Origin: Hamadaea flava
GTDB taxonomy: Bacteria > Actinomycetota > Actinomycetes > Mycobacteriales > Micromonosporaceae
DNA length: 64,000 nucleotides
NCBI RefSeq assembly: GCF_024172085.1
Contig: NZ_JAMZDZ010000001.1
Coordinates: 6,386,001 to 6,450,000 of the forward strand
Direction: 5' to 3'
Positions 1 to 64,000 of this stretch are shown one piece after another. The position numbers were made by a program, and so were the translations under genes. Numbering within the stretch: the stretch's first letter is position 1; every line of letters begins with the position of its first letter. A model generated the notes under the pieces. The model saw nothing but the letters and a program-made list of their open reading frames with translations, had not been told where the DNA came from and ran no database searches.

Positions 1-1
1 T

Positions 2-25
2 CGCATCTTGAGCGAAGAGGAGTGA
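2..25 (+). CDS. gatC: 3' end of gatC (partial)
   Basis: The first bases read R-I-L-S-E-E-E-stop in a frame that ends at the TGA at 23-25. GatC proteins commonly end in a short acidic tail after an R-(V/I)-P-x-I-L type sequence, and the next gene is gatA, so this is most likely the last seven codons of the small amidotransferase subunit. The stop overlaps the GTG start of gatA in a GTGA junction, which suggests translational coupling. The rest of the gene lies outside the window. Confidence 0.6.
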
Positions 26-1497
26 CCGGCGTGATCAAGAAGACCGCTGCTGAGCTGGGCGCACTCATCGCCAACCGTGAGGTCTCGGCCGTCGAGGTCG
101 CCCGCGAGCACCTCGACCGCATCGCCGCCGTCGACGACCGCGTCCACGCCTTCCTCCACGTCGACACCGAGGGCGCGCTCGCCGCCGCCGCGGCGGTCGA
201 CGCCAGAATCGCCGCCGGGGAGCAGCTCGGGCCGCTGGCCGGTGTGCCGATCGCCGTCAAGGACGTGCTCGCCACGCGGGGCGTACCGACGACGGCGGGC
301 TCGAAGATCCTCGAAGGTTGGCGTCCGCCGTACGACGCGACCCTGGTCGAGCGGCTGCGGGCGGCCGGCACCGTCATGCTCGGCAAGACCAACATGGACG
401 AGTTCGCCATGGGCTCCTCGACGGAGTACTCGGCGTACGGTCCGACCTTCAACCCGTGGGACCTGGCCCGGATTCCGGGCGGATCCGGTGGTGGCTCGGC
501 GGCGGCGCTCGCGGCGTACGAGGCTCCACTGTCGATCGGCACCGACACCGGCGGCTCGATCCGGCAGCCCGGCGCTGTGACGGGCACCGTCGGCGCGAAG
601 CCCACTTACGGTGGCACCAGCCGATACGGGCTCCTCGCCTTCTCATCCTCACTGGACACGCCCGGCCCCTGTGCGCGTACCGTCGAAGACACCGCCTTGT
701 TGCACGCGGTCATCGCGGGGCACGACCCGCGGGACTCGACCTCGATCGACGCGTCGGTCCCCGACGTGGTCGGGGCCGCGCGGCTCGGGGCGACCGGCGA
801 CCTGACCGGCGTGAAGGTCGGTCTGGTCCGCGAATTCTCGGGCGAGGGCGCCGAGCCCGGCGTGATGAGTGCGTTCCGCGAGACCGTCGAGGCCCTGACC
901 AAGCTCGGCGCCGAGGTGGTCGAGGTCTCCTGCCCCAACTTCGTGTACGCGCTGCCGGCGTATTACCTGATCGCGCCGAGTGAGTGCTCCTCCAACCTGG
1001 CGCGGTACGACGGAGTGCGCTTCGGTCTGCGCGTCGGCGACGACGGCAACCGGTCGCTCGAAGAGGTCATGTCGATGACCCGCGAGGCGGGTTTTGGCCC
1101 GGAGGTCAAGCGCCGCATCATCATCGGCACGTACGCCTTGTCGTCCGGCTACTACGACGCCTACTACGGGCAGGCCCAGAAGGTGCGCACGCTCATCACC
1201 CGCGACTTCACCACGGCGTTCGAGCAGGTGGACGTGCTGGTCTCGCCGACCACGCCGTTCGTCGCGTTCGAACTGGGCTCCCGGACGTCCGACCCGTACC
1301 AGATGTACCTGGCGGACCTGTTCACCATCCCGACGAACCTCTACGGCGGCCCGGCGATCTCGGTGCCGTGCGGCCTGTCCGAGGGGCTGCCGGTCGGCTT
1401 CCAGGTGATGGCTCCGACCCTCGGCGACGACCGGATGTACCGGGTGGCCGCCGCGGTCGAGTCGGCCGTGGGCACGTTCGCGCCGCCCACGCTGTAA
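22..1497 (+). CDS. gatA: Asp/Glu-tRNA amidotransferase subunit A
   Basis: GatA is the amidase subunit of GatCAB, which converts mischarged Glu-tRNA(Gln) and/or Asp-tRNA(Asn) to the amide form. The 491-residue length is normal. The amidase-signature triad is visible: Lys80 in GVPIAVKD, the cis-serine Ser155, and the nucleophile Ser179 in [11 protein letters not shown], 24 residues apart as in the family. The usual GGSSGGSA loop reads GGSGGGSA here, so the second serine is Gly while the catalytic first serine is kept. I chose the GTG at 22 because it overlaps the gatC stop and gives the common N-terminal length; GTG 31 is an alternative with better Shine-Dalgarno spacing. gatB does not follow: recO is next. 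Confidence 0.93.
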
Positions 1498-1547
1498 CTG
1501 CCGCCGACCCTGTAACTGTTGTCGTACGCGGGCGGGAGGATGGTCGG

Positions 1548-2303
1548 ATGCCTGGCATGCGCCGTCCTCTCCAACGCGACGACGCCATCGTGTTGCGTGT
1601 GCAGAAGCTGGGGGAGTCCGACCGGATCATCACCCTGCTGACCCGCCGGCATGGGCGGCTGCGCGCCGTGGCCCGGGGCGTACGCAAGATGACCTCGCGC
1701 TACGGCGCCCGGTTGGAACCCTTCGGCCACATCGACGTGCAGTGGGCCGAAGGGGCCGGGCTGCACACGATCTCCCAGGTCGAGGGGATCTCCCTGCTCG
1801 GCAAGCACTTCGTCGAGGACTATCCGCGCTACACCGCAGCGAGCGCGATCGCGGAGACGGCCGAGCGGTTGACCGCCGAGGAGGGCCAGCCTGCGCTGCG
1901 GCTGTTCCAGCTGACGCTGGGCGCGTTCCGGGCGCTGGCCGACGGCGAGCACTCCGGGACGCTCGTGCTCGACGCGTACCTGCTGCGGGCGATGGCGCAT
2001 GAGGGCTGGGCGCCGGTGCTCGCCGAGTGCGCCGTCTGCTCCGCTCCCGGGCCGCACCGGGCGTTCTCCGTCGCGGCCGGCGGCAGCGTGTGCAGCCAGT
2101 GCCGGCCGCCGGGTGCGGCCCATCCGAACCCCGCCACGATCGAACTCATGCTGGCCCTGCTCAACGGCGACTGGAAGATCGCCGACGCGGCCGAGGAAGC
2201 CCAGCGCCGCCAGTGCAGTGGCCTGGTCGCAGCGCACCTGCAGTGGCATATGGAACGCGCGCTACGCTCGCTTCCTCTAGTGGATCGGGGAGAGCGCACG
2301 TGA
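1548..2303 (+). CDS. recO: DNA repair protein RecO
   Basis: RecO acts with RecF and RecR to load RecA on SSB-coated gaps. The 251-residue protein has an N-terminal OB-fold segment ([19 protein letters not shown]) and a C-terminal zinc site with Cys161/Cys164 and Cys182/Cys185, the layout of Gram-positive RecO. The ATG at 1548 has GGGAGGA eight bases upstream, so the long open frame further upstream inside gatA is not used. The stop overlaps the next start by four bases (GTGA), so recO and uppS are probably cotranslated. Confidence 0.95.
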
Positions 2304-3124
2304 TCAGGAAAGTCAGCCTCGGCCGCAGGTCGGCGCCCATCGAGCCGACTCCGCATCCGTCGGGTGCCCGCCCGCCGGCGCTGCCCTCCGGAGCGCTGCC
2401 GCGCCACATCGCCGTCGTGATGGACGGCAACGGCCGTTGGGCGAAGGACCGCGGACTTCCTCGGACAGAAGGCCACAAACGGGGCGAATACTCCCTTTTC
2501 GACGCCGTCGAGGGTGCGCTGGAGATCGGCGTCCCGTTCCTGTCGGCGTACGCCTTCTCCACGGAGAACTGGAAGCGCTCGCCGGAAGAGGTGCGCTTCC
2601 TCATGGGCTTCAACCGCGACGTCATCCGGCGCCGCCGGGACCAGCTCGTCGACCTCGGCGTACGCGTCGTCTGGTCGGGTCGCCGAGGCCGGCTCTGGAA
2701 GAGCGTCATCGACGAGCTGGAGACGGCGGAGGAGATGAGCCGCCACAACTCGAAGCTGACCCTCCAGTTCTGCGTGAACTACGGCGGGCAGGCCGAGATC
2801 GCCGACGCGGCGGCCGCCATCGCCCGCGACGTCGCCGAGGGCCGGATCAGCCCGGACCGGGTGAGCGAGAAGCTGTTCGCCAAGTACCTGTACCACCCCG
2901 AGGTGCCCGACGTGGACCTCTTCCTGCGGCCGTCCGGCGAGCAGCGCACCTCCAACTTCCTGATCTGGCAGAGCGCGTACGCCGAGCTGATCTACATGGA
3001 CGTGCTCTGGCCGGACTTCGACCGCCGGCACCTGTGGCACGCCTGCGAGCTGTACGCCCAGCGCGACCGGCGGTTCGGCGGGGCGCTGCCGAACCCGGTC
3101 CCGCCGCCGCCCGCTTCCGCCTGA
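2300..3124 (+). CDS. uppS: Isoprenyl transferase (UPP synthase family)
   Basis: This is a cis-prenyltransferase that extends an allylic diphosphate with isopentenyl diphosphate to make the lipid carrier for cell-wall synthesis. The catalytic motif [11 protein letters not shown] lies at residues 39-49 with Asp42. [13 protein letters not shown] and the C-terminal [12 protein letters not shown] segment bind substrate and Mg. The length of 274 residues is normal, with a ~35-residue basic/proline N-terminal extension. The GTG start overlaps the recO stop. Actinobacteria often carry two paralogues, making short-chain or decaprenyl products; the sequence alone does not say which this is. Confidence 0.95.
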
Positions 3125-3125
3125 C

Positions 3126-3205
3126 GCGGCCCGGCTTCCTGAGCGCGGCCTGGTTTCCTGAATGCGGCCTGGCTTCCTGAGCGTGGCCTGGCTTCCTGAA
3201 CGCGG
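3126..3205 (+). repeat. 19-bp tandem repeat after uppS
   Basis: About four imperfect copies of a 19-bp unit with core GGCCTGGCTTCCTGA follow directly after the uppS stop. There is no open frame of interest across it. The rest of the 367-bp gap (3206-3379) is GC-rich and I see no gene in it. Confidence 0.75.
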
Positions 3206-3379
3206 CCTGCGTCCGCCCGACGGTGCTCGCGTCCGCCCGCCGCTGCCTTCTACCGCCTGAGGGCACCCGCCTCCGGGCGGCCGTCCGCCTCGGGCACGGC
3301 CTGTCTACCTGGGTGCGGCCGTCTTCCATCCTGGCGCGGCGTCCGCCGCCGACTCCACCCCGCGTGCTTTCGGCAAATG

Positions 3380-3467
3380 TTGATCAGGGCGCTAGGTAAG
3401 TGATCATGCCGTCCGGGACACGACACGCCGGTTGATCACGACCGTTAGTTCATGATCGCGCGGAAAG
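3380..3467 (-). repeat. Four-GATC intergenic element, copy A
   Basis: GATC occurs at 3382, 3402, 3434 and 3454, giving spacings of 20, 32 and 20 bp. Positions 3413-3467 are almost identical to the copy at 39908-39993. Read on the minus strand it starts 24 bases after the ecfT stop. Related copies are at 42502-42583 and 56765-56846. No coding potential is seen. Confidence 0.85.
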
Positions 3468-3491
3468 CCGGGGGGACGCGCGGAGGGGGAG

Positions 3492-4223
3492 TCAGCGGGC
3501 GATGACGAGGGCGGCGAGGGCGAGCGAAGCGAGCAGGAGGGCCCAGTCGGCGAGCCCGAAGGGCGAGGGCCGGGCGACGGTCCGGGGCGTACCGGAGTCG
3601 AACCCGCGAGCGTCCATGGCCTGGGCCAGCCGCGTTCCCCGGCGGATGGCCCCGACGAGCAGCCCGAACGCGGTGCCGGCGAACAGCCGTACCCACCGCA
3701 GGGGGTTGCCACCCGCGTCGATGCCTCGGGCGCGGCGGGCCATCGAGATGAGCCGCCATTCTTCGCCGAGCAGCCCGACCAGGCGGAACGCGGCCAGTGC
3801 GCCGATCGCGAAGCGGGCTGGGGCTTTGACGTGCTGGATCAGGGAGTCGGCGAGGTCGGTCGGGTCGGTGGTGGCGTACACGAGGACGGCGGGTAGGGCC
3901 AGCGCGAGCAGCCGCAGCGCGTAGCTCACCGACAGGGACAGGACCGAGGTGGTCACGAGGAACGGCCCGAAGTCCACCAGTACCGCACCCGACCGGTTGG
4001 CGGCGAACAGCGACAGCGAGATCACGACGCTCGCCGCGCCCAGCAGGGCGGGCCAGGCGCGCCGGAGCAAGCCCCAGGGCGTGAGCCCGAACAGCGGCGT
4101 GACCAGCAAGGTCAGCAGCACGATGCCGCCCAGGACGACCGCGTTCAACGTGGTCAGCGCGGCCAAGGACAGCAAGAGCGCGGCGCCGAGCTTCGCGACG
4201 GGGGCACGACGGGCCAGGATCAC
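3492..4223 (-). CDS. ykoC: ECF transporter T component (EcfT/YkoC-like)
   Basis: This 243-residue multi-spanning protein is the energy-coupling transmembrane subunit that joins the ATPase pair to the substrate-binding S component. It has about five hydrophobic segments and the two Ala-Arg-Gly coupling motifs of the family (MARRARGIDAG and AMDARGFD), which dock onto the ATPase. The GTG at 4223 overlaps the ATPase stop in a GTGA junction. It is the last gene of the ykoE-ecfA-ecfT operon under the TPP riboswitch, so hydroxymethylpyrimidine or thiamine is the likely substrate. Confidence 0.9.
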   Translation of the reverse strand: MILARRAPVAKLGAALLLSLAALTTLNAVVLGGIVLLTLLVTPLFGLTPWGLLRRAWPALLGAASVVISLSLFAANRSGAVLVDFGPFLVTTSVLSLSVSYALRLLALALPAVLVYATTDPTDLADSLIQHVKAPARFAIGALAAFRLVGLLGEEWRLISMARRARGIDAGGNPLRWVRLFAGTAFGLLVGAIRRGTRLAQAMDARGFDSGTPRTVARPSPFGLADWALLLASLALAALVIAR

Positions 4224-5545
4224 AGCGAGACCGTCCGATCGGCGAGCACGGAGACCAGCGAGGAGTCGTGGGTGACGGTCATGATCCCGTGCCCGGAGTC
4301 GCGGAGCGACGCCAGCAGCGAGACCAGCTCGATCCAGGTGCGACGATCCTGCCCGAAGGTCGGCTCGTCCAGGATCAGCAGTCGCGGTGCGGCGGCGAGC
4401 GCGGTCGCCACGCTCAGCCGCCGGGCCTGCCCGCCCGACAGCGTGAACGGGTTCGCCCGTGCCAGTTCGGCCAGGTGCAGCCGTTCCAGCAGCTCGTCGA
4501 CCCGCGCGGGCGGCGTGCCGCCGAGGGCCAGCTCGTCGCGTACGGTCGAGGTCACGAACTGGTGCTCCGGATTCTGGAACACCGATCCGATCCGCGTCGC
4601 GAGCACCTTCGCCCGCCACTTGTGCGGCTTGCCGTCCGGCGTCACCACCGCACCGGCCGCCGGTCGCAGCAGGCCACCGAGGGCCAGGGCCAGCGTCGAC
4701 TTGCCCACGCCGTTGGGGCCGGTCACGGCCACGGTTTCGCCCTCTCGAACGTGCACATCCTGGTACGCCATATGGCGTACCCGTAGCTCTTGAGTGGAGA
4801 TCAAGGCGTGACCGGGTGACGCCGAGGCGCGCTGCGCGGGGACCGGATGGCCGGGGACCCACACGCCGGCGGCGGCCAGTTCGTCGCCGAGTGGACCGGT
4901 CAGCAGCGACGGGGGCCCGTCGGCACGGACTCCGCCGCCGGGGTCGAGGACGACGACCCGGGTGATGAGCGGCAGGACTTCGTCGATCCGATGTTCGACC
5001 AGCACCACCGTGACCTCGGCCTCGACCGCCTCGCGGAGCGTTTGGCGCACTTGGGCGGCGCCCTGCGGGTCGAGGTTGGCCGTGGGTTCGTCGAGCAGCA
5101 GCAGGTCCGGCCGGGGCGCGAGGGTCCCGGCCAGGACGAGCCGCTGTTGTTCACCGCCCGAGAGCTGGTCGGTACGCCGATCGCGGTCGTACGGGAAGCC
5201 GACCTCCCGCATCACCTCGTCGACCCGGGGCCAGATCCGGTCGACGGGCCAGCCGAGGTTCTCCAGCCCGAACGCGACCTCGTCGCCGGAGCGGCGCATG
5301 ACCAGCTGCGAATGCGGGTCCTGGAAGACGATGCCGGGCCGGCCGTCGACCTTCAGGACGCCCTCCGCTTCGCCCGACGACGTCGGCAGGAGGCCGGCGA
5401 TCGCCGCGAGCAGCGTGGACTTGCCCGCCCCGGACGGGCCGAGCAGCAACACCCGTTCGCCACGGTCGATCCGCAGGTCGACGCCGCGGACCGCCCATGC
5501 GCGGCGGCCGGCGTGCCGCCACCCGTACCCGTCCAGGGTCAGCAT
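4220..5545 (-). CDS. ykoD: Fused double ABC ATPase of ECF transporter (YkoD-like)
   Basis: Two ABC ATPase domains are fused in 441 residues. The first has Walker A GPSGAGKST (36-44), signature LSGGEQQR and Walker B LLLLDEPTANLD. The second has Walker A GPNGVGKST, signature LSGGQARR and Walker B LLILDEPTFGQD. Such tandem ATPases drive ECF vitamin transporters. The ATG at 5545 overlaps the ykoE stop (ATGA) and its own stop overlaps ecfT, so all three genes are coupled. The role in thiamine-precursor uptake comes from the riboswitch and the YkoE partner. Confidence 0.93.
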   Translation of the reverse strand: MLTLDGYGWRHAGRRAWAVRGVDLRIDRGERVLLLGPSGAGKSTLLAAIAGLLPTSSGEAEGVLKVDGRPGIVFQDPHSQLVMRRSGDEVAFGLENLGWPVDRIWPRVDEVMREVGFPYDRDRRTDQLSGGEQQRLVLAGTLAPRPDLLLLDEPTANLDPQGAAQVRQTLREAVEAEVTVVLVEHRIDEVLPLITRVVVLDPGGGVRADGPPSLLTGPLGDELAAAGVWVPGHPVPAQRASASPGHALISTQELRVRHMAYQDVHVREGETVAVTGPNGVGKSTLALALGGLLRPAAGAVVTPDGKPHKWRAKVLATRIGSVFQNPEHQFVTSTVRDELALGGTPPARVDELLERLHLAELARANPFTLSGGQARRLSVATALAAAPRLLILDEPTFGQDRRTWIELVSLLASLRDSGHGIMTVTHDSSLVSVLADRTVSL

Positions 5546-6135
5546 CAGACCAGCTCGCGCGTACGCCCGGAGGGGAACGGGTCCAGCACCCCGGTGCTGG
5601 ACAGCCCCCGGGCCAGGGCGAACGAGCCCGCGCCCGCGATGAGGGCGCCGCTGGCGATCTGGATCAGGGCGTAGGTGATCTGCCACGCCGCCGACCATTC
5701 GCCGTACGAGGTGGTGGTCAGGTCGAGGACGGTCGCGGCGGCGCCGATGAGACCGCCGGTGAGCAGTGCGTTCGGCAGCCCCCAGCGCTTGTACGCGCCG
5801 ATGGCGAAGCCGAGTTCGCCGGCCGCGCCCTGGGCGAGACCGTAGTAGAGGACGGTGACGCCCCAGGCCGAGCCGAGCAGGGCCGAGATGACGGCCGCGA
5901 CCAGTTCGGCGAACAGGGCGGCACCCGGCTTGCGCACGATGAGCGGAGCGAGCACTGCGGGCAGGAACCACACGCCGGTGATGATCGCTCCGGCCGGCGG
6001 GAAGCCGGCGAAGGCGGCGCTGAACGGCCCGAACCACAGTTGGTTCCAGGCCCAGAAGACGACGCCGAAGGCGACGGCGACGACCGCGGTGACGACGATG
6101 TCTACGGTTCGCCACCGGTAAGCGGTGTTGTTCAT
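5545..6135 (-). CDS. ykoE: ECF S component, YkoE family
   Basis: This 196-residue protein has about five membrane segments and resembles YkoE, the S component predicted to bind thiamine or hydroxymethylpyrimidine in B. subtilis YkoEDC. The start ATG has AGGAG at a good distance (6145-6149). It is the first gene after the TPP riboswitch and its hairpin, so expression should fall when thiamine pyrophosphate is plentiful. Family assignment rests on overall sequence (TVDIVVTAVVAVAFGVVFW, GAYKRWGLPNALLTGG) and context. Confidence 0.9.
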   Translation of the reverse strand: MNNTAYRWRTVDIVVTAVVAVAFGVVFWAWNQLWFGPFSAAFAGFPPAGAIITGVWFLPAVLAPLIVRKPGAALFAELVAAVISALLGSAWGVTVLYYGLAQGAAGELGFAIGAYKRWGLPNALLTGGLIGAAATVLDLTTTSYGEWSAAWQITYALIQIASGALIAGAGSFALARGLSSTGVLDPFPSGRTRELV

Positions 6136-6176
6136 GGACGACTCCTAGTTCGAGGGGGGAACCAGGAGAAGACGCA

Positions 6177-6219
6177 CGCCATGCCTTCAGGATCCCAAGG
6201 AGGGATTGATGGCATGGCG
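6177..6219 (-). terminator. Hairpin between TPP riboswitch and ykoE
   Basis: CGCCATGCC (6177-6185) pairs perfectly with GGCATGGCG (6211-6219), and an inner ATCCC/GGGAT stem extends it. It sits between the aptamer and ykoE, so it may be the expression platform acting as a regulated terminator. There is no strong U-tract, so the mechanism is inferred. Confidence 0.6.
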
Positions 6220-6238
6220 CAAACGATGAGGTGAAGAC

Positions 6239-6362
6239 CGAACTCCCTACGCTGGCATCGGCGGCCCTCCCCAGGGCGACGCCTTGTCCAGATCAGGTTC
6301 GAGGGTCTGCGGCCGCCTTGTCTGCCAAAGCGGGACGCACTCTCAGCGCTGTGCGCTCCCCT
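6239..6362 (-). promoter_or_regulatory. TPP riboswitch (THI element)
   Basis: The minus strand carries the conserved thiamine-pyrophosphate aptamer blocks in order: GGGGAGCGC followed by GCGCTGAGA near 6337-6361, then the ACCCTCGAACCTGATCTGG block (6289-6307), then CCAGCGTAGGGA (6242-6253). It is directly upstream of ykoE on the same strand. Confidence 0.95.
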
Positions 6363-6427
6363 GTCCGTCTGATATTCAGTTGTGCCGGGTAGGTTACACC
6401 CTGTCCCGGCCGGTAGCGTACGGGTTC

Positions 6428-7438
6428 GTGACGACCGTCTCCCCGACCCGGCCCCGGCCGGCCGAAGAAGCGCCGGACGGACCGCGACGATGGCGGGTCG
6501 GCTCAGTCGAGGTGCTCGCCGTCCTCCTCGTCCTCCTGGTCCTGTTCCGTACGCAGGTCGCCGACCTGATCAACGGGCCCCGGATCAGCACCTGGACGAC
6601 GGTCTTCGTCTCCGTGATGGTGCAGGCGACCCCGTTCCTGGTCTTCGGGGTGGTCCTCTCGGCCGTGATCGCGGTGTTCGTGCCCCGGAGCTTCTGGGCG
6701 AAGGCGTTGCCGAAGCACCCCGCGCTGGCGGTGCCGGTAGCCAGCTGTGCTGGGGTGGTGCTCCCGGGCTGTGAGTGCGGCTCCGTGCCGATCGCGGGCT
6801 CCCTGATGCGCCGCGGGGTCACCCCGGCCGCGGCGCTGGCCTTCCTGCTGGCCGCCCCGGCGGTCAACCCGATCGTGCTCACCGCGACGGCGGTCGCGTT
6901 CCCCGGCCGGCCGCAGATGGTCGTCCTCCGGGCGATCGGCAGCTTGATCGTGGCGACCGGGATGGGCTGGCTCTGGCTGCGGCTCGGCAAGGCGGACTGG
7001 ATCAAGCTGCCGCACCGGCCCGAACTCGACGACCTGTCGAAGTCGCGGGCGTTCTGGGCGTCCTGCCGCCACGACATCATCCACGCGGGCGGCTTCCTCG
7101 CGCTCGGTGCGGGCGCGGCCGCCACGATCAACGTGCTCGTGCCGGAGAAGTGGCTGCTGGCGGTCGCGCAGCGGCCGGTGCTGAGCGTACTGGCGTTGGC
7201 GGTGCTGGCCGTGCTGCTGTCGATCTGCTCGGAGGCGGACGCCTTCGTCGCCGCGTCGCTGTCGCAGTTCTCGCTCACCGCCCGGCTGGCGTTCCTCCTG
7301 GTGGGGCCGATGGTCGACCTCAAGCTGATCTCGATGCAGGCCGGCGTCTTCGGGCGCCGGTTCGCCACCCGGTTCGCCCCGGCCACCTTCGTGATGGCGA
7401 CCGGGGTGGCCGGCCTCCTGGGGGTGGTCTTCCTGTGA
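6428..7438 (+). CDS. DUF318/YraQ-type permease
   Basis: This 336-residue membrane protein has about eight hydrophobic segments and the family's cysteine motif PGCECGSVPIAGSLMRRG, plus AFLLAAPAVNPIVL. DUF318 (ArsP/YraQ/SO_0444) permeases are known or proposed exporters of metal or metalloid compounds; the substrate here is unknown. GTG 6428 was chosen because residues upstream of it are not family-like; the Shine-Dalgarno is weak. The stop overlaps the next gene (GTGA), and the pairing with a TIGR03943 protein matches B. subtilis YcgR/YcgQ. Confidence 0.85.
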   Translation: MTTVSPTRPRPAEEAPDGPRRWRVGSVEVLAVLLVLLVLFRTQVADLINGPRISTWTTVFVSVMVQATPFLVFGVVLSAVIAVFVPRSFWAKALPKHPALAVPVASCAGVVLPGCECGSVPIAGSLMRRGVTPAAALAFLLAAPAVNPIVLTATAVAFPGRPQMVVLRAIGSLIVATGMGWLWLRLGKADWIKLPHRPELDDLSKSRAFWASCRHDIIHAGGFLALGAGAAATINVLVPEKWLLAVAQRPVLSVLALAVLAVLLSICSEADAFVAASLSQFSLTARLAFLLVGPMVDLKLISMQAGVFGRRFATRFAPATFVMATGVAGLLGVVFL

Positions 7439-8166
7439 ACCGGCAGGCGCAATCCGTCATCATGCTGCTGCTCGGCGGGGCAGTCCTCAAGATCAGCCTC
7501 GGCGACCTCTATCTCCGCTATGTCAAGGAGGGGCTGCGGCCGTTCCTCATCCTCTCCGGCGTGCTGCTGGTAGCCGCGGCGGTCATGACGTTGTGGCACG
7601 AGTACCGCTCGGCGGAAGTCGGGGAGGACGAGTCCGAGAACCATGATCGCGGGCACGCGCACGCGCACGGCGGGCCCCTCGTCGGCTGGCTGATCATCGC
7701 CCCGGTGCTGGGCCTGCTGCTCGTCGCGCCGCCCGCGATGGGGGCGTACGCCGCCGGCCAGTCCGGTACGGCACTGTCCACCGCGGCCGAGTCGGACTAT
7801 CCGCCGTTGCCGCCGGGCGACGTCGTGCCGATCACCGTCCTCGACTACGCCTCCCGGGCCGTCTTCGACAAGGGCGTGTCCCTCGGCGACCGCAAGGTGA
7901 AGCTCGTGGGCTTCCTCGTCACCAGCACGGACGGCCAACAGGTGCTCGGCCGCATGATCCTGTCGTGCTGTGCCGCCGACGCCCGCCCGATCAAGGTCGC
8001 CTTCGCCGGTCAGGGCCCGACCGGGATGGCCGACGACGCCTGGGTGGAGATTGTCGGCACCTACACCGACCGGACCATGCGGGACGCGGTCAACGACGAG
8101 ATCATCCCGTTCATCGTGGTGACCTCGTGGCGTCCGGTCGACCCGCCCAAACAGCAGTACGAGTAG
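7435..8166 (+). CDS. TIGR03943-family membrane protein
   Basis: The 243-residue protein starts with two membrane segments, then a histidine-rich loop (HDRGHAHAHGG, around residue 70), a third hydrophobic segment and a ~150-residue soluble C-terminal domain with a Cys-Cys pair (ILSCCAADARPIKV). Proteins of this family accompany DUF318 permeases. The start overlaps the permease stop, so the two are coupled and likely form one transporter. The histidine loop suggests metal contact; the actual substrate is not shown. Confidence 0.82.
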   Translation: MNRQAQSVIMLLLGGAVLKISLGDLYLRYVKEGLRPFLILSGVLLVAAAVMTLWHEYRSAEVGEDESENHDRGHAHAHGGPLVGWLIIAPVLGLLLVAPPAMGAYAAGQSGTALSTAAESDYPPLPPGDVVPITVLDYASRAVFDKGVSLGDRKVKLVGFLVTSTDGQQVLGRMILSCCAADARPIKVAFAGQGPTGMADDAWVEIVGTYTDRTMRDAVNDEIIPFIVVTSWRPVDPPKQQYE

Positions 8167-8175
8167 CCCCATTCC

Positions 8176-8238
8176 CTGCAGATCACGGTTATGCAGGCAT
8201 CCGATGCCGCAGGAGGCATGCATAACCGTGATCCGCAG
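8176..8238. repeat. GATC-framed hairpin, family 1, copy 1
   Basis: Arms 8176-8195 and 8219-8238 pair over 20 bp with one mismatch (core ATCACGGTTATGCA). The outer GATC sites are at 8181 and 8230, 49 bp apart. It starts 10 bases after the stop of the TIGR03943 gene. Other copies are at 24681, 31665 and 37120. Confidence 0.88.
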
Positions 8239-8327
8239 GAGTTAACAGACACCTACCGGCGGGTAAGACTGGGCAGTAACGTATAGGGCGACACCACTTG
8301 ATCCCGTCCCACCGGGGGTGTACGCGA

Positions 8328-10241
8328 ATGACCGCGACCGATGCCAAGCCACAGGTGACCGCAGCCCAGGCCCGGGAGATCCTCGAGTCGAGCCGCGATG
8401 AGTGGAAGAAGCCGAGTTTCGGCAAGCAGTTGTTCCTGGGCCGGTTCCGGCTCGACCTGATCAGCCCGTGGCCGCAGCCCGATCCGGAGAAGGCGGCCCG
8501 TGCCGAGGCGTTCCTGCCGAAGCTGCGGGAGTACCTGGCGAACAACGTCGACGGCGCGCAGATCGAACGGGAGTCGTTCATCCCCGACGACGTCTTCGCC
8601 GGCCTCGCCGAGCTGGGCTGCTTCGGCATGAAGATCGATCCGGAGTACGGCGGGCTCGGTCTGTCCAATCTGCACTACTGCCGGGCCCTGATGCTGACCG
8701 GGTCGGCGAACCCGTCGCTGGGGGCGCTGCTGAGCGCGCACCAGTCGATCGGCGTACCGCAGCCGCTGAAGATGTTCGGCACCCCGGAGCAGAAGAAGCG
8801 CTTCCTGCCCCGGCTGGCCGCCGGCGAGGTGTCGGCGTTCCTGCTCACCGAGCCCGACGTCGGGTCGGACCCGGCCCGCATGCGGACCAGCGCCACCCCG
8901 GTCGAAGGCGGCTACAAGCTCAGTGGCGTCAAACTCTGGGCGACCAACGGGACGGTGGCGACGCTGCTGGTCGTGCTGGCGCGCGTACCGAAGTCCGAGG
9001 GGCGCAAGGGCGGCATCACCGCGTTCGTCGTCGAGAGCGAGTCGGCGGGGATAACCGTCGAACGCCGCAACGCCTTCATGGGCCTGCGCGGCCTGGAGAA
9101 CAGCGTGACCCGGTTCGACGATGTCTTCGTCCCGGCGGAGAACCGGATCGGTGAGGAGGGCCGCGGCATGCGCGTCGCCCTCGGCACGCTCAACACCGGG
9201 CGGCTGTCCCTGCCCGCGTCCTGCGTCGGCGCGCTCAAGTGGTGCACCGGGGTCGCCCGCGGCTGGGTGAACGAACGCGTCCAGATGGGCGTGCCGATCG
9301 CCAAGCACGAGGCCATCGCGACCAAGATCGCGTTCATCGCGGCCACCACCTACGGCGTGGAGAGCATGCTCGACCTCTGCTGCATGCTGGCCGACGACGA
9401 CCGCAACGACATCCGCATCGAGGCGGCGCTCATCAAGCTCTACGCCTCCGAACTGGCCTGGCAGGCCGCCGACGAACTCGTGCAGATCCGCGGCGGGCGC
9501 GGATTCGAGACCGCCGCGTCGCAGGAGGCCCGGGGCGAGCGCGGCATCGCGGCCGAGCAGATCCTGCGTGACCTGCGGATCAACCGCATCTTCGAGGGCT
9601 CGACCGAGATCATGCACCTGCTCATCGCGCGCGAGGCGGTCGACCAGCACCTCAGCGTCGCGGGGGACATCATCGACCCCAAGGCCCCGACCGGCCGCAA
9701 GGTCCGCGCGGGCCTGCGCGCCGCCGGGTTCTACGCCCGCTGGCTGCCCACTCTCGCGGTCGGCCGCGGTTCCTTCCACGGGTACGCCGAATACGGCGAC
9801 CTGGGCCGGCATCTGCGGTACGTGGAGCGGTCGTCGCGCAAGCTGGCCCGGCAGACGTTCCGGGGGATGGCCCGCTGGCAGGGCAAGATGGAGTTCAAGC
9901 AGAGCTACCTGAGCCGGATCGTCGACATCGGAGCCGAGCTGTTCGCGATCGCGGCCACCTGCGTACGCGCCCAGGCGTCCGGCCGGGCCGAGGAGCGGGA
10001 ACTGGCCGACCTGTTCTGCCGGCAGGCCCGGGATCGGGCCGAGCGGGCGTTCCGCCGGTTGCACCGCAACACCGACGCCGCCGACGTACGCGGTTCGACC
10101 CGGATCGTCGACGGCCGGTACGCCTTCCTCGAGGACGGCATCCTGCCGCCGCCGGAGTCGGGGGACTGGGTGGCGACCTGGGAGCCCGGACCGTCCAGCG
10201 AAACCGACGTACGCCGCCGCCTCCCCCACATCACCCGCTAA
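8328..10241 (+). CDS. Acyl-CoA dehydrogenase, long form
   Basis: This is a 637-residue FAD-dependent acyl-CoA dehydrogenase, longer than the usual ~390 residues because of a C-terminal helical extension, as in VLCAD-like enzymes. Visible blocks are the flavin/substrate segment AFLLTEPDVGSDPARM, KLWATNGTVA, the family block QIRGGRGFETA, and RIFEGSTEIMHLLIARE holding the catalytic-base Glu. It should oxidise a fatty or branched acyl-CoA to the enoyl-CoA. The ATG at 8328 has GGGGGTG upstream. No electron-transfer or other beta-oxidation partner is adjacent. Confidence 0.88.
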   Translation: MTATDAKPQVTAAQAREILESSRDEWKKPSFGKQLFLGRFRLDLISPWPQPDPEKAARAEAFLPKLREYLANNVDGAQIERESFIPDDVFAGLAELGCFGMKIDPEYGGLGLSNLHYCRALMLTGSANPSLGALLSAHQSIGVPQPLKMFGTPEQKKRFLPRLAAGEVSAFLLTEPDVGSDPARMRTSATPVEGGYKLSGVKLWATNGTVATLLVVLARVPKSEGRKGGITAFVVESESAGITVERRNAFMGLRGLENSVTRFDDVFVPAENRIGEEGRGMRVALGTLNTGRLSLPASCVGALKWCTGVARGWVNERVQMGVPIAKHEAIATKIAFIAATTYGVESMLDLCCMLADDDRNDIRIEAALIKLYASELAWQAADELVQIRGGRGFETAASQEARGERGIAAEQILRDLRINRIFEGSTEIMHLLIAREAVDQHLSVAGDIIDPKAPTGRKVRAGLRAAGFYARWLPTLAVGRGSFHGYAEYGDLGRHLRYVERSSRKLARQTFRGMARWQGKMEFKQSYLSRIVDIGAELFAIAATCVRAQASGRAEERELADLFCRQARDRAERAFRRLHRNTDAADVRGSTRIVDGRYAFLEDGILPPPESGDWVATWEPGPSSETDVRRRLPHITR

Positions 10242-10307
10242 CCCCACCGCGCCGCCCCACTTGCGGTCGGCCTAGCGCGAGCGCGGCCAGGGCGCCCGCC
10301 AAAGGGG

Positions 10308-10925
10308 TCAGCGCGAAGTGAGCCGCGTACGCAGGCCGAGGCGGCGTAGTTCCAAGGCGGCCAGGCTGTCCATTGTGCCCGGGTCACCGGCGCGCCACTG
10401 GCTGGCCGTGTCGTCGGGGAGGGTGGCGAGCCGACGCAGCGACGCACTCGTCAGTGCGCGTAACGCGAGCAGTTCGACGCCGCCCCGACGGCGGCGCAGC
10501 CGGGTCGCCGCGCTGGCCGCCCGCACCCACCGCACCCGCAACGGCAGCCAGAGCGCCAGGGCCAGCAGGATGGGGATGCCGCCGATCGCCCAGCCCAGGA
10601 TCAGGGCGAGATCGTGGACGACGTCCTGCTGGCTTTGGCCGGCTTCGGCCAGCGACTTGGCGGCCTCGGCCGCCTTGCCGAACGGGACGCCGAGCTTGTC
10701 CCCGACCAGCGGGATGCCGTCCGCTTTGGACTGTGCGTCGGCCAGATTGTCGGCCAGGCCGTTGCCCGCGTCCTCGATCTTGCGGCCGGGCGTGGCCAGC
10801 TCCATGATCAGCTCGAACACTCGGTGGCCCAGCCAGATCCAGGCGGCGGTCCAGGCCGCCACGAAGACGTCGGCGAAGAGCTGGCGGGCGAACCGGAAGG
10901 GCTTTTCCGCGTAGAGCTTCGGCAT
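10308..10925 (-). CDS. Hypothetical two-span membrane protein
   Basis: This 205-residue protein is not recognised by family. It has a hydrophobic segment near residues 20-40 (FVAAWTAAWIWLGHRVFELI), a polar middle rich in Ala/Asp/Lys that may be extracytoplasmic, and a second span near 125-145 (ALILGWAIGGIPILLALALW), followed by a basic cytoplasmic tail. It stands alone between a plus-strand dehydrogenase and a minus-strand TetR gene. Confidence 0.75.
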   Translation of the reverse strand: MPKLYAEKPFRFARQLFADVFVAAWTAAWIWLGHRVFELIMELATPGRKIEDAGNGLADNLADAQSKADGIPLVGDKLGVPFGKAAEAAKSLAEAGQSQQDVVHDLALILGWAIGGIPILLALALWLPLRVRWVRAASAATRLRRRRGGVELLALRALTSASLRRLATLPDDTASQWRAGDPGTMDSLAALELRRLGLRTRLTSR

Positions 10926-10977
10926 ACGTCCATAGTGCCCATTCCTGTCGATGAATAGGCGTTGCCGCGCGAGGTTG

Positions 10978-11652
10978 CTAGGCCGTCAGGGTCGCCGAGA
11001 TCCCGTCGAGGAGGTAGCCGAGTCCGACGTCGAAGCTGGATCCGGTGGTGGGATCGAAGTCCGGGGCGGACACCGTGGCCAGCCGGGCGAAGTGCGGATA
11101 CTCCTCGATCCGGCCGGACGCGACGATGTCGGCCGGGTCGACGGCGGGCCCGAGGCCGCCGGGCGCGGACAGTTGCGACGCCCCTCGCACGTACGCGTTG
11201 ACGGCGAAGACCATGTCGAGGATCTGGTGGTCCGTTGCACCGGCGGTGGCCAGGATGTCCAGCGCCGCCTCGCCCCAGGCCAGCTCGTTCGGCCCGACCT
11301 CACGGGCCTGTCCGATGATCCCGATCGACCACGGGTGCCGGTGGAACACGTCCCGAGTGGCGTACGCCCAGCGTTGCAGGGCCGCTCGCCATTCGCCGTC
11401 GCGCAGTCCGGCCGGGGGAGCGCCGATGACGCTGTCGAGCATCAGGGCGACGAGTTCGTCCTTGCCGGGCAAATATCGGTAGAGCGACATCGTCCCCGCC
11501 CCGAGCCGGGTGGCCAGTGTCTTCATCGAGACCGCGGCCAGCCCTTCCGCGTCCGCCAGGCTGATCGCCTCGGCGACGATGCGCTCCAGGCTCAGCGCGG
11601 GCTTCGGTCCCCGCGCCGCCGACGGCCGACCGGTCCACAGCAGACTCACCAC
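10978..11652 (-). CDS. TetR-family regulator
   Basis: The N-terminal helix-turn-helix (RIVAEAISLADAEGLAAVSMKTLATRLGAGTMSLYRYLPGKDEL) is typical TetR, followed by a ligand-binding domain of the TetR_C_1 type. The frame is open to an ATG at 11676, but a perfect palindrome covers that codon and GAAGGGTG precedes the GTG codons at 11652/11649, so I prefer one of those (about 224 residues). It is divergent from the DUF2306 gene, and the palindromes between them suggest that it represses both. Confidence 0.88.
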   Translation of the reverse strand: MVSLLWTGRPSAARGPKPALSLERIVAEAISLADAEGLAAVSMKTLATRLGAGTMSLYRYLPGKDELVALMLDSVIGAPPAGLRDGEWRAALQRWAYATRDVFHRHPWSIGIIGQAREVGPNELAWGEAALDILATAGATDHQILDMVFAVNAYVRGASQLSAPGGLGPAVDPADIVASGRIEEYPHFARLATVSAPDFDPTTGSSFDVGLGYLLDGISATLTA

Positions 11653-11665
11653 TTGCCACCCTTCT

Positions 11666-11703
11666 GCGTATGGCATACGCTTTTCTGCGTACGTCGCACG
11701 CAG
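11666..11703. promoter_or_regulatory. Probable TetR operators
   Basis: GCGTATGGCATACGC (11666-11680) is a perfect 7-1-7 palindrome. A second site, CTGCGT-N7-ACGCAG, spans 11685-11703. Both lie in the short gap between divergent tetR and DUF2306 genes, so binding could block both promoters. Confidence 0.7.
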
Positions 11704-11725
11704 TCACCCTAACAGAGGAGTCGCT

Positions 11726-12397
11726 ATGAAGCGCCCCTGGATCGGTCCCCTCGCCTTCGTCGTCCTGGTGTTCCTCGCCTTCTCGTTGCCGCCCTACCTC
11801 AGCTTCACTCCCGACAACTCCCGGCTGCCGCTGGACCCGCGGTACCCGTGGCACTTTCCGCTGTTGGTCGGTCACATCTTGTTCGGCACCGTCGCGCTGA
11901 TCGCGTGCTCGATGCAGATCTGGCCGTGGCTGCGGCAGAAGCGGCCGGCGTTGCATCGCTGGACCGGCCGGGTGTACGTGCTCGGCGGGGTGCTGCCGGC
12001 GGGCATCCTGGGGATCTTCGTCGGCGCGCTCGCCGTCACGCCGGGCTTCTCCGGCAAGGCCGGGAACGTCACGCTGGCGATCGTCTGGCTGTTCGTCACC
12101 TATCGCGGCTTCCGAGCCGCCCGCGCCGCCCGGTACGCCGAACACCGCCGCTGGATGATCCGCAGCTTCGCGCTCTGCACCTCGATCGTGGTCAATCGCT
12201 TGTGGACGGTGCTGCTCATCGTGGCGCTGTCCCCGATGCTGGACAGCCAGTTCGGCGGCGATCAGGACGCGCTGATCAAGCAGGCCGTCGAGGCCGGGAT
12301 CTGGCTGAGCTGGATCGTCAACCTGCTGATCGCCGAGTGGTGGATCGAGCGTGCCCGCACGCCCAAGGGCCGCCGGCCGGCGCTCGCCCAGGCGTAA
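11726..12397 (+). CDS. DUF2306 membrane protein
   Basis: This 223-residue protein has about six hydrophobic segments and the DUF2306 pattern (PLLVGHILFGTVALIACSMQIWPWLRQKRPALHRWTGRVYV, AEHRRWMIRSFALC). Conserved His and Arg residues at membrane edges are typical of the family, whose biochemical role is unknown. The ATG at 11726 has GAGGAG five bases upstream. Its likely regulator is the divergent TetR. Confidence 0.85.
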   Translation: MKRPWIGPLAFVVLVFLAFSLPPYLSFTPDNSRLPLDPRYPWHFPLLVGHILFGTVALIACSMQIWPWLRQKRPALHRWTGRVYVLGGVLPAGILGIFVGALAVTPGFSGKAGNVTLAIVWLFVTYRGFRAARAARYAEHRRWMIRSFALCTSIVVNRLWTVLLIVALSPMLDSQFGGDQDALIKQAVEAGIWLSWIVNLLIAEWWIERARTPKGRRPALAQA

Positions 12398-12404
12398 CCT
12401 CACA

Positions 12405-12474
12405 GATCATTGCGCCCGCCATGTCGTTTCGCGCGGCGAGATGCCCGCCGAACAGCATGGCTGGCGCAATGATC
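12405..12474. terminator. Hairpin between convergent DUF2306 and zur
   Basis: Arms 12405-12423 and 12456-12474 pair over 19 bp with one mismatch (GATCATTGCGCC...). It fills the whole gap between the two converging genes, so it may act as a bidirectional terminator. The outer GATC sites are 66 bp apart, unlike the 49 bp of the other hairpins. Confidence 0.75.
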
Positions 12475-12477
12475 ACC

Positions 12478-12870
12478 TCAGCGGGCGGTGGCGCAGGCCG
12501 AGCACGTGCCGAACAGCTCCAGCGTGTGACTGACGTCGGAGTAGCCGTGCTCGGCCGCCACCTTGGACGTCCAGCTCTCCACCGCCGGCCCCTCGACCTC
12601 CACAGTCGCCCCGCACGACCGGCAGACCAGGTGGTGGTGATGGGTGTCGCTGCACCGCCGGTAGAGGTGCTCGCCGCCGGGCGGGCGCATGACGTCGATC
12701 TCCTCGGCGTCGGCGAGCGCCTGAAGCGTCCGGTAGACCGTGGTCAGCCCGATCGCGTCGCCGCGGTCGCGCAGCATCGAGTGCAGCTCTTGAGCGCTGT
12801 GAAACCCGTCGACCTCGCCGAGCAGGGCGGCGACGGCGGTGCGCTGACGGGTGTTACGCGGAGCGGTCAT
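12478..12870 (-). CDS. zur: Zinc-uptake regulator Zur (Fur family)
   Basis: This 130-residue Fur-family repressor has a winged helix (TTVYRTLQALADAEEID), the metal-site histidines DTHHHHLVC, and structural-zinc cysteine pairs CRSC and CSAC. It is the last gene of the znuA-znuC-znuB-zur operon, which marks it as Zur rather than an iron regulator. Its start overlaps the znuB stop (ATGA). It most likely binds the box upstream of znuA. Confidence 0.93.
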   Translation of the reverse strand: MTAPRNTRQRTAVAALLGEVDGFHSAQELHSMLRDRGDAIGLTTVYRTLQALADAEEIDVMRPPGGEHLYRRCSDTHHHHLVCRSCGATVEVEGPAVESWTSKVAAEHGYSDVSHTLELFGTCSACATAR

Positions 12871-13742
12871 CAGCGATCCACTTTCAGGAGCACGTCGGGT
12901 GGGTCGCAGGCCGGATGGCCGGCCGGGATCGACCGTCGCCGCCAGGCCCGCAGGCCCGCCGATCCTACCGCCACGACCAGGAACAACGCGATCGCGAAGA
13001 GGGCGACCGTCGCCCCGACAGCGGTGTTCGACGGCCCGGCGATGACCACGCCGAGGACCGCGCTGGTCAGGCCCAGCGCCATCGACAACGCCATCGTGCT
13101 GCGGAAGCCCCGGGTGACCAGCTGCGCGGTCGCCACCGGCACGACCATCAGCGCGCTCACGAGCAACAGGCCGATCGAGCGCATGGCCGTGGTCACGGTC
13201 ACGGCGGTGGTCACCGCGACGATCACATTGAGGGTACGCACGGGCAGGCCGGCGACTTTGGCGTACTCCTCGTCCTGGCAGACCGCGAACAACCAGGGGC
13301 GCAACCCGATCGAGACGATCAGGACGGCCACCCCGAGCACGACGATGGTCACCATGTCGGAGTTCCGGATGGTCAACGGCGAGCCGAAGAGGAACGCGTT
13401 GAGGCCCTGACTCGCGCCGCTGAGCCCGATCAGGAAGACGCCGCCGGAGATGCCGCCGTAGAAGAGGATGGCCAGCGCGATGTCGCCGGAGGTCTTGCTG
13501 CGCTCCCGGATGATCTCGACCGCGACCGCGCCGATGATCGCCACGACCGTCGCGACCAGCACCGGCGACTTGTGCATCAGTACGCCGATCCCGACGCCGG
13601 TCAGCGCTACGTGGCCGATGCCGTCGCCGATCAGCGACAGCCGCCGCTGTACGAGATAGACGCCGAGCGCGGGCGCGGTGAGCCCGGTGATCGCGGTGCC
13701 CAGCAGCGCGTACTGCATGAACTGGTAAGCGAAGATGCTCAT
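12870..13742 (-). CDS. znuB: Zinc ABC transporter permease ZnuB
   Basis: This ABC-3 family permease of 290 residues has about eight membrane segments. It starts at the ATG 13742 (MSIFAYQFMQYALLGTAITG), which overlaps the znuC stop. Family features include RRLSLIGDGIGHVALTGVGIG and the coupling region SALMVVPVATAQLVTRGF. It works with ZnuA and ZnuC to import zinc. Confidence 0.93.
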   Translation of the reverse strand: MSIFAYQFMQYALLGTAITGLTAPALGVYLVQRRLSLIGDGIGHVALTGVGIGVLMHKSPVLVATVVAIIGAVAVEIIRERSKTSGDIALAILFYGGISGGVFLIGLSGASQGLNAFLFGSPLTIRNSDMVTIVVLGVAVLIVSIGLRPWLFAVCQDEEYAKVAGLPVRTLNVIVAVTTAVTVTTAMRSIGLLLVSALMVVPVATAQLVTRGFRSTMALSMALGLTSAVLGVVIAGPSNTAVGATVALFAIALFLVVAVGSAGLRAWRRRSIPAGHPACDPPDVLLKVDR

Positions 13743-14497
13743 GGGGCTTCCCAGAGGCTCGGCGAGGTTTGCGGCGCGTGCGGGTGCACGTGATCGTGCT
13801 CCGGATGGGCGTGGTGCTCGGCCGGTTCGGGCACCGGCCCGTCGTGCGCCACGAGCCCGTCGTGCAGGACCACCGCCCGGTCGATCAGCGGCGCCAGCGG
13901 ACCCAGTTCGTGCGCGACCAGCGCCACCGAGCCGCCTTTGGCCACGAAGTCGCTCAGCGCCCCGGCGAAGGTCTCCTGGCTGGCCGCGTCCACCCCGGCG
14001 GTCGGTTCGTCGAGGATCAGCAGCTCCGGCTCTCCGGCCAGCGCGCGGGCGATCAGCGTACGCTGCTGCTGACCGCCGGACAGGGTCGCGACCGGATCGC
14101 GTACCCGATCGGCGAGACCGACCGCCTCGATGGCCGCCGTCACCGCAGCCTTGTCCGAAGCGGAGGCCGGGCGCCACCCTCGGCGGGCGAGCCGACCGGC
14201 CGCCACGACCTCGCCGACCGTCGCCGGTACGCCGCCGCCGGCCCCGAGCCGTTGCGGGACGTAGCCGATCCGGGGCCACTGGCGGAACCGGCGCAGCGGC
14301 GTGCCGAAGAGGCGGACCTCACCGGCGGTCAGTGGCACCAGCCCGAGGGCCGCCTTGATCAGCGTGGACTTGCCCGACCCGTTGGCGCCGAGCAGGGCGA
14401 CGACCTCACCGCTGTGCACGGTCAGCTCGACGCCGCGCAGGACCGGGCGATCGCTGTACGCGACCACCCCGCGCCGGACTTGCAGGACCTCCGTCAC
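13739..14497 (-). CDS. znuC: Zinc ABC transporter ATPase ZnuC
   Basis: This is an ABC ATPase of about 252 residues with Walker A GANGSGKST, signature LSGGQQQR and Walker B LLILDEPTAGVD. The C-terminus carries a histidine tail (HHAHPEHDHVHPHAP) that could hold zinc. The GTG at 14497 overlaps the znuA stop (GTGA); a GTG two codons upstream (14503) is also possible. It energises import through ZnuB. Confidence 0.92.
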   Translation of the reverse strand: MTEVLQVRRGVVAYSDRPVLRGVELTVHSGEVVALLGANGSGKSTLIKAALGLVPLTAGEVRLFGTPLRRFRQWPRIGYVPQRLGAGGGVPATVGEVVAAGRLARRGWRPASASDKAAVTAAIEAVGLADRVRDPVATLSGGQQQRTLIARALAGEPELLILDEPTAGVDAASQETFAGALSDFVAKGGSVALVAHELGPLAPLIDRAVVLHDGLVAHDGPVPEPAEHHAHPEHDHVHPHAPQTSPSLWEAP

Positions 14498-15408
14498 GAA
14501 CACCCCAGTGCGCTCTGCAACGCCGTCAAGTTCTGCCGCATCACCGAGAGGTAGTCGCCGGTAGATCCGGTGGGCAGCCCCTCGAGCGGGTCGAGGACCG
14601 CTGTCTTCGCCCCGACCTCTTTCGCGATCGTCTCAGAGATCTTCGGGCTCACCAGCGTCTCGGAGAAGATCGTAGTCGCGCCGTATTTCTTGGCCTCGGC
14701 CGCGATGTCCGCCAGCGACTGCGCGGTGGGCTCCTGCTCGGGGTCCAGCCCGGTCAGCGCGATCTGCGTGAGGTGGTAGCGGTCGGCGAGGTAGCCGAAG
14801 GCGGCGTGGCTGGTGAAGATCTCCTTGCGCTGGCAGGTCTTCAGGCCGGTCGCGAACTCCATGTCCAGTTCGGCCAGGTCGGCCGCGAGCTTCGCCGCGT
14901 TGTCGGCGAACTGCGCCTGGTGGGCCGGGTCGGCGGCGGTGAACTTGGCCGCGACGGTGGCGGCGATGGTCGACAGTCGGGTCGGGTCCAGCCAGACGTG
15001 CGGATCCTTGCCCTGGAGTTCCGGCGTCTCGCTGGCCTCCTCGCCGGTCGCGGTCAGCGTGGGTACCAGCGTGAGCACGTCGATCGCCTTGTCCTTGGCC
15101 TGCGCGTCGATGGCCTTGTCGACCTCGGGCTGGAAGCCCTTCAGGTAGAGGACGACCTTGGCCTCGGCGATCTGCATGAGCTGCTTGGGGCTCAGCTCGA
15201 GGTCGTGGGGCTCCGCGCCGGGCGCGGTCAGGTTGGTCACCTGGACGGCGTCGCCACCGATGCGCTGGGCGACGAACTGCAGGGGGTAGAAGGCGGCGAC
15301 CACGGGCAGCTTGCCGTCGGCGCTCGCGCCGTCCTGCCCGCATGCGGCCAGGCCCCCGGCGAGCAGTACGCCCGCCGTCGCGACCGAGAGGAGGTGGCGA
15401 AGTCTCAT
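14494..15408 (-). CDS. znuA: Zinc-binding lipoprotein ZnuA
   Basis: This cluster A-I solute-binding protein of about 304 residues has a lipoprotein signal (lipobox GLAAC). Metal-ligand candidates are the histidines in GAEPHDLELSP, KDPHVWLDP and SHAAFGYL, and the late SETLVSPK segment. The ATG at 15408 has AGAGGAG ten bases upstream; GTG codons at 15417/15414 sit too close to that sequence. It captures zinc outside the membrane for ZnuBC. It is the first gene of the operon, directly downstream of the Zur box. Confidence 0.93.
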   Translation of the reverse strand: MRLRHLLSVATAGVLLAGGLAACGQDGASADGKLPVVAAFYPLQFVAQRIGGDAVQVTNLTAPGAEPHDLELSPKQLMQIAEAKVVLYLKGFQPEVDKAIDAQAKDKAIDVLTLVPTLTATGEEASETPELQGKDPHVWLDPTRLSTIAATVAAKFTAADPAHQAQFADNAAKLAADLAELDMEFATGLKTCQRKEIFTSHAAFGYLADRYHLTQIALTGLDPEQEPTAQSLADIAAEAKKYGATTIFSETLVSPKISETIAKEVGAKTAVLDPLEGLPTGSTGDYLSVMRQNLTALQSALGCS

Positions 15409-15428
15409 GGTCACCACTCTCCTCTAGA

Positions 15429-15443
15429 TGAGAATGATTGTCA
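15429..15443. promoter_or_regulatory. zur box: Zur box
   Basis: TGAGAATGATTGTCA is a 7-1-7 inverted repeat matching the TGAnAATnATTnTCA form of Zur/Fur-type boxes. A weaker overlapping palindrome (TCAAAAGCGTTTTCA) follows. It lies 21 bases upstream of the znuA start and may also affect the divergent gene at 15500. Confidence 0.88.
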
Positions 15444-15499
15444 AAAGCGTTTTCATGTTGTGACCCATTACGCTGTACAACCGGAGGAGGACGATCAGG

Positions 15500-15838
15500 A
15501 TGCTGGTCTTCAACAGGTTCGTGGTCAGCCCCGAGTCCGGGGACGGCGTCGAGACCTTCGTCGAGCGCGCCCACGCGGCGCTGGCGGCGCTGGCGGCCCG
15601 GCCCGGCTATCTGCGGGGGGAGCTGACGCGGTCGCTGGACGAACCCGCGTCCTGGTGCCTGGTCACGGAATGGGCCAACGTCGGGGCGTACCGGCGGGCC
15701 CTGGGCGCCTTCGAGGTGAAGATGACCGCCACGCCGCTGCTGGCCGAGTCGCTGTACGAGCCCGTCGCGTACGAGTCGCTCGCGAGCGCGCCGCCCGGCG
15801 GCCCCGTCGAGCCGCGGACTAGCGACCGAGTTGTATAG
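15500..15838 (+). CDS. ABM-domain protein
   Basis: This 112-residue protein has one antibiotic-biosynthesis-monooxygenase (ABM) ferredoxin-like fold. FVERAHAALAALAARPGYLRGELTRSLDEPASWCLVTEWANVGAYRRAL matches the family pattern. Such domains serve as small oxygenases or ligand-binding dimers; the substrate is unknown. GGAGGA precedes the ATG. It is divergent from znuA across the Zur box, so zinc control is possible but unproven. Confidence 0.82.
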   Translation: MLVFNRFVVSPESGDGVETFVERAHAALAALAARPGYLRGELTRSLDEPASWCLVTEWANVGAYRRALGAFEVKMTATPLLAESLYEPVAYESLASAPPGGPVEPRTSDRVV

Positions 15839-15843
15839 AGTCG

Positions 15844-16338
15844 GTGACCGTGACGCAGCCCACGCTTGAGGGCGTCCCGCCCGGCCCCGGCGCCCGGCCG
15901 CCCTTCGTCGCGGCCCCGACCGAGGGGTCGTCCACGCGCCTCTGGTGGGGACTCGGCACCGGGGCGGTGGCCCTGCTGCTGTTCTGCGGTGGCGGCATCG
16001 CTCTGCTGGTCGGGCTTGCCATCACCGGCGTACGCGCGGTGGAGGATCAGGCGAACCAGACGGTCACGCGCTATCTCTCCGCCTTGGAGCGCGGCAAGCC
16101 CGCCGAGGCGTACGACCTGGTGTGCGCGGAGATGCGCAAGCACTATGACGTCGACGAGTTCGCGGCGCTGGAGCGGAACGTCACCACGAGCACCGGATAC
16201 ACCGTCGGTGAGGTGGATCTCAACACCCTCCAGGTGCCCGTCACCCTGGAGTACGCGTCCGGTCCGGACCGGAATGTGACGTACCAGCTGGCCCAGGACA
16301 GCTCGACCGGGCGCATCGAGGTCTGCGGCACGGCCTGA
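15844..16338 (+). CDS. Single-span membrane protein, DUF4878-like
   Basis: This 164-residue protein has a proline-rich cytoplasmic head, one membrane span near residues 40-60 (GAVALLLFCGGGIALLVGLAITGV), and an extracytoplasmic domain whose start (VTRYLSALERGKPAEAYDLVC) resembles DUF4878/NTF2-like lumicin-type domains. The function is unknown. It begins five bases after the ABM gene stop, so the two may be cotranscribed. Confidence 0.75.
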   Translation: MTVTQPTLEGVPPGPGARPPFVAAPTEGSSTRLWWGLGTGAVALLLFCGGGIALLVGLAITGVRAVEDQANQTVTRYLSALERGKPAEAYDLVCAEMRKHYDVDEFAALERNVTTSTGYTVGEVDLNTLQVPVTLEYASGPDRNVTYQLAQDSSTGRIEVCGTA

Positions 16339-16520
16339 CCCTCGGGCACGCGTCCGGGGCGCTCCAGTAGCGTTAATCGGGTGCCGGTCGCCGGACCGGC
16401 CCATATGGTCGTCTGGGTACACCCCCAGCGGCATCGCGCCGACAGCCAGCCGGCGCGCCGGGGAAGGCTTGCCTGAGCCGCAAGGAGTTCAGTCAGCCCT
16501 CCATGGAAGGAGCTATCTCT

Positions 16521-17900
16521 ATGCCTGCGGATCGCATCGACAAGGTCGTCAATCTCGCCAAGAAGCGAGGCTTCGTCTTCCCGTCCAGCGAGATCTACGG
16601 CGGCACCCGATCGGCCTGGGACTACGGTCCGCTGGGCATCGAGCTGAAGGAGAACGTCCGCCGGCAGTGGTGGCGCTCGATGGTTCAGCTCCGTGACGAC
16701 ATCGTCGGCCTCGACTCGGCCGTGATCCTGGCCCGCCAGGTCTGGGAGGCGTCCGGCCACGTCCGGGAGTTCACCGACCCGCTGACCGAGTGCACCAAGT
16801 GCCACAAGCGGTTCCGGGCCGACCACCTCGAAGAGGCATTCCTGGCGAAGAAGCCGGACGCGGTCTTCGACCTGGCCGAGCTGAACTGCCCGAACTGTGG
16901 CAACAAGGGCACCTTCACCGAGCCGCGGATGTTCAACGGCATGATGAAGACCTACCTCGGCGCCGTCGACAGCGAAGAGGGCCTGCACTACCTGCGCCCC
17001 GAGACGGCCCAGGGCATCTTCGTGAACTACAACAACGTCTCGAACTCGGCCCGCAAGAAGCCGCCGTTCGGCATCGCCCAGGTCGGCAAGAGCTTCCGCA
17101 ACGAGATCACGCCAGGCAACTTCATCTTCCGGACCCGTGAGTTCGAGCAGATGGAGATGGAGTACTTCGTCGAGCCGGGCACCGACGAGAAGTGGCACGA
17201 GTACTGGCTCGAAGAGCGCTGGAACTGGTACATCAGCCTCGGCATCAACCCCGAGAACCTGCGTTTCTTCGAACACCCCAAGGAGAAGCTCTCCCACTAC
17301 GCCAAGCGTACGGTCGACATCGAGTACCGCTTCCAGTTCGGCGGCACCGAGTTCTCCGAGCTGGAGGGCATCGCCAACCGGACCGACTTCGACCTCTCGA
17401 CGCACTCGCGGGAGTCCGGCGTCGACCTGTCCTACTTCGACCAGGACAAGGGCGAGCGCTGGTTCCCGTACGTCATCGAGCCGGCGGCCGGCCTCACCCG
17501 CGCGGTGCTGGCGTTCCTGCTCGACGCGTACGACGAGGACGAGGCGCCCAACACCAAGGGCGGCGTCGACGTGCGTACCGTGATGCGCTTCGACAAGCGC
17601 CTGGCGCCGGTCAAGGTGGCGGTGCTGCCGCTGTCACGGAACGAGAAGCTGTCGCCGAAGGCCCGGGAACTGGCCGCCACGCTCCGGCAGCGCTGGACTG
17701 TCGACTTCGACGACGCCCAGGCGATCGGCCGCCGCTACCGTCGTCAGGACGAGATCGGTACGCCGTACTGCGTCACCGTCGACTTCGACACGCTCGAGGA
17801 CGACGCGGTCACGGTTCGCGACCGCGACACGATGACCCAGGAGCGCGTCCCCCTCGCCGAGGTCGAGAGCTACCTCGTCGAGCGCCTGCCCGGCTGCTAG
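16521..17900 (+). CDS. glyS: Glycyl-tRNA synthetase (dimeric type)
   Basis: This is a class II synthetase of 459 residues of the homodimeric type. Class II motifs are visible ([37 protein letters not shown]...[13 protein letters not shown], and [16 protein letters not shown] as motif 3), with the C-terminal anticodon-binding domain from about residue 360. AAGGAG lies eight bases before the ATG at 16521, so I prefer it to the ATG at 16503. A hairpin terminator follows. Confidence 0.96.
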
Positions 17901-17916
17901 CTCCTATCGTGCTACC

Positions 17917-17948
17917 GCGCCCCGTCGCCTTCCCTGGCGGCGGGGCGC
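17917..17948 (+). terminator. glyS terminator hairpin
   Basis: GCGCCCCGTCGCC pairs with GGCGGCGGGGCGC over 13 bp (one G-T pair) around a 6-base loop, 16 bases after the glyS stop. There is no U-tract, as is common in actinobacteria. Confidence 0.8.
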
Positions 17949-17973
17949 TCGCCTTGCCGGCGGGCGCCGCATG

Positions 17974-18196
17974 GTCGTCGGCAGCCGACGATCTGCCACG
18001 CGAGAGCTTCATGATCGGCGGCTGCCGACATTCTCTGGGGTCCGCGCGTCCGTGATCGGCGGCTGCCGACGATTTAGCGGGCCGTGCGTCCGTGATCGGC
18101 GGCTGCCGACGACCTTGCAGGTCTGCGCCCCCTTGATCGGCGGCTGCCGACGATCACAGGCGGGAAAGCGGGCTGATCGTCGGCAGCCGCCGATCG
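17974..18196. repeat. Palindrome array 1 (GATC-headed, ~40-bp period)
   Basis: Six copies of a ~20-bp palindrome built on GATCGGCGGCTGCCGACG fill the glyS-hrpA gap. Plus-oriented GATC heads fall at 18013, 18054, 18094, 18135 and 18175, which is 40-41 bp apart. The intervals between palindromes are themselves similar (ending GCGCGTCCG, TGCGTCCG, TGCGCCCC), so this is a tandem repeat of ~40 bp, not a CRISPR. A related array is at 48471-48656. Confidence 0.85.
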
Positions 18197-18276
18197 TTCC
18201 GGGGCGGCCGGACCGATCCGTCCCGCGATAATCAAGGTGAGAGCGGGCGAGGGCAGCGGATACCCTGGCGGGTGAC

Positions 18277-21200
18277 ATGAGCACACCCGAGGAGAGCCGG
18301 CCCGAGCGCCCGACGCAGCGCCCCGCAGACGGACAGACGCCGCGAAAAGCCGCCAATCGCCGCCGCAGGCCGCGCCGACCCGAGACCCGGTCACCCCGAC
18401 CGGAAGCCGCCCCCGAGGGCAGCCCCGAAGCCACCGGCAAAGGCCGCCTGGAGACCCGTGAGGGTCGTCCAGAAAAGCGGGCAAGCCGGGAGCGTAGGCC
18501 GGAGCGGCGGGAGCGCCGAGGGCGCACGCCCGAGCAGCTCCAGCGGCGGCGCGAGAGCGTACCGGTCATCCGGTATCCCGAAGAACTGCCGGTCAGCCAG
18601 CGGAAAGACGAGATCCTGGCGGCCATCCGCGATCACCAGGTGGTGATCGTCGCGGGTGAGACGGGGTCGGGTAAGACGACGCAGCTGCCCAAGATCTGCT
18701 TGGAGCTGGGCCGGGGTGTCGACGGCATGATCGGGCACACCCAGCCGCGGCGGCTCGCGGCGCGCACGGTGGCCGACCGGATCGCCGAGGAACTCGGGGT
18801 CGAGCTGGGCCAGCAGGTCGGCTTCCAGGTTCGGTTCGGCAGCAGCGTCGGCGAACAGACCCTGGTCAAGCTCATGACCGACGGCATCCTGCTGGCCGAG
18901 CTGGCCCACGACCGGCGGCTCACGGCGTACGACACGCTCATCATCGACGAGGCGCACGAGCGCAGCCTCAACATCGACTTCATCCTCGGCTACCTCAAGC
19001 AGCTGCTGCCCAGCCGGCCCGACCTCAAGGTCATCATCACCTCGGCGACGATCGAGACGGAGCGATTCGCCCAGCACTTCGCCGACGCCGACGGCAAGCC
19101 CGCCCCGATCATCGAGGTCTCCGGGCGGACCTACCCGGTCGAGATGCGCTATCGCCCGCTCGTCGTGGAGGGGGATGAGGAGGACACCGACGAGGTCCGC
19201 GACCAGGTCACCGCGATCTCGGACGCGGTCGACGAGCTGGCCGCCGAGGGCCCCGGCGACATCCTGGTCTTCCTCTCGGGCGAGCGCGAGATCCGCGACA
19301 CCGCCGACGCCCTGACGCGCCGCCAGCTCCGCTTCACCGAGATCATCCCCTTGTACGCCAGACTCTCCACCGCCGAGCAGCATCGCGTCTTCTCGCCGCA
19401 TACGGGGCGGCGAATCGTGCTCGCCACGAACGTCGCGGAGACGTCGCTGACGGTGCCCGGCATCAAATACGTCATCGACCCCGGCACCGCCCGGATCTCC
19501 CGGTACAGCCAGCGCCTGAAGGTGCAGCGGCTGCCGATCGAACCGGTGTCGCAGGCCAGCGCCAACCAGCGGGCCGGCCGATGTGGCCGGACGAGCGACG
19601 GCATCGCCGTCCGGCTCTACTCCGAGGAGGAGTACCAGTCGCGGCCGGAGTTCACCGATCCGGAGATCCTGCGGACCAACCTCGCCTCGGTCATCCTGCA
19701 GATGGTGGCGCTGCGGCTGGGCGAGGTCGAGGACTTCCCGTTCATCGATCCGCCGGACCGGCGCAACATCCGTGACGGCTACGACCTGCTGCACGAGCTG
19801 GGCGCGTTGACCGCCGAGGGCACGCTGACCCCGGTCGGGCGACGGCTGGCCCGCATCCCGGCCGACCCGCGACTGGGCCGGATGATCCTGGCGGCCGAGG
19901 GGACGGGCTGCCTGCGTGAGGTGCTCGTGATCGCGGCGGCTCTGTCCATTCAGGATCCTCGCGAACGCCCGCAGGACAAGCAGCAACAGGCGAGTCAGTC
20001 CCACGCCCGGTTCGCCGACAAGGAATCGGACTTCCTCGCGTACCTCAATCTCTGGAACTATCTGCACGAGCAGCAGCAGGAGTTGTCGGGCAATCAGTTC
20101 CGCCGGCTCTGTAAGTCCGAGTACCTGCACTATCTCCGCGTACGCGAATGGCAAGACCTGTTCGGGCAGCTGCGCCGGGCGGTGGGGGACAACGGCGACC
20201 AGCGTGTGGCGGTGAGCGCGGCGCCCGACCCGGACAAGTCGATCGACGGCGACGCGATCCACCAGGCGTTGCTGGCCGGGCTGCTGAGCCACATCGGTCT
20301 CTACGAGCAGGAGAAGCGCGAGTACGCCGGAGCGCGCGGCGCGAAGTTCGCGATCTTCCCCGGATCGGTGCTCTTCAAGCGGTCGCCGCGCTTCGTGATG
20401 GCGGCCGAACTTGTGGAGACGACGCGACTGTGGGCGCGGACGGTCGCCAAGATCGAGCCGGAGTGGGTCGAGCAGCTGGCCGGTCATCTGGTCAAGCGGT
20501 CCTACAGCGAGCCGCACTGGTCGCGGAAGGCCGCCGCCGTCCTCGCCTACGAGCGGGTCACCCTGTACGGCGTACCGCTGGTGGTGCAGCGCCGGGTGAA
20601 CTTCGGGCAGATCGACGCGCCGCTGTCGCGGGAGCTGTTCATCCGGCACGCCCTGGTCGAGGGCGACTGGGACACCCGGCACGAGTTCTTCGCGAAGAAC
20701 AAGGAGCTGCTGGGCGAGGTCGAGGAGCTGGAGAGCCGGGCCCGGCGTCGGGACATCCTGGTCGACGACCAGACGCTGTTCGACTTCTATGATGGCCGGA
20801 TTCCCACTGACGTGGTGTCGGGGCGGCATTTCGACAGTTGGTGGAAGACCGTCCGGCGCCAGCAGCCCGACCTGCTCACCTTCGACCTGGACATGCTGGT
20901 CAACGCCGGAGCCGGCGGGGTCGCCGAGGCGGACTTCCCGGACGGGTGGCGTACCGGGGAGCACGAGTTCCCGCTGACCTATCAGTTCGAGCCGGGCGCC
21001 GCCGCCGACGGCGTGACCGTCCACATTCCTCTTCCCGCCCTCGCCGGGCTGACCACCGAAGGCTTCGACTGGCAGATTCCAGGGCTGCGGGAAGAACTCG
21101 TGACCGCGTTGCTGCGCGGGCTGCCCAAGGTGCTGCGGCGGCATTTCGTGCCCGTCCCGGATCACGCCAAGTACGCCCTGACGCAGCTCAAGCCGTACGA

Positions 21201-22287
21201 CGGAACCCTGCTGGAGGCGCTCGGGCGGCATCTGCACCGGCTGGCCGCCGTCGAGATCCCGTACGACGCCTGGGATCTGTCGCGTGTCCCGGACTACCTG
21301 CGGATGACCTTCTCTGTCGAGGACGACGGCAAGGTGCTCGCGACCGGCAAGGATCTGGCCGCGATCCAGGAACAGCTGCGGCCGAAGACCAAGGAGGTCT
21401 TCCACGAGGCGGTCTCCGATGTGGAGCAATCGGGGCTCCGGGACTTCCCGGCGGCGGAGATCCCCCACTCGGTCGAGCGCAAACGCATGGGCTACACGGT
21501 CACGGCGTACCCGGCGGTGCACGACGAGGGCGACTCGGTCGGCGTACGCCTCTATGAGAGCGAGGCCGAGCAGCAGAAGGCGATGTGGCGGGGCACCCGC
21601 CGGCTGCTGATGCTGAACCTGCCGTTCTCGCCGGTCCGCTACCTGTCGAGCCGGTTGGACAACTCCGCCAAGCTGGCGCTGAGCCGGGGCCCGCACGGCA
21701 GTGTCGCAGCACTCCTCGACGACTGCGTCGCCTGTGCCGTCGACCGGGTCATCGCGGAGAGCGGCGGCCCGGCCTGGGACCCGTCCGCGTACGCGAAACT
21801 GTCGACCACCGTCCGCGAGCGCCTGTTCGACGCGTTCGAGGAGGTCGTCTCCAAAGTAGAGTTGATCCTCAAGGCGTCGTACGAGATCGAGCGGCGGTTG
21901 AAGGCGGTGTCCAACATCGCGTACGTGGCCGCCGTCAACGACATCCGCAAGCAGCTCAGCGGGCTGATCCGCCCCGGCTTCGTGGCCGAGACGGGCTGGT
22001 GGCTGCTGCCGCACCTGCAGCGCTATCTGAAGGCGATCGAGATCCGGCTGGAGAAGCTGCCCGGCAACATCCAGCGCGACCGTTCCCACACGGATCTGAT
22101 CCACGAGATCCAGCAGGAGTACGCCGACGTCGTCGCCCAGCTTCCGCCCGCCCGCCGGGCGGCCGACGCCGTCACCCAGATCCCCTGGATGATCGAGGAG
22201 CTGCGGGTCAGCTACTTCGCGCAGAGCATGGGGACGGCGTACCCGATCTCCGACGTGCGGATCTTCCGCGCGATCGACGCCCTCTGA
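18277..22287 (+). CDS. hrpA: DEAH-box RNA helicase HrpA
   Basis: This 1336-residue ATP-dependent helicase has motif I AGETGSGKTTQLPK, the DEAH box LIIDEAHERSLN, SAT motif III ITSATIETERF and motif VI QRAGRCGRTSDG. These are followed by the HA2 and OB regions and the long DUF3418 C-terminal part typical of HrpA. The first ~95 residues are a disordered Arg/Glu/Pro-rich extension. It is thought to remodel RNA or ribosomal complexes. The ATG at 18277 gives the full family length. The large open frame on the opposite strand (18391-22104) is a codon-bias artefact. Confidence 0.95.
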   Translation: MSTPEESRPERPTQRPADGQTPRKAANRRRRPRRPETRSPRPEAAPEGSPEATGKGRLETREGRPEKRASRERRPERRERRGRTPEQLQRRRESVPVIRYPEELPVSQRKDEILAAIRDHQVVIVAGETGSGKTTQLPKICLELGRGVDGMIGHTQPRRLAARTVADRIAEELGVELGQQVGFQVRFGSSVGEQTLVKLMTDGILLAELAHDRRLTAYDTLIIDEAHERSLNIDFILGYLKQLLPSRPDLKVIITSATIETERFAQHFADADGKPAPIIEVSGRTYPVEMRYRPLVVEGDEEDTDEVRDQVTAISDAVDELAAEGPGDILVFLSGEREIRDTADALTRRQLRFTEIIPLYARLSTAEQHRVFSPHTGRRIVLATNVAETSLTVPGIKYVIDPGTARISRYSQRLKVQRLPIEPVSQASANQRAGRCGRTSDGIAVRLYSEEEYQSRPEFTDPEILRTNLASVILQMVALRLGEVEDFPFIDPPDRRNIRDGYDLLHELGALTAEGTLTPVGRRLARIPADPRLGRMILAAEGTGCLREVLVIAAALSIQDPRERPQDKQQQASQSHARFADKESDFLAYLNLWNYLHEQQQELSGNQFRRLCKSEYLHYLRVREWQDLFGQLRRAVGDNGDQRVAVSAAPDPDKSIDGDAIHQALLAGLLSHIGLYEQEKREYAGARGAKFAIFPGSVLFKRSPRFVMAAELVETTRLWARTVAKIEPEWVEQLAGHLVKRSYSEPHWSRKAAAVLAYERVTLYGVPLVVQRRVNFGQIDAPLSRELFIRHALVEGDWDTRHEFFAKNKELLGEVEELESRARRRDILVDDQTLFDFYDGRIPTDVVSGRHFDSWWKTVRRQQPDLLTFDLDMLVNAGAGGVAEADFPDGWRTGEHEFPLTYQFEPGAAADGVTVHIPLPALAGLTTEGFDWQIPGLREELVTALLRGLPKVLRRHFVPVPDHAKYALTQLKPYDGTLLEALGRHLHRLAAVEIPYDAWDLSRVPDYLRMTFSVEDDGKVLATGKDLAAIQEQLRPKTKEVFHEAVSDVEQSGLRDFPAAEIPHSVERKRMGYTVTAYPAVHDEGDSVGVRLYESEAEQQKAMWRGTRRLLMLNLPFSPVRYLSSRLDNSAKLALSRGPHGSVAALLDDCVACAVDRVIAESGGPAWDPSAYAKLSTTVRERLFDAFEEVVSKVELILKASYEIERRLKAVSNIAYVAAVNDIRKQLSGLIRPGFVAETGWWLLPHLQRYLKAIEIRLEKLPGNIQRDRSHTDLIHEIQQEYADVVAQLPPARRAADAVTQIPWMIEELRVSYFAQSMGTAYPISDVRIFRAIDAL

Positions 22288-22299
22288 CGCCAGACGCCG

Positions 22300-23409
22300 C
22301 TAGCGGAATCGGCTGGGGGAGAAGAGCGCGAGGTCGAAGGGCGGGACGGCGTCGGTCGCGAGGTCGGCCAGGATCTCACCGACGACGGGCACGAATTTGA
22401 ACCCGTGCCCGGAGAATCCGGCGGCGACGGTCACCCGGTCGGAGACGGGTCCGATGACGAAGTTCTCGTCCGGCGTCAGCGTGTAGAGGCATTGCTTGCC
22501 CCCGGCGTACGGGGCGTCCGCGAGACCGGGGAGACGCGGGCGCAGCCAATCGCGTACCGGTAGCTCCTCGTCGGGACGCGGCGGCTCGGCGCCGGCGTCC
22601 GCGTCGACGGTCTCGGGCCTGGGCGGGGCGTGGAACGCGGCCTTGACCTGGCCCTCATACGCGGGCACCCCGTACGCCGTGAGCCCGCCCGCCTCCCAGA
22701 TCCAGGCCGGGAACTCGGCGGGAGCGAAGCCGGGACCGGGCCGCCAGAAGTGCTGGACCCGGCGTTCCACGCGGAGCGGCAGGGCGCCGAGGAGGCCAGG
22801 CGCCCAGCCGCCGGGCGCGACGATCAGTCGCTCGGCTTCCAGCCGGCTGCCGTCGGCCAGCGAGACGGACACTCCGGCCAGCGTCTCGCTATATGAGACG
22901 GCGGCTGTGCCAAACCTCAGCGTCGCGCCCGCACGCTCGGCGAGGCCGAGGATCGTCGAGATCGCGATCTCGGGCGTGAGGAATCCGGCGGCCGTGTCGA
23001 GGACGGCTACCTCGTCCTCGGCCGGGTGGAACTGCGGGAAGCGGCGGCGGATCGCGTCCGCGTCGAGCAGTTCGTACGCCAATCCGTGCTCGCGCGCGCT
23101 GGTCAGCGCCCCGCTCACGGTGGGGCTGTCGGGCCGGCCGAGGTTCAGCCCGCCGGTCGGGGTGACGAGGCGAACTCCGGTGGCCCGCTCCAGCTCGGCC
23201 CAGAGCTGGTAGGTCCGCCGCAGGAGTGGGACGTAGGCCGCGCCTTCGGCGTAGGTCATGCGGATGATCCGGGTGCCGCCCGCGTGCGCGCCGCGTTCGT
23301 GCGGTGGCGTGAAGCGGTCGACGCCGACCACGTCGAGACCACGCGCGGCCAGCGTGTACGCCGCCGCGGAGCCCATGCTGCCCAACCCGAGAACGATCAC
23401 TTCCGGCAT
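22300..23409 (-). CDS. solA: N-methyltryptophan oxidase / sarcosine oxidase-like flavoenzyme
   Basis: This 369-residue enzyme of the monomeric sarcosine oxidase family has the N-terminal Rossmann dinucleotide site VIVLGLGSMGSAAAY and the family segment GGKQCLYTLTPDENFVI. The Cys there corresponds to the covalent-FAD cysteine of MSOX/SolA. It should oxidise an N-methyl amino acid, releasing formaldehyde and H2O2; the exact substrate is unknown. The ATG at 23409 is chosen because upstream residues are not family-like. It converges tightly on hrpA. Confidence 0.85.
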   Translation of the reverse strand: MPEVIVLGLGSMGSAAAYTLAARGLDVVGVDRFTPPHERGAHAGGTRIIRMTYAEGAAYVPLLRRTYQLWAELERATGVRLVTPTGGLNLGRPDSPTVSGALTSAREHGLAYELLDADAIRRRFPQFHPAEDEVAVLDTAAGFLTPEIAISTILGLAERAGATLRFGTAAVSYSETLAGVSVSLADGSRLEAERLIVAPGGWAPGLLGALPLRVERRVQHFWRPGPGFAPAEFPAWIWEAGGLTAYGVPAYEGQVKAAFHAPPRPETVDADAGAEPPRPDEELPVRDWLRPRLPGLADAPYAGGKQCLYTLTPDENFVIGPVSDRVTVAAGFSGHGFKFVPVVGEILADLATDAVPPFDLALFSPSRFR

Positions 23410-23435
23410 CGGGACACGATAACGCCGCCCAGCCT

Positions 23436-23449
23436 TGGGAGCGTTCCCA
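23436..23449. promoter_or_regulatory. CebR-like LacI-family operator
   Basis: TGGGAGCGTTCCCA differs at one position from TGGGAGCGCTCCCA, the box bound by the cello-oligosaccharide repressor CebR in Streptomyces. It lies in the divergent region between solA and the LPMO gene, 111 bases upstream of the LPMO start. Another short palindrome, ATCACGTGAT, is at 23480-23489. Confidence 0.78.
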
Positions 23450-23560
23450 TACTGTGACATCTGCATTGCTGGATTCGTGATCACGTGATGCGCTTGCCGC
23501 ACTGGGCCTCTCCCACGGCCCTGACGTCCCCGTGCTGATCACCTCCGAAGGGAGAACAAG

Positions 23561-24664
23561 GTGAAGATCAGACGCGCGACGGTGGGACACTCCATTGTGG
23601 TGGGATTGATCGCGGCGGTCGTCGCCGCGCTCATTCCAGCCACAACCTGGGCACATGGCGCGCTGCTGACCCCCGGCAGCCGCACCTATCTGTGCTACAA
23701 GGACGGTCTCACTTCCACGGGCGAGATCAGACCGACCAATGCCGCCTGCCAGAACGCCCTAGCGGTCGGCGGCGCCCAGCCGTTCTACGACTGGTTCGGC
23801 GTACTCCGGTCCGACGGCGCCGGGCGTACCACCGGGTTCATTCCCGACGGCGCGCTCTGCAGCGGCGGCTTCACGAAGTACGCGGGCTTCGACGCCCCGC
23901 GCAACGACTGGCCGCTCACCCACCTGACCTCAGGTGCGGCCTTCAACTGGACGTACGCCGCCTGGGCCGCCCACCCCGGCTGGTTCTACCTGTACGTCAC
24001 GAAGGACGGCTACAACCCCAACCAGGCGCTGACCTGGGCCGACATGGAGTCGACGCCGTTCCTGTCGGTGGACCACCCGCCGCTCAACGGCTCCGCCCCG
24101 ACCGGCAACTACTACTGGGGCGGCAACCTGCCGAACAAGACCGGACGGCACGTCATCTACTCCGTCTGGAAGCGGTCGGACAGCACCGAGACCTTCTACG
24201 GCTGCTCCGACGTCGTCTTCGACGGCGGCAACGGTGAGGTCACCGGCATCGGCGGGGGCACCAACCCGTCGCCGTCGCCGTCGGTCACGACGAGTTCGTC
24301 GCCGAGCGCTTCGGCTTCCCCGAGCGCCAGCGTGAGTCCCACCTCGTCCACCCCGGCGCCCACGGGGGCCTGCACGGCCACCTACTCGATCGTGAACACC
24401 TGGGGCGGCGGCTTCCAGGGTGAGGTGGTGGTCAAGGCCGGCTCAGCGGCCCTGAGCGGCTGGACGGTGAAGTGGACCTTCGCCAACGGCCAGACCATCA
24501 GTCAACTGTGGAACGGCACGCTGACCGCGTCCGGGTCCAGCATCACGGTCAAACCGGTGAGCTGGAACTCCTCGGTGCCGGCCGGCGGATCGGTCAGCGT
24601 GGGCTTCCTCGCCACGCAGACCGGCACGAACGCCGTACCCACCGTCACCTGCACCAGCCCCTAA
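23561..24664 (+). CDS. Secreted AA10 lytic polysaccharide monooxygenase with CBM2
   Basis: The layout of this 367-residue secreted protein is a signal peptide ending ...TTWA, the AA10 catalytic domain from His32 to ~225, a Ser/Pro/Thr linker (~228-265), and a CBM2 domain. After cleavage His32 becomes the N-terminal histidine of the copper histidine brace; His121 (NDWPLTH) is the second ligand and the Phe of ETFYGCSDVVF the likely axial residue. The CBM2 has cellulose-binding Trp residues (TWGGGFQGEV, SGWTVKWTF, QLWNG). It cleaves crystalline polysaccharide oxidatively; the CBM2 and the CebR-like box favour cellulose over chitin. GAAGGGAG precedes the GTG start. Confidence 0.93.
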   Translation: MKIRRATVGHSIVVGLIAAVVAALIPATTWAHGALLTPGSRTYLCYKDGLTSTGEIRPTNAACQNALAVGGAQPFYDWFGVLRSDGAGRTTGFIPDGALCSGGFTKYAGFDAPRNDWPLTHLTSGAAFNWTYAAWAAHPGWFYLYVTKDGYNPNQALTWADMESTPFLSVDHPPLNGSAPTGNYYWGGNLPNKTGRHVIYSVWKRSDSTETFYGCSDVVFDGGNGEVTGIGGGTNPSPSPSVTTSSSPSASASPSASVSPTSSTPAPTGACTATYSIVNTWGGGFQGEVVVKAGSAALSGWTVKWTFANGQTISQLWNGTLTASGSSITVKPVSWNSSVPAGGSVSVGFLATQTGTNAVPTVTCTSP

Positions 24665-24680
24665 CCCTCACCCGTTAGGC

Positions 24681-24739
24681 GCAGATCACGGTTACGCAGG
24701 CCAAACCCGCAGGGGGAAGCCTGCGTAACCGTGATCTGC
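24681..24739. repeat. GATC-framed hairpin, family 1, copy 2
   Basis: Perfect 21-bp arms (24681-24701 and 24719-24739; core AGATCACGGTTACGCAGG). The outer GATC sites are at 24684 and 24733, 49 bp apart. It sits between the converging LPMO and qorB-like genes and may terminate both. Confidence 0.9.
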
Positions 24740-24749
24740 AACCAATCCG

Positions 24750-25601
24750 TCAGAGGGCGGAGCGGACGGCGTCGGCGAGCGGAGTCGTCGGGCGGCCGAG
24801 GAGCCGGGCGAGGTCGCCGCTGTCGGAGACGAGTTCGCCGCGCGCGATGCCGAGGTCGGCGTCGGCCAGGGCGGCGGCGTAGCCGGCGTCGAGCCCGAAG
24901 CCGGTCAGGGCCTCGGCGTACGCGTCGGCCGCCAGATCGGCGTAGGCGACCGGCTGCCCGGACACCGCGGCCAGCTCAGCGGCGTACTCGGCCATCGTGA
25001 ACGGCTCGTCGGCGGCGAGTTCGTAGACCTTTCCGGCGTGCCCGTCCGTGGTGAGGACGGCAGCGGCCGCGGCGGCGTAGTCGGCCCGCGGCACCGCGCC
25101 GACCCGGCCCGTTCCGGTGCTGCCCAGCACGGTCCCGGCGGCGATGGCGGCGGCGGCCGAACCGGTGTAGTTCTCGGTGTACCAGCCGTTGCGCAGGAGC
25201 GCGTACGCCAGGCCGGAGGCGGCCAGGTGGGCCTCGGTCTCCTTGTGCTCCGTGGCCAGCGCGACGCCGGTCGTGTCGGCGTTCAGGATGCTCGTGTACG
25301 CCAGGAACGGCACACCGACAGCGACGGCGGCGTCGATGGCGTTCTTGTGCTGCGGCACCCGCTGCCCGACGACGGAGGCGGAGATCAGCAGCACCTTCTG
25401 CGCTCCGGCGAACGCGTCCTTGAGCGACTGCGGGTCGTCGTAGTCGGCCCGGCGTACTTCGACGCCCTGGGCGGCCAGGTCGGCGGCCTTCTCAGGGGTG
25501 CGGACGGCGGCGACGATCTGCCCCGCGGGTACGCCCCGCGCCAGCAGGTCTGCGACGACGAGGCGGCCGAGCTGCCCGGTGGCACCGGTGACGACGATCA
25601 T
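24750..25601 (-). CDS. NAD(P)H:quinone oxidoreductase, QorB/NmrA type
   Basis: This atypical short-chain dehydrogenase of 283 residues has the Rossmann start MIVVTGATGQLGRLVV and NmrA/QorB-like blocks (LLISASVVGQRVPQHKNAIDAAVAVGV, YALLRNGWYTENY). QorB-type enzymes reduce quinones or carry redox-stress signals. The ATG at 25601 has AGGGAGAA at good spacing. It is divergent from an HxlR regulator with a shared palindrome, the same arrangement as qor2/qorR in Corynebacterium. Confidence 0.85.
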   Translation of the reverse strand: MIVVTGATGQLGRLVVADLLARGVPAGQIVAAVRTPEKAADLAAQGVEVRRADYDDPQSLKDAFAGAQKVLLISASVVGQRVPQHKNAIDAAVAVGVPFLAYTSILNADTTGVALATEHKETEAHLAASGLAYALLRNGWYTENYTGSAAAAIAAGTVLGSTGTGRVGAVPRADYAAAAAAVLTTDGHAGKVYELAADEPFTMAEYAAELAAVSGQPVAYADLAADAYAEALTGFGLDAGYAAALADADLGIARGELVSDSGDLARLLGRPTTPLADAVRSAL

Positions 25602-25646
25602 GATGCGTTCTCCCTGGTCGAGATGAGTGATGCTCGCCAGCAATAC

Positions 25647-25669
25647 TGCACTAACTTTTCGAAAGTGCA
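25647..25669. promoter_or_regulatory. Palindromic operator between qorB-like and hxlR-type genes
   Basis: A 23-bp imperfect palindrome has outer arms TGCACT and AGTGCA around a central TTTTCGAAAG. It lies midway between the two divergent genes and is the best candidate binding site of the HxlR regulator. Confidence 0.75.
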
Positions 25670-25727
25670 AACCGATGGTGAGCGCCGACATAGCGGATAG
25701 TGCTGCATGAGCGCGTACCGTGGAGGC

Positions 25728-26129
25728 ATGACCGAGCGCATCCCCGAGATCGAGCCGAGCGACGAGCTGATCGCCGACGTGTTCGCCCGTGGCTGCGACT
25801 CCCGCAACGCGCTGGAGGACATCGCCGGCAAGTGGGGCATCCTCGCGTTGGTCGCGCTCGACGAGGGCGCGTACCGATTCAACGCGCTCCGTCGCCGGGT
25901 CGACGGGGTGAGCGAGAAGATGCTGGCCCAGACCCTTCAGACGCTCGAACGCGACGGCATGGTCAGCCGCGACGTGCAGGCCACCATCCCGCCCCGCGTC
26001 GAATACAGCCTCACGGCGCTCGGCAAGCAGGTCGCCGACCGGTTGCGCGGCCTCATCGACCTCCTCGAAGGCCGGCTGCCGACCGTCCTCGCCGCGCAGG
26101 CCGCGTACGACGCGAAGAAGCAAGGGTGA
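25728..26129 (+). CDS. HxlR-family redox regulator (QorR-like)
   Basis: This winged-helix regulator of about 133 residues matches the HxlR/DUF24 family (KWGILALVALDEGAYRFNALRRRVDGVSEKMLAQTLQTLERDGMVSR). A single N-terminal cysteine (Cys23 in RGCDSRN) sits where DUF24 redox sensors such as QorR keep their sensing Cys. The ATG at 25728 is preceded by GGAGG one base away, which is too close; the ATG at 25707 is an alternative. It probably represses itself and the divergent qorB-like gene and is released on cysteine oxidation. Confidence 0.85.
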   Translation: MTERIPEIEPSDELIADVFARGCDSRNALEDIAGKWGILALVALDEGAYRFNALRRRVDGVSEKMLAQTLQTLERDGMVSRDVQATIPPRVEYSLTALGKQVADRLRGLIDLLEGRLPTVLAAQAAYDAKKQG

Positions 26130-26734
26130 CCGCGACCCGGCTCACCGAGGTGCCGCTGCTCCCGGAGATCCGGCTCTACCAGGCCGCCGAGCAGACCGGC
26201 CTGTTCGACGGCGGCTACTCCAGCGACCGCCCGCCGCCGTTCTGGGCGTTCGCCTGGCCCGGCGGCGTCGCCCTGGCCCGCCATCTGCTCGACCAGCCCC
26301 AGACCGTGCGCGGCCGCCGGGTGGTCGACCTCGGCTCCGGTTCCGGGGTGGTCGCGATCGCGGCCTGGCTCGCCCAAGCCCAAGGGGTACGCGCGGTGGA
26401 CACCGACCCGGAAGCGGTGACCGCGATCGAGCGCAACGCCGTCGCCAACGGAGCCCAGGTCGAGGCGGTGCTCGGCGCGGCGGACCCGATGCGGATCGGC
26501 GACGCGGAAGTGGTCCTCGTCGGCGACGCCTTCTACACCGCGTCCGTCGGGGCCGCCATGACGAAGCTGCTCACCGCGACCGCTCGCCGGGGCGTCGAGG
26601 TGCTCGTCGGCGACCCCGGCCGAGGTTTCCTGCCGCGTCGCCTGCTGACCGAGGTCGGCCGCTACGACGTCCCGGTACGCCGGGCGCTGGAGGACACCGG
26701 CGTCAAACCGACCACGATCTGGCGCTTCACCTAG
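26126..26734 (+). CDS. Class I SAM methyltransferase (NNT1/ETFB-MT-like)
   Basis: This 202-residue protein has the SAM-binding motif VVDLGSGSGVVAIAAW near residue 70 and the PFWAFAWPGGVALARHLLD segment typical of the COG3897 'nicotinamide N-methylase / protein lysine methyltransferase' group. The substrate is unknown. The GTG start overlaps the HxlR stop by four bases, so it is probably cotranscribed with the regulator. Its 3' end overlaps the converging beta-lactamase-fold gene by 8 bp. Confidence 0.82.
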   Translation: MTATRLTEVPLLPEIRLYQAAEQTGLFDGGYSSDRPPPFWAFAWPGGVALARHLLDQPQTVRGRRVVDLGSGSGVVAIAAWLAQAQGVRAVDTDPEAVTAIERNAVANGAQVEAVLGAADPMRIGDAEVVLVGDAFYTASVGAAMTKLLTATARRGVEVLVGDPGRGFLPRRLLTEVGRYDVPVRRALEDTGVKPTTIWRFT

Positions 26735-27389
26735 GCGGTTCCCAGACGGCGGAGTCGTGGGCGAACAGCACCCGCTTCGGGTCGAACTCCAGCAACCGTT
26801 CCAGCCACGGGCTGTGCGGCGCGGCGCCGACGGCGTACGCGAGGTGGTCGTGGGAGAACTCCGAGGCGAAGTCGTGTGCCTGCCCGGCCAGTACGACCGT
26901 GCCGTCGTCCAGGCGTACGACGAGGGACTGGTGGCCGTCGGTGTGCCCGGGAGTCGGAATGATCCACACCCCGGGCCAGATCTCCATCTCGCCGTCCAGG
27001 TCCTCGTAGCGAGCGCCGGTGAAGTCGACCAACTCGGGCAGGGTGTACTCGGTGGTACGCGCGGTGGTCAGCTCGGTCCGCTGGGCCAGGATCGGCGTAC
27101 CGGGGAACAGCGGGTTGCCGCCGCAGTGGTCGAAGTGCAGGTGGCAGTTGACCACGAGGGAGACCTCGCCGAGGTCCACGCCCGCGTCCGCCAGCGCGGT
27201 CCGCAGATCGCGCCGATGCGGCTGGTAATGCTCGTCGACCTCCGGATGCGAGCCGATGCCGGTGTCGAACAGCAGCACGCCCTCCGGGCGGCGCACCACG
27301 TACGCCAGGATCGACTCCACCCGGGGATGCTCGGTGCCGGCTTCGGACGCGGGCCGGATGATGTGTCCGAGGTCGAGCCGTCGCAGCAT
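26727..27389 (-). CDS. Metallo-beta-lactamase-fold lactonase-like protein
   Basis: This 220-residue hydrolase has the HxHxDH metal motif (CHLHFDHCGG; His83, His85, Asp87, His88), the third metal histidine in PTPGHTDGHQS and a late LAGQAHDF aspartate. The arrangement resembles N-acyl homoserine lactonases (AiiA group), but the family is broad and the substrate cannot be told from sequence. AAGGGG precedes the ATG at 27389. It has no secretion signal. Confidence 0.85.
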   Translation of the reverse strand: MLRRLDLGHIIRPASEAGTEHPRVESILAYVVRRPEGVLLFDTGIGSHPEVDEHYQPHRRDLRTALADAGVDLGEVSLVVNCHLHFDHCGGNPLFPGTPILAQRTELTTARTTEYTLPELVDFTGARYEDLDGEMEIWPGVWIIPTPGHTDGHQSLVVRLDDGTVVLAGQAHDFASEFSHDHLAYAVGAAPHSPWLERLLEFDPKRVLFAHDSAVWEPPR

Positions 27390-27413
27390 TCGCGCACCCC
27401 TTAGGTTTGAGCC

Positions 27414-27878
27414 GTGCCCGACCTTCGCTTCGAATCCGTCGAGGAATCCGTCGAGTCTGCGGAAGTGCTGCTCGACTGGCAGCACGTCCACAATCTGATC
27501 ATCCCCACCGACCCGCTGTCGGTCGAGGAGATCCGGGTACGCGCTCAGCGGAACCGGCTCGCCGTGGCGTACTCGGGTGACCTGCTGATCGGCAACTACA
27601 CCGTCCGGCCGCCGGCCGGCGACCCGACCGCGGCGACCGTGATCGCCCGCGTCCTGCCCGAGCACCGGCGGCAGGGCTACGGCGAGCTGATCTACCGGCA
27701 CGCCCTCGCCGTCGCCGCCGACCTCGGGGCGACCGCCGTCGAGACGGTCGTCTTGGAGTCCAATGCGGACGGACTGCGATTCGCGCTGCGGCACGGCTTC
27801 GCCGAGATCGACCGCTACGTCCTCGACGGGGCCACGATCGCGTTCGTGGACCTGCGGCGGGACAGCCTCACCGGCTGA
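27414..27878 (+). CDS. GNAT-family N-acetyltransferase
   Basis: This 154-residue GNAT-fold protein has the acetyl-CoA loop VLPEHRRQGYGELIYRHAL and a C-terminal strand pattern ending ALRHGFAEIDRYV. The acceptor is unknown. The GTG start lies 24 bases from the divergent lactonase start, with no clear Shine-Dalgarno, so the message could be leaderless. Its end overlaps the sigma-factor gene by 11 bp. Confidence 0.82.
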   Translation: MPDLRFESVEESVESAEVLLDWQHVHNLIIPTDPLSVEEIRVRAQRNRLAVAYSGDLLIGNYTVRPPAGDPTAATVIARVLPEHRRQGYGELIYRHALAVAADLGATAVETVVLESNADGLRFALRHGFAEIDRYVLDGATIAFVDLRRDSLTG

Positions 27879-28728
27879 GTCCCCGCAGCTTGTCCGGGTT
27901 CACCTGCATGCGTACGCCGGTGATCCGGCCGTCGGCGAAGTCGAAGCAGACGGCGCCGACCGGCTGCCCGGCCACCGTGCCGAGGATGCCCAGCTCCCCG
28001 TTGATCTGGACGAGTTCCAGCTCGGCGCCCTGCGACTCCGGCTTGGCGAAGACGCCGAGGAGCCAGCGCGCGACACCGTCGGCGCCCAGCAGCGGGCGGC
28101 GGGCCGCGGTGACCTTGCCGCCGCCGTCGGACCAGCAGACGACGTCGGGGGCCAGCAGTTCCATCATCGCGTTCAGGTCGCCCCCGACACAGGCCTGCCG
28201 GAACCGGTCCACTGCCTGATCGCGTACCCCTTGGTCGACGTCGAAGCGCGGCCGACGGGCCGCGACGTGCGCGCGAGCCCGAGTCGCGGTCTGGCGCACC
28301 GCGGGCTCGGACTTGTCGAGAATGGCCGCGATCTCGGCGTGGCTGTACCCGAAGACGTCATGGAGCAGGAAGATCGCGCGCTCGCCGGGGCTGAGCGTCT
28401 CCAGGACGACGAGCATGGCCACCGAGATCGACTCGGCCATCTCCACCTCCTGCCCGGCGTCTGGGGTCGTGAGAACCGGCTCGGGCAGCCACGGCCCGAC
28501 GTAGGTCTCGCGGCGGGCGCGGGCGGAGGTGAGCTGGTTGAGGGAGAGGTTGGTGATCGTCTTGACCAGGTATGCACGCGGATTGGCGACCTGGCCGGCG
28601 TCCACCTCGCGACAACGCAGCCACGCCTCCTGCACGAGGTCCTCGGCATCGGCGACGCTCCCCGTCATCCGGTACGCGACGTCGAAGAGCAGCCGCCGAT
28701 GCTCGGCGAAGACCTGGGTGTCGATCAT
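27868..28728 (-). CDS. sigJ: ECF41-type sigma factor (SigJ-like) with SnoaL tail
   Basis: This is a 286-residue extracytoplasmic-function sigma factor. Region 2 (FDVAYRMTGSVADAEDLVQEAWLRC) and region 4 (FLLHDVFGYSHAEIAAILDKSEPAVRQTATRARAH) are followed by a C-terminal SnoaL-like domain. The ECF41 hallmarks WLPEP, DGGGK and NPDKL are all present; in studied members the fused C-terminus regulates activity instead of an anti-sigma factor. It is nine bases downstream of an NAD-dependent epimerase gene, matching the usual ECF41 pairing with an oxidoreductase. Confidence 0.93.
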   Translation of the reverse strand: MIDTQVFAEHRRLLFDVAYRMTGSVADAEDLVQEAWLRCREVDAGQVANPRAYLVKTITNLSLNQLTSARARRETYVGPWLPEPVLTTPDAGQEVEMAESISVAMLVVLETLSPGERAIFLLHDVFGYSHAEIAAILDKSEPAVRQTATRARAHVAARRPRFDVDQGVRDQAVDRFRQACVGGDLNAMMELLAPDVVCWSDGGGKVTAARRPLLGADGVARWLLGVFAKPESQGAELELVQINGELGILGTVAGQPVGAVCFDFADGRITGVRMQVNPDKLRGLSR

Positions 28729-28737
28729 GTCTCGAGG

Positions 28738-29658
28738 CTAGACCCGCAGCAGGGTCTGGGCCCCGAGCCCCTCCTCGATGGTGGCATACTCCGGCCGCCA
28801 GCCGAGTTCCTCGCGAGCCTTGTCGCTCGACACCCGCAGGTTGATGTGGAGCGCGCGGTACATGTACGGCGCGACCGCCATCATCCAGGTCGGCGCGGTG
28901 AACGGCTTGGGCGCCTCGAAGGCGTGCGCGATGGCCTTGATCATGTCACCGAAGCCCTTCTCGGCGTCCACGACGTTGTACGCCGGACTCGGCCGGTCCA
29001 GCTCGATCGCCTCGACGACGGCGTTCGCCGCGCTCGCGAGATGCGTCCACGGCAGTACGCGACCATGGTCGTTGAACGCCGGCATCTGCCGTTTGCGCAG
29101 CATCTGCACCATCGTCTCGGTCGCGCCCGGCCCGTAGAACAAGCCGTACCGGAGCGAGACGGCTTCCAGCCCCGATGCCAGAGCCAAGTTCTCCTTCTCC
29201 CGCATGGCCTCCAGATGACGGTTGAACCCGGCGTCCGGGTCGGTCACCCCGAACTCGTCCGCCTCGGTGAGCACCCGGTCGCCGAAGTCGCGGTAGCCGT
29301 AGCCGAAGACGATGTTCTCGCCGACGAATCGGCGTACGCCGGCCGGCTTGGCGGCTTCGAGCAGATTCGCGGTCCCCGCGATCCGCAGGTCGTCCGTGCC
29401 GTGCATGCCCTTGTGGGTCATCGGCGGCTTCTTCAACGCGGTCGCCGCGTGCACCACCGCGTCGGCTTGGACCCCCGCGAACGCCCGGAGCAGACCCTCC
29501 CGATCGAGCAGGTCGCCCCGGATCTCGTTGTGGTCGCCCCGGCCGAGCCCGAGCACCGTGTGCCCGGCGTCGGTGAGGGCATGGCGGATGTGACGGCCGA
29601 AGACGCCGCTGGCTCCGGCCACGATCACGGTCTGGTTCTTCATCTCGGTCATGCCCAT
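28738..29658 (-). CDS. NAD(P)-dependent epimerase/dehydratase
   Basis: This extended SDR of about 306 residues has the Rossmann motif VIVAGASGVFGRHI and a catalytic-region SLRYGLFYGPG segment. The Tyr-x-x-x-Lys pair typical of SDRs is not obvious in the usual place, so it may be an atypical member. AGGAGG lies 12 bases before the ATG at 29658; ATGs at 29652 and 29643 are alternatives. It forms an operon with the ECF41 sigma gene and is the likely regulon target. Confidence 0.8.
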   Translation of the reverse strand: MGMTEMKNQTVIVAGASGVFGRHIRHALTDAGHTVLGLGRGDHNEIRGDLLDREGLLRAFAGVQADAVVHAATALKKPPMTHKGMHGTDDLRIAGTANLLEAAKPAGVRRFVGENIVFGYGYRDFGDRVLTEADEFGVTDPDAGFNRHLEAMREKENLALASGLEAVSLRYGLFYGPGATETMVQMLRKRQMPAFNDHGRVLPWTHLASAANAVVEAIELDRPSPAYNVVDAEKGFGDMIKAIAHAFEAPKPFTAPTWMMAVAPYMYRALHINLRVSSDKAREELGWRPEYATIEEGLGAQTLLRV

Positions 29659-29744
29659 GGGACAGGGCAGCCTCCTGAAAAGTGACATACCCCGGCGTGA
29701 CCCCAGTCACCCTCTTCCGCCCGGCTTTCCGCACTCGCTTTTGG

Positions 29745-29809
29745 GCGCTGGATCAGGGTTCTCGGTCGAATCTTGGGCCAAGATCCGACGCGGATCCCTG
29801 ATCCAGCGC
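29745..29809. repeat. GATC-framed hairpin, family 2, copy 1
   Basis: GCGCTGGATCAGGG (29745-29758) pairs perfectly with CCCTGATCCAGCGC (29796-29809). The inner part continues with imperfect pairing to the centre TCTTGGGCCAAGA. The outer GATC sites are at 29751 and 29800, 49 bp apart. It lies downstream of the minus-strand gene that ends at 29860. Confidence 0.88.
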
Positions 29810-29859
29810 GAACGCCGGGCGGCCCAACGGGCCCGTGAGCGCGAGCGGGGCGTGCGGAC

Positions 29860-31632
29860 TCAGGCGGAGTCGACGGTGATGATCACCGAGGGTGACTCGT
29901 GCGGCTTGGTCAGCAGGATCCGCCCGTCGGGCGCGAGGGCGATCATCCAGCGCTCGTCCTGGCGGCCCGAGTCGGAGACGCCGAACCGGAGCGGGTCGCC
30001 GGGCCAGGTCGCCCGGTAGTCGCGTACCAGGGTCGTGACGTGGACGTAGCTTTCGCAGTCCGGGTCGGGGCAGCGGACCAGGCGGACGTCCAGCTCGTCC
30101 GGGCCGGCCGGATCGGTGATCACGGCGTAGTAGTCGCCGCCGGGCCGGGCCGCGACCACCGCCGGCATCAGCCCTCGGCAGGTGCCGAAGGAACATCGCG
30201 GTACGCCCGCCACCCGGGGAGCGCGGAGAAGATCGTCGGCTGTGGGGGCGTCGGCGTCGGTCTGCCCCTGCCTGATGAGCCGAGTCTCGGCGCAGTCGGT
30301 CCGGGTGCACCAGCCGAGCCAGCCCTGGCCGGCCAGGTCGCGGTAGACCGCGAAGAGCCGCCCGCTCCGGTCGACCCCGGCGACCAGCGTCTCCTCGGCG
30401 TCGCCGGTCGCCGGTGGGGTGACCAGCCCGAGATCTACGGTCGTGCCCGCGCGGCAGGACTCGTCCCGGCACCGGATCAGGGCGAGCCGACGGTCCCCGG
30501 CGCCGGCCGGGGTGGCCTTGGCAAGCACGATCTCGCCCGTCTCCGGCGCCGCGACGGCGAAAGCGCGGGCCTCGTTCAGCAATTCGATCCGGCCCGCGGC
30601 CTGGCCGCCGGAGCACTGCCGGCCGGGGTCACAGACGGTCAGCAGACGATTCGACAGGATGACCACCGTGCCGTCGCGCCGGAGGGCCACGCTCGCGGCC
30701 GACGTCATCGCCGGGATCTCGGTGCTTCGGAACTCCGAGCAGCGGTCGTCGAGGCAGTCCTCGATCCCGTCCAGCGTCACCAGGACTGGGTGGTGCGCCG
30801 CCGGCCACCCCACGGCGAGCACCGAACTGCCGAGGTACGGCTCGTGGCGTACCTCGGTGAGGCGGTGGCTCGACACGATCGCGCCGGCGACTGCGGTGGG
30901 CAGCAGGAGAAGGGCAGCCGTCGCGATCACTACCGCCCGGCTCGGCGGGATCGTCGAGCGTGGGGAGAGTTCCGGGATGATCCGCGTACGCCGATAGATC
31001 GTCAGCAGGGTGATCCCCGGGAGCACCACCGCCGTCCCCGCGATCAGGGTCAGCAGCAGGTGCACCGCCAACCCCGTCGGCACCGACGCCGGACGCAGGA
31101 ACCGGTCCGGCAGCGCCAAGGCGGCGACGGGCGCGACGACGCCGAAGGCGAACAGGACGCCCATGTCCCAGCGCTTTCCCCGCAGTTCGGCGTACGTGGT
31201 GAAGGCGGCGAACCCGGCCTGTTCGACGACCGCGACGGTGGCGGACAGGGCGAAGTTGGTCGCGACTCCGATGAGGATGATCGCCACGAGGGTGACGACG
31301 AGGACGACGACCAGGGGTTCGCCCGGCAGCAGCAGTCCGGTCAGGAATCCGCAGACGACCAGCGGCACCACGTACGCCGCCACGGCGACCAGCGCGACGG
31401 GCAGCGCCCGGAGCGCGCGCCGCAGCGGCCGGGGTCCGCCGTCGAGCACGGCGACCCCGGTCAGCACCGTGATCGTCCAGCCGAGCCCGAGGACGATCGT
31501 GCTGAACCAGTCGTCCCGGCCGAAGGTCAGTACGCCGTCCGCCACCCGGGCGTCGGCATCGGTGAGCAGGTGCCATGCCGTACGCACCAACAGCAGCGCC
31601 ACGGCGGCGGGGACGACCTTCAGCGCACGCAT
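29860..31632 (-). CDS. Membrane protein with extracytoplasmic Cys-pair repeat domain
   Basis: This 590-residue protein is not recognised as a named family. Residues 1-~290 hold about seven hydrophobic segments, followed by ~300 residues that should face outside. The outer part has six C-x(3-4)-C pairs at fairly regular intervals: DCLDDRCSE, VCDPGRQCS, RCRDESCRA, WCTRTDCAE, RCSFGTCRG and RCPDPDCES. Each follows a strand-like stretch (VTLDGIED, LALIRC, LDVRLVRC), as in blades of a beta-propeller tied by small disulfide loops. The ATG at 31632 begins a clean membrane segment. A sensor or surface role is inference. Confidence 0.8.
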   Translation of the reverse strand: MRALKVVPAAVALLLVRTAWHLLTDADARVADGVLTFGRDDWFSTIVLGLGWTITVLTGVAVLDGGPRPLRRALRALPVALVAVAAYVVPLVVCGFLTGLLLPGEPLVVVLVVTLVAIILIGVATNFALSATVAVVEQAGFAAFTTYAELRGKRWDMGVLFAFGVVAPVAALALPDRFLRPASVPTGLAVHLLLTLIAGTAVVLPGITLLTIYRRTRIIPELSPRSTIPPSRAVVIATAALLLLPTAVAGAIVSSHRLTEVRHEPYLGSSVLAVGWPAAHHPVLVTLDGIEDCLDDRCSEFRSTEIPAMTSAASVALRRDGTVVILSNRLLTVCDPGRQCSGGQAAGRIELLNEARAFAVAAPETGEIVLAKATPAGAGDRRLALIRCRDESCRAGTTVDLGLVTPPATGDAEETLVAGVDRSGRLFAVYRDLAGQGWLGWCTRTDCAETRLIRQGQTDADAPTADDLLRAPRVAGVPRCSFGTCRGLMPAVVAARPGGDYYAVITDPAGPDELDVRLVRCPDPDCESYVHVTTLVRDYRATWPGDPLRFGVSDSGRQDERWMIALAPDGRILLTKPHESPSVIITVDSA

Positions 31633-31664
31633 GGCCGTCAGCGTAGGTCCCCTCGGCGATAGGC

Positions 31665-31723
31665 GCAGATCACGGTTACGCATGCCGAAACCGCCGGGGC
31701 AGACATGCGTAACCGTGATCTGC
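31665..31723. repeat. GATC-framed hairpin, family 1, copy 3
   Basis: Perfect 20-bp arms (31665-31684 and 31704-31723; core AGATCACGGTTACGCATG). The outer GATC sites are at 31668 and 31717, 49 bp apart. On the minus strand it starts 11 bases after the chitinase stop. Confidence 0.9.
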
Positions 31724-31733
31724 AACAAAGGGA

Positions 31734-33767
31734 CTAGGGGAGCGAGTTCAGGTAGGGCTCGTGGCTGTTCATGAATTCCCAGCCGTAGTAACGGTCCCAG
31801 TTGATCGACCAGGTCATGAGTCCCCGCAACGCCGGTGAGGTTCCGCCACGCAGGGTGTAACCGCCGCAGTTCGTTCCGCGTACCAGACAGTCCAAAGCCT
31901 GTTGGACCGCGGCGGGCGAGGTGAACCCGTTACCCGCGCTGACCGCGGCCGGGGTGCCGAAGGCGATCTGGTCCTCGCGCAGCGCGGGGAAGGTGAACCC
32001 GGTACCCGCGACCGTGAACCCGGCGGCGAGCATGTCCGTCATCGCGATGTGGAAGTCCGCGCCGCCCATGGTGTGGTACTGGCTGTCCAGGCCCATGATC
32101 GGGCCGGAGTTGTAGTCCTGCACGTGCAGCACCGTGAGGTCGTTGCGCAGCGCGTAGATCACCGGCAGGTAGGCGCCAGCGCGCCGGTCGCAGCCGCCGC
32201 AGTTGCCACCGTAGAACTGGTAGCCGAGCTGTACGAAGAACGTCTCCGGCGCCATGCTCAGCACGAAGCCGGAACCGTAGCGGCTCTTGAGCGTGCGCAA
32301 CGCCGAGATGAGGTTGACGATGACCGGCGTGGTCGGGTTCGTCACGTCGTTGTCCCCCGCGTTGAGCGTGAGCGAGTGCCCCTCGAAGTCCACGTCGAGC
32401 CCGTCGAGGCCGTAGCGGTCGATGATGGCGCTCACCGAGCTGACGAAGGTGTCCCGCGCGCCGGTCGTGGTGAGCTGGACCTGGCCGTTCTGGCCGCCGA
32501 TGGACAGCAGCACCTTCTTGCCCGCGGCCTGCTTGGCGCGGACCGCGGCGATGAACTGCGCCTCCGTCTCGACGCCCGGGCACTCGCTGACCGGGCACAG
32601 CTGGAAGCGGATGTCGCCGGAGGTCACCGAGGTCGGCTCGCCGAAGGCCAGGTTGATGATGTCCCAAGCGGCCGGCACGTCGGCCATCCTCAGGTAGCCG
32701 GACCCGTTCGCGAAGCTCGCGTGGAGATAGCCGATCAGCGCGTGTCGCGGCAGCCCCGTGGAACATCCAGTCGTCGTCCCGCTTGCGGTCGCGCTCTTCG
32801 CGCTCTCGCCATTCGAGTTGTACGCCGAGACGCTGTAACTGTGACTGCTGCAGGCGCCCAGGCTTCCCACGGTCGCAGTCGTGCCGCTGACGGTGGTGAC
32901 GAGGGTGCTGCCCTCGTACACCCGGTATCCGGTAGCGCCGCTCGCGGCGGACCAGCCCAGCGAGATCGAGTTGGCCGTCGTGGCGGTGACCGACAGTCCA
33001 CTGGGGACGGGCGGCGCCGTCGTGCAGCCGGTCGTCGTGGCACTCGTCCCGGCGCTCTTGGCGCTCTCGCCCACCGAGTTGTACGCCGCGACGGTGTAGG
33101 TGTGGCTCGTGCACTTGGTCAGCCCGCTGATCGTGGCGCTGGTCCCGGTGACCGTGGTGATCAGGGTGCTGCCCTCGTAGATCCGGTATCCGGTGACCGT
33201 GCCGGAGGCGGCGGCCCAGGACAGGGCGATCGAGGTGTCGGTTACCGTGCCCACGGCGGGCGCGCCGGGCGTACCCGGGACGCTGGACCCGCCTGGGCCG
33301 TCCAAGGACACGTCGTCGGCGTAATAGGTGCCCTGGCCGTACCAGCCGTGCGTGAACACCTGCACGCTCGTCTGCGTGGCAGTCGTCGTGAAGTTCACCG
33401 TGAGCTGCGTGTACGCCGCCGCGGCCGGCGTCCACGTCGACGCGCCCCCGACGATGCCGAGGTAGACGTAGTTGCCCCGGACCCAGCCCGTGAGCGAGTA
33501 CGCCGTGTTGGGCAGCACGGCGACGGTCTGCGTGCACTGCGCGTTGTCCGAGGCCGAGGCCGCCCCGGCGAGCGCCTTGGTGCCACTGTGGACCGGGGTG
33601 CTCACCACCGAGCCGGTGCTGCCGGCGCACGTCCAGGGGGAGAGCGTTCCGGTCTCGAAGCCCGGGTTGCTCAGCAGATTCGCCGCGTACGCCGGCGTGC
33701 TCACCACCATCGCCGCCCCCAGGACGGCGAGGGCGCCTGCGGCAGCGATAAATCGAAGCTTCTTCAT
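31734..33767 (-). CDS. Secreted GH18 chitinase with CBM and two FnIII domains
   Basis: This is a 677-residue secreted chitinase. Layout: signal peptide (1-~29, ends AYA), a CBM4/9-like carbohydrate-binding domain (~30-158), two similar fibronectin III domains (~168-248 and ~253-335), then a GH18 barrel. The catalytic DxxDxDxE motif is DGLDVDFE (455-462) with acid Glu462. It should hydrolyse chitin. No Shine-Dalgarno is visible before the ATG, and an AGTAA/TTACT inverted repeat lies just upstream. It is one of three secreted polysaccharide-active proteins in the window. Confidence 0.95.
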   Translation of the reverse strand: MKKLRFIAAAGALAVLGAAMVVSTPAYAANLLSNPGFETGTLSPWTCAGSTGSVVSTPVHSGTKALAGAASASDNAQCTQTVAVLPNTAYSLTGWVRGNYVYLGIVGGASTWTPAAAAYTQLTVNFTTTATQTSVQVFTHGWYGQGTYYADDVSLDGPGGSSVPGTPGAPAVGTVTDTSIALSWAAASGTVTGYRIYEGSTLITTVTGTSATISGLTKCTSHTYTVAAYNSVGESAKSAGTSATTTGCTTAPPVPSGLSVTATTANSISLGWSAASGATGYRVYEGSTLVTTVSGTTATVGSLGACSSHSYSVSAYNSNGESAKSATASGTTTGCSTGLPRHALIGYLHASFANGSGYLRMADVPAAWDIINLAFGEPTSVTSGDIRFQLCPVSECPGVETEAQFIAAVRAKQAAGKKVLLSIGGQNGQVQLTTTGARDTFVSSVSAIIDRYGLDGLDVDFEGHSLTLNAGDNDVTNPTTPVIVNLISALRTLKSRYGSGFVLSMAPETFFVQLGYQFYGGNCGGCDRRAGAYLPVIYALRNDLTVLHVQDYNSGPIMGLDSQYHTMGGADFHIAMTDMLAAGFTVAGTGFTFPALREDQIAFGTPAAVSAGNGFTSPAAVQQALDCLVRGTNCGGYTLRGGTSPALRGLMTWSINWDRYYGWEFMNSHEPYLNSLP

Positions 33768-33779
33768 CCGATAATTATT

Positions 33780-33792
33780 AGTAAACCTTACT
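33780..33792. promoter_or_regulatory. Inverted repeat upstream of chitinase
   Basis: AGTAAACCTTACT, a 5-3-5 inverted repeat, lies 13 bases upstream of the chitinase start in an unusually AT-rich patch. It may be an operator or part of the promoter; the binding protein is unknown. Confidence 0.5.
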
Positions 33793-33864
33793 GAGAATGT
33801 AAATGCCTGTCTGATGCGGCCGTTCGGCTCCGAATGTCAGGGGGCCTCGGCAGAATGCCGTCAC

Positions 33865-35217
33865 ATGGGGCTTTCGATTCCAGACACATTCCGTGGCGAG
33901 GTGGTTCGGCCGTCCGACTCCGCATACGACGAGCTGCGGCAGGTCGTCGCGGGAGACGTCGACAAGCGACCCGCGGTGATCCTACGGCCGGTCGACGCGG
34001 CGGACGTGGCGACCGCCCTCGCGGTGGCCCGCGAGTCGGGGCTGCCGCTGGCGGTGCGCTGCGGGGGACACAGCGGGGCCGGGCACAGCGCCGTCGACGA
34101 CGGCATCGTCCTCGACGTCCGCAATCTGAAGACTTTGGAGATCGACGCGACCGGGAAGACGGCGTGGGCCGGTTCGGGGGTGACCGCGGGGGAGTACACC
34201 GCGGCGGCCGGCGAGCACGGGCTGGCGACCGGGTTCGGCGATACCGGTTCGGTCGGCCTCGGCGGCCTCACCGTCGGTGGCGGGATCGGCTTCCTCGTCC
34301 GCAAGTTCGGCATGACCATCGACAATCTGCTCGCGGTCGAGGTGGTCACCGCCGATGGCCGGATCCACCAGGTCGACGCCGAGTCCGACCCGGACCTGTT
34401 CTGGGCGATCCGGGGTGGCGGCGGCAACTTCGGCGTCGTCACGAAGTTCCACTACCGCCTGCACGAGCTGGGCGACTTCGTCGGCGGCATGCTGATCCAG
34501 CCCGCGACACCGGAGGTGGTCGCGGGCGTGCTCCAGATCGCCTCGACCGCTCCGGAGGACCTGTCGGCGATCGTCAACGTGATGGCCGCCCCGCCCGCGC
34601 CGTTCATCCCCGAAGAAGCGCACGGCAAGCTCATCGTGATGACCCTCCTCGGGTACGCCGGCCCGGCCGCCGAGGCGGAGAAGATCCTCGGCCCGCTCCG
34701 GGCGCTGGCTACCCCGATCGCCGACACCATCCACCCGATGGCGTACGCCGAGATGTTCCCGCCGGAGGACGCGTCCTACCGCCCGACGGCGGTCGGCGAG
34801 AACATGTTCGTCGACTCGGTGGACGACGCGGCCGTCGAGACGATCCTCAAGCAGCTCACCGAGTGCGACGCGCCGATGCGGGTCGCCCAGATCCGGCCGC
34901 TCGGCGGGGCGATGGCCCGGATTCCGGCCGACGCCACCGCGTTCGCCCACCGGGATGCGGCGTACATGGTGAACCTGGCCGCCTTCTACACCAGCCCGGC
35001 CGACCGGATCGCCAAGCACGAGTGGGTCACGTCGTTCCGGGATCAGCTCGAAACCGGGACGCCTCGGGCGTACGTGGGGTTCGTCGGCGACGAGGACAAC
35101 CCCGAGCGGGTGCGGGCGGCGTACCCGGGGGCGACCTATGACCGGCTGGCGGCGCTGAAGCGTCGGCACGACCCGGAGAACCTGTTCCGGCGCAACCAGA
35201 ACATCCCACCCGCCTGA
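33865..35217 (+). CDS. FAD-linked oxidase, berberine-bridge-enzyme-like
   Basis: This 450-residue flavoprotein has a PCMH-type FAD domain (RPVDAADVATALAVARESGLPLAVRCGGHSGAGHS, with the His that usually carries covalent FAD) and a C-terminal BBE motif (ATYDRLAALKRRHDPENLFRRNQNI). The Cys of bicovalent enzymes is missing (GDTGSVGLGG), so attachment, if any, is through the His alone. The substrate could be a sugar, alcohol or secondary metabolite. The ATG at 33865 matches family N-termini. Confidence 0.88.
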   Translation: MGLSIPDTFRGEVVRPSDSAYDELRQVVAGDVDKRPAVILRPVDAADVATALAVARESGLPLAVRCGGHSGAGHSAVDDGIVLDVRNLKTLEIDATGKTAWAGSGVTAGEYTAAAGEHGLATGFGDTGSVGLGGLTVGGGIGFLVRKFGMTIDNLLAVEVVTADGRIHQVDAESDPDLFWAIRGGGGNFGVVTKFHYRLHELGDFVGGMLIQPATPEVVAGVLQIASTAPEDLSAIVNVMAAPPAPFIPEEAHGKLIVMTLLGYAGPAAEAEKILGPLRALATPIADTIHPMAYAEMFPPEDASYRPTAVGENMFVDSVDDAAVETILKQLTECDAPMRVAQIRPLGGAMARIPADATAFAHRDAAYMVNLAAFYTSPADRIAKHEWVTSFRDQLETGTPRAYVGFVGDEDNPERVRAAYPGATYDRLAALKRRHDPENLFRRNQNIPPA

Positions 35218-35228
35218 CCCGTTCGGGC

Positions 35229-35289
35229 GCTGGATCAAGGATCCGGGTCGAATCTTGACCCATGATCCGACCCGGATCCTTGATCCAGC
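35229..35289. repeat. GATC-framed hairpin, family 2, copy 2
   Basis: Perfect 22-bp arms (35229-35250 and 35268-35289; core TGGATCAAGGATCCGGGTCG). The outer GATC sites are at 35233 and 35282, 49 bp apart, with inner GATCs at 35240, 35264 and 35275. It begins 12 bases after the BBE-like gene stop. Confidence 0.9.
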
Positions 35290-35345
35290 CCCTCGCTGGG
35301 CGTGGCCCCTGACGGGGCGAGGCCGGCGCGCGGGGTCAGCCCGGG

Positions 35346-36467
35346 TCAGCCGCCGGAGTCGTCGTGCTCGGCGTCCTCGGGCACGGCGTCGGAGTCGCGA
35401 TCGTCGAGCCAGCCGTAGGGGAGCACCACCTTGGCGGGCGAGTTCGTCCGGCCGCGCGGCTGGCCGAGGTTGGCCTCGGGGAACGGCGCGGCGAAGTCGA
35501 GCTTGCCGAGCAGGTCGTCGAGTTCCATGAGCGACGACGACATCGCCATCGCCTGACGCAGCTGCGGCCCGACCGGGAACCCCTTGAGGTACCAGGCGAC
35601 GTGCTTGCGGAAGTCGGTGATCGCCTCGCGTTCGGCGCCCCACCACTGGACGAGCAGCTCGGCGTGGCGGCGCATCACGTTCGCGACCTCACCGAGGTTC
35701 GGCATGACCCGTTCGGGGCGTCCCTCGAACGCGGCCTGGAGATCCGCGAACAACCACGGGCGGCCGAGGCAGCCCCGGCCGACGACGACGCCGTCACAGC
35801 CGGTCTCGCGCACCATCCGGAGTGCGTCGTCGCCCTCCCAGATGTCGCCGTTGCCGAGCACCGGGACGTCGAGCGCCTGCTTGAGGGTGGCGATCGCCTC
35901 CCAGTCGGCCTGGCCGGAGTAGCGCTGCGCGGCGGTACGCGCGTGCAGGGCGACCCATTTCGCCCCGGCTTCCTGGGCGATCAGCCCCGCCTCGACGTAC
36001 GTGAGGTGGTCGTCGTCGATGCCCTTGCGCATCTTCACCGTGACCGGGATGCCGGCCGGCGCGGCGGCGTCGACGGCCGCCTTGACGATCGCGCCGAAGA
36101 GACGACGCTTCCACGGGATGGCCGAGCCACCGCCCTTGGACGTGATCTTCTTGACCGAGCAGCCGAAGTTGAGGTCGATGTGATCGGCCAGGTTCTCGTC
36201 GACCACCCGGCGGACGGCCTTGGCGGTGATCTCCGGGTCGACCCCGTAGAGCTGCATGCTGCGCGGATTCTCGTCCGGCGCGAACTCGATCATCTTCTCG
36301 GTCTTCGGGTTGCGCACCGCGAGCGCGACCGTGGTGATCATCTCGCAGACGTAGATCCCGCCGCCCTGCTCACGGCAAAGCTGGCGGAACGCCACGTTGG
36401 TGATTCCCGCCATCGGGGCGAGCACCACGGGCGGATCCACCGGGAAGGGGCCTAGCCGCAAGGTCAC
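35346..36467 (-). CDS. dusB: tRNA-dihydrouridine synthase
   Basis: This 373-residue FMN enzyme reduces uridines in the tRNA D-loop. Visible features are the FMN barrel start VVLAPMAGITNVAFRQLCRE, the catalytic cysteine in NFGCSVKKITSKGGGSA, and HARTAAQRYSGQADW and VLGNGDIW of the Dus family. The residue after the catalytic Cys is Ser rather than the usual Pro. The acidic C-terminal tail is extra. It starts with GTG at 36467. Confidence 0.93.
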   Translation of the reverse strand: MTLRLGPFPVDPPVVLAPMAGITNVAFRQLCREQGGGIYVCEMITTVALAVRNPKTEKMIEFAPDENPRSMQLYGVDPEITAKAVRRVVDENLADHIDLNFGCSVKKITSKGGGSAIPWKRRLFGAIVKAAVDAAAPAGIPVTVKMRKGIDDDHLTYVEAGLIAQEAGAKWVALHARTAAQRYSGQADWEAIATLKQALDVPVLGNGDIWEGDDALRMVRETGCDGVVVGRGCLGRPWLFADLQAAFEGRPERVMPNLGEVANVMRRHAELLVQWWGAEREAITDFRKHVAWYLKGFPVGPQLRQAMAMSSSLMELDDLLGKLDFAAPFPEANLGQPRGRTNSPAKVVLPYGWLDDRDSDAVPEDAEHDDSGG

Positions 36468-36528
36468 GCCACCAAGAATCCCACACGCGTACGCCTTCCC
36501 CGCAAGTGACGGCGCTTACGCTGGCGGC

Positions 36529-37032
36529 ATGACATCGCTCGCATGCGACTTGGCGCAAGGGGTGATCCCGGCCGAGTCCGGCGACCGTACGCTCGTCGCG
36601 GTCTTCGCCACGCCGGTCGCCGAGTTCCTCCTGCATTTCGGCCAGGACCTGGGCTACCGGACCGTGCTGGTCGAGCCGGACCTGACCCGGATCGGCGGTA
36701 CGCACCGGCTGGCGAGCAGCGTCGACCCGTCGTTCGCGGACCTGACCGCCGACATCGTGGTGACCGATCACGATCGCCCCGAACTGGGGGCGATCCTCAA
36801 GGCGGCGTTGGACACCCCGGCCCGCTGGATCGGGGTGATGGGCAGCGTTCACCATGTCGCCCAGCACGTCGCGGCGTTGACCGAGCTCGGCGTCGACCCG
36901 GCGCAGATCGCCCGCGTACGCCGCCCGATCGGGCTCAACATCGGGTCGAAGGCACCGGCCGAGATCGCCGTGTCGACGCTGGCCGGGCTGATCGCCGACC
37001 GCAACGGCCGCCCCGGCGGCTTCACTTTCTAA
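36529..37032 (+). CDS. XdhC Rossmann-domain protein
   Basis: This 167-residue protein corresponds to the C-terminal NAD(P)-like Rossmann domain of XdhC/CoxI molybdenum-enzyme maturation factors (DIVVTDHDRPELGAILKAALDTPARWIGVMGS, RPIGLNIGSKAPAEIAVSTLAGLIADRNGR). The N-terminal CoxI part is absent and no molybdenum hydroxylase is nearby, so it may serve one elsewhere or have a separate role. The start is 61 bases from the divergent dusB. Confidence 0.85.
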   Translation: MTSLACDLAQGVIPAESGDRTLVAVFATPVAEFLLHFGQDLGYRTVLVEPDLTRIGGTHRLASSVDPSFADLTADIVVTDHDRPELGAILKAALDTPARWIGVMGSVHHVAQHVAALTELGVDPAQIARVRRPIGLNIGSKAPAEIAVSTLAGLIADRNGRPGGFTF

Positions 37033-37046
37033 CCCGCGCCAGCCCG

Positions 37047-37094
37047 CCCGCGCTCCGCTCCGCGCGCCCGCCCGCGCTCCGCTCCGCGCGCCCG
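37047..37094 (+). repeat. Perfect 24-bp direct repeat
   Basis: Two identical 24-bp units (each beginning CCCGCGCTCCGCTCCGCG) lie head to tail, followed by a decayed third unit, in the gap after the XdhC-like gene. No coding role is seen. Confidence 0.8.
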
Positions 37095-37119
37095 CCTGCG
37101 CTTCGCGTAGGCGTCACAA

Positions 37120-37178
37120 GCAGATCAGGGATACGCAGGCTTCGGGTGCCGAAGTTTGCCTGCGTATCCCTGATCTGC
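37120..37178. repeat. GATC-framed hairpin, family 1, copy 4 (variant)
   Basis: Perfect 21-bp arms (37120-37140 and 37158-37178). Relative to copies 2 and 3 the core reads CAGGGATACG instead of CACGGTTACG, and the right arm carries the matching changes. The outer GATC sites are at 37123 and 37172, 49 bp apart. It lies between converging XdhC-like and yceI genes. Confidence 0.9.
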
Positions 37179-37222
37179 AGCTCATCCACCCCGCGAGGCG
37201 GAACCGCCCCGGTGGGGGCGTG

Positions 37223-37783
37223 TCAGGCGGTCTTGATCGCCGAGAGCTCGAACTCCAGCGTGACCTTCTCACTGACGAGTACGCCACCGGCCTCGAGTGC
37301 GGCGTTCCAGTTCACGTTCCAGTCCTTGCGGTTGATCGTGACGGCGCCCTCGAAGCCGACTCGGGTGTTGCCCCACGGGTCCTTGACCGCGCCCTCGAAC
37401 GAGAACGGGACGGTGACCGGCTTGGTCACGTCCTTGATCGTGAGGTCGCCGGTCAGCTCGAAGGTGCTGTCGTCCACCTGGCGCGCGGCGGTCGAGACGA
37501 ACTTGATCTCCGGGTACGTCTCCATGTCGAAGAAGTCGTTGCTGCGCAGGTGGCCGTCGCGCTGCTCGTTCCGGGTGTCGATGCTCTTCGCCTGGATCGT
37601 CACGGCGACCTGGGACTTCTCGGGGTTGGACCCGTCCAGGAAGCCGGTGCCCTCGAACTCGTTGAACGCGCCGCGCACCTTGGTCACCATCGCGTGGCGA
37701 GCGGTGAAGCCGATGCGCGTGTGGGACGGGTCGAGGGCGTACTGTCCGGTCAGCTCGGCGAGGGAAGCGGTAGCGGTGGTCAT
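37223..37783 (-). CDS. YceI-family lipid-binding protein
   Basis: This 186-residue YceI/lipocalin-like barrel begins GQYALDPSHTRIGFTARHAMVTKVRG. YceI proteins bind isoprenoid or fatty-acid-type ligands. No signal peptide is present, so it is probably cytoplasmic, as in many actinobacterial members. The promoter region has two TTGA-N4-TCAA boxes that suggest control by a MarR-type repressor. Confidence 0.92.
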   Translation of the reverse strand: MTTATASLAELTGQYALDPSHTRIGFTARHAMVTKVRGAFNEFEGTGFLDGSNPEKSQVAVTIQAKSIDTRNEQRDGHLRSNDFFDMETYPEIKFVSTAARQVDDSTFELTGDLTIKDVTKPVTVPFSFEGAVKDPWGNTRVGFEGAVTINRKDWNVNWNAALEAGGVLVSEKVTLEFELSAIKTA

Positions 37784-37800
37784 CTGAATCTCCTAGGTAG

Positions 37801-37852
37801 TTGAACTCTCAACCAACGGGTTACAGCTTACCGAAGGTGTTTGAAGCGTCAA
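37801..37852 (-). promoter_or_regulatory. yceI promoter with paired TTGA-N4-TCAA boxes
   Basis: Identical-format boxes TTGAACTCTCAA (37801-37812) and TTGAAGCGTCAA (37841-37852) are exactly 40 bp apart. On the minus strand TTGACG (37847-37852) and TAAGCT (37825-37830) form a -35/-10 pair with a 16-bp spacer, so one box overlaps the -35 and the other lies just after the transcription start. This is a classic repression layout. Confidence 0.7.
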
Positions 37853-37881
37853 CTATTCCCACGCGGTCGATCACATGTGAG

Positions 37882-38643
37882 CTACGCCACACTAACCCAC
37901 TCAAACCGAGCGTCATCTGCGGGAACGGCCGAAAAGTCGTATCGCACGCCATCTTGCCGCAGCGCGACCAGCGACACCGAACTGCTTCCCCAGATCTCGT
38001 GCTCGCCGAACTCCTCGCCGAACTCCCGGCGTACGAGCAGCGCCCGCGAGTCCTCGCGCGCCAGCCCGTCGCCGGTGAACAGCGGCAACCACTCGCGCCA
38101 CGCCGTCGCCACGGGTCCGTCGCCCGGCTCCGGCCGGGCCGCCGCCAGCCTCGGGCGGAAGTACTCCAGCCGCTGCCGGATGTCGGTGACGGCCTGCTCG
38201 GGCGCGTCCCGCTCCCGAATCCCGTCCAGACCCATGTTCGTCACGATGTGCAGGCCAGGGGAAAGCTCTTGACTGTCGAGCTCACGGCCGTCCCATGACC
38301 ATATGCGTACGCCGAGAGCAGTGGCCCGGACCAGGTGAAACGGGTCGTAGTGGACCGGGTCCTCCAGAGGCGCCCCGAGCGGGAGGTCGCCGCGCGAGCG
38401 GCGGCCGTCCGTGCCGGCCGTCGGGCCGAAGCCGTTGAGCACGCAGGACACGGCCGGCTGCACGGGATCGACGGCCAGCCAGGTACCACCGGCCTGAAGA
38501 TCCTGGCCGCCGAGGACTCCGGGCCGGTCCGGCCAGTGCGCTCCCGGGAACCGCCACGGCCGGGCGAGGAACTCGTCGCGTACGCCGACGACCAGCACGG
38601 GGATCGCAGAGCCGGGCTCGAAGCTGACGACGACGGTGCACAT
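37882..38643 (-). CDS. TANGO2/NRDE-family protein
   Basis: This 253-residue protein starts MCTVVVS, so Cys2 becomes the N-terminal residue after Met removal, as in Ntn-hydrolase-like NRDE/TANGO2 proteins. The DEFLARPWRFPGAHW and GGTWLAVDP segments match the family's N(R)DE and GGTWxG regions. Its role is debated (haem or acyl-CoA handling in eukaryotes). The ATG overlaps the DUF402 stop (ATGA). Confidence 0.85.
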   Translation of the reverse strand: MCTVVVSFEPGSAIPVLVVGVRDEFLARPWRFPGAHWPDRPGVLGGQDLQAGGTWLAVDPVQPAVSCVLNGFGPTAGTDGRRSRGDLPLGAPLEDPVHYDPFHLVRATALGVRIWSWDGRELDSQELSPGLHIVTNMGLDGIRERDAPEQAVTDIRQRLEYFRPRLAAARPEPGDGPVATAWREWLPLFTGDGLAREDSRALLVRREFGEEFGEHEIWGSSSVSLVALRQDGVRYDFSAVPADDARFEWVSVA

Positions 38644-39134
38644 CAGAACGCCAGGAGCTGGTCGAAGCCGTCCTGGGCGATCCTCTCCAATGTGTCCAGA
38701 GCCTGCTCGGCCTGGGCGGCCGCGGCCGGATCCCGTTCGGCCAGGCCGCTGGCGGCGTACTCGTCCTCGTCGAGGCGCAGGATCTCGGTTCCGTCGGCGG
38801 ACCGCCACAGGTCGAGGTCGAGGTCGTCGGCGATGACCGCACCGTCCTCGACCGTCACCGGCCGGGCGATGTCGCAATACCAGCCCTTGCGTACGCCGTC
38901 GGCGGCGACGATCTCCTTCACCGAGTACCACCGGTCACGCCAGTAGTGCTCCGTGAAGATGTCGCCGGGCTCGAACCAGATGTACCCCAGGTCCTTCGCC
39001 TCGTCCCCGGCGAACGGGGCGCGGACGGCGAGGTGGTTGCCGTCGTCGTCGACCACCGTCGCGGCGTACGACAGCTTCTCGCGCCCGTACTTGACCAATC
39101 GGACCATGACCTCGTGACCCGGAGTGAGCCTCAT
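38643..39134 (-). CDS. DUF402 protein (nucleotide phosphatase-like)
   Basis: This 163-residue DUF402-domain protein has YIWFEPGDIFTEHYWRDRWYSVKEI and the metal-binding-like stretch DLDLDLW. DUF402 members include nucleoside di/triphosphatases (Ntdp) and FomD-type enzymes. It is translationally coupled to the TANGO2-like gene downstream. The specific substrate is not evident. Confidence 0.83.
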   Translation of the reverse strand: MRLTPGHEVMVRLVKYGREKLSYAATVVDDDGNHLAVRAPFAGDEAKDLGYIWFEPGDIFTEHYWRDRWYSVKEIVAADGVRKGWYCDIARPVTVEDGAVIADDLDLDLWRSADGTEILRLDEDEYAASGLAERDPAAAAQAEQALDTLERIAQDGFDQLLAF

Positions 39135-39165
39135 GATCCGAAGGCTACGCGCGATCCGGGAAACG

Positions 39166-39849
39166 TCACCGTTGGGTCGGCAGCCGCCCCGACCGCCGGA
39201 GGCACTTCTGGGCGGCGATCCGGGCCTCCTGCGCCTCCGCGGCTGCTTCGGCGGCCTCCTCCGTCAGAGCTCGGGCGGCGATCTGGGCGATCTCGTACGC
39301 CTGCCGAGCCGAGCGCTCCAGTATCGCGGCGGCGTCGTAGCGACGCCGTGCTTCGACGTCCTCCGCGCGCAGCCGGGTGAGCTCGTGCGACTGCTCCTCC
39401 TGGGTCGCGTCCCAGCCGTCGATCCGGTGCCAAAGGGTCTGCAACTGTTCCACCGAGATCGCCCCCTGCCGGTACGCCACCATCGCGGCCCGGGAGGCCT
39501 CGCCGACCGGCTCCCGAGACGGCGCGCTCTCCTCAATGGACACACGTTGCAGCCCGTCCGCCAGCGCGTGCGCCGCCCCGACCTGGTGGCGGTCGCACTC
39601 GTCCCGATGGTTCTCGGCGTTCTCCAGCTCGACGGTCGTACGCGCCGCCGTGTCGGCCGCCTCCAGCGCCTTGGTGAACGCCGCAGCCGCGATCTCCTCC
39701 AGCTCGCGGGCCTCCTCGACGAGCGGGCGGCAGTCGGGGGCGGACTTACGCGCGCCGGTGTTGCCGGAGACGAGCAGAGCCAGCGCGGCGACCGCGAGCA
39801 CGGCGGCGGCGAACACGCCACCCCATACGGTGAACGCCGACTCCGACAT
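39166..39849 (-). CDS. Hypothetical membrane-anchored coiled-coil protein
   Basis: This 227-residue protein has one N-terminal membrane segment (residues ~8-28) followed by a long Ala/Glu/Arg-rich stretch that should form coiled coil. Cys residues near the start, middle and end (DCRP, DECDR, QKCLR) could link dimers. No family is recognised. The four-GATC element B lies upstream of it, not downstream. Confidence 0.7.
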   Translation of the reverse strand: MSESAFTVWGGVFAAAVLAVAALALLVSGNTGARKSAPDCRPLVEEARELEEIAAAAFTKALEAADTAARTTVELENAENHRDECDRHQVGAAHALADGLQRVSIEESAPSREPVGEASRAAMVAYRQGAISVEQLQTLWHRIDGWDATQEEQSHELTRLRAEDVEARRRYDAAAILERSARQAYEIAQIAARALTEEAAEAAAEAQEARIAAQKCLRRSGRLPTQR

Positions 39850-39907
39850 CCGCTGAGCCTAGCGGGGGTATGCCGAAAGTTCGACCGTCAACTATGTCCG
39901 CAGCGTT

Positions 39908-39993
39908 GATCACTCCGTTAGGGAGTTGATCAGGGACTCCGGGACGCGCCACGCCGGTTGATCACGACCGTTAGTTCATGATCGCGCGGAAAG
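39908..39993 (-). repeat. Four-GATC intergenic element, copy B
   Basis: GATC at 39908, 39928, 39960 and 39980 (spacings 20/32/20). The stretch from 39939 is nearly identical to copy A. On the minus strand it begins 11 bases after the stop of the GNAT gene at 40005. Confidence 0.85.
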
Positions 39994-40004
39994 GGACGGG
40001 TGGG

Positions 40005-40517
40005 TTAGGGGCGGGTTAGGAGGGCTAGGCCATCGTCTTCGGCTTGGACCTGCCAGCCCAGCCGGGCGTAGAAGGCCATGGTGGCCGTCGCGGCGGTCCG
40101 GGTGACCAGCCAGGCGGGGGAGTCGTCGAGGACCGTGGTGAGCAGGGTCCGGCCGAGTCCACCGCCGCGGGCGTCCGGGCGTACGGCGAGTTCGACGACC
40201 TCGACGGCGCCGGCCAGGTCGTCGACGACCGCGCCGAACCGGTCGCGGAGCAGTCCGTAGAAGCCGTCGGACGGCACCGGGGACGGGGTGCGTACGCGGA
40301 AAGCGAAACCGGCGATCGCGTCGGGGTCCCGGGCCCAGGCGGCGAGGAATCCGTCCCGGGCGGTCCAGTCGGGCACCGACGCGACGAAGGTACGCACCTG
40401 GTCGGCGGATTCGTCCCAGGGCGGGCCGGAGAACGCGGCGCTGTACACGTCGGCGAGATCGTCGAGGGCGGCGAGGAACGGGGCGGGTTCGGCGTACTCC
40501 ACCGGGGGGTGCGGCAT
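40005..40517 (-). CDS. GNAT-family N-acetyltransferase
   Basis: This 170-residue GNAT protein has the acetyl-CoA loop VVELAVRPDARGGGLGRTLLTTVL and C-terminal TMAFYARLGWQV. An N-terminal ~60 residues (VYSAAFSGPPWDESADQVRTFV) is typical of one actinobacterial subgroup. The substrate is unknown. It is followed on its own strand by four-GATC element B. Confidence 0.85.
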   Translation of the reverse strand: MPHPPVEYAEPAPFLAALDDLADVYSAAFSGPPWDESADQVRTFVASVPDWTARDGFLAAWARDPDAIAGFAFRVRTPSPVPSDGFYGLLRDRFGAVVDDLAGAVEVVELAVRPDARGGGLGRTLLTTVLDDSPAWLVTRTAATATMAFYARLGWQVQAEDDGLALLTRP

Positions 40518-40546
40518 CCAATGATCTTAAGAGTCGGAAAACACCG

Positions 40547-40576
40547 TTGCGGGGGTGAAGATCGCGTGGGTAGATT
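40547..40576 (+). promoter_or_regulatory. Promoter of the 40.6-kb small transcript
   Basis: TTGCGG (40547-40552) and TAGATT (40571-40576) with an 18-bp spacer form a recognisable housekeeping-type promoter. Transcription would start near 40583, just ahead of the AAAGGAGG sequence. Confidence 0.55.
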
Positions 40577-40582
40577 CGCAGT

Positions 40583-40772
40583 ACACGGGAAAGGAGGTGG
40601 TCCAGCTGTATAGCAATGGGACTCGTGAGGTGGCTGTCCGCTAGCCGCTGTCCTTGACTGCTTCGTCAGGGCCGTGTGACAACGGTGTGGCGAATAACAG
40701 GCAGCTACCCGACCCCCAGGGCTTATCCGGCTCAGTCCAGCCGGTCCGCATCACGCGGAACCCTGGGGGTCG
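40583..40772 (+). ncRNA. Probable small RNA or leader with hairpin terminator
   Basis: A 300-bp gap between two minus-strand genes holds a self-contained plus-strand unit: the promoter at 40547-40576, a perfect AAAGGAGG (40590-40597), a short reading frame, a small CCTTGAC/GTCAGGG hairpin (~40651-40671), and a perfect 11-bp hairpin GACCCCCAGGG (40711-40721) / CCCTGGGGGTC (40761-40771) that could terminate it. The order and strong signals look functional. I recall similar AAAGGAGGTGGTCCA-type sequences in other actinomycetes but cannot name a family. Confidence 0.55.
40597..40644 (+). CDS. Candidate 15-residue peptide in small transcript
   Basis: The frame after AAAGGAGG reads VVQLYSNGTREVAVR-stop. 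The GTG at 40597 overlaps the Shine-Dalgarno, so the real start may be the CTG at 40606 or another near-cognate codon. A second frame from the ATG at 40616 reads MGLVRWLSASRCP-stop but is 18 bases from the Shine-Dalgarno. Either could be a leader peptide, or the AAAGGAGG may serve another purpose. Confidence 0.35.
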   Translation: MVQLYSNGTREVAVR

Positions 40773-40817
40773 CACCATTTCCGGCGCACTTTCACCGGGC
40801 GGTCAGGTACCGGGCGG

Positions 40818-41873
40818 TCAGGCGGGCGGGCCGGGGATCAGGGCCGCCCTGGTGATCAGGTCGCGCAGCCACAATCCCCGTCGCCACTGGGTCAGGCGGC
40901 TGACCCGCCCGGCCGTGGCCGCGATCTTCTGCGTCGGCTTGCGGCGCAGCGCGTCGAACCGGGCCAGTCCAGCGGCGACGTCGCCAGAGCCCAGGCAGTC
41001 GGCCAGCGCCGCCGCGTCGATCAGCGTCTGGCACGCGCCCTGCCCGAGGTCCGGGGTCATCGCGTGGGCGGCGTCGCCGATCAGCACCACGTCGCCGGAC
41101 ACGTAGGACGGCAGGGGCGGGTCGAGATACGTGAGGTCGTGGCGCAGGACCTCGGTCTCCGCGTACCGGTTCAGGATGGCGGGAATCGGCTCGGGCCAGT
41201 CGCCGAAGACGCCGCGCAACTCGGCCAGGTCGTCTGCCGGCCGGTAGCCTTGGGGCACTGTCAGCACGGCGTACCAGTTGGTCTTGCCGGGCTCTTGCGG
41301 AGTGACGCCGAACTTCACGCCGCGCCCCCAGAACTCGCCACCCGCGGCCAGCTCGAGGTCCGTGACGCCGCGCCAGACCGTGGCCCCGGCGTAGCGCAAC
41401 CGGTGGTCCGGGAAGAGGGCCGCGCGGGCCTTGCTGTTGGCGCCGTCCGCGACGACCACCAAGGGATACGCCTGGCGCAGCGCACCGAGATCGGTGACGG
41501 GGTCGCCGAAGCGGACCACGCCGTCCGGCACCGCCTCGGCCAACACGCGCAGCAGCGCCGGCCGCGACAGCAGGTAGACGGGTTCGCCCTGCTTGCGGGC
41601 GAGCCGTTCGACGTCGAGGGTGGCGATCAGGGAGCCGTCGTCCCGCCGGATGTGGCCGTTGGCCTGCGGACGGCCGGCGGCCCGAGCGGCCGCGCCGACG
41701 CCGAGCTGGTCGAGCGCCCGCATGGCCGACGGCCACATGCCGAGTCCGGTGCCGGTCTTGGGCAGGTCGTCGGCCCGCTCGAAGACGGTGACGGCCCAGC
41801 CTTCGCGGATCAGTCCGATCGCGGTGGCGAGGCCGCCGATGCCGCCGCCGACGATCGCTGCTGTTCTCCTCAT
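40818..41873 (-). CDS. FAD-dependent aromatic monooxygenase-like protein
   Basis: This 351-residue group A flavoprotein monooxygenase has the N-terminal GGGIGGLATA dinucleotide motif, the middle VVVADGANSKAR motif and the second FAD motif DVVLIGDAAHAMTPDLGQG. It resembles salicylate hydroxylase/TetX-type enzymes; the substrate is unknown. It is divergent from a TetR repressor across a double operator, so it is probably an inducible detoxification enzyme. No Shine-Dalgarno precedes the ATG at 41873. Confidence 0.88.
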   Translation of the reverse strand: MRRTAAIVGGGIGGLATAIGLIREGWAVTVFERADDLPKTGTGLGMWPSAMRALDQLGVGAAARAAGRPQANGHIRRDDGSLIATLDVERLARKQGEPVYLLSRPALLRVLAEAVPDGVVRFGDPVTDLGALRQAYPLVVVADGANSKARAALFPDHRLRYAGATVWRGVTDLELAAGGEFWGRGVKFGVTPQEPGKTNWYAVLTVPQGYRPADDLAELRGVFGDWPEPIPAILNRYAETEVLRHDLTYLDPPLPSYVSGDVVLIGDAAHAMTPDLGQGACQTLIDAAALADCLGSGDVAAGLARFDALRRKPTQKIAATAGRVSRLTQWRRGLWLRDLITRAALIPGPPA

Positions 41874-41884
41874 GACTCGACCGT

Positions 41885-41919
41885 ACTACACCTGTAGTGC
41901 TCATGACTACAGGTGTAGT
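41885..41919. promoter_or_regulatory. Twin TetR operators
   Basis: ACTACACCTGTAGT (41885-41898) and its reverse complement ACTACAGGTGTAGT (41906-41919) are each near-perfect palindromes, with centres exactly 21 bp (two helical turns) apart. They fill the gap between the divergent monooxygenase and tetR genes. Confidence 0.88.
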
Positions 41920-41928
41920 GTGCTGACT

Positions 41929-42513
41929 GTGACTGATCGCCGTACGCTGCTGCTCGACGCCGCGATCGAAGTGCTGGGCACCCGGGGACTCCGGCAGCTG
42001 ACCCACCGGACGGTGGACGCGGTGGCCGGGCTGCCCGAGGGATCGGCGTCCAACCACTTCCGTACGCGGGAAGCCCTGATCAGCGGGGTGCTCGGTCGCC
42101 TGGTCGACCGGGAGACCGAACTGTGGGGCCGCCTGGGTGGTGCGCAGCCGTTGGACGCGGAGCGATTCGCGACCGCGGCCGGCGCGATGATCACGGAGCT
42201 GGCCGGTCCCGGCCGGGCCGTCACGCTCGCCCGGTACGCGATCTTCCACGAAGCGGCGTTCAACCCCGATCTTCAGCGGCGGATCGCGGAGAACCGGGAA
42301 CGGCTCGCCGCCTGGGGAGTGCCCCTGGTCGCGGCGTTGGGCTCGACCGAGCCGGAACGGCATTACCGGATGCTGCTGGACCTGATCGACGGGCTGCTGC
42401 TGAACCAGCTCGCCAGCCCGACCTCCTCCTTCGACCCCGCCACCACCATCCGCACCCTCCTGTCGGCCATCACCCCCACCCCCACCACCCCCGCCCCGTC
42501 TGCGCGATCATGA
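41929..42513 (+). CDS. TetR-family repressor
   Basis: This 194-residue TetR regulator has an N-terminal helix-turn-helix (LLLDAAIEVLGTRGLRQLTHRTVDAVAGLPEGSASNHFRTREAL) and a helical effector domain. The GTG at 41929 (MTDRRTLLLDAA) fits the family; the GTG at 41920 overlaps the operator end. It should repress itself and the divergent monooxygenase. Its C-terminus is a Pro/Thr tail that runs into four-GATC element C. Confidence 0.9.
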   Translation: MTDRRTLLLDAAIEVLGTRGLRQLTHRTVDAVAGLPEGSASNHFRTREALISGVLGRLVDRETELWGRLGGAQPLDAERFATAAGAMITELAGPGRAVTLARYAIFHEAAFNPDLQRRIAENRERLAAWGVPLVAALGSTEPERHYRMLLDLIDGLLLNQLASPTSSFDPATTIRTLLSAITPTPTTPAPSARS

Positions 42514-42583
42514 ACTCATGTTCGTGATCGACCGGTGTGTCGTGTCCCGGAGACCCTGATCAACTCCTCTGCGGAATGATCAA
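42502..42583 (+). repeat. Four-GATC intergenic element, copy C
   Basis: GATC at 42506, 42526, 42558 and 42578 (20/32/20). The tetR stop codon lies inside the first block. GATCATGAAC/GTTCGTGATC forms a 10-bp RNA stem with one G-U pair and a 4-base loop (42506-42529). Confidence 0.85.
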
Positions 42584-42605
42584 CGAGGCGGGGAGCGGCG
42601 TTGGT

Positions 42606-43517
42606 TTAGGCGGGGAGGCGTACGACGTTGTAGGTCACGTCCGGCGCCGGGTCGACGTCGAACCGGGCGTTCACGGCGTACAGGTAGGGGCCGAAGAGCG
42701 CGATCGTCGCCGGGACCTGCAGTCGCGGATCGGTGATCTCGTCGACCAGCACCGCCCGGTCCGTCCCGAGGGCGAACTTCGCGATGATGTTGTCGGAGTT
42801 GCGGCAGATGTAGAGCGTCCGGCCGCGGCGGATCATCCCGTCGCCGTTGAGGACGCCGGCCCCGCCGAGGTCGACCTGGGTGGCCTTGCCGCGCCGGGGG
42901 TCGAAGGCGAACAGCCGCCCGGCGACCATCTGCACGATGAGCAGCTGCCGCCCGTCCGGCGTGGTCTCGATGCCGTTGTTGAAGGCGTCCACTTCGCCGA
43001 GCCCGCCCGGCAGCGTGATCGCGTACGCCGCCGACGGGTCGGGCAGCCGGCCGCCCCGGCCGAGTGGCACCACGAAGAGCTGGTCGCTGGGGGAGTCGGT
43101 GAAATAGACGGCGTCCTCGGTCGCGATCGCGTCGTTCACAAAGCCGCCGCCGAACTGGTATTCGGCGAGTTTCGCGCCGGTGTTCCCGTCGTAGACGATC
43201 GCTCCGCCGTTCGGGCCGGTGCAGGCCCAGATCCGGTTGAAGCGGTCGATCTCCAGCCCGATCAGGTGGCCGTCGGCCGGTCCCGGGATGAACACGCCAC
43301 CCCGTCCGGTCAGCAGGCTGCCCCGGTAGATCGAGCCGGTCGCGATGGAGCCGACGTAGAAGTGAGTACCCGAGACCGCGATCCCTTCGGGATTCCAGCC
43401 GTCGGGCAGGTCGATGACCTCCGGCAGGGTGGCGCCACCGGCCTGGGCGGGCGTCCCGCCGAGCAGTCCGGCCAGCGGCGCGGCCGCCAGCGCGGCCACC
43501 ATCGTCCTTCTGCGCAT
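42606..43517 (-). CDS. Secreted SMP-30/NHL-type beta-propeller protein
   Basis: This 303-residue exported protein has a signal sequence with a twin-arginine-like start (MRRRTMVAALAAAPLAGLLGG...AQA). The rest is a repeated four-strand blade pattern (WNPEGIAVSGTHFYVGS, HLIGLEIDRFNRIWACTG, NNGIETTPDGRQLLIVQ) typical of SMP-30/superoxide-dismutase-like propellers in actinobacteria. Enzymatic activity is uncertain. AAGGAGG lies seven bases before the ATG at 43517. Confidence 0.83.
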   Translation of the reverse strand: MRRRTMVAALAAAPLAGLLGGTPAQAGGATLPEVIDLPDGWNPEGIAVSGTHFYVGSIATGSIYRGSLLTGRGGVFIPGPADGHLIGLEIDRFNRIWACTGPNGGAIVYDGNTGAKLAEYQFGGGFVNDAIATEDAVYFTDSPSDQLFVVPLGRGGRLPDPSAAYAITLPGGLGEVDAFNNGIETTPDGRQLLIVQMVAGRLFAFDPRRGKATQVDLGGAGVLNGDGMIRRGRTLYICRNSDNIIAKFALGTDRAVLVDEITDPRLQVPATIALFGPYLYAVNARFDVDPAPDVTYNVVRLPA

Positions 43518-43588
43518 GGATAGTCCTCCTTGGACGGCGGGCCCCGTGCCCGCCGGCAAGGAAACCGGGTGGAGCGGTGAAATGGTTG

Positions 43589-44353
43589 TCAGTCGCTGAA
43601 GACGAGCCCTTCGGCGTGCGCGGTGACCTCGGCCGGAGTCGGCGGGGTGAGCAGGTATCGGGTGATCACGTCGGCGCGGGGGTCGCCGGTGTCCACACAC
43701 GCCTGGACCGCCGCCTGGACGTCGTACCGGGTGGACCGCAGGGCGACGTCCGGCCCGAGCAACGCCCAGTACGCCGTACCCGGCTTGCCGAGGTGGTAGG
43801 GCAGGCCCACGCTGCCGGAGTTGACGCTGCGCCGCCCGGCGACCGCCCGGTCGAACTGGAGGTGGGTGTGGCCGGTGACGATGACATGCTCGGGGACTCC
43901 GGCCGACAGCTCGGCGTACCGGGCTTCGGGGGTCTCCGGCGTCACGCATTCGGTGTCCTTGCGCGGCGAACCGTGGCAGAACCGCACGCCGCCCAGCCCT
44001 TCGACGTCGACGACGACGGTGAACGGGAAGGACTCCAGGAAGTCGATCGCCTCGGCCGAATGCTGCTGGGGCATCCAGAAGTCCCGCTCCCGTTCCGGCG
44101 TACGCCCCTGGCGGGCCAGTTCGTAGACCGCCCGATCGGCGTTCCCGCGTACGCACACCGCCCGGTCGCCGAGCGCCTGGACGAGGTCGACCGTCCGCTG
44201 CGGTTCCGGTCCCCAGGTGAGATCGCCGGGGAAGACCACCAGGTCGGCGGCTTGCACGTCCGGCTCTGCCAGCACCGCCCGGAGGGCGGGGACGTTGCCG
44301 TGGACGTCGGCGAGGACGGCGACTCGGCGTACCGGTCCGTAGCGGGGTGTCAT
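43589..44353 (-). CDS. Metallophosphoesterase (YfcE-like)
   Basis: This 254-residue calcineurin-fold phosphoesterase has the metal motifs ADVHGN (Asp16/His18), FPGDLTWG, VRGNADRAV, FCHGSPR and VTGHTHLQFD in the family order. It is likely a phosphodiesterase; the substrate is unknown. The ATG at 44353 is preferred over upstream codons that give a non-family leader. Confidence 0.9.
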   Translation of the reverse strand: MTPRYGPVRRVAVLADVHGNVPALRAVLAEPDVQAADLVVFPGDLTWGPEPQRTVDLVQALGDRAVCVRGNADRAVYELARQGRTPERERDFWMPQQHSAEAIDFLESFPFTVVVDVEGLGGVRFCHGSPRKDTECVTPETPEARYAELSAGVPEHVIVTGHTHLQFDRAVAGRRSVNSGSVGLPYHLGKPGTAYWALLGPDVALRSTRYDVQAAVQACVDTGDPRADVITRYLLTPPTPAEVTAHAEGLVFSD

Positions 44354-44445
44354 AACGTGATGATGCCGTGTCACGGGCATTGACGGGAACCGGTCGGCGG
44401 AGCAGACTTCTGACCTCAGTGGACAGAGAGGCGGCCGCCGGAGCC

Positions 44446-46032
44446 ATGCGTAAACGTTTGATGCTCAGCGCCGCCGCGGCGGTCACCGGCGTATTGCTGC
44501 TGACCGCGGCGGGTGTGGCGGCCTGTTCGGTGGCGACCCGGGAGGCGGCCTCCCTCGGCCAGGAGACCGGCGGGACGGGGACCGAGGCCGGGCTGGACGC
44601 GTCGGCGGACCCGAGCGCGAGTGCGAGTGCGAGCGCCAGTCCCAGCGTCGTCCCGGCGACCAACTGCGGCCGGTACGCCTTCACGAAGGCGTCCACGAGT
44701 ACCCTGCGCGCGGCGAAGAAGAAGGCGTTCGCGTTCTACTTCCCGCCGTATCCGATCTCGATCGAGAACAAGGACCCGGGCAGCGACTACTGGGCGAAGT
44801 GGACGACCGAGGCGGACCGGCTCGCCAGCGGCACCAAGCAGGGCGAGGAGATGCTCGATCGGCCGCTGACCCGGGCGCCCTTGTCCGGCAACTGGCGGCA
44901 GAAGGACTTCGAGACCGAGATCCGCCAGGCGATCGACATGGGCCTGGACGGGTTCATCTGGGAGTACCACAGCGTCAGCTCGGACGCCCGGTGGACGCAG
45001 CTGCCCGCGATGCTGGCGGCGGCGAAGGCGGTGGATCCCGGGTTCCGCATCATGCTCAGCCCCGACCTGCAGCAGGGCGCCAACTCCACGCAGGCGTCGA
45101 TCGTCAACGATGTGCTCAAGGTCAAGAGCGAGCCGGCGCTCTACAAGGTCGACGGGAAGATCGTGTTGGCCCCGTTCTATCCGGAGCGCGTCGCCGTCTC
45201 CTTCTGGGACGGCATCCGCACCACGTTGGCGGGTAGCGGTGTGCAGAGCGTCCTGGTGCCGATCTTCCTCTCGGGCTCGCCGAACGTGCGGGCAGCCGCC
45301 TGGAACAACAGCGTCTACGGGTACTCCCTCTGGGGCAACCGATGGGTCGGCGGCTCGGACTCGGTCCGCAAAGGCGCGGTCGAGGCGCACGCCAACGGGC
45401 GCAAGTACATGGCGCCGATCGCGTTCGAGGACACCCGGATCTACGACGGCCGCTATTGGGAGTCGTCCAACAGCGGCGCGCTGCGGGCCATGATGGAGAA
45501 GGCGATCGCCGGTGACGCCGACTGGCTCGCCCTGATCACCTGGAACGACTACACCGAGTCCTGGGTGGCGCCCTCGAAAGGCCGGGGATACGCCGTCGCC
45601 GATACGATCGCGTACTACACGTCGTGGTTCAAGACGGGCAAGCGGCCGGGCCTGGTCCGGGACGCGCTCTACTACTTCCACCGCAGCCACCGGACCGACG
45701 CGCCCTACGACACGAGCCTCCAGCAGATCGCGATGCACATCGCGAACGGCGACGGGGCGTCGAACAAGGTCGAACTGCTCGCCTTCCTCAGTGCGCCCGG
45801 CAAGCTCGTGATCAAGCAGGGCGGCTCGGTGTCCACGAAGGATGTCACGGCGGCGGGAATGGTGTCGTTCGCGGTCGCGATGGTGCCCGGCACCACGCCG
45901 TCGTTCGAGCTGCAGCGCGGCGGCAAGATCGTGCAGACCCTGCAAAGCAAGGTGCCGATCAAGGCCAAGGTCACCCACCAGGACATGATGTACCGGGCGG
46001 GCGGCGGCACCGCCTGCGGCGGAAAGGCTTAA
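44446..46032 (+). CDS. GH71-type alpha-1,3-glucanase lipoprotein
   Basis: This 528-residue exported protein has a lipoprotein-like signal (GVLLLTAAGVAAC), a Ser/Ala/Asp linker (~50-70), then a GH71 (mutanase) domain with AFAFYFPPYPISIEN, AIDMGLDGFIWEYHS and ITWNDYTESWVAPS. It should cut alpha-1,3-glucan. It adds to the LPMO and chitinase as a surface polysaccharide degrader. An in-frame GTG at 44419 would give a longer leader. Its TAA overlaps the converging regulator's stop. Confidence 0.87.
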   Translation: MRKRLMLSAAAAVTGVLLLTAAGVAACSVATREAASLGQETGGTGTEAGLDASADPSASASASASPSVVPATNCGRYAFTKASTSTLRAAKKKAFAFYFPPYPISIENKDPGSDYWAKWTTEADRLASGTKQGEEMLDRPLTRAPLSGNWRQKDFETEIRQAIDMGLDGFIWEYHSVSSDARWTQLPAMLAAAKAVDPGFRIMLSPDLQQGANSTQASIVNDVLKVKSEPALYKVDGKIVLAPFYPERVAVSFWDGIRTTLAGSGVQSVLVPIFLSGSPNVRAAAWNNSVYGYSLWGNRWVGGSDSVRKGAVEAHANGRKYMAPIAFEDTRIYDGRYWESSNSGALRAMMEKAIAGDADWLALITWNDYTESWVAPSKGRGYAVADTIAYYTSWFKTGKRPGLVRDALYYFHRSHRTDAPYDTSLQQIAMHIANGDGASNKVELLAFLSAPGKLVIKQGGSVSTKDVTAAGMVSFAVAMVPGTTPSFELQRGGKIVQTLQSKVPIKAKVTHQDMMYRAGGGTACGGKA

Positions 46033-46998
46033 GCCAGCAGGGCTTCGGCCCGGTCGGTCCGCAGGTGCAGCGCCGTGCGGCCGTCGCGGCTGGTCGACAC
46101 CAGCCCGGCTCCGCGCAGCACGCCCAGGTGCTGGGAGATCGCCCCGGCTGTGACGCCCAGCCCGGGTGGCCAGATCCGTCGTCGTCGCGGGCTGCGCGAG
46201 GGTCGTCAAGATCTCCGCTCTGGTACGCCCGAGGAGCGCGGCCAGGGCGTCGGAAACGGGTTCGGGCCGCTCCCACAAGGTCGCCACACCGCGCGCGGGG
46301 TAGCGCAGGGTGCCGGCCGCGACCGGGCGGACCGACGCGGTGACGCGCGGCCAGCAGAACACACTCGGGCACAGGATCAGCCCGTTCCCGTTGAGTTGCA
46401 CCGGTTTCTTGTCGTACGGCGGACGCCGCGGATGGACGTGGAGCACCCCGTCGAGGAAGCGCAGCTCGTCGTGCAGACCCGCGAAGAGCCCTTCGATGCC
46501 GCCCTGAGCCAGCAGCCCCGCCCGGAAGGCGATGTCGGCCTCCAACACGCGTCGCATCCGAGTCCAATGTGGTGCGATCAGGGCTTCGTAGCAGGCTTCG
46601 AGGGCGTCCGCCGCGGCGCGCAGGCCGTCTCGCGGCTGCTCCGCCAAGCGCCGGGTCCGCGGGGTGTCGACCTGCAGCGTCCGCAGCTCTTCGCGTACCC
46701 GTGAGGCCGAAACGGACTTGATCCGACGGAGCTCGTCGCTGAGCGCGGGCAGCCGGACGTCCGGCGCGGGCAGCAGGAACGCGGGCTTGAACCGGTCGTT
46801 CGCGGCCAGATCGAGCAGGAGATCCACCCCCGGACCGGCAGGCACGCGCGGCCGCGCCCACCGGGTCCACGGCAGGTGGACGGCGTGGACGCCAGGCCGG
46901 TGGAGCGCGGCGAGCGCGAAGACCGTCTCGTACGCGGGCGAGACGGCGAAGCGCACGCGGGCCAGTTCGAGCCCGTCCAGCGGGATGCGCAGAGCCAT
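46029..46998 (-). pseudogene. ArsR/DUF5937-type regulator with frameshift
   Basis: The N-terminal ~280 residues (MALRIPLDGLELARVRFAVSPAYETVFAL...) read as the DUF5937-like domain often fused to a C-terminal ArsR helix-turn-helix. After ...TTTDLATR the frame is lost: one extra G in the GGG near 46163-46165 breaks the HTH. Removing it restores LGVTAGAISQHLGVLRGAGLV and a normal end ...RAEALLA at 46029. It is either a pseudogene or a sequencing error. It is divergent from an MFS pump with a clear operator between them. Confidence 0.82.
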
Positions 46999-47005
46999 GG
47001 CCCCA

Positions 47006-47023
47006 ATTTAGCGTTCGCTAAAT
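47006..47023. promoter_or_regulatory. ArsR-type operator
   Basis: ATTTAGCGTTCGCTAAAT is a perfect palindrome with 8-bp arms around TT, lying between the divergent regulator and the MFS gene. It starts eight bases upstream of the regulator's ATG, which fits autoregulation. Confidence 0.85.
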
Positions 47024-47062
47024 CGTGGCCGCGTTCGACGAGTTCGCCGCAGCATCCCCGGC

Positions 47063-48370
47063 ATGACGGCACTTCTCGAAACCCCCGTCCGGCGTGCCCG
47101 GCGCGACTGGCGCCTGCTGTGGAGCGCGGGCGCGATCTCCAGCCTCGGCGACGGCGCGTTCCTCGCCGCGTTGCCGCTGCTCGCGGCGACGATGACCACC
47201 GATCCGCGGCTGATCGCCGGGGTGACCGCCTGGGGCACGCTGCCCTGGCTGCTGGCGGCGCTGCCGGCCGGAGCGGTCGCCGACCGGCTGGACGCCCGGC
47301 GGACGCTCATGGTCGTCCAACTCGCCCAGGCGCTCCTGATCGGGGTGCTGGCCGTCCTCGTGACGGTGCGGTCCGGCGGCATCCTCGCCGTATACGCCGT
47401 CGCGTTCGCGGTCGGGCTGGCCGAGACGCTCGCGAAGGTGTCCGGTCAGCGGCTGCTTCCCGCGGTCGTCGACCCGGCCGACCTGGAGAAGGCCAACGGC
47501 CGGCAGAACGGGGCGCTCTTCGCCAACCGGCAGTTCCTCGGCCAGCCGCTGGGCGCGTTCCTGTTCTCGGTCGCCGCCGGGCTGCCGTTCTGGGTGGACG
47601 TCGCGTCGTTCCTGGTCTCGGCGATCCTGGTCCATCGCATCGGTCGCTCCTCCGGCGTTGCTTCTGGCGCTGCTTCTGGCGTTTCCTCCGGCGCTTCTCC
47701 CGGCTTGCCGTCGGGCGTCTCTTCGGGCGCTTCGTCCGGCCGGTCGGCTCAGCGGTCGGTCGGCCGGTCGCTTCAGCGGGAGATCGCCGCCGGTGTGCGG
47801 TGGCTGGCCTCGCATCGGCTGCTCCGGACCCTGTCCCTGCTGGCGGGCGTGGCGAACCTCGCCAACTTCCTGGCGATGGCCACCTTCGTGCTCTTCGTAC
47901 GCGATCGGCTCGGCGTCTCGGACGCGGCGTACGGGGTGGTCGTGGCGCTGACCGGAATCGGCGGCGTGCTCGGCAGCTTCCTGAGTGGACGGATCGTCGG
48001 CCGGTTCGGCGGGCGGCGTACCGTGACGACGACGCTGTTCGTGACGCCGACGGCGATGATCGTCCTCGGCCTGTACGCCCACGACATCGTGACCCTGACC
48101 GCACTGGCCTCCGTCACGACGTTCAGCGCCTCGCTGTGGAACGTCGCCGTGATGTCGGTGCGTCAGCGCGCCGTCCCGGCCGACCTCATGGGCCGGGTCG
48201 CCAGCGTGGGCCTGCTCCTGGCCTTCGGTACGCAGCCGATCGGCGCGCTGCTCGGCGGCTACGTCGCACAGTGGTGGGGGCTGGCCGCCCCGTGGATCGT
48301 GGCCGGGGTTCTCCGTCTCGTCGCGGCCGTCGCTTCGCTCCGCCCGCTCGCCGCCTGGCCCCGCTCGTGA
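47063..48370 (+). CDS. MFS efflux transporter (EntS-like)
   Basis: This 435-residue major-facilitator protein has about 12 membrane segments and matches the MFS_3/EntS group (ISSLGDGAFLAALPLL, DRLDARRTLMVVQL, ANGRQNGALFANRQFLGQPLG). The central loop (residues ~195-235) is a Ser-Gly-rich low-complexity stretch encoded by imperfect repeats, probably a recent expansion. It probably exports a drug or siderophore and should be controlled by the divergent ArsR-type gene. Confidence 0.9.
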   Translation: MTALLETPVRRARRDWRLLWSAGAISSLGDGAFLAALPLLAATMTTDPRLIAGVTAWGTLPWLLAALPAGAVADRLDARRTLMVVQLAQALLIGVLAVLVTVRSGGILAVYAVAFAVGLAETLAKVSGQRLLPAVVDPADLEKANGRQNGALFANRQFLGQPLGAFLFSVAAGLPFWVDVASFLVSAILVHRIGRSSGVASGAASGVSSGASPGLPSGVSSGASSGRSAQRSVGRSLQREIAAGVRWLASHRLLRTLSLLAGVANLANFLAMATFVLFVRDRLGVSDAAYGVVVALTGIGGVLGSFLSGRIVGRFGGRRTVTTTLFVTPTAMIVLGLYAHDIVTLTALASVTTFSASLWNVAVMSVRQRAVPADLMGRVASVGLLLAFGTQPIGALLGGYVAQWWGLAAPWIVAGVLRLVAAVASLRPLAAWPRS

Positions 48371-48470
48371 CGCCCGCTCCGCCGCCCGCCCGCTTGCCCG
48401 CTCGGCACCTGCCCGCTCGGCACCCGCCCGCCGCGCATCCACTGCGTGCTCGCCTGCTTCCGCGCTTCCA

Positions 48471-48656
48471 TGATCGTCGGCTGCCGCCGTTCTTGAGGCT
48501 CTCGCGATGGTGATCGTCGGCTGCCGCCGTTCTTGCGGGTCGGCGTGTCCTTGATCGGCGGCAGCCGCCGTTCTTGCGGGTCGGCGTGCCCTTGATCGGC
48601 GGCAGCCGACGATCAAGGGGCAGAAAGCGCCATGACTGTCGGCAGCCGACGATCAT
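48471..48656. repeat. Palindrome array 2 (GATC-headed, ~40-bp period)
   Basis: Five copies of a ~20-bp palindrome related to array 1 (TGATCGTCGGCTGCCGCCG and TGATCGGCGGCAGCCG...). GATC heads fall at 48472, 48512, 48553 and 48594, with a decayed fifth at 48634: spacings of 40, 41, 41 and 40. The stretch 48371-48470 before it is GC-rich with short repeats and no gene. Confidence 0.85.
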
Positions 48657-48683
48657 CCGCGCAGCAACGAAACGGGGGTAGAT

Positions 48684-48738
48684 GCACAAAAGCGGCTGTC
48701 TGGCCGGGGACTGTGCCCGGGCCAGACAGCCGTTGTGC
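48684..48738 (+). terminator. Strong hairpin upstream of XRE cassette
   Basis: CGGCTGTCTGGC (48693-48704) pairs perfectly with GCCAGACAGCCG (48721-48732). GCACAA/TTGTGC extends it outward, with a CGGG/CCCG inner stem. A second, smaller CCGGATG/CATCCGG hairpin follows near 48744-48780. They may insulate the cassette or belong to a small RNA. Confidence 0.65.
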
Positions 48739-48847
48739 CCCTCCGGATGCCCCCGTCGCTCTGTTGAGCGTCATCCGGCTGGTCTCCCGGCGAATCCTGA
48801 GCTGCGCGCCGCATAAACTGGCGATATAGTCCTAGCCCAGGGCCTTC

Positions 48848-48861
48848 TCAACTTCAGTTGA
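48848..48861. promoter_or_regulatory. Candidate XRE operator
   Basis: TCAACTTCAGTTGA, a perfect 6-2-6 palindrome, lies ~100 bases upstream of the XRE-type gene in an AT-richer patch. Autoregulation by the XRE protein is inference. Confidence 0.5.
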
Positions 48862-48964
48862 AAACACGGAGCTTGAAGTATCGCGGGGGCGGCGCAACGT
48901 GTCAAGAGTTTATGTCGCAACGCATTGCCGTAAGCTGATGTTGAGAACGGGGGGTGGTGGTCAA

Positions 48965-49369
48965 GTGACCTTCGCCGATCGACTGGACCACTTGTTCCGC
49001 ACCGTACGCCCGGCCGGCCGGGGTGAGTACACCTATGAGGAGGTCGCCGAGGCCATCCGGGGCACGGGCGTGATGATCTCCCACACCTATGTCTGGCAGC
49101 TGCGCAAAGGCAGGCGCGACAACCCGACCAAACGCCACCTGGAGGCGCTGGCCGAGTTCTTCGGGGTGCCGGCGGCATACTTCTTCGACGACTCGGTCGC
49201 CACGGCCACCAACGCCCAGCTCGACCTGCTCTCCGCGATGCGGGACAGCTCAGTGCGGGCGCTGGCGCTGCGCGCGGCGGGGCTGTCGCCGTCGAGTCTG
49301 CAAGCCATTCGGGGGATGATAGAGCAGGCCCGACGCATCGAAGGGTTACCAGCGGAACCGCCAGCTTGA
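48965..49369 (+). CDS. XRE-type helix-turn-helix regulator
   Basis: This 134-residue protein has a Cro/CI-type domain (DRLDHLFRTVRPAGRGEYTYEEVAEAIRGTGVMISHTYVWQLRKGRRDNPTKRHLEALAEFFGVPAAYFF) and a short helical tail (LSAMRDSSVRALALRAAGLSPSSLQAIRGMIEQAR). It resembles actinobacterial regulators of the EspR-like layout. The GTG at 48965 has GGGGGTGG upstream; GTG 48899 and ATG 48938 are in-frame alternatives. Its stop overlaps the next gene (TTGA), and the three-gene cassette appears translationally coupled. Confidence 0.87.
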   Translation: MTFADRLDHLFRTVRPAGRGEYTYEEVAEAIRGTGVMISHTYVWQLRKGRRDNPTKRHLEALAEFFGVPAAYFFDDSVATATNAQLDLLSAMRDSSVRALALRAAGLSPSSLQAIRGMIEQARRIEGLPAEPPA

Positions 49370-49944
49370 GCGCCGAAAGGTTGACCCGCGCCGGGCGACT
49401 GCATGACGATGCACCAATGCGTCTACGCCGCCTGCGCAAGGAGTGCGAAGCGCGGTTGTCCGGGCTCGCGGTGCCGCGCCCGTTCGACGTGCGCGCCTTC
49501 TGCGAGCAGGTCGCGCAGTGGCGGGGCCGCCCGCTCCATCTGCACGAACTGCCGGTCGAGGACGCCGCCGACCTCCCGTGTGGCATGTGGATCGCGACCG
49601 ACCGCGCCGACCACGTCTTCCACGTGCCGGGCGGCAGCAGTCTGCACCGCGATCACATCGTGCTGCACGAGCTCGGCCACATGCTCTTCGACCACGCGAT
49701 CACGGCGGAGCCCGCCGGCGAGCCGGACGCGCTCGACCGGCTGTTGCCCGATCTCGATCCGGCGATGGTCCGCCGGGTGCTGCGGCGCGGCGGCTACTCC
49801 TCCGAGCAGGAGCAGGCGGCCGAGATGCTGGCCTCGCTGATCCTGCAGCGCGCTGCGACGCCGGCCCCGGGCGGTCTCGGCGACGTCTTCGGCCACGCCC
49901 GCCGGGTGGACGCGGGGCTCACCGAGCCCGCCGCCCAGCGGTGA
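49366..49944 (+). CDS. ImmA/IrrE-family metallopeptidase
   Basis: This protein of up to 192 residues has the zinc-protease motif IVLHELGHMLFDH. ImmA/IrrE peptidases cleave partner XRE repressors (ImmR, DdrO) to trigger gene expression, and an XRE gene lies directly upstream. The TTG at 49366 overlaps the XRE stop; the ATG at 49417 (MRLRRLRKECEARL) is the more family-like start. Its end overlaps the next gene (GTGA). Proteolysis of the upstream XRE protein is inference. Confidence 0.87.
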   Translation: MSAERLTRAGRLHDDAPMRLRRLRKECEARLSGLAVPRPFDVRAFCEQVAQWRGRPLHLHELPVEDAADLPCGMWIATDRADHVFHVPGGSSLHRDHIVLHELGHMLFDHAITAEPAGEPDALDRLLPDLDPAMVRRVLRRGGYSSEQEQAAEMLASLILQRAATPAPGGLGDVFGHARRVDAGLTEPAAQR

Positions 49945-51179
49945 CCGGTCCCGATCTCGCCGTCCTCGCTCTGCTGTGGAGCGTGGGCCTCGTCCGGCTG
50001 GTCCGGCGACGGCCGTCGGCCCATCACCGGGTGATGACGTTCAGCCTGCTGGCGATCTCGCTCGCCGCGACGGCGCACGAGCCGGTGATCGCGTACGCCG
50101 TCGACTCGGCCACCGGTGTGGCCGACCTGGCCGCGTTGGTGCGTACGCTCAGCGGCGTCGCGGCGGTCGCCTCGGTCTGGGTGTTCGCCTCGGCGGTGAC
50201 CGGTCCGGCCCAGCCGCGGCCGTATTGGCGACCGCGGCTCTATCTGGTGACGGCGACCGTCATGGCCGGTCTCACGCTGCTGTTCCTCGTCTCGACCCGG
50301 CCGCCCGGTCCGGGGACGTTCACCGACGACCGGGCCGGGCAGCTGTCGGTGGCGCTCTACGCCACGCTCTCCTACGTCGCGTACGCCGCGGGCGCGGGCC
50401 GCGGAGCGGCGCTCTTCTGGACGCAGGCCCGCCGGTCCGGCCGTACGCTGCTGCGTACCGGGCTGTTCGTGCTGTGTGCGGCGGCGTCACTGTTCCTGGG
50501 GTTCGTGGCGTTCCGGCTGCTCTGCCTCGCCGGCGAACTGGCCGGGCAGCGGACGCCCGGCTGGCTCGGCGCCGCCGGGCAGGGCGAACTGATGCTCGGA
50601 TTCCTGCTGGTCGCCGTGGGCTGCGGGCTGCCGGGCATCGCCGTGGCGGGGGACTACATCGCCGACTACGCCGCCCTGAATCGGCTGCACCATCTGTGGC
50701 ACACCCTCCAGCGGGCGGTGCCCGGGTTCGTCCTGGGGCGTACGCCGTCCCGGCTGGGCGATCACGTCAACCCGTTCAACGTCCGGATGCGCCTCTATCG
50801 GCGGGTCATCGAGATCCGGGACGCGCAGTGGAGCCTGGGCGCGCCGGTCGACGACGATCCGACGACCGAGGCGGCGTTGTTGCTCATGGCGTTGGCGGTG
50901 GCGGGGAAGTCGGCGGCGAAGGGCACCTCGAATGCCCGGGTACGGCGGACCTGGAGCCGTACGGGCGCTGATCCGGGTGACGCCGTCGACCGGGAGGTCA
51001 CCCACCTGCTGCTGGTCGCGGAGTACTTCGCCAGCGCCTTCCCGCCGTTGCTCGTCCCGGCCGGACGGCTGGCCCCGTTAGAGGACGAGGACGGCGAACA
51101 GCCGCTCCAGCTCGAGCCCGGGATCCTCGGTGAGCCCGGTGTGCGCCGGACCGGGCTGCACGATGGTGCTGCGGGGTGA
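49941..51179 (+). CDS. MAB_1171c-like integral membrane protein
   Basis: This 412-residue protein has about seven membrane segments in the first ~240 residues, then a soluble cytoplasmic part (YAALNRLHHLWHTLQRAVPGFVLGRTPSRLGDHVNPFNVRMRLYRRVIEIRDAQW) typical of MAB_1171c-type putative transporters, which sit beside XRE and ImmA/IrrE genes in other actinobacteria. It could be the sensor of the cassette. The last ~34 codons overlap the 3' end of the opposing DUF3037 gene and look low in complexity. Confidence 0.82.
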   Translation: MTGPDLAVLALLWSVGLVRLVRRRPSAHHRVMTFSLLAISLAATAHEPVIAYAVDSATGVADLAALVRTLSGVAAVASVWVFASAVTGPAQPRPYWRPRLYLVTATVMAGLTLLFLVSTRPPGPGTFTDDRAGQLSVALYATLSYVAYAAGAGRGAALFWTQARRSGRTLLRTGLFVLCAAASLFLGFVAFRLLCLAGELAGQRTPGWLGAAGQGELMLGFLLVAVGCGLPGIAVAGDYIADYAALNRLHHLWHTLQRAVPGFVLGRTPSRLGDHVNPFNVRMRLYRRVIEIRDAQWSLGAPVDDDPTTEAALLLMALAVAGKSAAKGTSNARVRRTWSRTGADPGDAVDREVTHLLLVAEYFASAFPPLLVPAGRLAPLEDEDGEQPLQLEPGILGEPGVRRTGLHDGAAG

Positions 51180-51440
51180 GGTGAGCCAGCGGAACCGCTC
51201 GCCCAGCGTCATCCGCCGCTCGTCGTCGCAGACCTGCTGGTAGCCGATGAGCACGGCGTCCACCGCGTCGAGGTCGGCGTCGGGGTCGAGCGCGCGCAGC
51301 CGGTCCGGGTCGACATGCGTACGCACGGCGAGGAAGTCGCGGCTGCGGCAGTAGACCACGAGGCCGACGTTCATCATCTCGCCGCGCTCGATCCGGGGGA
51401 CCAGGCGGATCAGGGCGTACTCGAAGGCGACCCGCGTCAC
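51078..51440 (-). CDS. DUF3037 protein
   Basis: This 120-residue DUF3037 protein (FEYALIRLVPRIERGEMMNVGLVVYCRSRDFLAVRTHVDPDRLRAL) is of unknown function, commonly encoded beside HipA-like kinases. The GTG at 51440 overlaps the kinase stop (GTGA). Its 3' 102 bases lie antisense to the end of the MAB_1171c-like gene. Confidence 0.87.
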   Translation of the reverse strand: MTRVAFEYALIRLVPRIERGEMMNVGLVVYCRSRDFLAVRTHVDPDRLRALDPDADLDAVDAVLIGYQQVCDDERRMTLGERFRWLTSPRSTIVQPGPAHTGLTEDPGLELERLFAVLVL

Positions 51441-52216
51441 GACACACCCTCCAGCGACGGCAGCCAGGCCGCCGGCTGCTCCAGCCGCGCCAGCAGATGC
51501 GTGACGTACGCCGACCGCGCCTCGTCCGGCGTCTCGAAGTCGGCGGTCCATGAGTGCGGATCGACGAGCCAGCCGTCGGGGACCAGCCCGAGCACCTCGG
51601 TCAGCACGTCCGGCGTCACGAGCGGGGCCAGCGCCTCGTGCGCGCCCACGATCGAGGACGCCTGCCCGGCCAGCGCGTGGTCGGCCGCTTTGAACGGCCG
51701 GAGCACCGCATTCGCCGCGCTCGTCCAGTTGTGGTGGAAGTAGAGGCTCGCGCCGTGGTCGATGAGCCAGAGCGAACCGTGCCACATGAGCAGGTTCGGG
51801 TTACGCCAGGTGCGGTCGACGTTCTCCACCAGCGCGTCGAGCCACAGCACCCGGGCGGCGAGGCCGGGATCGACCTTGTGGACGCGCGGGTCGAAGCCGA
51901 GCGAACCGGGCAGGAAGTCCATCCCGAGGTTCAGTCCGGTGCTGTTGACCAGCAGTTCCTGCACCTCGGGGTCGGGTTCGGCCCGGCCGAGCACCTCGCC
52001 GAACTCGACCTGCGCCAGCTCGGGCATGGGCAGGCCGAGGCGGCGGGCCAGCTCGCCCACGACGACCTCGGCGATCAGCGCTTTCGGGCCCTGCCCGGCG
52101 CCCCGGAACTTGACGACGTACGTGCCGAGGTCGTCGGCCTCGACGACGCCGGGAAGCGAGCCGCCCTCGCGCAGCGGGGTCACGTACCGCAGCGCGGTGA
52201 CCGAGGGAAGGTGCAT
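51437..52216 (-). CDS. HipA-like kinase
   Basis: This 259-residue protein resembles the short HipA-family kinases. The catalytic-loop pattern is ENVDRTWRNPNLL and the metal-binding step LIDHGASLYFHHNW. It is much shorter than E. coli HipA (~440 residues) and has no HipB-like gene in its operon; the partner is the coupled DUF3037 gene. Toxin or regulatory kinase activity is inference. Confidence 0.85.
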   Translation of the reverse strand: MHLPSVTALRYVTPLREGGSLPGVVEADDLGTYVVKFRGAGQGPKALIAEVVVGELARRLGLPMPELAQVEFGEVLGRAEPDPEVQELLVNSTGLNLGMDFLPGSLGFDPRVHKVDPGLAARVLWLDALVENVDRTWRNPNLLMWHGSLWLIDHGASLYFHHNWTSAANAVLRPFKAADHALAGQASSIVGAHEALAPLVTPDVLTEVLGLVPDGWLVDPHSWTADFETPDEARSAYVTHLLARLEQPAAWLPSLEGVS

Positions 52217-52297
52217 GACCCACAGCGTACGGGTTGCGCGGTTCTGCCCGATGGAGCGTGCCCACGGACTAGTATGAACTGGACAAGTGTCAATCTA

Positions 52298-52313
52298 TGT
52301 GCCATTTCTCACG
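52298..52313. promoter_or_regulatory. Possible CRP-type site upstream of ppdK
   Basis: TGTGCCATTTCTCACG keeps the TGTG-N8-CAC half-sites of actinobacterial CRP boxes. It lies ~85 bases before ppdK. A TAGTAT -10-like hexamer is at 52270-52275 but no good -35 is seen. Confidence 0.35.
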
Positions 52314-52397
52314 AGCGGTTTCGACGCGCTCGGAACGAGGAATACCGTGCGGCCTAAGTGAACGTTCAGGTGCTACCGGCCGACCGGGAGGTCAGGG

Positions 52398-55115
52398 ATG
52401 ACCGATAAGTATGTCTATGCGTTCGCCGAAGGCAACAAGGACCTCAAAGATCTCCTCGGCGGCAAGGGAGCCAACCTCGCCGAGATGACGAACCTCGGGC
52501 TGCCCGTGCCACCGGGCTTCACGATCACCACCGAGGCCTGCCGGGCGTACCTGCGCGACGGCAAGACCCCGGCGTCCCTGGACGCCGAGATCTCCGCGCA
52601 CCTCGCCGCGCTGGAGCAGGCCATGGCGAAGAAGCTCGGCGATCCCGAGGACCCGCTGCTCGTCTCGGTCCGCTCCGGCGCCAAGTTCTCCATGCCCGGC
52701 ATGATGGAGACCGTCCTCAACGTGGGCCTCACCGACGCCAGCGTGCCCGGCCTCGCCCGGCAGTCGGGCAACATCCGGTTCGCCTGGGACTCGTATCGCC
52801 GCCTGATCCAGATGTTCGGCAAGACCGTCTGCGACGTCCCGGGCGAGGCCTTCGAACAGGCCCTCGACGCGGCCAAACGAGTAAAAGGCGCGCACGCGGA
52901 CGTCGACCTCGACGCCGACGATCTCCAGGCGCTCGTCGACGCGTACAAGCAGATCTTCAAGCAGCACACGGGCCGTGACTTTCCCCAGGAGCCGCGCGAG
53001 CAGATGGAGCTGGCGATCCGGGCCGTGTTCGAGTCGTGGAACGCGGAGCGCGCGATCCTGTACCGCCGTCAGGAGCGGATCCCGGGCGACCTCGGCACCG
53101 CGGTGAACGTCGTGGCGATGGTCTTCGGCAACCTCGGCGACGACTCCGGGACCGGCGTGGCCTTCACCCGCGATCCGGCGACCGGCGAGCAGGGCGTCTA
53201 CGGCGACTACCTGCCGAACGCGCAGGGCGAGGACGTGGTCGCGGGCATTCGCAACACGATCCCGCTGCAGGACCTGGAGGGTCTGGACCCGACGAGCTTC
53301 ACCGAGCTGATGCGGATCATGTCGGTGCTCGAAGGCCACTACAAGGATCTCTGTGACATCGAGTTCACCATCGAACGCGGCAAGCTCTGGATGCTCCAGA
53401 CCCGGGTCGGCAAGCGGACGGCCGCCGCGGCCTTCATCATCGCCGGGCAGCTGGTCGACGAGGGGGTGATCGACCCGGACGAGGCGTTGCGGCGGGTCAC
53501 CGGGGCGCAGCTCATGCAGCTGATGTTCCCGACCTTCGCGAAGACCGACACGCAACCGCTGGCCAAGGGCATCGCCGCGTCGCCGGGCGCGGCCGTCGGC
53601 AAGGCGGTCTTCGACTCCGCCCGCGCCGCCGAGCGTGCGGCGACCGGGGACAAGGTCATCCTCGTCCGGCGGGAGACCAATCCCGACGACCTGCCCGGCA
53701 TGATCGCCGCCGCCGGCATCCTGACAAGCCGCGGCGGCAAGACGAGCCACGCCGCCGTCGTCGCCCGGGGCATGGGGCGTACCTGTGTCTGCGGGGCGGA
53801 GGCGCTCGACGTCACCGACGACAGCTTCAAGGTCGGCACCACGACCGTCCGCGAGGGCGACGTCATCTCCATCGACGGCACCACCGGCAAGGTCTACCTC
53901 GGCGAGATCCCGGTCGAGCCCAGCCCGGTCGTGCAGTATTTCGAAGGGGATGCAGCGCACTCGGTCCCCGCTCGATCCGGCGTCAGCCGGGAGGACGGCG
54001 GACTGAATGCTTCTGGTGACACAGCACAGAGTCCGCTGGTGCGGGCGGTCGATCGGGCATTGCGGCACGCGGACGAAATGCGTCGCCTCGCAGTCTGGAC
54101 GAACGCCGACAACGCCGCGGACGCCGGCCGCGCCCGCCGCTTCGGCGCGCAGGGCATCGGCCTGTGCCGGACCGAGCACATGTTCCTCGGCGACCGCCGG
54201 GAACTGGTCGAGGCGCTCATCCTCGCATCCACTTCGGACGAACAAGAGCAGGCGCTCGCCGCGTTGCTTCCGTTGCAGCGCGCGGACTTCGCCGAGATCC
54301 TCCAGGCGATGAACGGACTGCCGGTCACCGTCCGGCTCATCGACCCGCCGCTGCACGAGTTCCTGCCGTCGCTGGAGGAGCTGGCGGTCAAGGACGCTCA
54401 GGGGCGGCTCGGCTCACGCGAGAAGGAACTGCTTGCAGCAGTGCGCCGTACTCACGAGGAGAACCCCATGCTCGGGCTCCGCGGCGTACGGCTCGGCCTG
54501 GTGATCCCCGGCCTGTTCGCGATGCAGGTCCGCGCGATCGCCGAGGCCGCGCGCCAGGTCAAGCAGGCCGGTGGCGACCCCCGGCCCGAGGTCATGGTCC
54601 CGCTGGTCGGCGCGGTTCAGGAGCTCGAAGCGGTACGCACCCAGGCGCTGGACGTCATCCGGGACGTCGATCCGGGCGTACCGGTGCCGATCGGCACCAT
54701 GATCGAGGTGCCGCGGGCGGCGCTCACCGCCGGTGAGATCGCCGGGTCGGCCGAGTTCTTCTCGTTCGGCACCAACGACTTGACCCAGATGGGCTGGGGC
54801 TTCTCCCGGGACGACGTCGAGAGCGCGTTCTTCGGCCGCTACCTGGAACTGGGCATCTTCGGGGTGTCGCCGTTCGAGACCCTCGACGCCGACGGCATCG
54901 GCCGCCTCGTCCGGATCGCCGTGGAGGAAGGCCGCGCGGCCCGCCCGGACCTGCAGATCGGCGTCTGCGGGGAACACGGGGGCGACCCCGATTCGGTGCA
55001 CTTCTTCGACAGCGCCGGGCTGGACTACGTTTCGTGCTCGCCGTTCCGCGTACCGGTGGCACGGTTGGAAGCCGGCCGCGCGGCCCTGGAGGTGGGGGGT
55101 TCGGACACCCGGTGA
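52398..55115 (+). CDS. ppdK: Pyruvate, phosphate dikinase
   Basis: This 905-residue enzyme interconverts PEP + AMP + PPi and pyruvate + ATP + Pi. It has an N-terminal ATP-grasp domain (GGKGANLAEMTNLGLPVPPGFTI), the swivelling phosphohistidine domain with His451 in GGKTSHAAVVARGMG, and a C-terminal PEP barrel with catalytic Cys857 in GVCGEHGGDP. An extra, less conserved segment lies between the His domain and the barrel (~515-550). GGGAGG is six bases before the ATG. Confidence 0.96.
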   Translation: MTDKYVYAFAEGNKDLKDLLGGKGANLAEMTNLGLPVPPGFTITTEACRAYLRDGKTPASLDAEISAHLAALEQAMAKKLGDPEDPLLVSVRSGAKFSMPGMMETVLNVGLTDASVPGLARQSGNIRFAWDSYRRLIQMFGKTVCDVPGEAFEQALDAAKRVKGAHADVDLDADDLQALVDAYKQIFKQHTGRDFPQEPREQMELAIRAVFESWNAERAILYRRQERIPGDLGTAVNVVAMVFGNLGDDSGTGVAFTRDPATGEQGVYGDYLPNAQGEDVVAGIRNTIPLQDLEGLDPTSFTELMRIMSVLEGHYKDLCDIEFTIERGKLWMLQTRVGKRTAAAAFIIAGQLVDEGVIDPDEALRRVTGAQLMQLMFPTFAKTDTQPLAKGIAASPGAAVGKAVFDSARAAERAATGDKVILVRRETNPDDLPGMIAAAGILTSRGGKTSHAAVVARGMGRTCVCGAEALDVTDDSFKVGTTTVREGDVISIDGTTGKVYLGEIPVEPSPVVQYFEGDAAHSVPARSGVSREDGGLNASGDTAQSPLVRAVDRALRHADEMRRLAVWTNADNAADAGRARRFGAQGIGLCRTEHMFLGDRRELVEALILASTSDEQEQALAALLPLQRADFAEILQAMNGLPVTVRLIDPPLHEFLPSLEELAVKDAQGRLGSREKELLAAVRRTHEENPMLGLRGVRLGLVIPGLFAMQVRAIAEAARQVKQAGGDPRPEVMVPLVGAVQELEAVRTQALDVIRDVDPGVPVPIGTMIEVPRAALTAGEIAGSAEFFSFGTNDLTQMGWGFSRDDVESAFFGRYLELGIFGVSPFETLDADGIGRLVRIAVEEGRAARPDLQIGVCGEHGGDPDSVHFFDSAGLDYVSCSPFRVPVARLEAGRAALEVGGSDTR

Positions 55116-55164
55116 TGCCTTGCCGACTCTATGTTGGCGACGCCGGTCCACGTAGCCTGTATGG

Positions 55165-55518
55165 ATGGGACTGCGGTGGTATGGCGTGGTTGTCGACGCG
55201 GCCGATCCGGCCCGGCTGGGCCGCTGGTGGGCCGAGGTGCTCGGCTACCCGATCCTCGACGAGCGTAACGGCGAGCTGACGATCGGGCCCGACATCGACA
55301 TGCCGTGTCTCCATTTCACCCCGGCCCACAAGGGCAAGTCCGGGAAGAACCGGCTGCATCTGGACCTCGTCCCGGACGACCAGGACGCCCAGGTCGAGCG
55401 CCTGATCGACATGGGCGCCCGGCAGGTCGACATCGGTCAGGGCCAGGTCAGCTGGGTCGTGCTCGCGGACCCGGAAGGCAACGAGTTCTGCGTCATGCGG
55501 GAGAAGGCCGGAGAGTAG
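55165..55518 (+). CDS. VOC-superfamily (glyoxalase-like) protein
   Basis: This 117-residue vicinal-oxygen-chelate protein of the glyoxalase_6 type has WYGVVVDAADPARLGRWWAEVLGY, RLHLDLVPDD and WVVLADPEGNEFCVM. Two betaalphabetabetabeta units can be traced. The function is unknown. Its TAG shares a base with the dgt GTG start, so the two are coupled. Confidence 0.88.
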   Translation: MGLRWYGVVVDAADPARLGRWWAEVLGYPILDERNGELTIGPDIDMPCLHFTPAHKGKSGKNRLHLDLVPDDQDAQVERLIDMGARQVDIGQGQVSWVVLADPEGNEFCVMREKAGE

Positions 55519-56735
55519 TGACCGCCCAGGAGATCGACGCCGAGCGCTGGATCGCCGAGGTCCGCAAGGACACCGGCGAGGAGCGGAACGCGTTCGAGCG
55601 GGACCGGGCCCGGGTGCTGCACTCGGCGGCGTTCCGCCGGCTGGCGGCCAAGACCCAGGTGCACACCGCCGGGTCGGACGACTTTCTGCGTACGCGGCTG
55701 ACGCACTCGCTGGAGGTCGCTCAGATCGCTCGTGAGATGGGGGAGCGGCTCGGCTGCGATCCCGACGTGACCGACGTCGCCGGGCTGGCCCACGACCTCG
55801 GGCACCCGCCGTTCGGGCACAACGGCGAGGACGCGCTCGACGAGGTCGCCGCGGCCTGCGGCGGATTCGAGGGCAACGCCCAGACGCTGCGCGTACTGAC
55901 CCGGCTGGAGGCGAAGATCCCGGGCGCGGGACTCAACCTGACCCGGGCCTCCCTCGACGCGACCTGCAAATACCCGTGGCCCCGGCGGCCGGGCAGCCGC
56001 AAATTCGGGGTGTACGCCGACGACGCGGCGGTCTTCGCCTGGCTGCGTACGTCTGCCCCCGACCCCGACCGGCGCTGCCTGGAGGCGCAGGTCATGGACT
56101 GGGCCGACGACGTGGCGTACTCGGTGCACGACGTCGAGGACGGGATCTTCTCCGGCTTCGTCCAGGTCGGCCTGCTCGTCGACGACGCCGACGAGCAAGC
56201 CGCCCTCTGCGCCGACGTGGCGGCGATCTACTCCGACGAACCGGCCGACGTCCTCCGGGAGGCGCTGGCCGAACTGCTCGCCGACCCCGTGCTGGCCCGG
56301 CTCTCGGCGTACGACGGCACCCATCGGGGGCAGGCGCTGCTCAAGGACAGCACCTCCGTGCTCACCGGGCGCTTCGTGGCCGCCGCGGTGACGGCCACGC
56401 GGGAGGCGTACCCGGGGAAGTCGAGCCGCTATGACGCGGACCTGATCGTGCCCCGCTCGGCCCGGATCCGGTGTGCCCTGCTGAAGGGCATAGCGCTGCG
56501 TTACGTGATGCGGCGGCGCGGCATGGAACCCTGGTACGCCCGCCAGCGCGAGATCCTCGCCGACCTCGTGCGGGTGCTGAGCGAACGCGCGCCGACCGAG
56601 CTGGACCCGGTCTTCGCTCCACTCTGGAAGGACGCGCCCGACGACGCGGCCCGGCTGCGCGTGATCGTCGACCAGGTGGCCTCGCTCACCGACCCGGCCG
56701 CCGTCGCCTGGCACGCCCGCCTCCTCGCCCCCTAA
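55518..56735 (+). CDS. dgt: Deoxyguanosinetriphosphate triphosphohydrolase-like protein
   Basis: This 405-residue HD-domain dNTPase has RTRLTHSLEVAQIAREMG and the metal pair in AHDLGHPPFGHNGE, with late VMDWADDVAYSVHDVEDG completing the HD site. It hydrolyses dNTPs to deoxynucleosides and tripolyphosphate. The GTG at 55518 follows GGAGAG. It lies before dnaG, as in many actinomycetes. Confidence 0.95.
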   Translation: MTAQEIDAERWIAEVRKDTGEERNAFERDRARVLHSAAFRRLAAKTQVHTAGSDDFLRTRLTHSLEVAQIAREMGERLGCDPDVTDVAGLAHDLGHPPFGHNGEDALDEVAAACGGFEGNAQTLRVLTRLEAKIPGAGLNLTRASLDATCKYPWPRRPGSRKFGVYADDAAVFAWLRTSAPDPDRRCLEAQVMDWADDVAYSVHDVEDGIFSGFVQVGLLVDDADEQAALCADVAAIYSDEPADVLREALAELLADPVLARLSAYDGTHRGQALLKDSTSVLTGRFVAAAVTATREAYPGKSSRYDADLIVPRSARIRCALLKGIALRYVMRRRGMEPWYARQREILADLVRVLSERAPTELDPVFAPLWKDAPDDAARLRVIVDQVASLTDPAAVAWHARLLAP

Positions 56736-56764
56736 CCCTCCCACCCTCACCCCCCCTGCTTTCG

Positions 56765-56846
56765 GCGCGATCATGAACTAATGGTCGTGATCAGCCGGTG
56801 TGTCGTGTCCTGGGGACCCTGATCGACTCCGCGCCGGCATGATCGA
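56765..56846 (+). repeat. Four-GATC intergenic element, copy D
   Basis: GATC at 56769, 56789, 56821 and 56841 (20/32/20), starting 30 bases after the dgt stop. The sequence has drifted most from copies A-C, yet the spacing is unchanged. Confidence 0.85.
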
Positions 56847-56912
56847 TTCGAGCCCGGACCGGCGGTCTCGGGCGTGGTGAACGTCGTCGGTGGCTCGCCC
56901 TAGGATGTGGGT

Positions 56913-58760
56913 ATGGCCGGACGGATCCGCGACGAGGACATCGCGCTAGTGCGTGAGCGCACCTCCGTCGTCGACGTGATCTCCGAGCACGTGACGTTGA
57001 AGGGCTCGGGTGGGCGCAACCTGAAGGGGTTGTGCCCGTTCCATGACGAGAAGACCCCTTCGTTCACCGTGGCCGGCGACCGTAATGTCTACTTCTGCCA
57101 CGGTTGTGGCAAGGGCGGCGACGCGATCAACTTCGTCATGGAGATCGACCACCTGCGGTTCACCGAGGCGGTCGAGAAGCTGGCCGCCCGCGCCGGCATC
57201 CAGCTGCGCTACATCGAGGGCGGCTCGGCGCCGGTCCGCCAGCAGCACGGCCAGCGGCAGCGGCTGATCGCCGCGCACGCCGCGGCGGCGAAGTTCTACG
57301 CGGAGCAGCTGATGACCCCGGGCGCCCGCATCGCCCGGGAGTTCCTCGCTCAGCGGGGCTTCGACCGGGGCGCCGCCGAGACCTACGGCTGCGGCTTCGC
57401 CCCCGATTCGTGGGACGCGCTGACCAAGCACTTGCGGCAACTCGGCTTCACCGCCGAGGAGCTGACCGTCGGCGGGCTGGCCAAGCCGGCCCGGTCGGGC
57501 AGCCTCATCGACCGGTTCCGCCGCCGGTTGATCTGGCCCATCCGGGAGACCGGCGGCGACGTCATCGGGTTCGGCGCGCGGAAGCTGTTCGACGACGACG
57601 ACGGCCCCAAATACCTGAACACCCCGGAGACCCCGCTCTACAAGAAGTCGACCGTGCTCTACGGCATCGACCTCGCCAAGCGGGAGATCGGCAAGCGCGG
57701 CCAGGCGGTCGTGGTCGAGGGCTACACCGATGTGATGGCCTGCCACCTGGCCGGAGTGCCGACGGCGGTGGCGACCTGCGGGACGGCCTTCGGCTCCGAG
57801 CACATCTCGGTGCTGCGCCGGATGCTCATGGACACCGACACGTTCAAGGGCGAGATCATCTTCACCTTCGACGGCGACGCCGCCGGGCAGAAGGCCGCGC
57901 TCCGCGCGTTCGCCGACGACCAGCGGTTCGTCGGGCAGACCTTCATCGCGGTCGGGCCGGACGGGATGGACCCCTGCGAGCTGCGGCTGGATCGCGGCGA
58001 CACGGCCGTCCGCGACCTGGTGGCCAGCCGGGAGCGCCTGGTCTCGTTCGTTCTGCGTACGACGATCGCGGGGTTCGACCTCGACTCCGCCGAAGGCCGG
58101 GTGGGTGCGCTCCGGGCGACCGCCCCGCTGGTGGCGCAGATCAAGGACCGGTCGCTGCGCCCGGAATACGGCCGCATCCTCGCGGGCAAGCTCGGCATGG
58201 AGGTCGAGGTCGTCCAGCGCGCGGTGAACGCGTCCGTCAAGGGCCAGCCGGTCGACGCCCGCCCGCCCCGGCCGCGTACCAGTCCGGACGATCCGCAGAT
58301 CCTGGTCGAGCGGGAGGCGCTCAAGCTCGCCATCCAGGTTCCGGCGCTGGCCGGGCCGGTCTTCGACAACGCCGAGGCCGACTGCTACTCCGACCCGCAG
58401 CACGTGCAGATCCGGCTGGCCATCGCGGCCGCCGGCGGCGCGGTGCGCGGGGTGTCCGGGCCGAACTGGATCGCCGCGATCACCGACGGCTGCGGTGACC
58501 TGATGGCGCAGTCGCTGGTGAACCAGCTCGCCGTGGAGGAGCTGCGCTATGACGGCGACGCCGATCCGCACTACGTGACGGTGACCCTCGCCCGGCTCCA
58601 GCTCGCGGCGGTCGACCGGCGGGTGCACAACGTCAAGTCCAAGCTCCAGCGGATCAATCCGGTCACGCAGAAGGACGAGTACTTCGGGCTGTTCAGCGAC
58701 CTCGTGTCGCTGGAGACCACCGCTCGCGCCCTGCGCGACCAAGCATCGAGTGGGTTGTGA
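56913..58760 (+). CDS. dnaG: DNA primase
   Basis: This 615-residue primase makes RNA primers for replication. It has an N-terminal CHC2 zinc ribbon (Cys41, His44, Cys62, Cys65), the RNA-polymerase/TOPRIM core with VVVEGYTDVMACHLAG and TFDGDAAGQKAA, and a C-terminal DnaB-interaction region. The ATG at 56913 (MAGRIRDEDI) matches family starts better than the GTG at 56907. The stop overlaps the next gene. Confidence 0.96.
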   Translation: MAGRIRDEDIALVRERTSVVDVISEHVTLKGSGGRNLKGLCPFHDEKTPSFTVAGDRNVYFCHGCGKGGDAINFVMEIDHLRFTEAVEKLAARAGIQLRYIEGGSAPVRQQHGQRQRLIAAHAAAAKFYAEQLMTPGARIAREFLAQRGFDRGAAETYGCGFAPDSWDALTKHLRQLGFTAEELTVGGLAKPARSGSLIDRFRRRLIWPIRETGGDVIGFGARKLFDDDDGPKYLNTPETPLYKKSTVLYGIDLAKREIGKRGQAVVVEGYTDVMACHLAGVPTAVATCGTAFGSEHISVLRRMLMDTDTFKGEIIFTFDGDAAGQKAALRAFADDQRFVGQTFIAVGPDGMDPCELRLDRGDTAVRDLVASRERLVSFVLRTTIAGFDLDSAEGRVGALRATAPLVAQIKDRSLRPEYGRILAGKLGMEVEVVQRAVNASVKGQPVDARPPRPRTSPDDPQILVEREALKLAIQVPALAGPVFDNAEADCYSDPQHVQIRLAIAAAGGAVRGVSGPNWIAAITDGCGDLMAQSLVNQLAVEELRYDGDADPHYVTVTLARLQLAAVDRRVHNVKSKLQRINPVTQKDEYFGLFSDLVSLETTARALRDQASSGL

Positions 58761-59188
58761 TGGCGTTCTGGTCGCGGCGGATGCTGCCGAAGGCGTACCG
58801 GGAGTTGTTCTCCTCAGGCGAGCGGACCCTGGCCTGGGCCGCGCGGCCCGAGGGCGGTCTGGTCGTGGCCACCAACCTCGGGCTGTGGGTCGATCGGGCC
58901 CGCATCGGGTGGCACGAGATCACCAAGGCGGTGTGGGACGGCTCGACCCTGGTCGTCACGGTCAGCGAAGTCGTCGACGACACCGCGGATCCCGTGGTCG
59001 TCGCGGACTCCGCGCACCTGAAGCTGGTGCTGATCGACCCTGGTCATCTACCTCACCAGGTACGCCTCCGGGTGACCGGCTCGATCGTCAGCTCCGAGGA
59101 GCAGCCGGACGGCTCTCGCCTGGTCGGCCGGCGGATGCCGGGCGTCGACGGGGTCGCCTGGACGCGCTGGCTGTCCGCTCGCCCCTGA
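58757..59188 (+). CDS. Conserved hypothetical protein downstream of dnaG
   Basis: This ~143-residue protein has a predicted all-beta core (GLVVATNLGLWV, TLVVTVSEVVDD, HLKLVLIDPG). It is not assigned to a named family. It starts at the GTG 58757 or ATG 58760, overlapping the dnaG stop, so it is cotranslated with primase. A strong terminator follows. Confidence 0.75.
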   Translation: MMAFWSRRMLPKAYRELFSSGERTLAWAARPEGGLVVATNLGLWVDRARIGWHEITKAVWDGSTLVVTVSEVVDDTADPVVVADSAHLKLVLIDPGHLPHQVRLRVTGSIVSSEEQPDGSRLVGRRMPGVDGVAWTRWLSARP

Positions 59189-59205
59189 AGGTCTTGGCCG
59201 AAGGT

Positions 59206-59238
59206 GTCCCCCGGAGCAGGGGGAAGGCTCCGGGGGAC
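59206..59238. terminator. Bidirectional terminator
   Basis: GTCCCCCGGAGC (59206-59217) pairs perfectly with GCTCCGGGGGAC (59227-59238), 12 bp with a 9-base loop, between the converging dnaG operon and protease gene. Confidence 0.88.
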
Positions 59239-59252
59239 GTTGGGTGTGAGGC

Positions 59253-60311
59253 TTAGTAGACGTGGACGCCGTACACGGACAGCGGTTCGGTCACGGGCTG
59301 GAAGAACGTCGTCCCACCCGAGGTGCAGTTGCCACTGCCGCCGGAGGTGAGGCCGAGCGCGATGCTGCCCGCGAAGAGCGAACCGCCGCTGTCGCCGCCT
59401 TCAGCGCAGACCGTGGTCCGGATGAGGCCGGTGACGGTGCCCTCGGCGTAGTTGACGGTCGCGTTCGTCGCCGTGACGCTGCCGCTGCGTACGCCGGTCG
59501 TGCTGCCGCTGCGCCGGACCGCCTGGCCGACGGAGGCGTTGCCCGCCGCCGTGATGTCCTGGCTGCCGCTGTATAGGTACACCGAACCGGGGTGGTTGGT
59601 GTAGCTCGTGGCGTAGCGCACGATGCCGTAGTCGTTGCCCGGGAAACTGGTCCCGGACCGGGTGCCGAGCAGCGTCGTCTTCGCCGAGTTGGCGTACCAG
59701 CTGCTGGCGATGTTGGTGCAGTGCCCGGCGGTGAGGAAGTAGTAGTTCCCGGCCGAGTCCTGCACGTTGAAGCCGAGCGAGCACCGGTACTGACCACCGT
59801 AGATGGCCTGGCCACCCGCGATCGTCTTGTGCAGCGCACCGGACAGGTACTCCACGCGTACGGCGTCGCCGTGGCGGGCGATGGCCGAGGTGACCTTGGC
59901 GAGCGCCTTGCCCGTGACGGTCGGGTCGATCGAGACGACGACCTGGCCGGTGGCGGGGTCGGTGGCCCACGCCGTCCCGGCTACCGCCGCGGTCGCGTCG
60001 AGGTCCGAGGTGACGGCGGCCAGCGCGGCCGAACCGTGCCGGACCAGTTGGGCGACGCCGCCGGATGCGCGTACCTGGGCGGCGGCCGCGGCGTCGGTGA
60101 CGCTCACGACGCTCTTACCGGTGACCTGGTCGATGTACGCGCCGGCGCTGCGCGCACCCAGTCCGGTGGCGAGGGCTTCGGCGCGATCGGGGCCGAAAGC
60201 CTGGCTCGGTGGGGCGGCGTACGCCGACGGCGCGACGGCCAGGGCGAAGAGCAGGGCGGTTACCCCGCTCGCCAGGGCTGCCCGTCGGGTGGGGTGCCTG
60301 GAATTGATCAC
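59253..60311 (-). CDS. Streptogrisin-like secreted serine protease
   Basis: This 352-residue S1 protease precursor has a signal peptide (1-~32), a propeptide (~33-163) and a mature chymotrypsin-fold domain from about Ile164. The triad is His197 (TAGHC), Asp227 (NDYGI) and Ser308 (EGGDSGG). Cys pairs match alpha-lytic/streptogrisin enzymes. The GTG start follows AGGAGG at five bases, and a clear promoter lies upstream. Confidence 0.94.
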
Positions 60312-60347
60312 GATGACCTCCTGGGGGTCGGAGTTCGGTGATGCTCG

Positions 60348-60376
60348 ATATTCTCATTCATCTGTTTGGAGGGCAA
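60348..60376 (-). promoter_or_regulatory. Protease promoter
   Basis: On the minus strand TTGCCC (60371-60376) and GAATAT (60348-60353) are separated by exactly 17 bp, a standard vegetative promoter placed 37 bases before the protease start. Confidence 0.6.
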
Positions 60377-60482
60377 GGCATCCGGAGAAAGTCGTCGATG
60401 AATTCACGAAAAGACGGCAGCTCGTGGCCGTTCGGTCGGTAATCCGGTTCCGAATGTCAGACCCGGCGACTAGGGTCGGGCC

Positions 60483-61412
60483 GTGACTGATCAGTCTCTG
60501 ATTCGTGCCCGCGGCCTGGTGAAACGCTTCGGCGACTTCACCGCGGTGGACGGCATCGACCTCGACGTCGCACCGGGTGAGGCCTTCGGCTTCCTCGGGC
60601 CGAACGGCGCCGGGAAGAGCTCGACGATGCGGATGATCGGCTGTGTCTCGACGCCGACCGCCGGTGAGCTGAGCATCCTCGGCCTGGACCCGGTCAAGGA
60701 CGGCACCCGCATCCGCAGCCGCCTCGGCGTCTGCCCCCAGATGGACAACCTCGATCCCGACCTCACCGTCCGGGAGAACCTCACGACCTACGCCCGCTAC
60801 TTCGGGATCTCCCGGGCGGCCGCCCGTGCGCGAGCCCTGGAGCTGCTGGAGTTCGTCCAGCTGGCCGACCGGGCCGAGAGCAAGGTCGAACCGCTGTCCG
60901 GCGGGATGAAGCGCCGCCTGACGATCGCCCGCGCGATGGTCAACGAACCCGAGCTGGTGCTGCTCGACGAGCCCACCACCGGTCTCGACCCACAGGCGCG
61001 GCACCTGCTCTGGGAGCGGCTGTTCCGGCTGAAGCAGCAGGGCGTGACGCTGGTGCTCACCACGCACTACATGGACGAGGCGGAACAGCTCTGCGACCGC
61101 CTCGTGGTGATGGACGCGGGCAAGATCGTGGCCGAGGGGTCGCCCCGGGCGCTCATCGAGACCTACTCCACCCGTGAGGTGGTCGAGCTGCGGTTCGGCG
61201 AGAGCCCGCTCGAAGGTTTCCGTGACAAGCTCGTGGGCATCGGCGAGCGCATCGACGTCCTGCCCGACCGCGTCCTGCTCTACGCCGACGACGGCGACGG
61301 CGCGATCAACGAGGTGCACCGGCGGGAGCTGGCACCGAGCGGCGTGCTGGTGCGGCGGTCCACCTTGGAGGACGTCTTCCTGCACCTGACCGGCCGGACG
61401 CTGGTGGACTGA
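60483..61412 (+). CDS. ABC exporter ATPase (DrrA/NodI-like)
   Basis: This 309-residue ATPase has Walker A GPNGAGKSS, signature LSGGMKRR and Walker B LVLLDEPTTGLD, plus the C-terminal extension of DrrA/NodI exporters. It starts with GTG at 60483. Two ABC-2 permeases follow directly, completing the exporter. The substrate may be a lipid, polysaccharide or antibiotic. Confidence 0.92.
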   Translation: MTDQSLIRARGLVKRFGDFTAVDGIDLDVAPGEAFGFLGPNGAGKSSTMRMIGCVSTPTAGELSILGLDPVKDGTRIRSRLGVCPQMDNLDPDLTVRENLTTYARYFGISRAAARARALELLEFVQLADRAESKVEPLSGGMKRRLTIARAMVNEPELVLLDEPTTGLDPQARHLLWERLFRLKQQGVTLVLTTHYMDEAEQLCDRLVVMDAGKIVAEGSPRALIETYSTREVVELRFGESPLEGFRDKLVGIGERIDVLPDRVLLYADDGDGAINEVHRRELAPSGVLVRRSTLEDVFLHLTGRTLVD

Positions 61413-61414
61413 CG

Positions 61415-62182
61415 ATGGCCCATCCGATGCTGGCCACGCTGGAGCGGGAGCTGACCCTCTACCGCCGCCTCTGGCAGGCCTCCGTGTTCTCCTCGTTCCT
61501 GCTGCCGTTGCTGTTCGTGCTGAGCATCGGCGTCGGCGTGGGCAGCTATGTCAACGCCAACGGCGGGCTGGGCGGCGTCGACTACCTGAGCTACATCGCC
61601 CCGGGCGTCGTCATCACCACCGCCTTCCAGATCGGCATCGGCGAGTCCACCTACCCGGTGCTCGGCGGGTTCAAGTGGACCCGGTCCTACCAGGCGATGC
61701 GGTCCGCGCCGGTGGAGCCGCAGCACATGGTCGGCGGCCACCTGCTCTACCTGATGTTCCGCGGGGTCATCGCCACGATCGCGTTCCTGATCATCGTGGG
61801 AGCGTTCGGCGCGATGCACTCCTGGTGGGCTCCGATGACCATCGTGATCGCCGCGATCGTCACCGTCGCGGTCGCCGGTCCGGTGACGGCCTTCGCCGCC
61901 TCGATCGAGAACGACAACTACTTCGCGCTGCTGTTCCGGTTCGGGGTCATCCCGGCGACGTTGTTCTCCGGCGTCTTCTTCCCGGTCGACCAGCTGCCCG
62001 CGCTGGTTCGTCCGTTGGCATACGCATCTCCGCTGTGGCATGGCGTCGTGCTGTCCCGGGAGGCGACCCTCGGCTGGCCGACACCGTGGCCGATCTGGAT
62101 CCACGTCGGCTACCTGATCGTCTGGACGGCGATCGGCGTGGCCCTGGCGGTCTGGCGTTTCCGCAAGCGGCTGGAGGACTGA
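61415..62182 (+). CDS. ABC-2 type permease (NodJ-like) 1
   Basis: This 255-residue ABC-2 permease has six predicted spans (FLLPLLFVLSIGVGVGSYVN, LLFRFGVIPATLFSGVFFPVDQLPA). It begins two bases after the ATPase stop. It probably pairs with the next permease as a heterodimer. Confidence 0.9.
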   Translation: MAHPMLATLERELTLYRRLWQASVFSSFLLPLLFVLSIGVGVGSYVNANGGLGGVDYLSYIAPGVVITTAFQIGIGESTYPVLGGFKWTRSYQAMRSAPVEPQHMVGGHLLYLMFRGVIATIAFLIIVGAFGAMHSWWAPMTIVIAAIVTVAVAGPVTAFAASIENDNYFALLFRFGVIPATLFSGVFFPVDQLPALVRPLAYASPLWHGVVLSREATLGWPTPWPIWIHVGYLIVWTAIGVALAVWRFRKRLED

Positions 62183-62186
62183 AGCG

Positions 62187-63005
62187 ATGGTCACGACACT
62201 CGTCGCCGCGGCGGTCACCCGGCCCGGCGTCGCGCCGGTGCGGGTCGGCGCCGTGGTCAACCGCAACATGGGCGCGCTGCGCTCGGGCGCGTCCTACTGG
62301 CTGGTGCTCATCTCCGGCTTCTTCGAGCCGGTGTTCTACCTGCTGTCGATCGGCATCGGCGTCGGCGCACTGGTCGGCGACATCACGCTGATCGACGGGC
62401 AGGTCCTGCCCTACGCGACGTTCGTCGCCCCGGCGATGCTGGCGACGTCGGCGATGAACGGGGCCATGGCCGAGACCACGTTCAACTTCTTCTTCAAGTT
62501 CAAGTACGCCAAGACCTACGACGCCGTCCTCGCCACTCCGGTGCGGCCGGTGGAGATCGCGCTCGGTGAGCTGGTCTGGGCAATGATGCGGGGCTCGGTC
62601 TACACGGCGGTGTTCCTCGGCGTGATGGTCGTGATGAAGTTGACGACGATCGGCTGGGCGCTGGCCGCGTTCCCCGCGACCATCCTGGTCGGATTCGCGT
62701 TCGGCGCGGTCGGCATGATCTTCACGACGATGATGCGCGGCTGGCAGGACTTCGACCTGATGGCGACCGCTCAGTTCGCGCTGTTCCTGTTCTCGGCGAC
62801 GTTCGCGCCGATCCAGAACTACCCGGTCGTGTTCCAGTGGATCATCCAGCTGACGCCGCTCTACCACGCCGTGGAGATGGTCCGGGACATCACGACCGGC
62901 CACCCCGACTGGGGGACGGCGGTGCACGCGCTCTACCTCGTCGTGATGATGGCGGTCGGGCTGTACTTCACCGGACGCCGTCTGGAGAGGATGCTCCTCA
63001 AGTAG
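62187..63005 (+). CDS. ABC-2 type permease (NodJ-like) 2
   Basis: This second ABC-2 permease, 272 residues, has about six spans (VLISGFFEPVFYLLSIGIGVGALVG, FALFLFSATFAPIQNYPVVFQWIIQLTPLYHAVEMVRDI). It lies four bases after permease 1 and completes the exporter. A 21-bp tandem repeat begins directly after its stop. Confidence 0.9.
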   Translation: MVTTLVAAAVTRPGVAPVRVGAVVNRNMGALRSGASYWLVLISGFFEPVFYLLSIGIGVGALVGDITLIDGQVLPYATFVAPAMLATSAMNGAMAETTFNFFFKFKYAKTYDAVLATPVRPVEIALGELVWAMMRGSVYTAVFLGVMVVMKLTTIGWALAAFPATILVGFAFGAVGMIFTTMMRGWQDFDLMATAQFALFLFSATFAPIQNYPVVFQWIIQLTPLYHAVEMVRDITTGHPDWGTAVHALYLVVMMAVGLYFTGRRLERMLLK

Positions 63006-63150
63006 CCGAGCCGCCGATGCGGCAGCCGAGCCCAGGGAACAACCGGCCGAGCCCACGGAACGACCGGCCGAGCCGACGGCACAAGCGGCGGAGCCCGGGG
63101 AACAAGCAGCGTAGCCGCCGAAACGAGCAGCCGAGCCGGCGAGACGCTGA
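63006..63150 (+). repeat. 21-bp tandem repeat after ABC permease
   Basis: Seven imperfect units start with CCGAGCC or a variant at 63006, 63026, 63047, 63068, 63089, 63110 and 63131, so the period is 21 bp (20 for the first). The remainder of the 363-bp gap holds a small CTGTCG/CGACAG hairpin (63237-63254) and a TAAGAT -10-like hexamer (63281-63286), but no gene. Confidence 0.8.
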
Positions 63151-63368
63151 GGACGGACCGGCCCGTGACAGCACCTGGCCGGACGGGCTACAACGAGTGG
63201 GCGGGCCTGCGATAACGTCGTCGTTGGCACGGCGAACTGTCGTTGATCCGACAGAAGACGGCGCCCGGCGTACGCGAGCATAAGATCTAGGGACCGGACG
63301 AACTAGACGATCCGAAATGGACGTTCAGTTGCGTTCCGGCCGCTCGCGACGGGTCCTGGGGGTGGCTG

Positions 63369-64000
63369 ATGCGGTTGCAGCATCGGGACGGCCAGACGGT
63401 CCACCTCGCCTACGGCACGAACGTACGGCCGGCCACCGATCTCCGGAGCATTCTCGCTCAGCTGGATTCGGACGCCGTACCGGTGCGCAAGTTGCTGGGC
63501 GTCGACGTGCTCGGCCTCGGGCTGTGGCTCGCCGCCCCGGTGGCGTCCGCGCTCGCGGCCTCCTTCTCGATGCGCCGACGGCTGCGTTCCGAGCTTTCCC
63601 TGCGTGGCCTGGAAGTAGTGACCCTCAACGGGTTCCCCTACCGAGACCCGGCCGGGCCCCACGAAAGCCCGCCGCGAGGCGGCGTTCCCCCAGCAGCGGA
63701 GCCGGCCGACGCCGGCTCTTCGCGTAGCCGCCTCAGTCCGGCCAAGCGAGCCGTCTACCGGCCGGACTGGACTCAGCGAGAGCGCCTGGAATACACCTTG
63801 GACCTGGCCCGCGTGCTGTGCGACCTCATGCCGGACGACGCCGAGCGCGGCTCGGTCTCCACCGTGCCGGTCGCCTGGCGGGAACCGTGGGACTCCGACC
63901 GCGCCGACCGCGCCGACCGGCTGCTGGAGGACCTGGCCGACGGACTGGCCGAGATCACCTGGCACACCGGGCGGCTGGTCCGGGTCGGCTTCGAGCCCGA
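63369..64000 (+). CDS. eboE: EboE-like metabolite traffic protein (5' part)
   Basis: The frame is open to the window edge, 210 codons. MRLQHRDGQTVHLAYGTNVRPATDL, LGLGLWLAAPVASALAA, SLRGLEVVTLNGFPYRD and ERLEYTLDLARVL match EboE, a TIM-barrel protein of ebo clusters linked to export or traffic of secondary metabolites in bacteria and algae. A ~30-residue Pro/Ala/Ser/Arg-rich insertion (~98-128) interrupts the conserved region before AVYRPDWTQ. The ATG at 63369 follows GGGGGTGG. The remaining ebo genes, if any, lie downstream. Confidence 0.85.
   Translation, partial: MRLQHRDGQTVHLAYGTNVRPATDLRSILAQLDSDAVPVRKLLGVDVLGLGLWLAAPVASALAASFSMRRRLRSELSLRGLEVVTLNGFPYRDPAGPHESPPRGGVPPAAEPADAGSSRSRLSPAKRAVYRPDWTQRERLEYTLDLARVLCDLMPDDAERGSVSTVPVAWREPWDSDRADRADRLLEDLADGLAEITWHTGRLVRVGFEP

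Follow-up and report, generated by a model that had tools for sequence, protein, structure and literature searches.

Background

Among described repeats, the closest to the element reported here are REP and BIME sequences. As set out in the main text of PMC3733652, these are intergenic and of high copy number, lie near 3′ ends, most often in convergent or unidirectional gaps, can supply stop codons from the element ends, occur also as dimers, and include the GTAG and CGTC super-families. Actinobacteria are not mentioned by that word in its main text, and part of a table in PMC12306157, giving REP candidates from three Actinomycetota genomes, contains none of the family described below. MITEs, intrinsic terminators and Rho-dependent terminators offer further points of comparison. 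The rut sites of Rho-dependent terminators are not known to have a conserved geometry of spaced sites. Protein roadblock terminators would account for a DNA geometry that is rigid where genes end.

The Hamadaea flava element resembles REP and BIME sequences in being intergenic, in its high copy number, in its placement at gene ends, in overlapping stop codons and in forming dimers, which here are inverted pairs. However, a REP is a palindrome of 20–40 bp, whereas this element is ~90 bp long and has two 20-bp GATC modules with a conserved linker and imperfect dyads. Its consensus edge is CTTTCCGCGC-GATC and not GTAG or CGTC; CGTC or CGTT precedes many of the copies in Catellatospora and Allorhizocola. 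The RAYT transposase domain (Y1_Tnp, PF01797) was found in none of four Hamadaea genomes, compared with five of 14 control genomes, and we therefore reject membership of a RAYT-mobilised REP family in Hamadaea. The element behaves like a REP without fitting the definition of one. Like a MITE it is short, non-coding and present in many copies, and its copies in the sister genera seem by eye to have imperfect inverted ends, but neither a target-site duplication nor a parent transposase was identified and most copies in relatives keep their place between species (31 of 43; see below). It differs from intrinsic terminators in that its consensus has no T-run and T-tract terminators are scarcer where it lies. 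As in Rho-dependent terminators, a stretch with much C and little G (C 0.56–0.58, G 0.20–0.22) lies on its upstream side when read in sense, which differs from a rut site in being present in antisense placements as well.

No description appeared among the matches listed when the open-access literature was searched for the element's sequences, for Hamadaea and Catellatospora repeats and for actinobacterial repeats and MITEs. An Rfam scan of the window (the whole 64,000-nucleotide stretch of H. flava DNA analysed) at gathering scores returned Ms_IGR-5 alone, elsewhere in the window, and no match at the element copies. Both results agree with an earlier sequence-only reading of this DNA, which had recognised no described family. 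The element is a large family of gene-end repeats for which these literature searches listed no description.

Copies in the window and in the genome

Four exact copies of an array of four GATC sites, spaced 20, 32 and 20 bp apart, were matched directly in the window (Table 1), at the places and with the spacing that the sequence-only reading had given; 100 dinucleotide shuffles of the window yielded none. Single GATC tetramers are common in any case, with 588 in the 64 kb. A pattern search of the complete genome (8,864,410 bases, one contig) found 140 exact copies and no copy of the reversed pattern.

Table 1. Element copies and a neighbouring RNA in the window, and variant or paired copies in other fetched loci
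Feature	Coordinates	Sense strand	First GATC	Score (bits)	Setting or remark
Copy 1	3378..3469	-	3382	80.8	Gap between converging CbiQ-like gene 3492-4223(-) and undecaprenyl diphosphate synthase gene 2420-3124(+)
Copy 2	39904..39995	-	39908	84.8	Downstream of GNAT acetyltransferase gene 40005-40517(-)
Copy 3	42494..42585	+	42506	80.8	TGA stop of TetR-type gene 41920-42513(+) inside GATCATGAAC; converging gene 42606-43502(-) on far side
Copy 4	56757..56848	+	56769	84.4	Between HD-domain gene 55518-56735(+) and dnaG 56913-58760(+)
Ms_IGR-5 (RF02471)	40583-40778	+		95.7	Actinobacterial sRNA, near copy 2
Replaced linker	L102:6372-6482				
Replaced linker	L079:7768-7867				Shares GTTTTCGCAGGTCGC with L059
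Replaced linker	L059:8829-8926				Shares GTTTTCGCAGGTCGC with L079
Replaced linker	L315				Shares GGGTGGTTTC with L319
Replaced linker	L319				Shares GGGTGGTTTC with L315
Close pair	L079:3490-3690				Similar 26-bp linker
Close pair	L089:3490-3690				Similar 26-bp linker
Close pair	L100:3490-3690				Similar 26-bp linker

We fetched 136 of the 140 exact copies for analysis. A sequence-only covariance model (R1) was built on 104 rows, one of which (copy 5664701) is in the wrong orientation; the same misoriented row stands in alignment A2 and in the linked-column analysis. Searched against the H. flava genome, R1 gave at least 150 matches, 131 of them among the fetched exact copies and 19 outside that fetched set; five fetched exact copies were absent from the 150 scored. 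Together with three copies that have long linkers, this brings the known copies, variants included, to ~158.

Two GATC modules joined by a conserved linker

The element, conserved edges included, measures ~90 bp. On the sense strand it starts with CTTTCCGCGC, continues as GATCATGAACTWWCGGTCGTGATCRACCGGCGTGTCGTGTCCnnnGCRCCCTGATCRACTCCnnnnnnnnnTGATC and ends in RACT. The four sites fall into two modules, each of two GATC 20 bp apart, and a conserved linker (32 bp, site to site) joins them; sites 1 and 2 form an imperfect dyad. It had been proposed that the bases between the GATC sites have drifted. Indeed, the variable columns change freely, but the description does not fit the core as a whole: over 76 columns, identity was at least 95% in 39 (among them GATCATGAAC and part of the central linker), 75–95% in 14 and below 75% in 23.

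Copies lie mostly at gene ends, with a bias in polarity

Gene context was assigned to the 136 fetched copies with our own simple, unvalidated gene caller. No copy lay inside a gene, and some overlapped a gene end. Convergent gaps held 67 copies and tandem gaps 60 (40 in the sense and 20 in the antisense orientation), with eight in divergent gaps and one unassigned, whereas, in the same loci, the gaps of 60 bp or longer that hold no element comprised 28 convergent, 137 tandem and 105 divergent. Enrichment at gene ends is thus borne out.

Polarity is a bias, not a rule. The sense orientation was preferred in tandem gaps (40:20, p 0.013), and in convergent gaps the sense stop was the nearer one in 43 of 67 cases (p 0.027). 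In the smaller sets from relatives, the sense to antisense ratio was 5:2 in Catellatospora, 6:5 in Allorhizocola and 4:3 in Hamadaea MAGs, a weaker bias or none. For support, the sequence-only reading had looked to a genome scan with many copies, enriched just after stop codons and at fixed polarity. Many copies and an enrichment at gene ends are indeed seen. As for fixed polarity, the four window copies do share one polarity relative to the gene, but as a rule for the genome we reject it on account of the 20 antisense and eight divergent copies and the weaker bias in relatives. Its placing of each copy 0–30 bases after a stop codon is roughly right: by our gene caller the stop precedes the conserved edge by 24, 11 and 23 bp in three copies, and in the fourth it falls within the element.

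Close pairs, defined as neighbours less than 600 bp apart for exact H. flava copies and less than 500 bp apart among the listed matches of Catellatospora sp. KI3 (G019) and Allorhizocola rhizosphaerae (G022), were tail to tail in 17 of 17 cases (8/8, 5/5 and 4/4, respectively). The same arrangement was seen in two further H. flava pairs with a long-linker partner. The gaps within the eight exact pairs were 16, 26, 26, 26, 27, 36, 47 and 443 bp; pair spans were 163, 171, 244, 470 and 496 in Catellatospora and 124, 124, 140 and 158 in Allorhizocola. Three close pairs have a similar 26-bp linker (Table 1), as though the pair had itself been copied as one composite unit.

The four-site form is confined to part of one genus

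Elsewhere in the genus, exact four-site copies numbered 103 in Hamadaea Bin8.36 (G001), 76 in a second genome (G002) and none in a third (G003), in which R1 likewise found nothing. Across 300 family genomes the exact four-site pattern was positive in five: three were Hamadaea, and each of the other two had a single unrelated site. A shorter exact core, searched in 354 genomes of the family (Micromonosporaceae), was positive in 12: three of four Hamadaea, eight of 11 Catellatospora, the single Allorhizocola and no other genus. In named genomes the core pattern gave 109 stretches, and among the 80 matches listed all came from Hamadaea MAGs, Catellatospora and Allorhizocola. Over 41 relatives, R1 had matches in 12, with at least 105 in each of three Hamadaea (all scored), 88 in Catellatospora sp. 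KI3, 147 in A. rhizosphaerae and one to nine weak matches in each of seven others. In G310, a 3.0-Mb genome from another family of the order, the weak R1 matches numbered nine (best E 5.5e-5). Since one of four Hamadaea has no copy and three of 11 Catellatospora have no exact core match, the element looks dispensable.

The distance from site 1 to site 2 was 20 in all copies examined from Catellatospora (36/36), Allorhizocola (24/24) and Hamadaea MAGs (23/23), a value largely fixed by the fetching pattern. Sites 2 and 3 were mostly 31 apart in Catellatospora (32 of 36; three copies had 32, and one had no third site that could be found) and in Allorhizocola (20 of 24; one copy had 29, and three had no third site that could be found). 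In the Hamadaea MAGs this distance was 32 in 18 of 23 and 52 in four, with the third site not found in one; the value of 52 suggests a changed third site. Eighteen Hamadaea MAG copies had a fourth site, always at 20; in Catellatospora and Allorhizocola one was found just four times, with no common distance. Judged from these distances, the regular fourth site makes the 20/32/20 ruler look like a Hamadaea extension of a three-site core (mostly 20/31).

Lengths are held where bases change freely

We compared 43 copies from relatives with H. flava loci. Of these, 31 paired with an H. flava copy at the same place, and orientation agreed in 30; the sole exception is a member of a close pair, likely matched to its partner. 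Nine had no homologous locus among those fetched and, since 136 of 140 were fetched, probably have no exact H. flava copy there. The remaining three had a homologous locus with no exact copy within 400 bp; one corresponds to an H. flava copy with a changed GATC at 7574082 and another, L127, had been paired in an earlier comparison. In the 31 pairs, whose loci were 81–95% identical, differences per site were 0.005 in near-invariant columns, 0.12 in intermediate and 0.36 in variable ones. The flanks of 30 pairs showed 130 gap openings to 535 mismatches (0.24 per mismatch), and by simple arithmetic this rate predicts ~60 indels alongside the ~256 variable-column differences. However, a pair was counted only where each of the two copies matched the pattern exactly, so no indel can appear and the between-species length result is ascertained.

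The R1 search is therefore the fairer measure of length, and it revealed few linker changes and no changed module length. Fourteen of the 19 matches outside the fetched exact set have a changed GATC at fixed spacing (site 2 in seven, site 3 in two and site 4 in five, in two of which the model match ends early), two have a 34-bp linker and three are exact, with four GATC. None of the 19 has lost the first GATC. The 653,032 bases that surround 104 of the copies contain three further ones, whose linkers measure 41, 42 and 55 bp and whose 20-bp modules are both kept. Since that sequence was chosen by its exact copies, the share of altered copies in it is not representative; of the four copies in the 64-kb window, none was altered. 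In five copies the central linker is replaced by other sequence, parts of which are common to two loci (Table 1).

The flank indel rate, the linker variants and the model search together favour the proposed selection for geometry: variable bases change freely and lengths hardly do. The accompanying suggestion, that helical phasing places all sites on one face, does not hold strictly. The spacing is 31 in one set of genera (the three-site form being mostly 20/31 in Catellatospora and Allorhizocola) and 32 in the other, and linkers of 34 and 55 bp occur, so an invariant helical phase is not supported across genera or in linker variants.

A C-rich leader belongs to the element

On the sense strand, the first site is preceded by a leader of ~60–90 bp with much C and little A or G. 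Within the 30 bases next to the edge, C makes up 56–58%, G 20–22% and A 7–8%, and the skew fades over ~100 bp. It is alike in convergent, tandem-sense and antisense or divergent placements, and is found in other genera too. Because the leader is equally strong in antisense and divergent copies, we assign it to the element and reject it as a property of transcribed gene ends; this independence also weakens a reading of it as a rut site. Of 135 copies, 45 had tandem repeats on the first-site side and 24 on the opposite side, compared with 26 of 163 control 3′ flanks. Within the C-rich spacer, short repeats of this kind (e.g. L078, L087, L064, L097 and L073) often hold the element's edge CTTTCCGCGC, sometimes with GATC, as if they had been duplicated from that boundary.

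A candidate gene-end signal read in DNA

Our preferred, still tentative reading of the sequence data (probability about 0.4) is a dispersed, clade-restricted gene-end element whose core would be read as double-stranded DNA by a putative protein and would end the transcription unit. The protein would contact the double-stranded DNA of both modules from a single face, and this protein–DNA complex would mark where the transcription unit ends and stop or pause RNA polymerase. The C-rich leader may serve as a Rho-loading (rut-like) stretch in the transcript, and core and leader together would probably limit read-through. Converging genes could each carry their own copy, tail to tail, and the element would spread and turn over as REP repeats do. 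Consistent with such a role, T-tract terminators were rarer at element-bearing ends (18/94) than at convergent (24/78) or tandem (62/176) control ends (pooled 86/254; Fisher p 0.008), and the strongest hairpin was weaker (mean −20.0 versus −23.7 and −22.6 kcal/mol, respectively). It is as though the element took the place of a terminator, although the G-poor, C-rich spacer may also cause the difference. That a ruler-like array of candidate protein sites, three at ~20/31 or four at 20/32/20, would stop RNA polymerase at scores of gene ends strikes us as rather doubtful. If true, one actinobacterial clade would use a double-stranded DNA end-of-gene signal as an alternative to intrinsic terminators.

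The signal could instead act in RNA, as has been suggested for REPs, with transcript hairpins at sites 1–2 (and 3–4) terminating transcription or shielding the 3′ end of the mRNA against exonucleases. The imperfect dyad of sites 1 and 2 does fold, at a mean of −14.9 kcal/mol in sense, −13.2 in antisense and −7.7 in single-base shuffles, and the sense hairpin is the more stable in 84 of 104 copies; the consensus fold gave −11.3 in sense, −6.3 in antisense and −1.0 (sd 1.3) in column shuffles. In all three genera, nearly every copy has U-G or U-A at pair 6/19, and the outer pair −3/28 is swapped from mostly G-C in Hamadaea (113/136) to C-G in Catellatospora (31/37). Against this, the RNAalifold covariation term is close to zero, the most strongly linked columns make no base pairs, pair 3/22 is T-T in 37/37 Catellatospora and 24/26 Allorhizocola copies, and a mismatch is seen in two of the three genera at pair 8/17 and likewise at pair 9/16. 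Moreover, hairpin 2 is more stable in antisense (−8.5) than in sense (−6.5), and a hairpin does not require a fixed loop length. The absent covariation and the mismatches fixed in two genera weaken the case for a conserved RNA stem, which makes a role in RNA unlikely; together with the non-pairing linked columns and the strand preference of hairpin 2, they lead us to prefer reading as double-stranded DNA.

Possible, if doubtful, is a selfish REP- or MITE-like repeat that spreads by a transposase or by copying and survives mainly at gene ends, where insertion harms least, its conservation reflecting sequence needed for mobility. High copy number confined to three related genera, with absences, fits this view, as do the imperfect inverted ends in Catellatospora and Allorhizocola (seen by eye, unscored), the excess of tandem repeats on the first-site side and the presence or absence of copies between species, seen in the nine relative copies without a homologous fetched locus and in two further comparisons, neither of them a clean insertion. 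The order of preference, convergent over tandem over divergent gaps, is what tolerance alone predicts. However, a search for transposases of the Y1 (RAYT) family found none in the four Hamadaea genomes, and 31 of 43 relative copies share their place with an H. flava copy, 30 of these in the same orientation. No target-site duplication was established, and orientation-blind insertion would not be expected to give tail-to-tail pairs in 17 of 17 cases. The preference for convergent gaps would also suit a chromosome-organising site, such as a gyrase or nucleoid-protein site, where converging transcription builds supercoils, and the gaps of the seven closest H. flava pairs (16–47 bp) differ by steps of about one helical turn. 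Yet at least three of the 26–27 bp gaps share a similar linker and are not independent, so these steps rest on few independent cases; the eighth gap is 443 bp, the pair spans in Catellatospora and Allorhizocola are not clearly phased, and 60 of 136 copies lie in tandem gaps. We regard a role of this kind as improbable.

Because lengths are constrained although bases change freely, a direct test between DNA-bound proteins and RNA hairpins in ending transcription is possible. The three-site and four-site forms, the altered linkers and the absences also provide a natural series for studying how repeats become functional.

Copies are unevenly spread along the H. flava chromosome: of 155 positions counted, none falls in 1.5–2.0 Mb or beyond 8.5 Mb, and 23 fall in 4.0–4.5 Mb.
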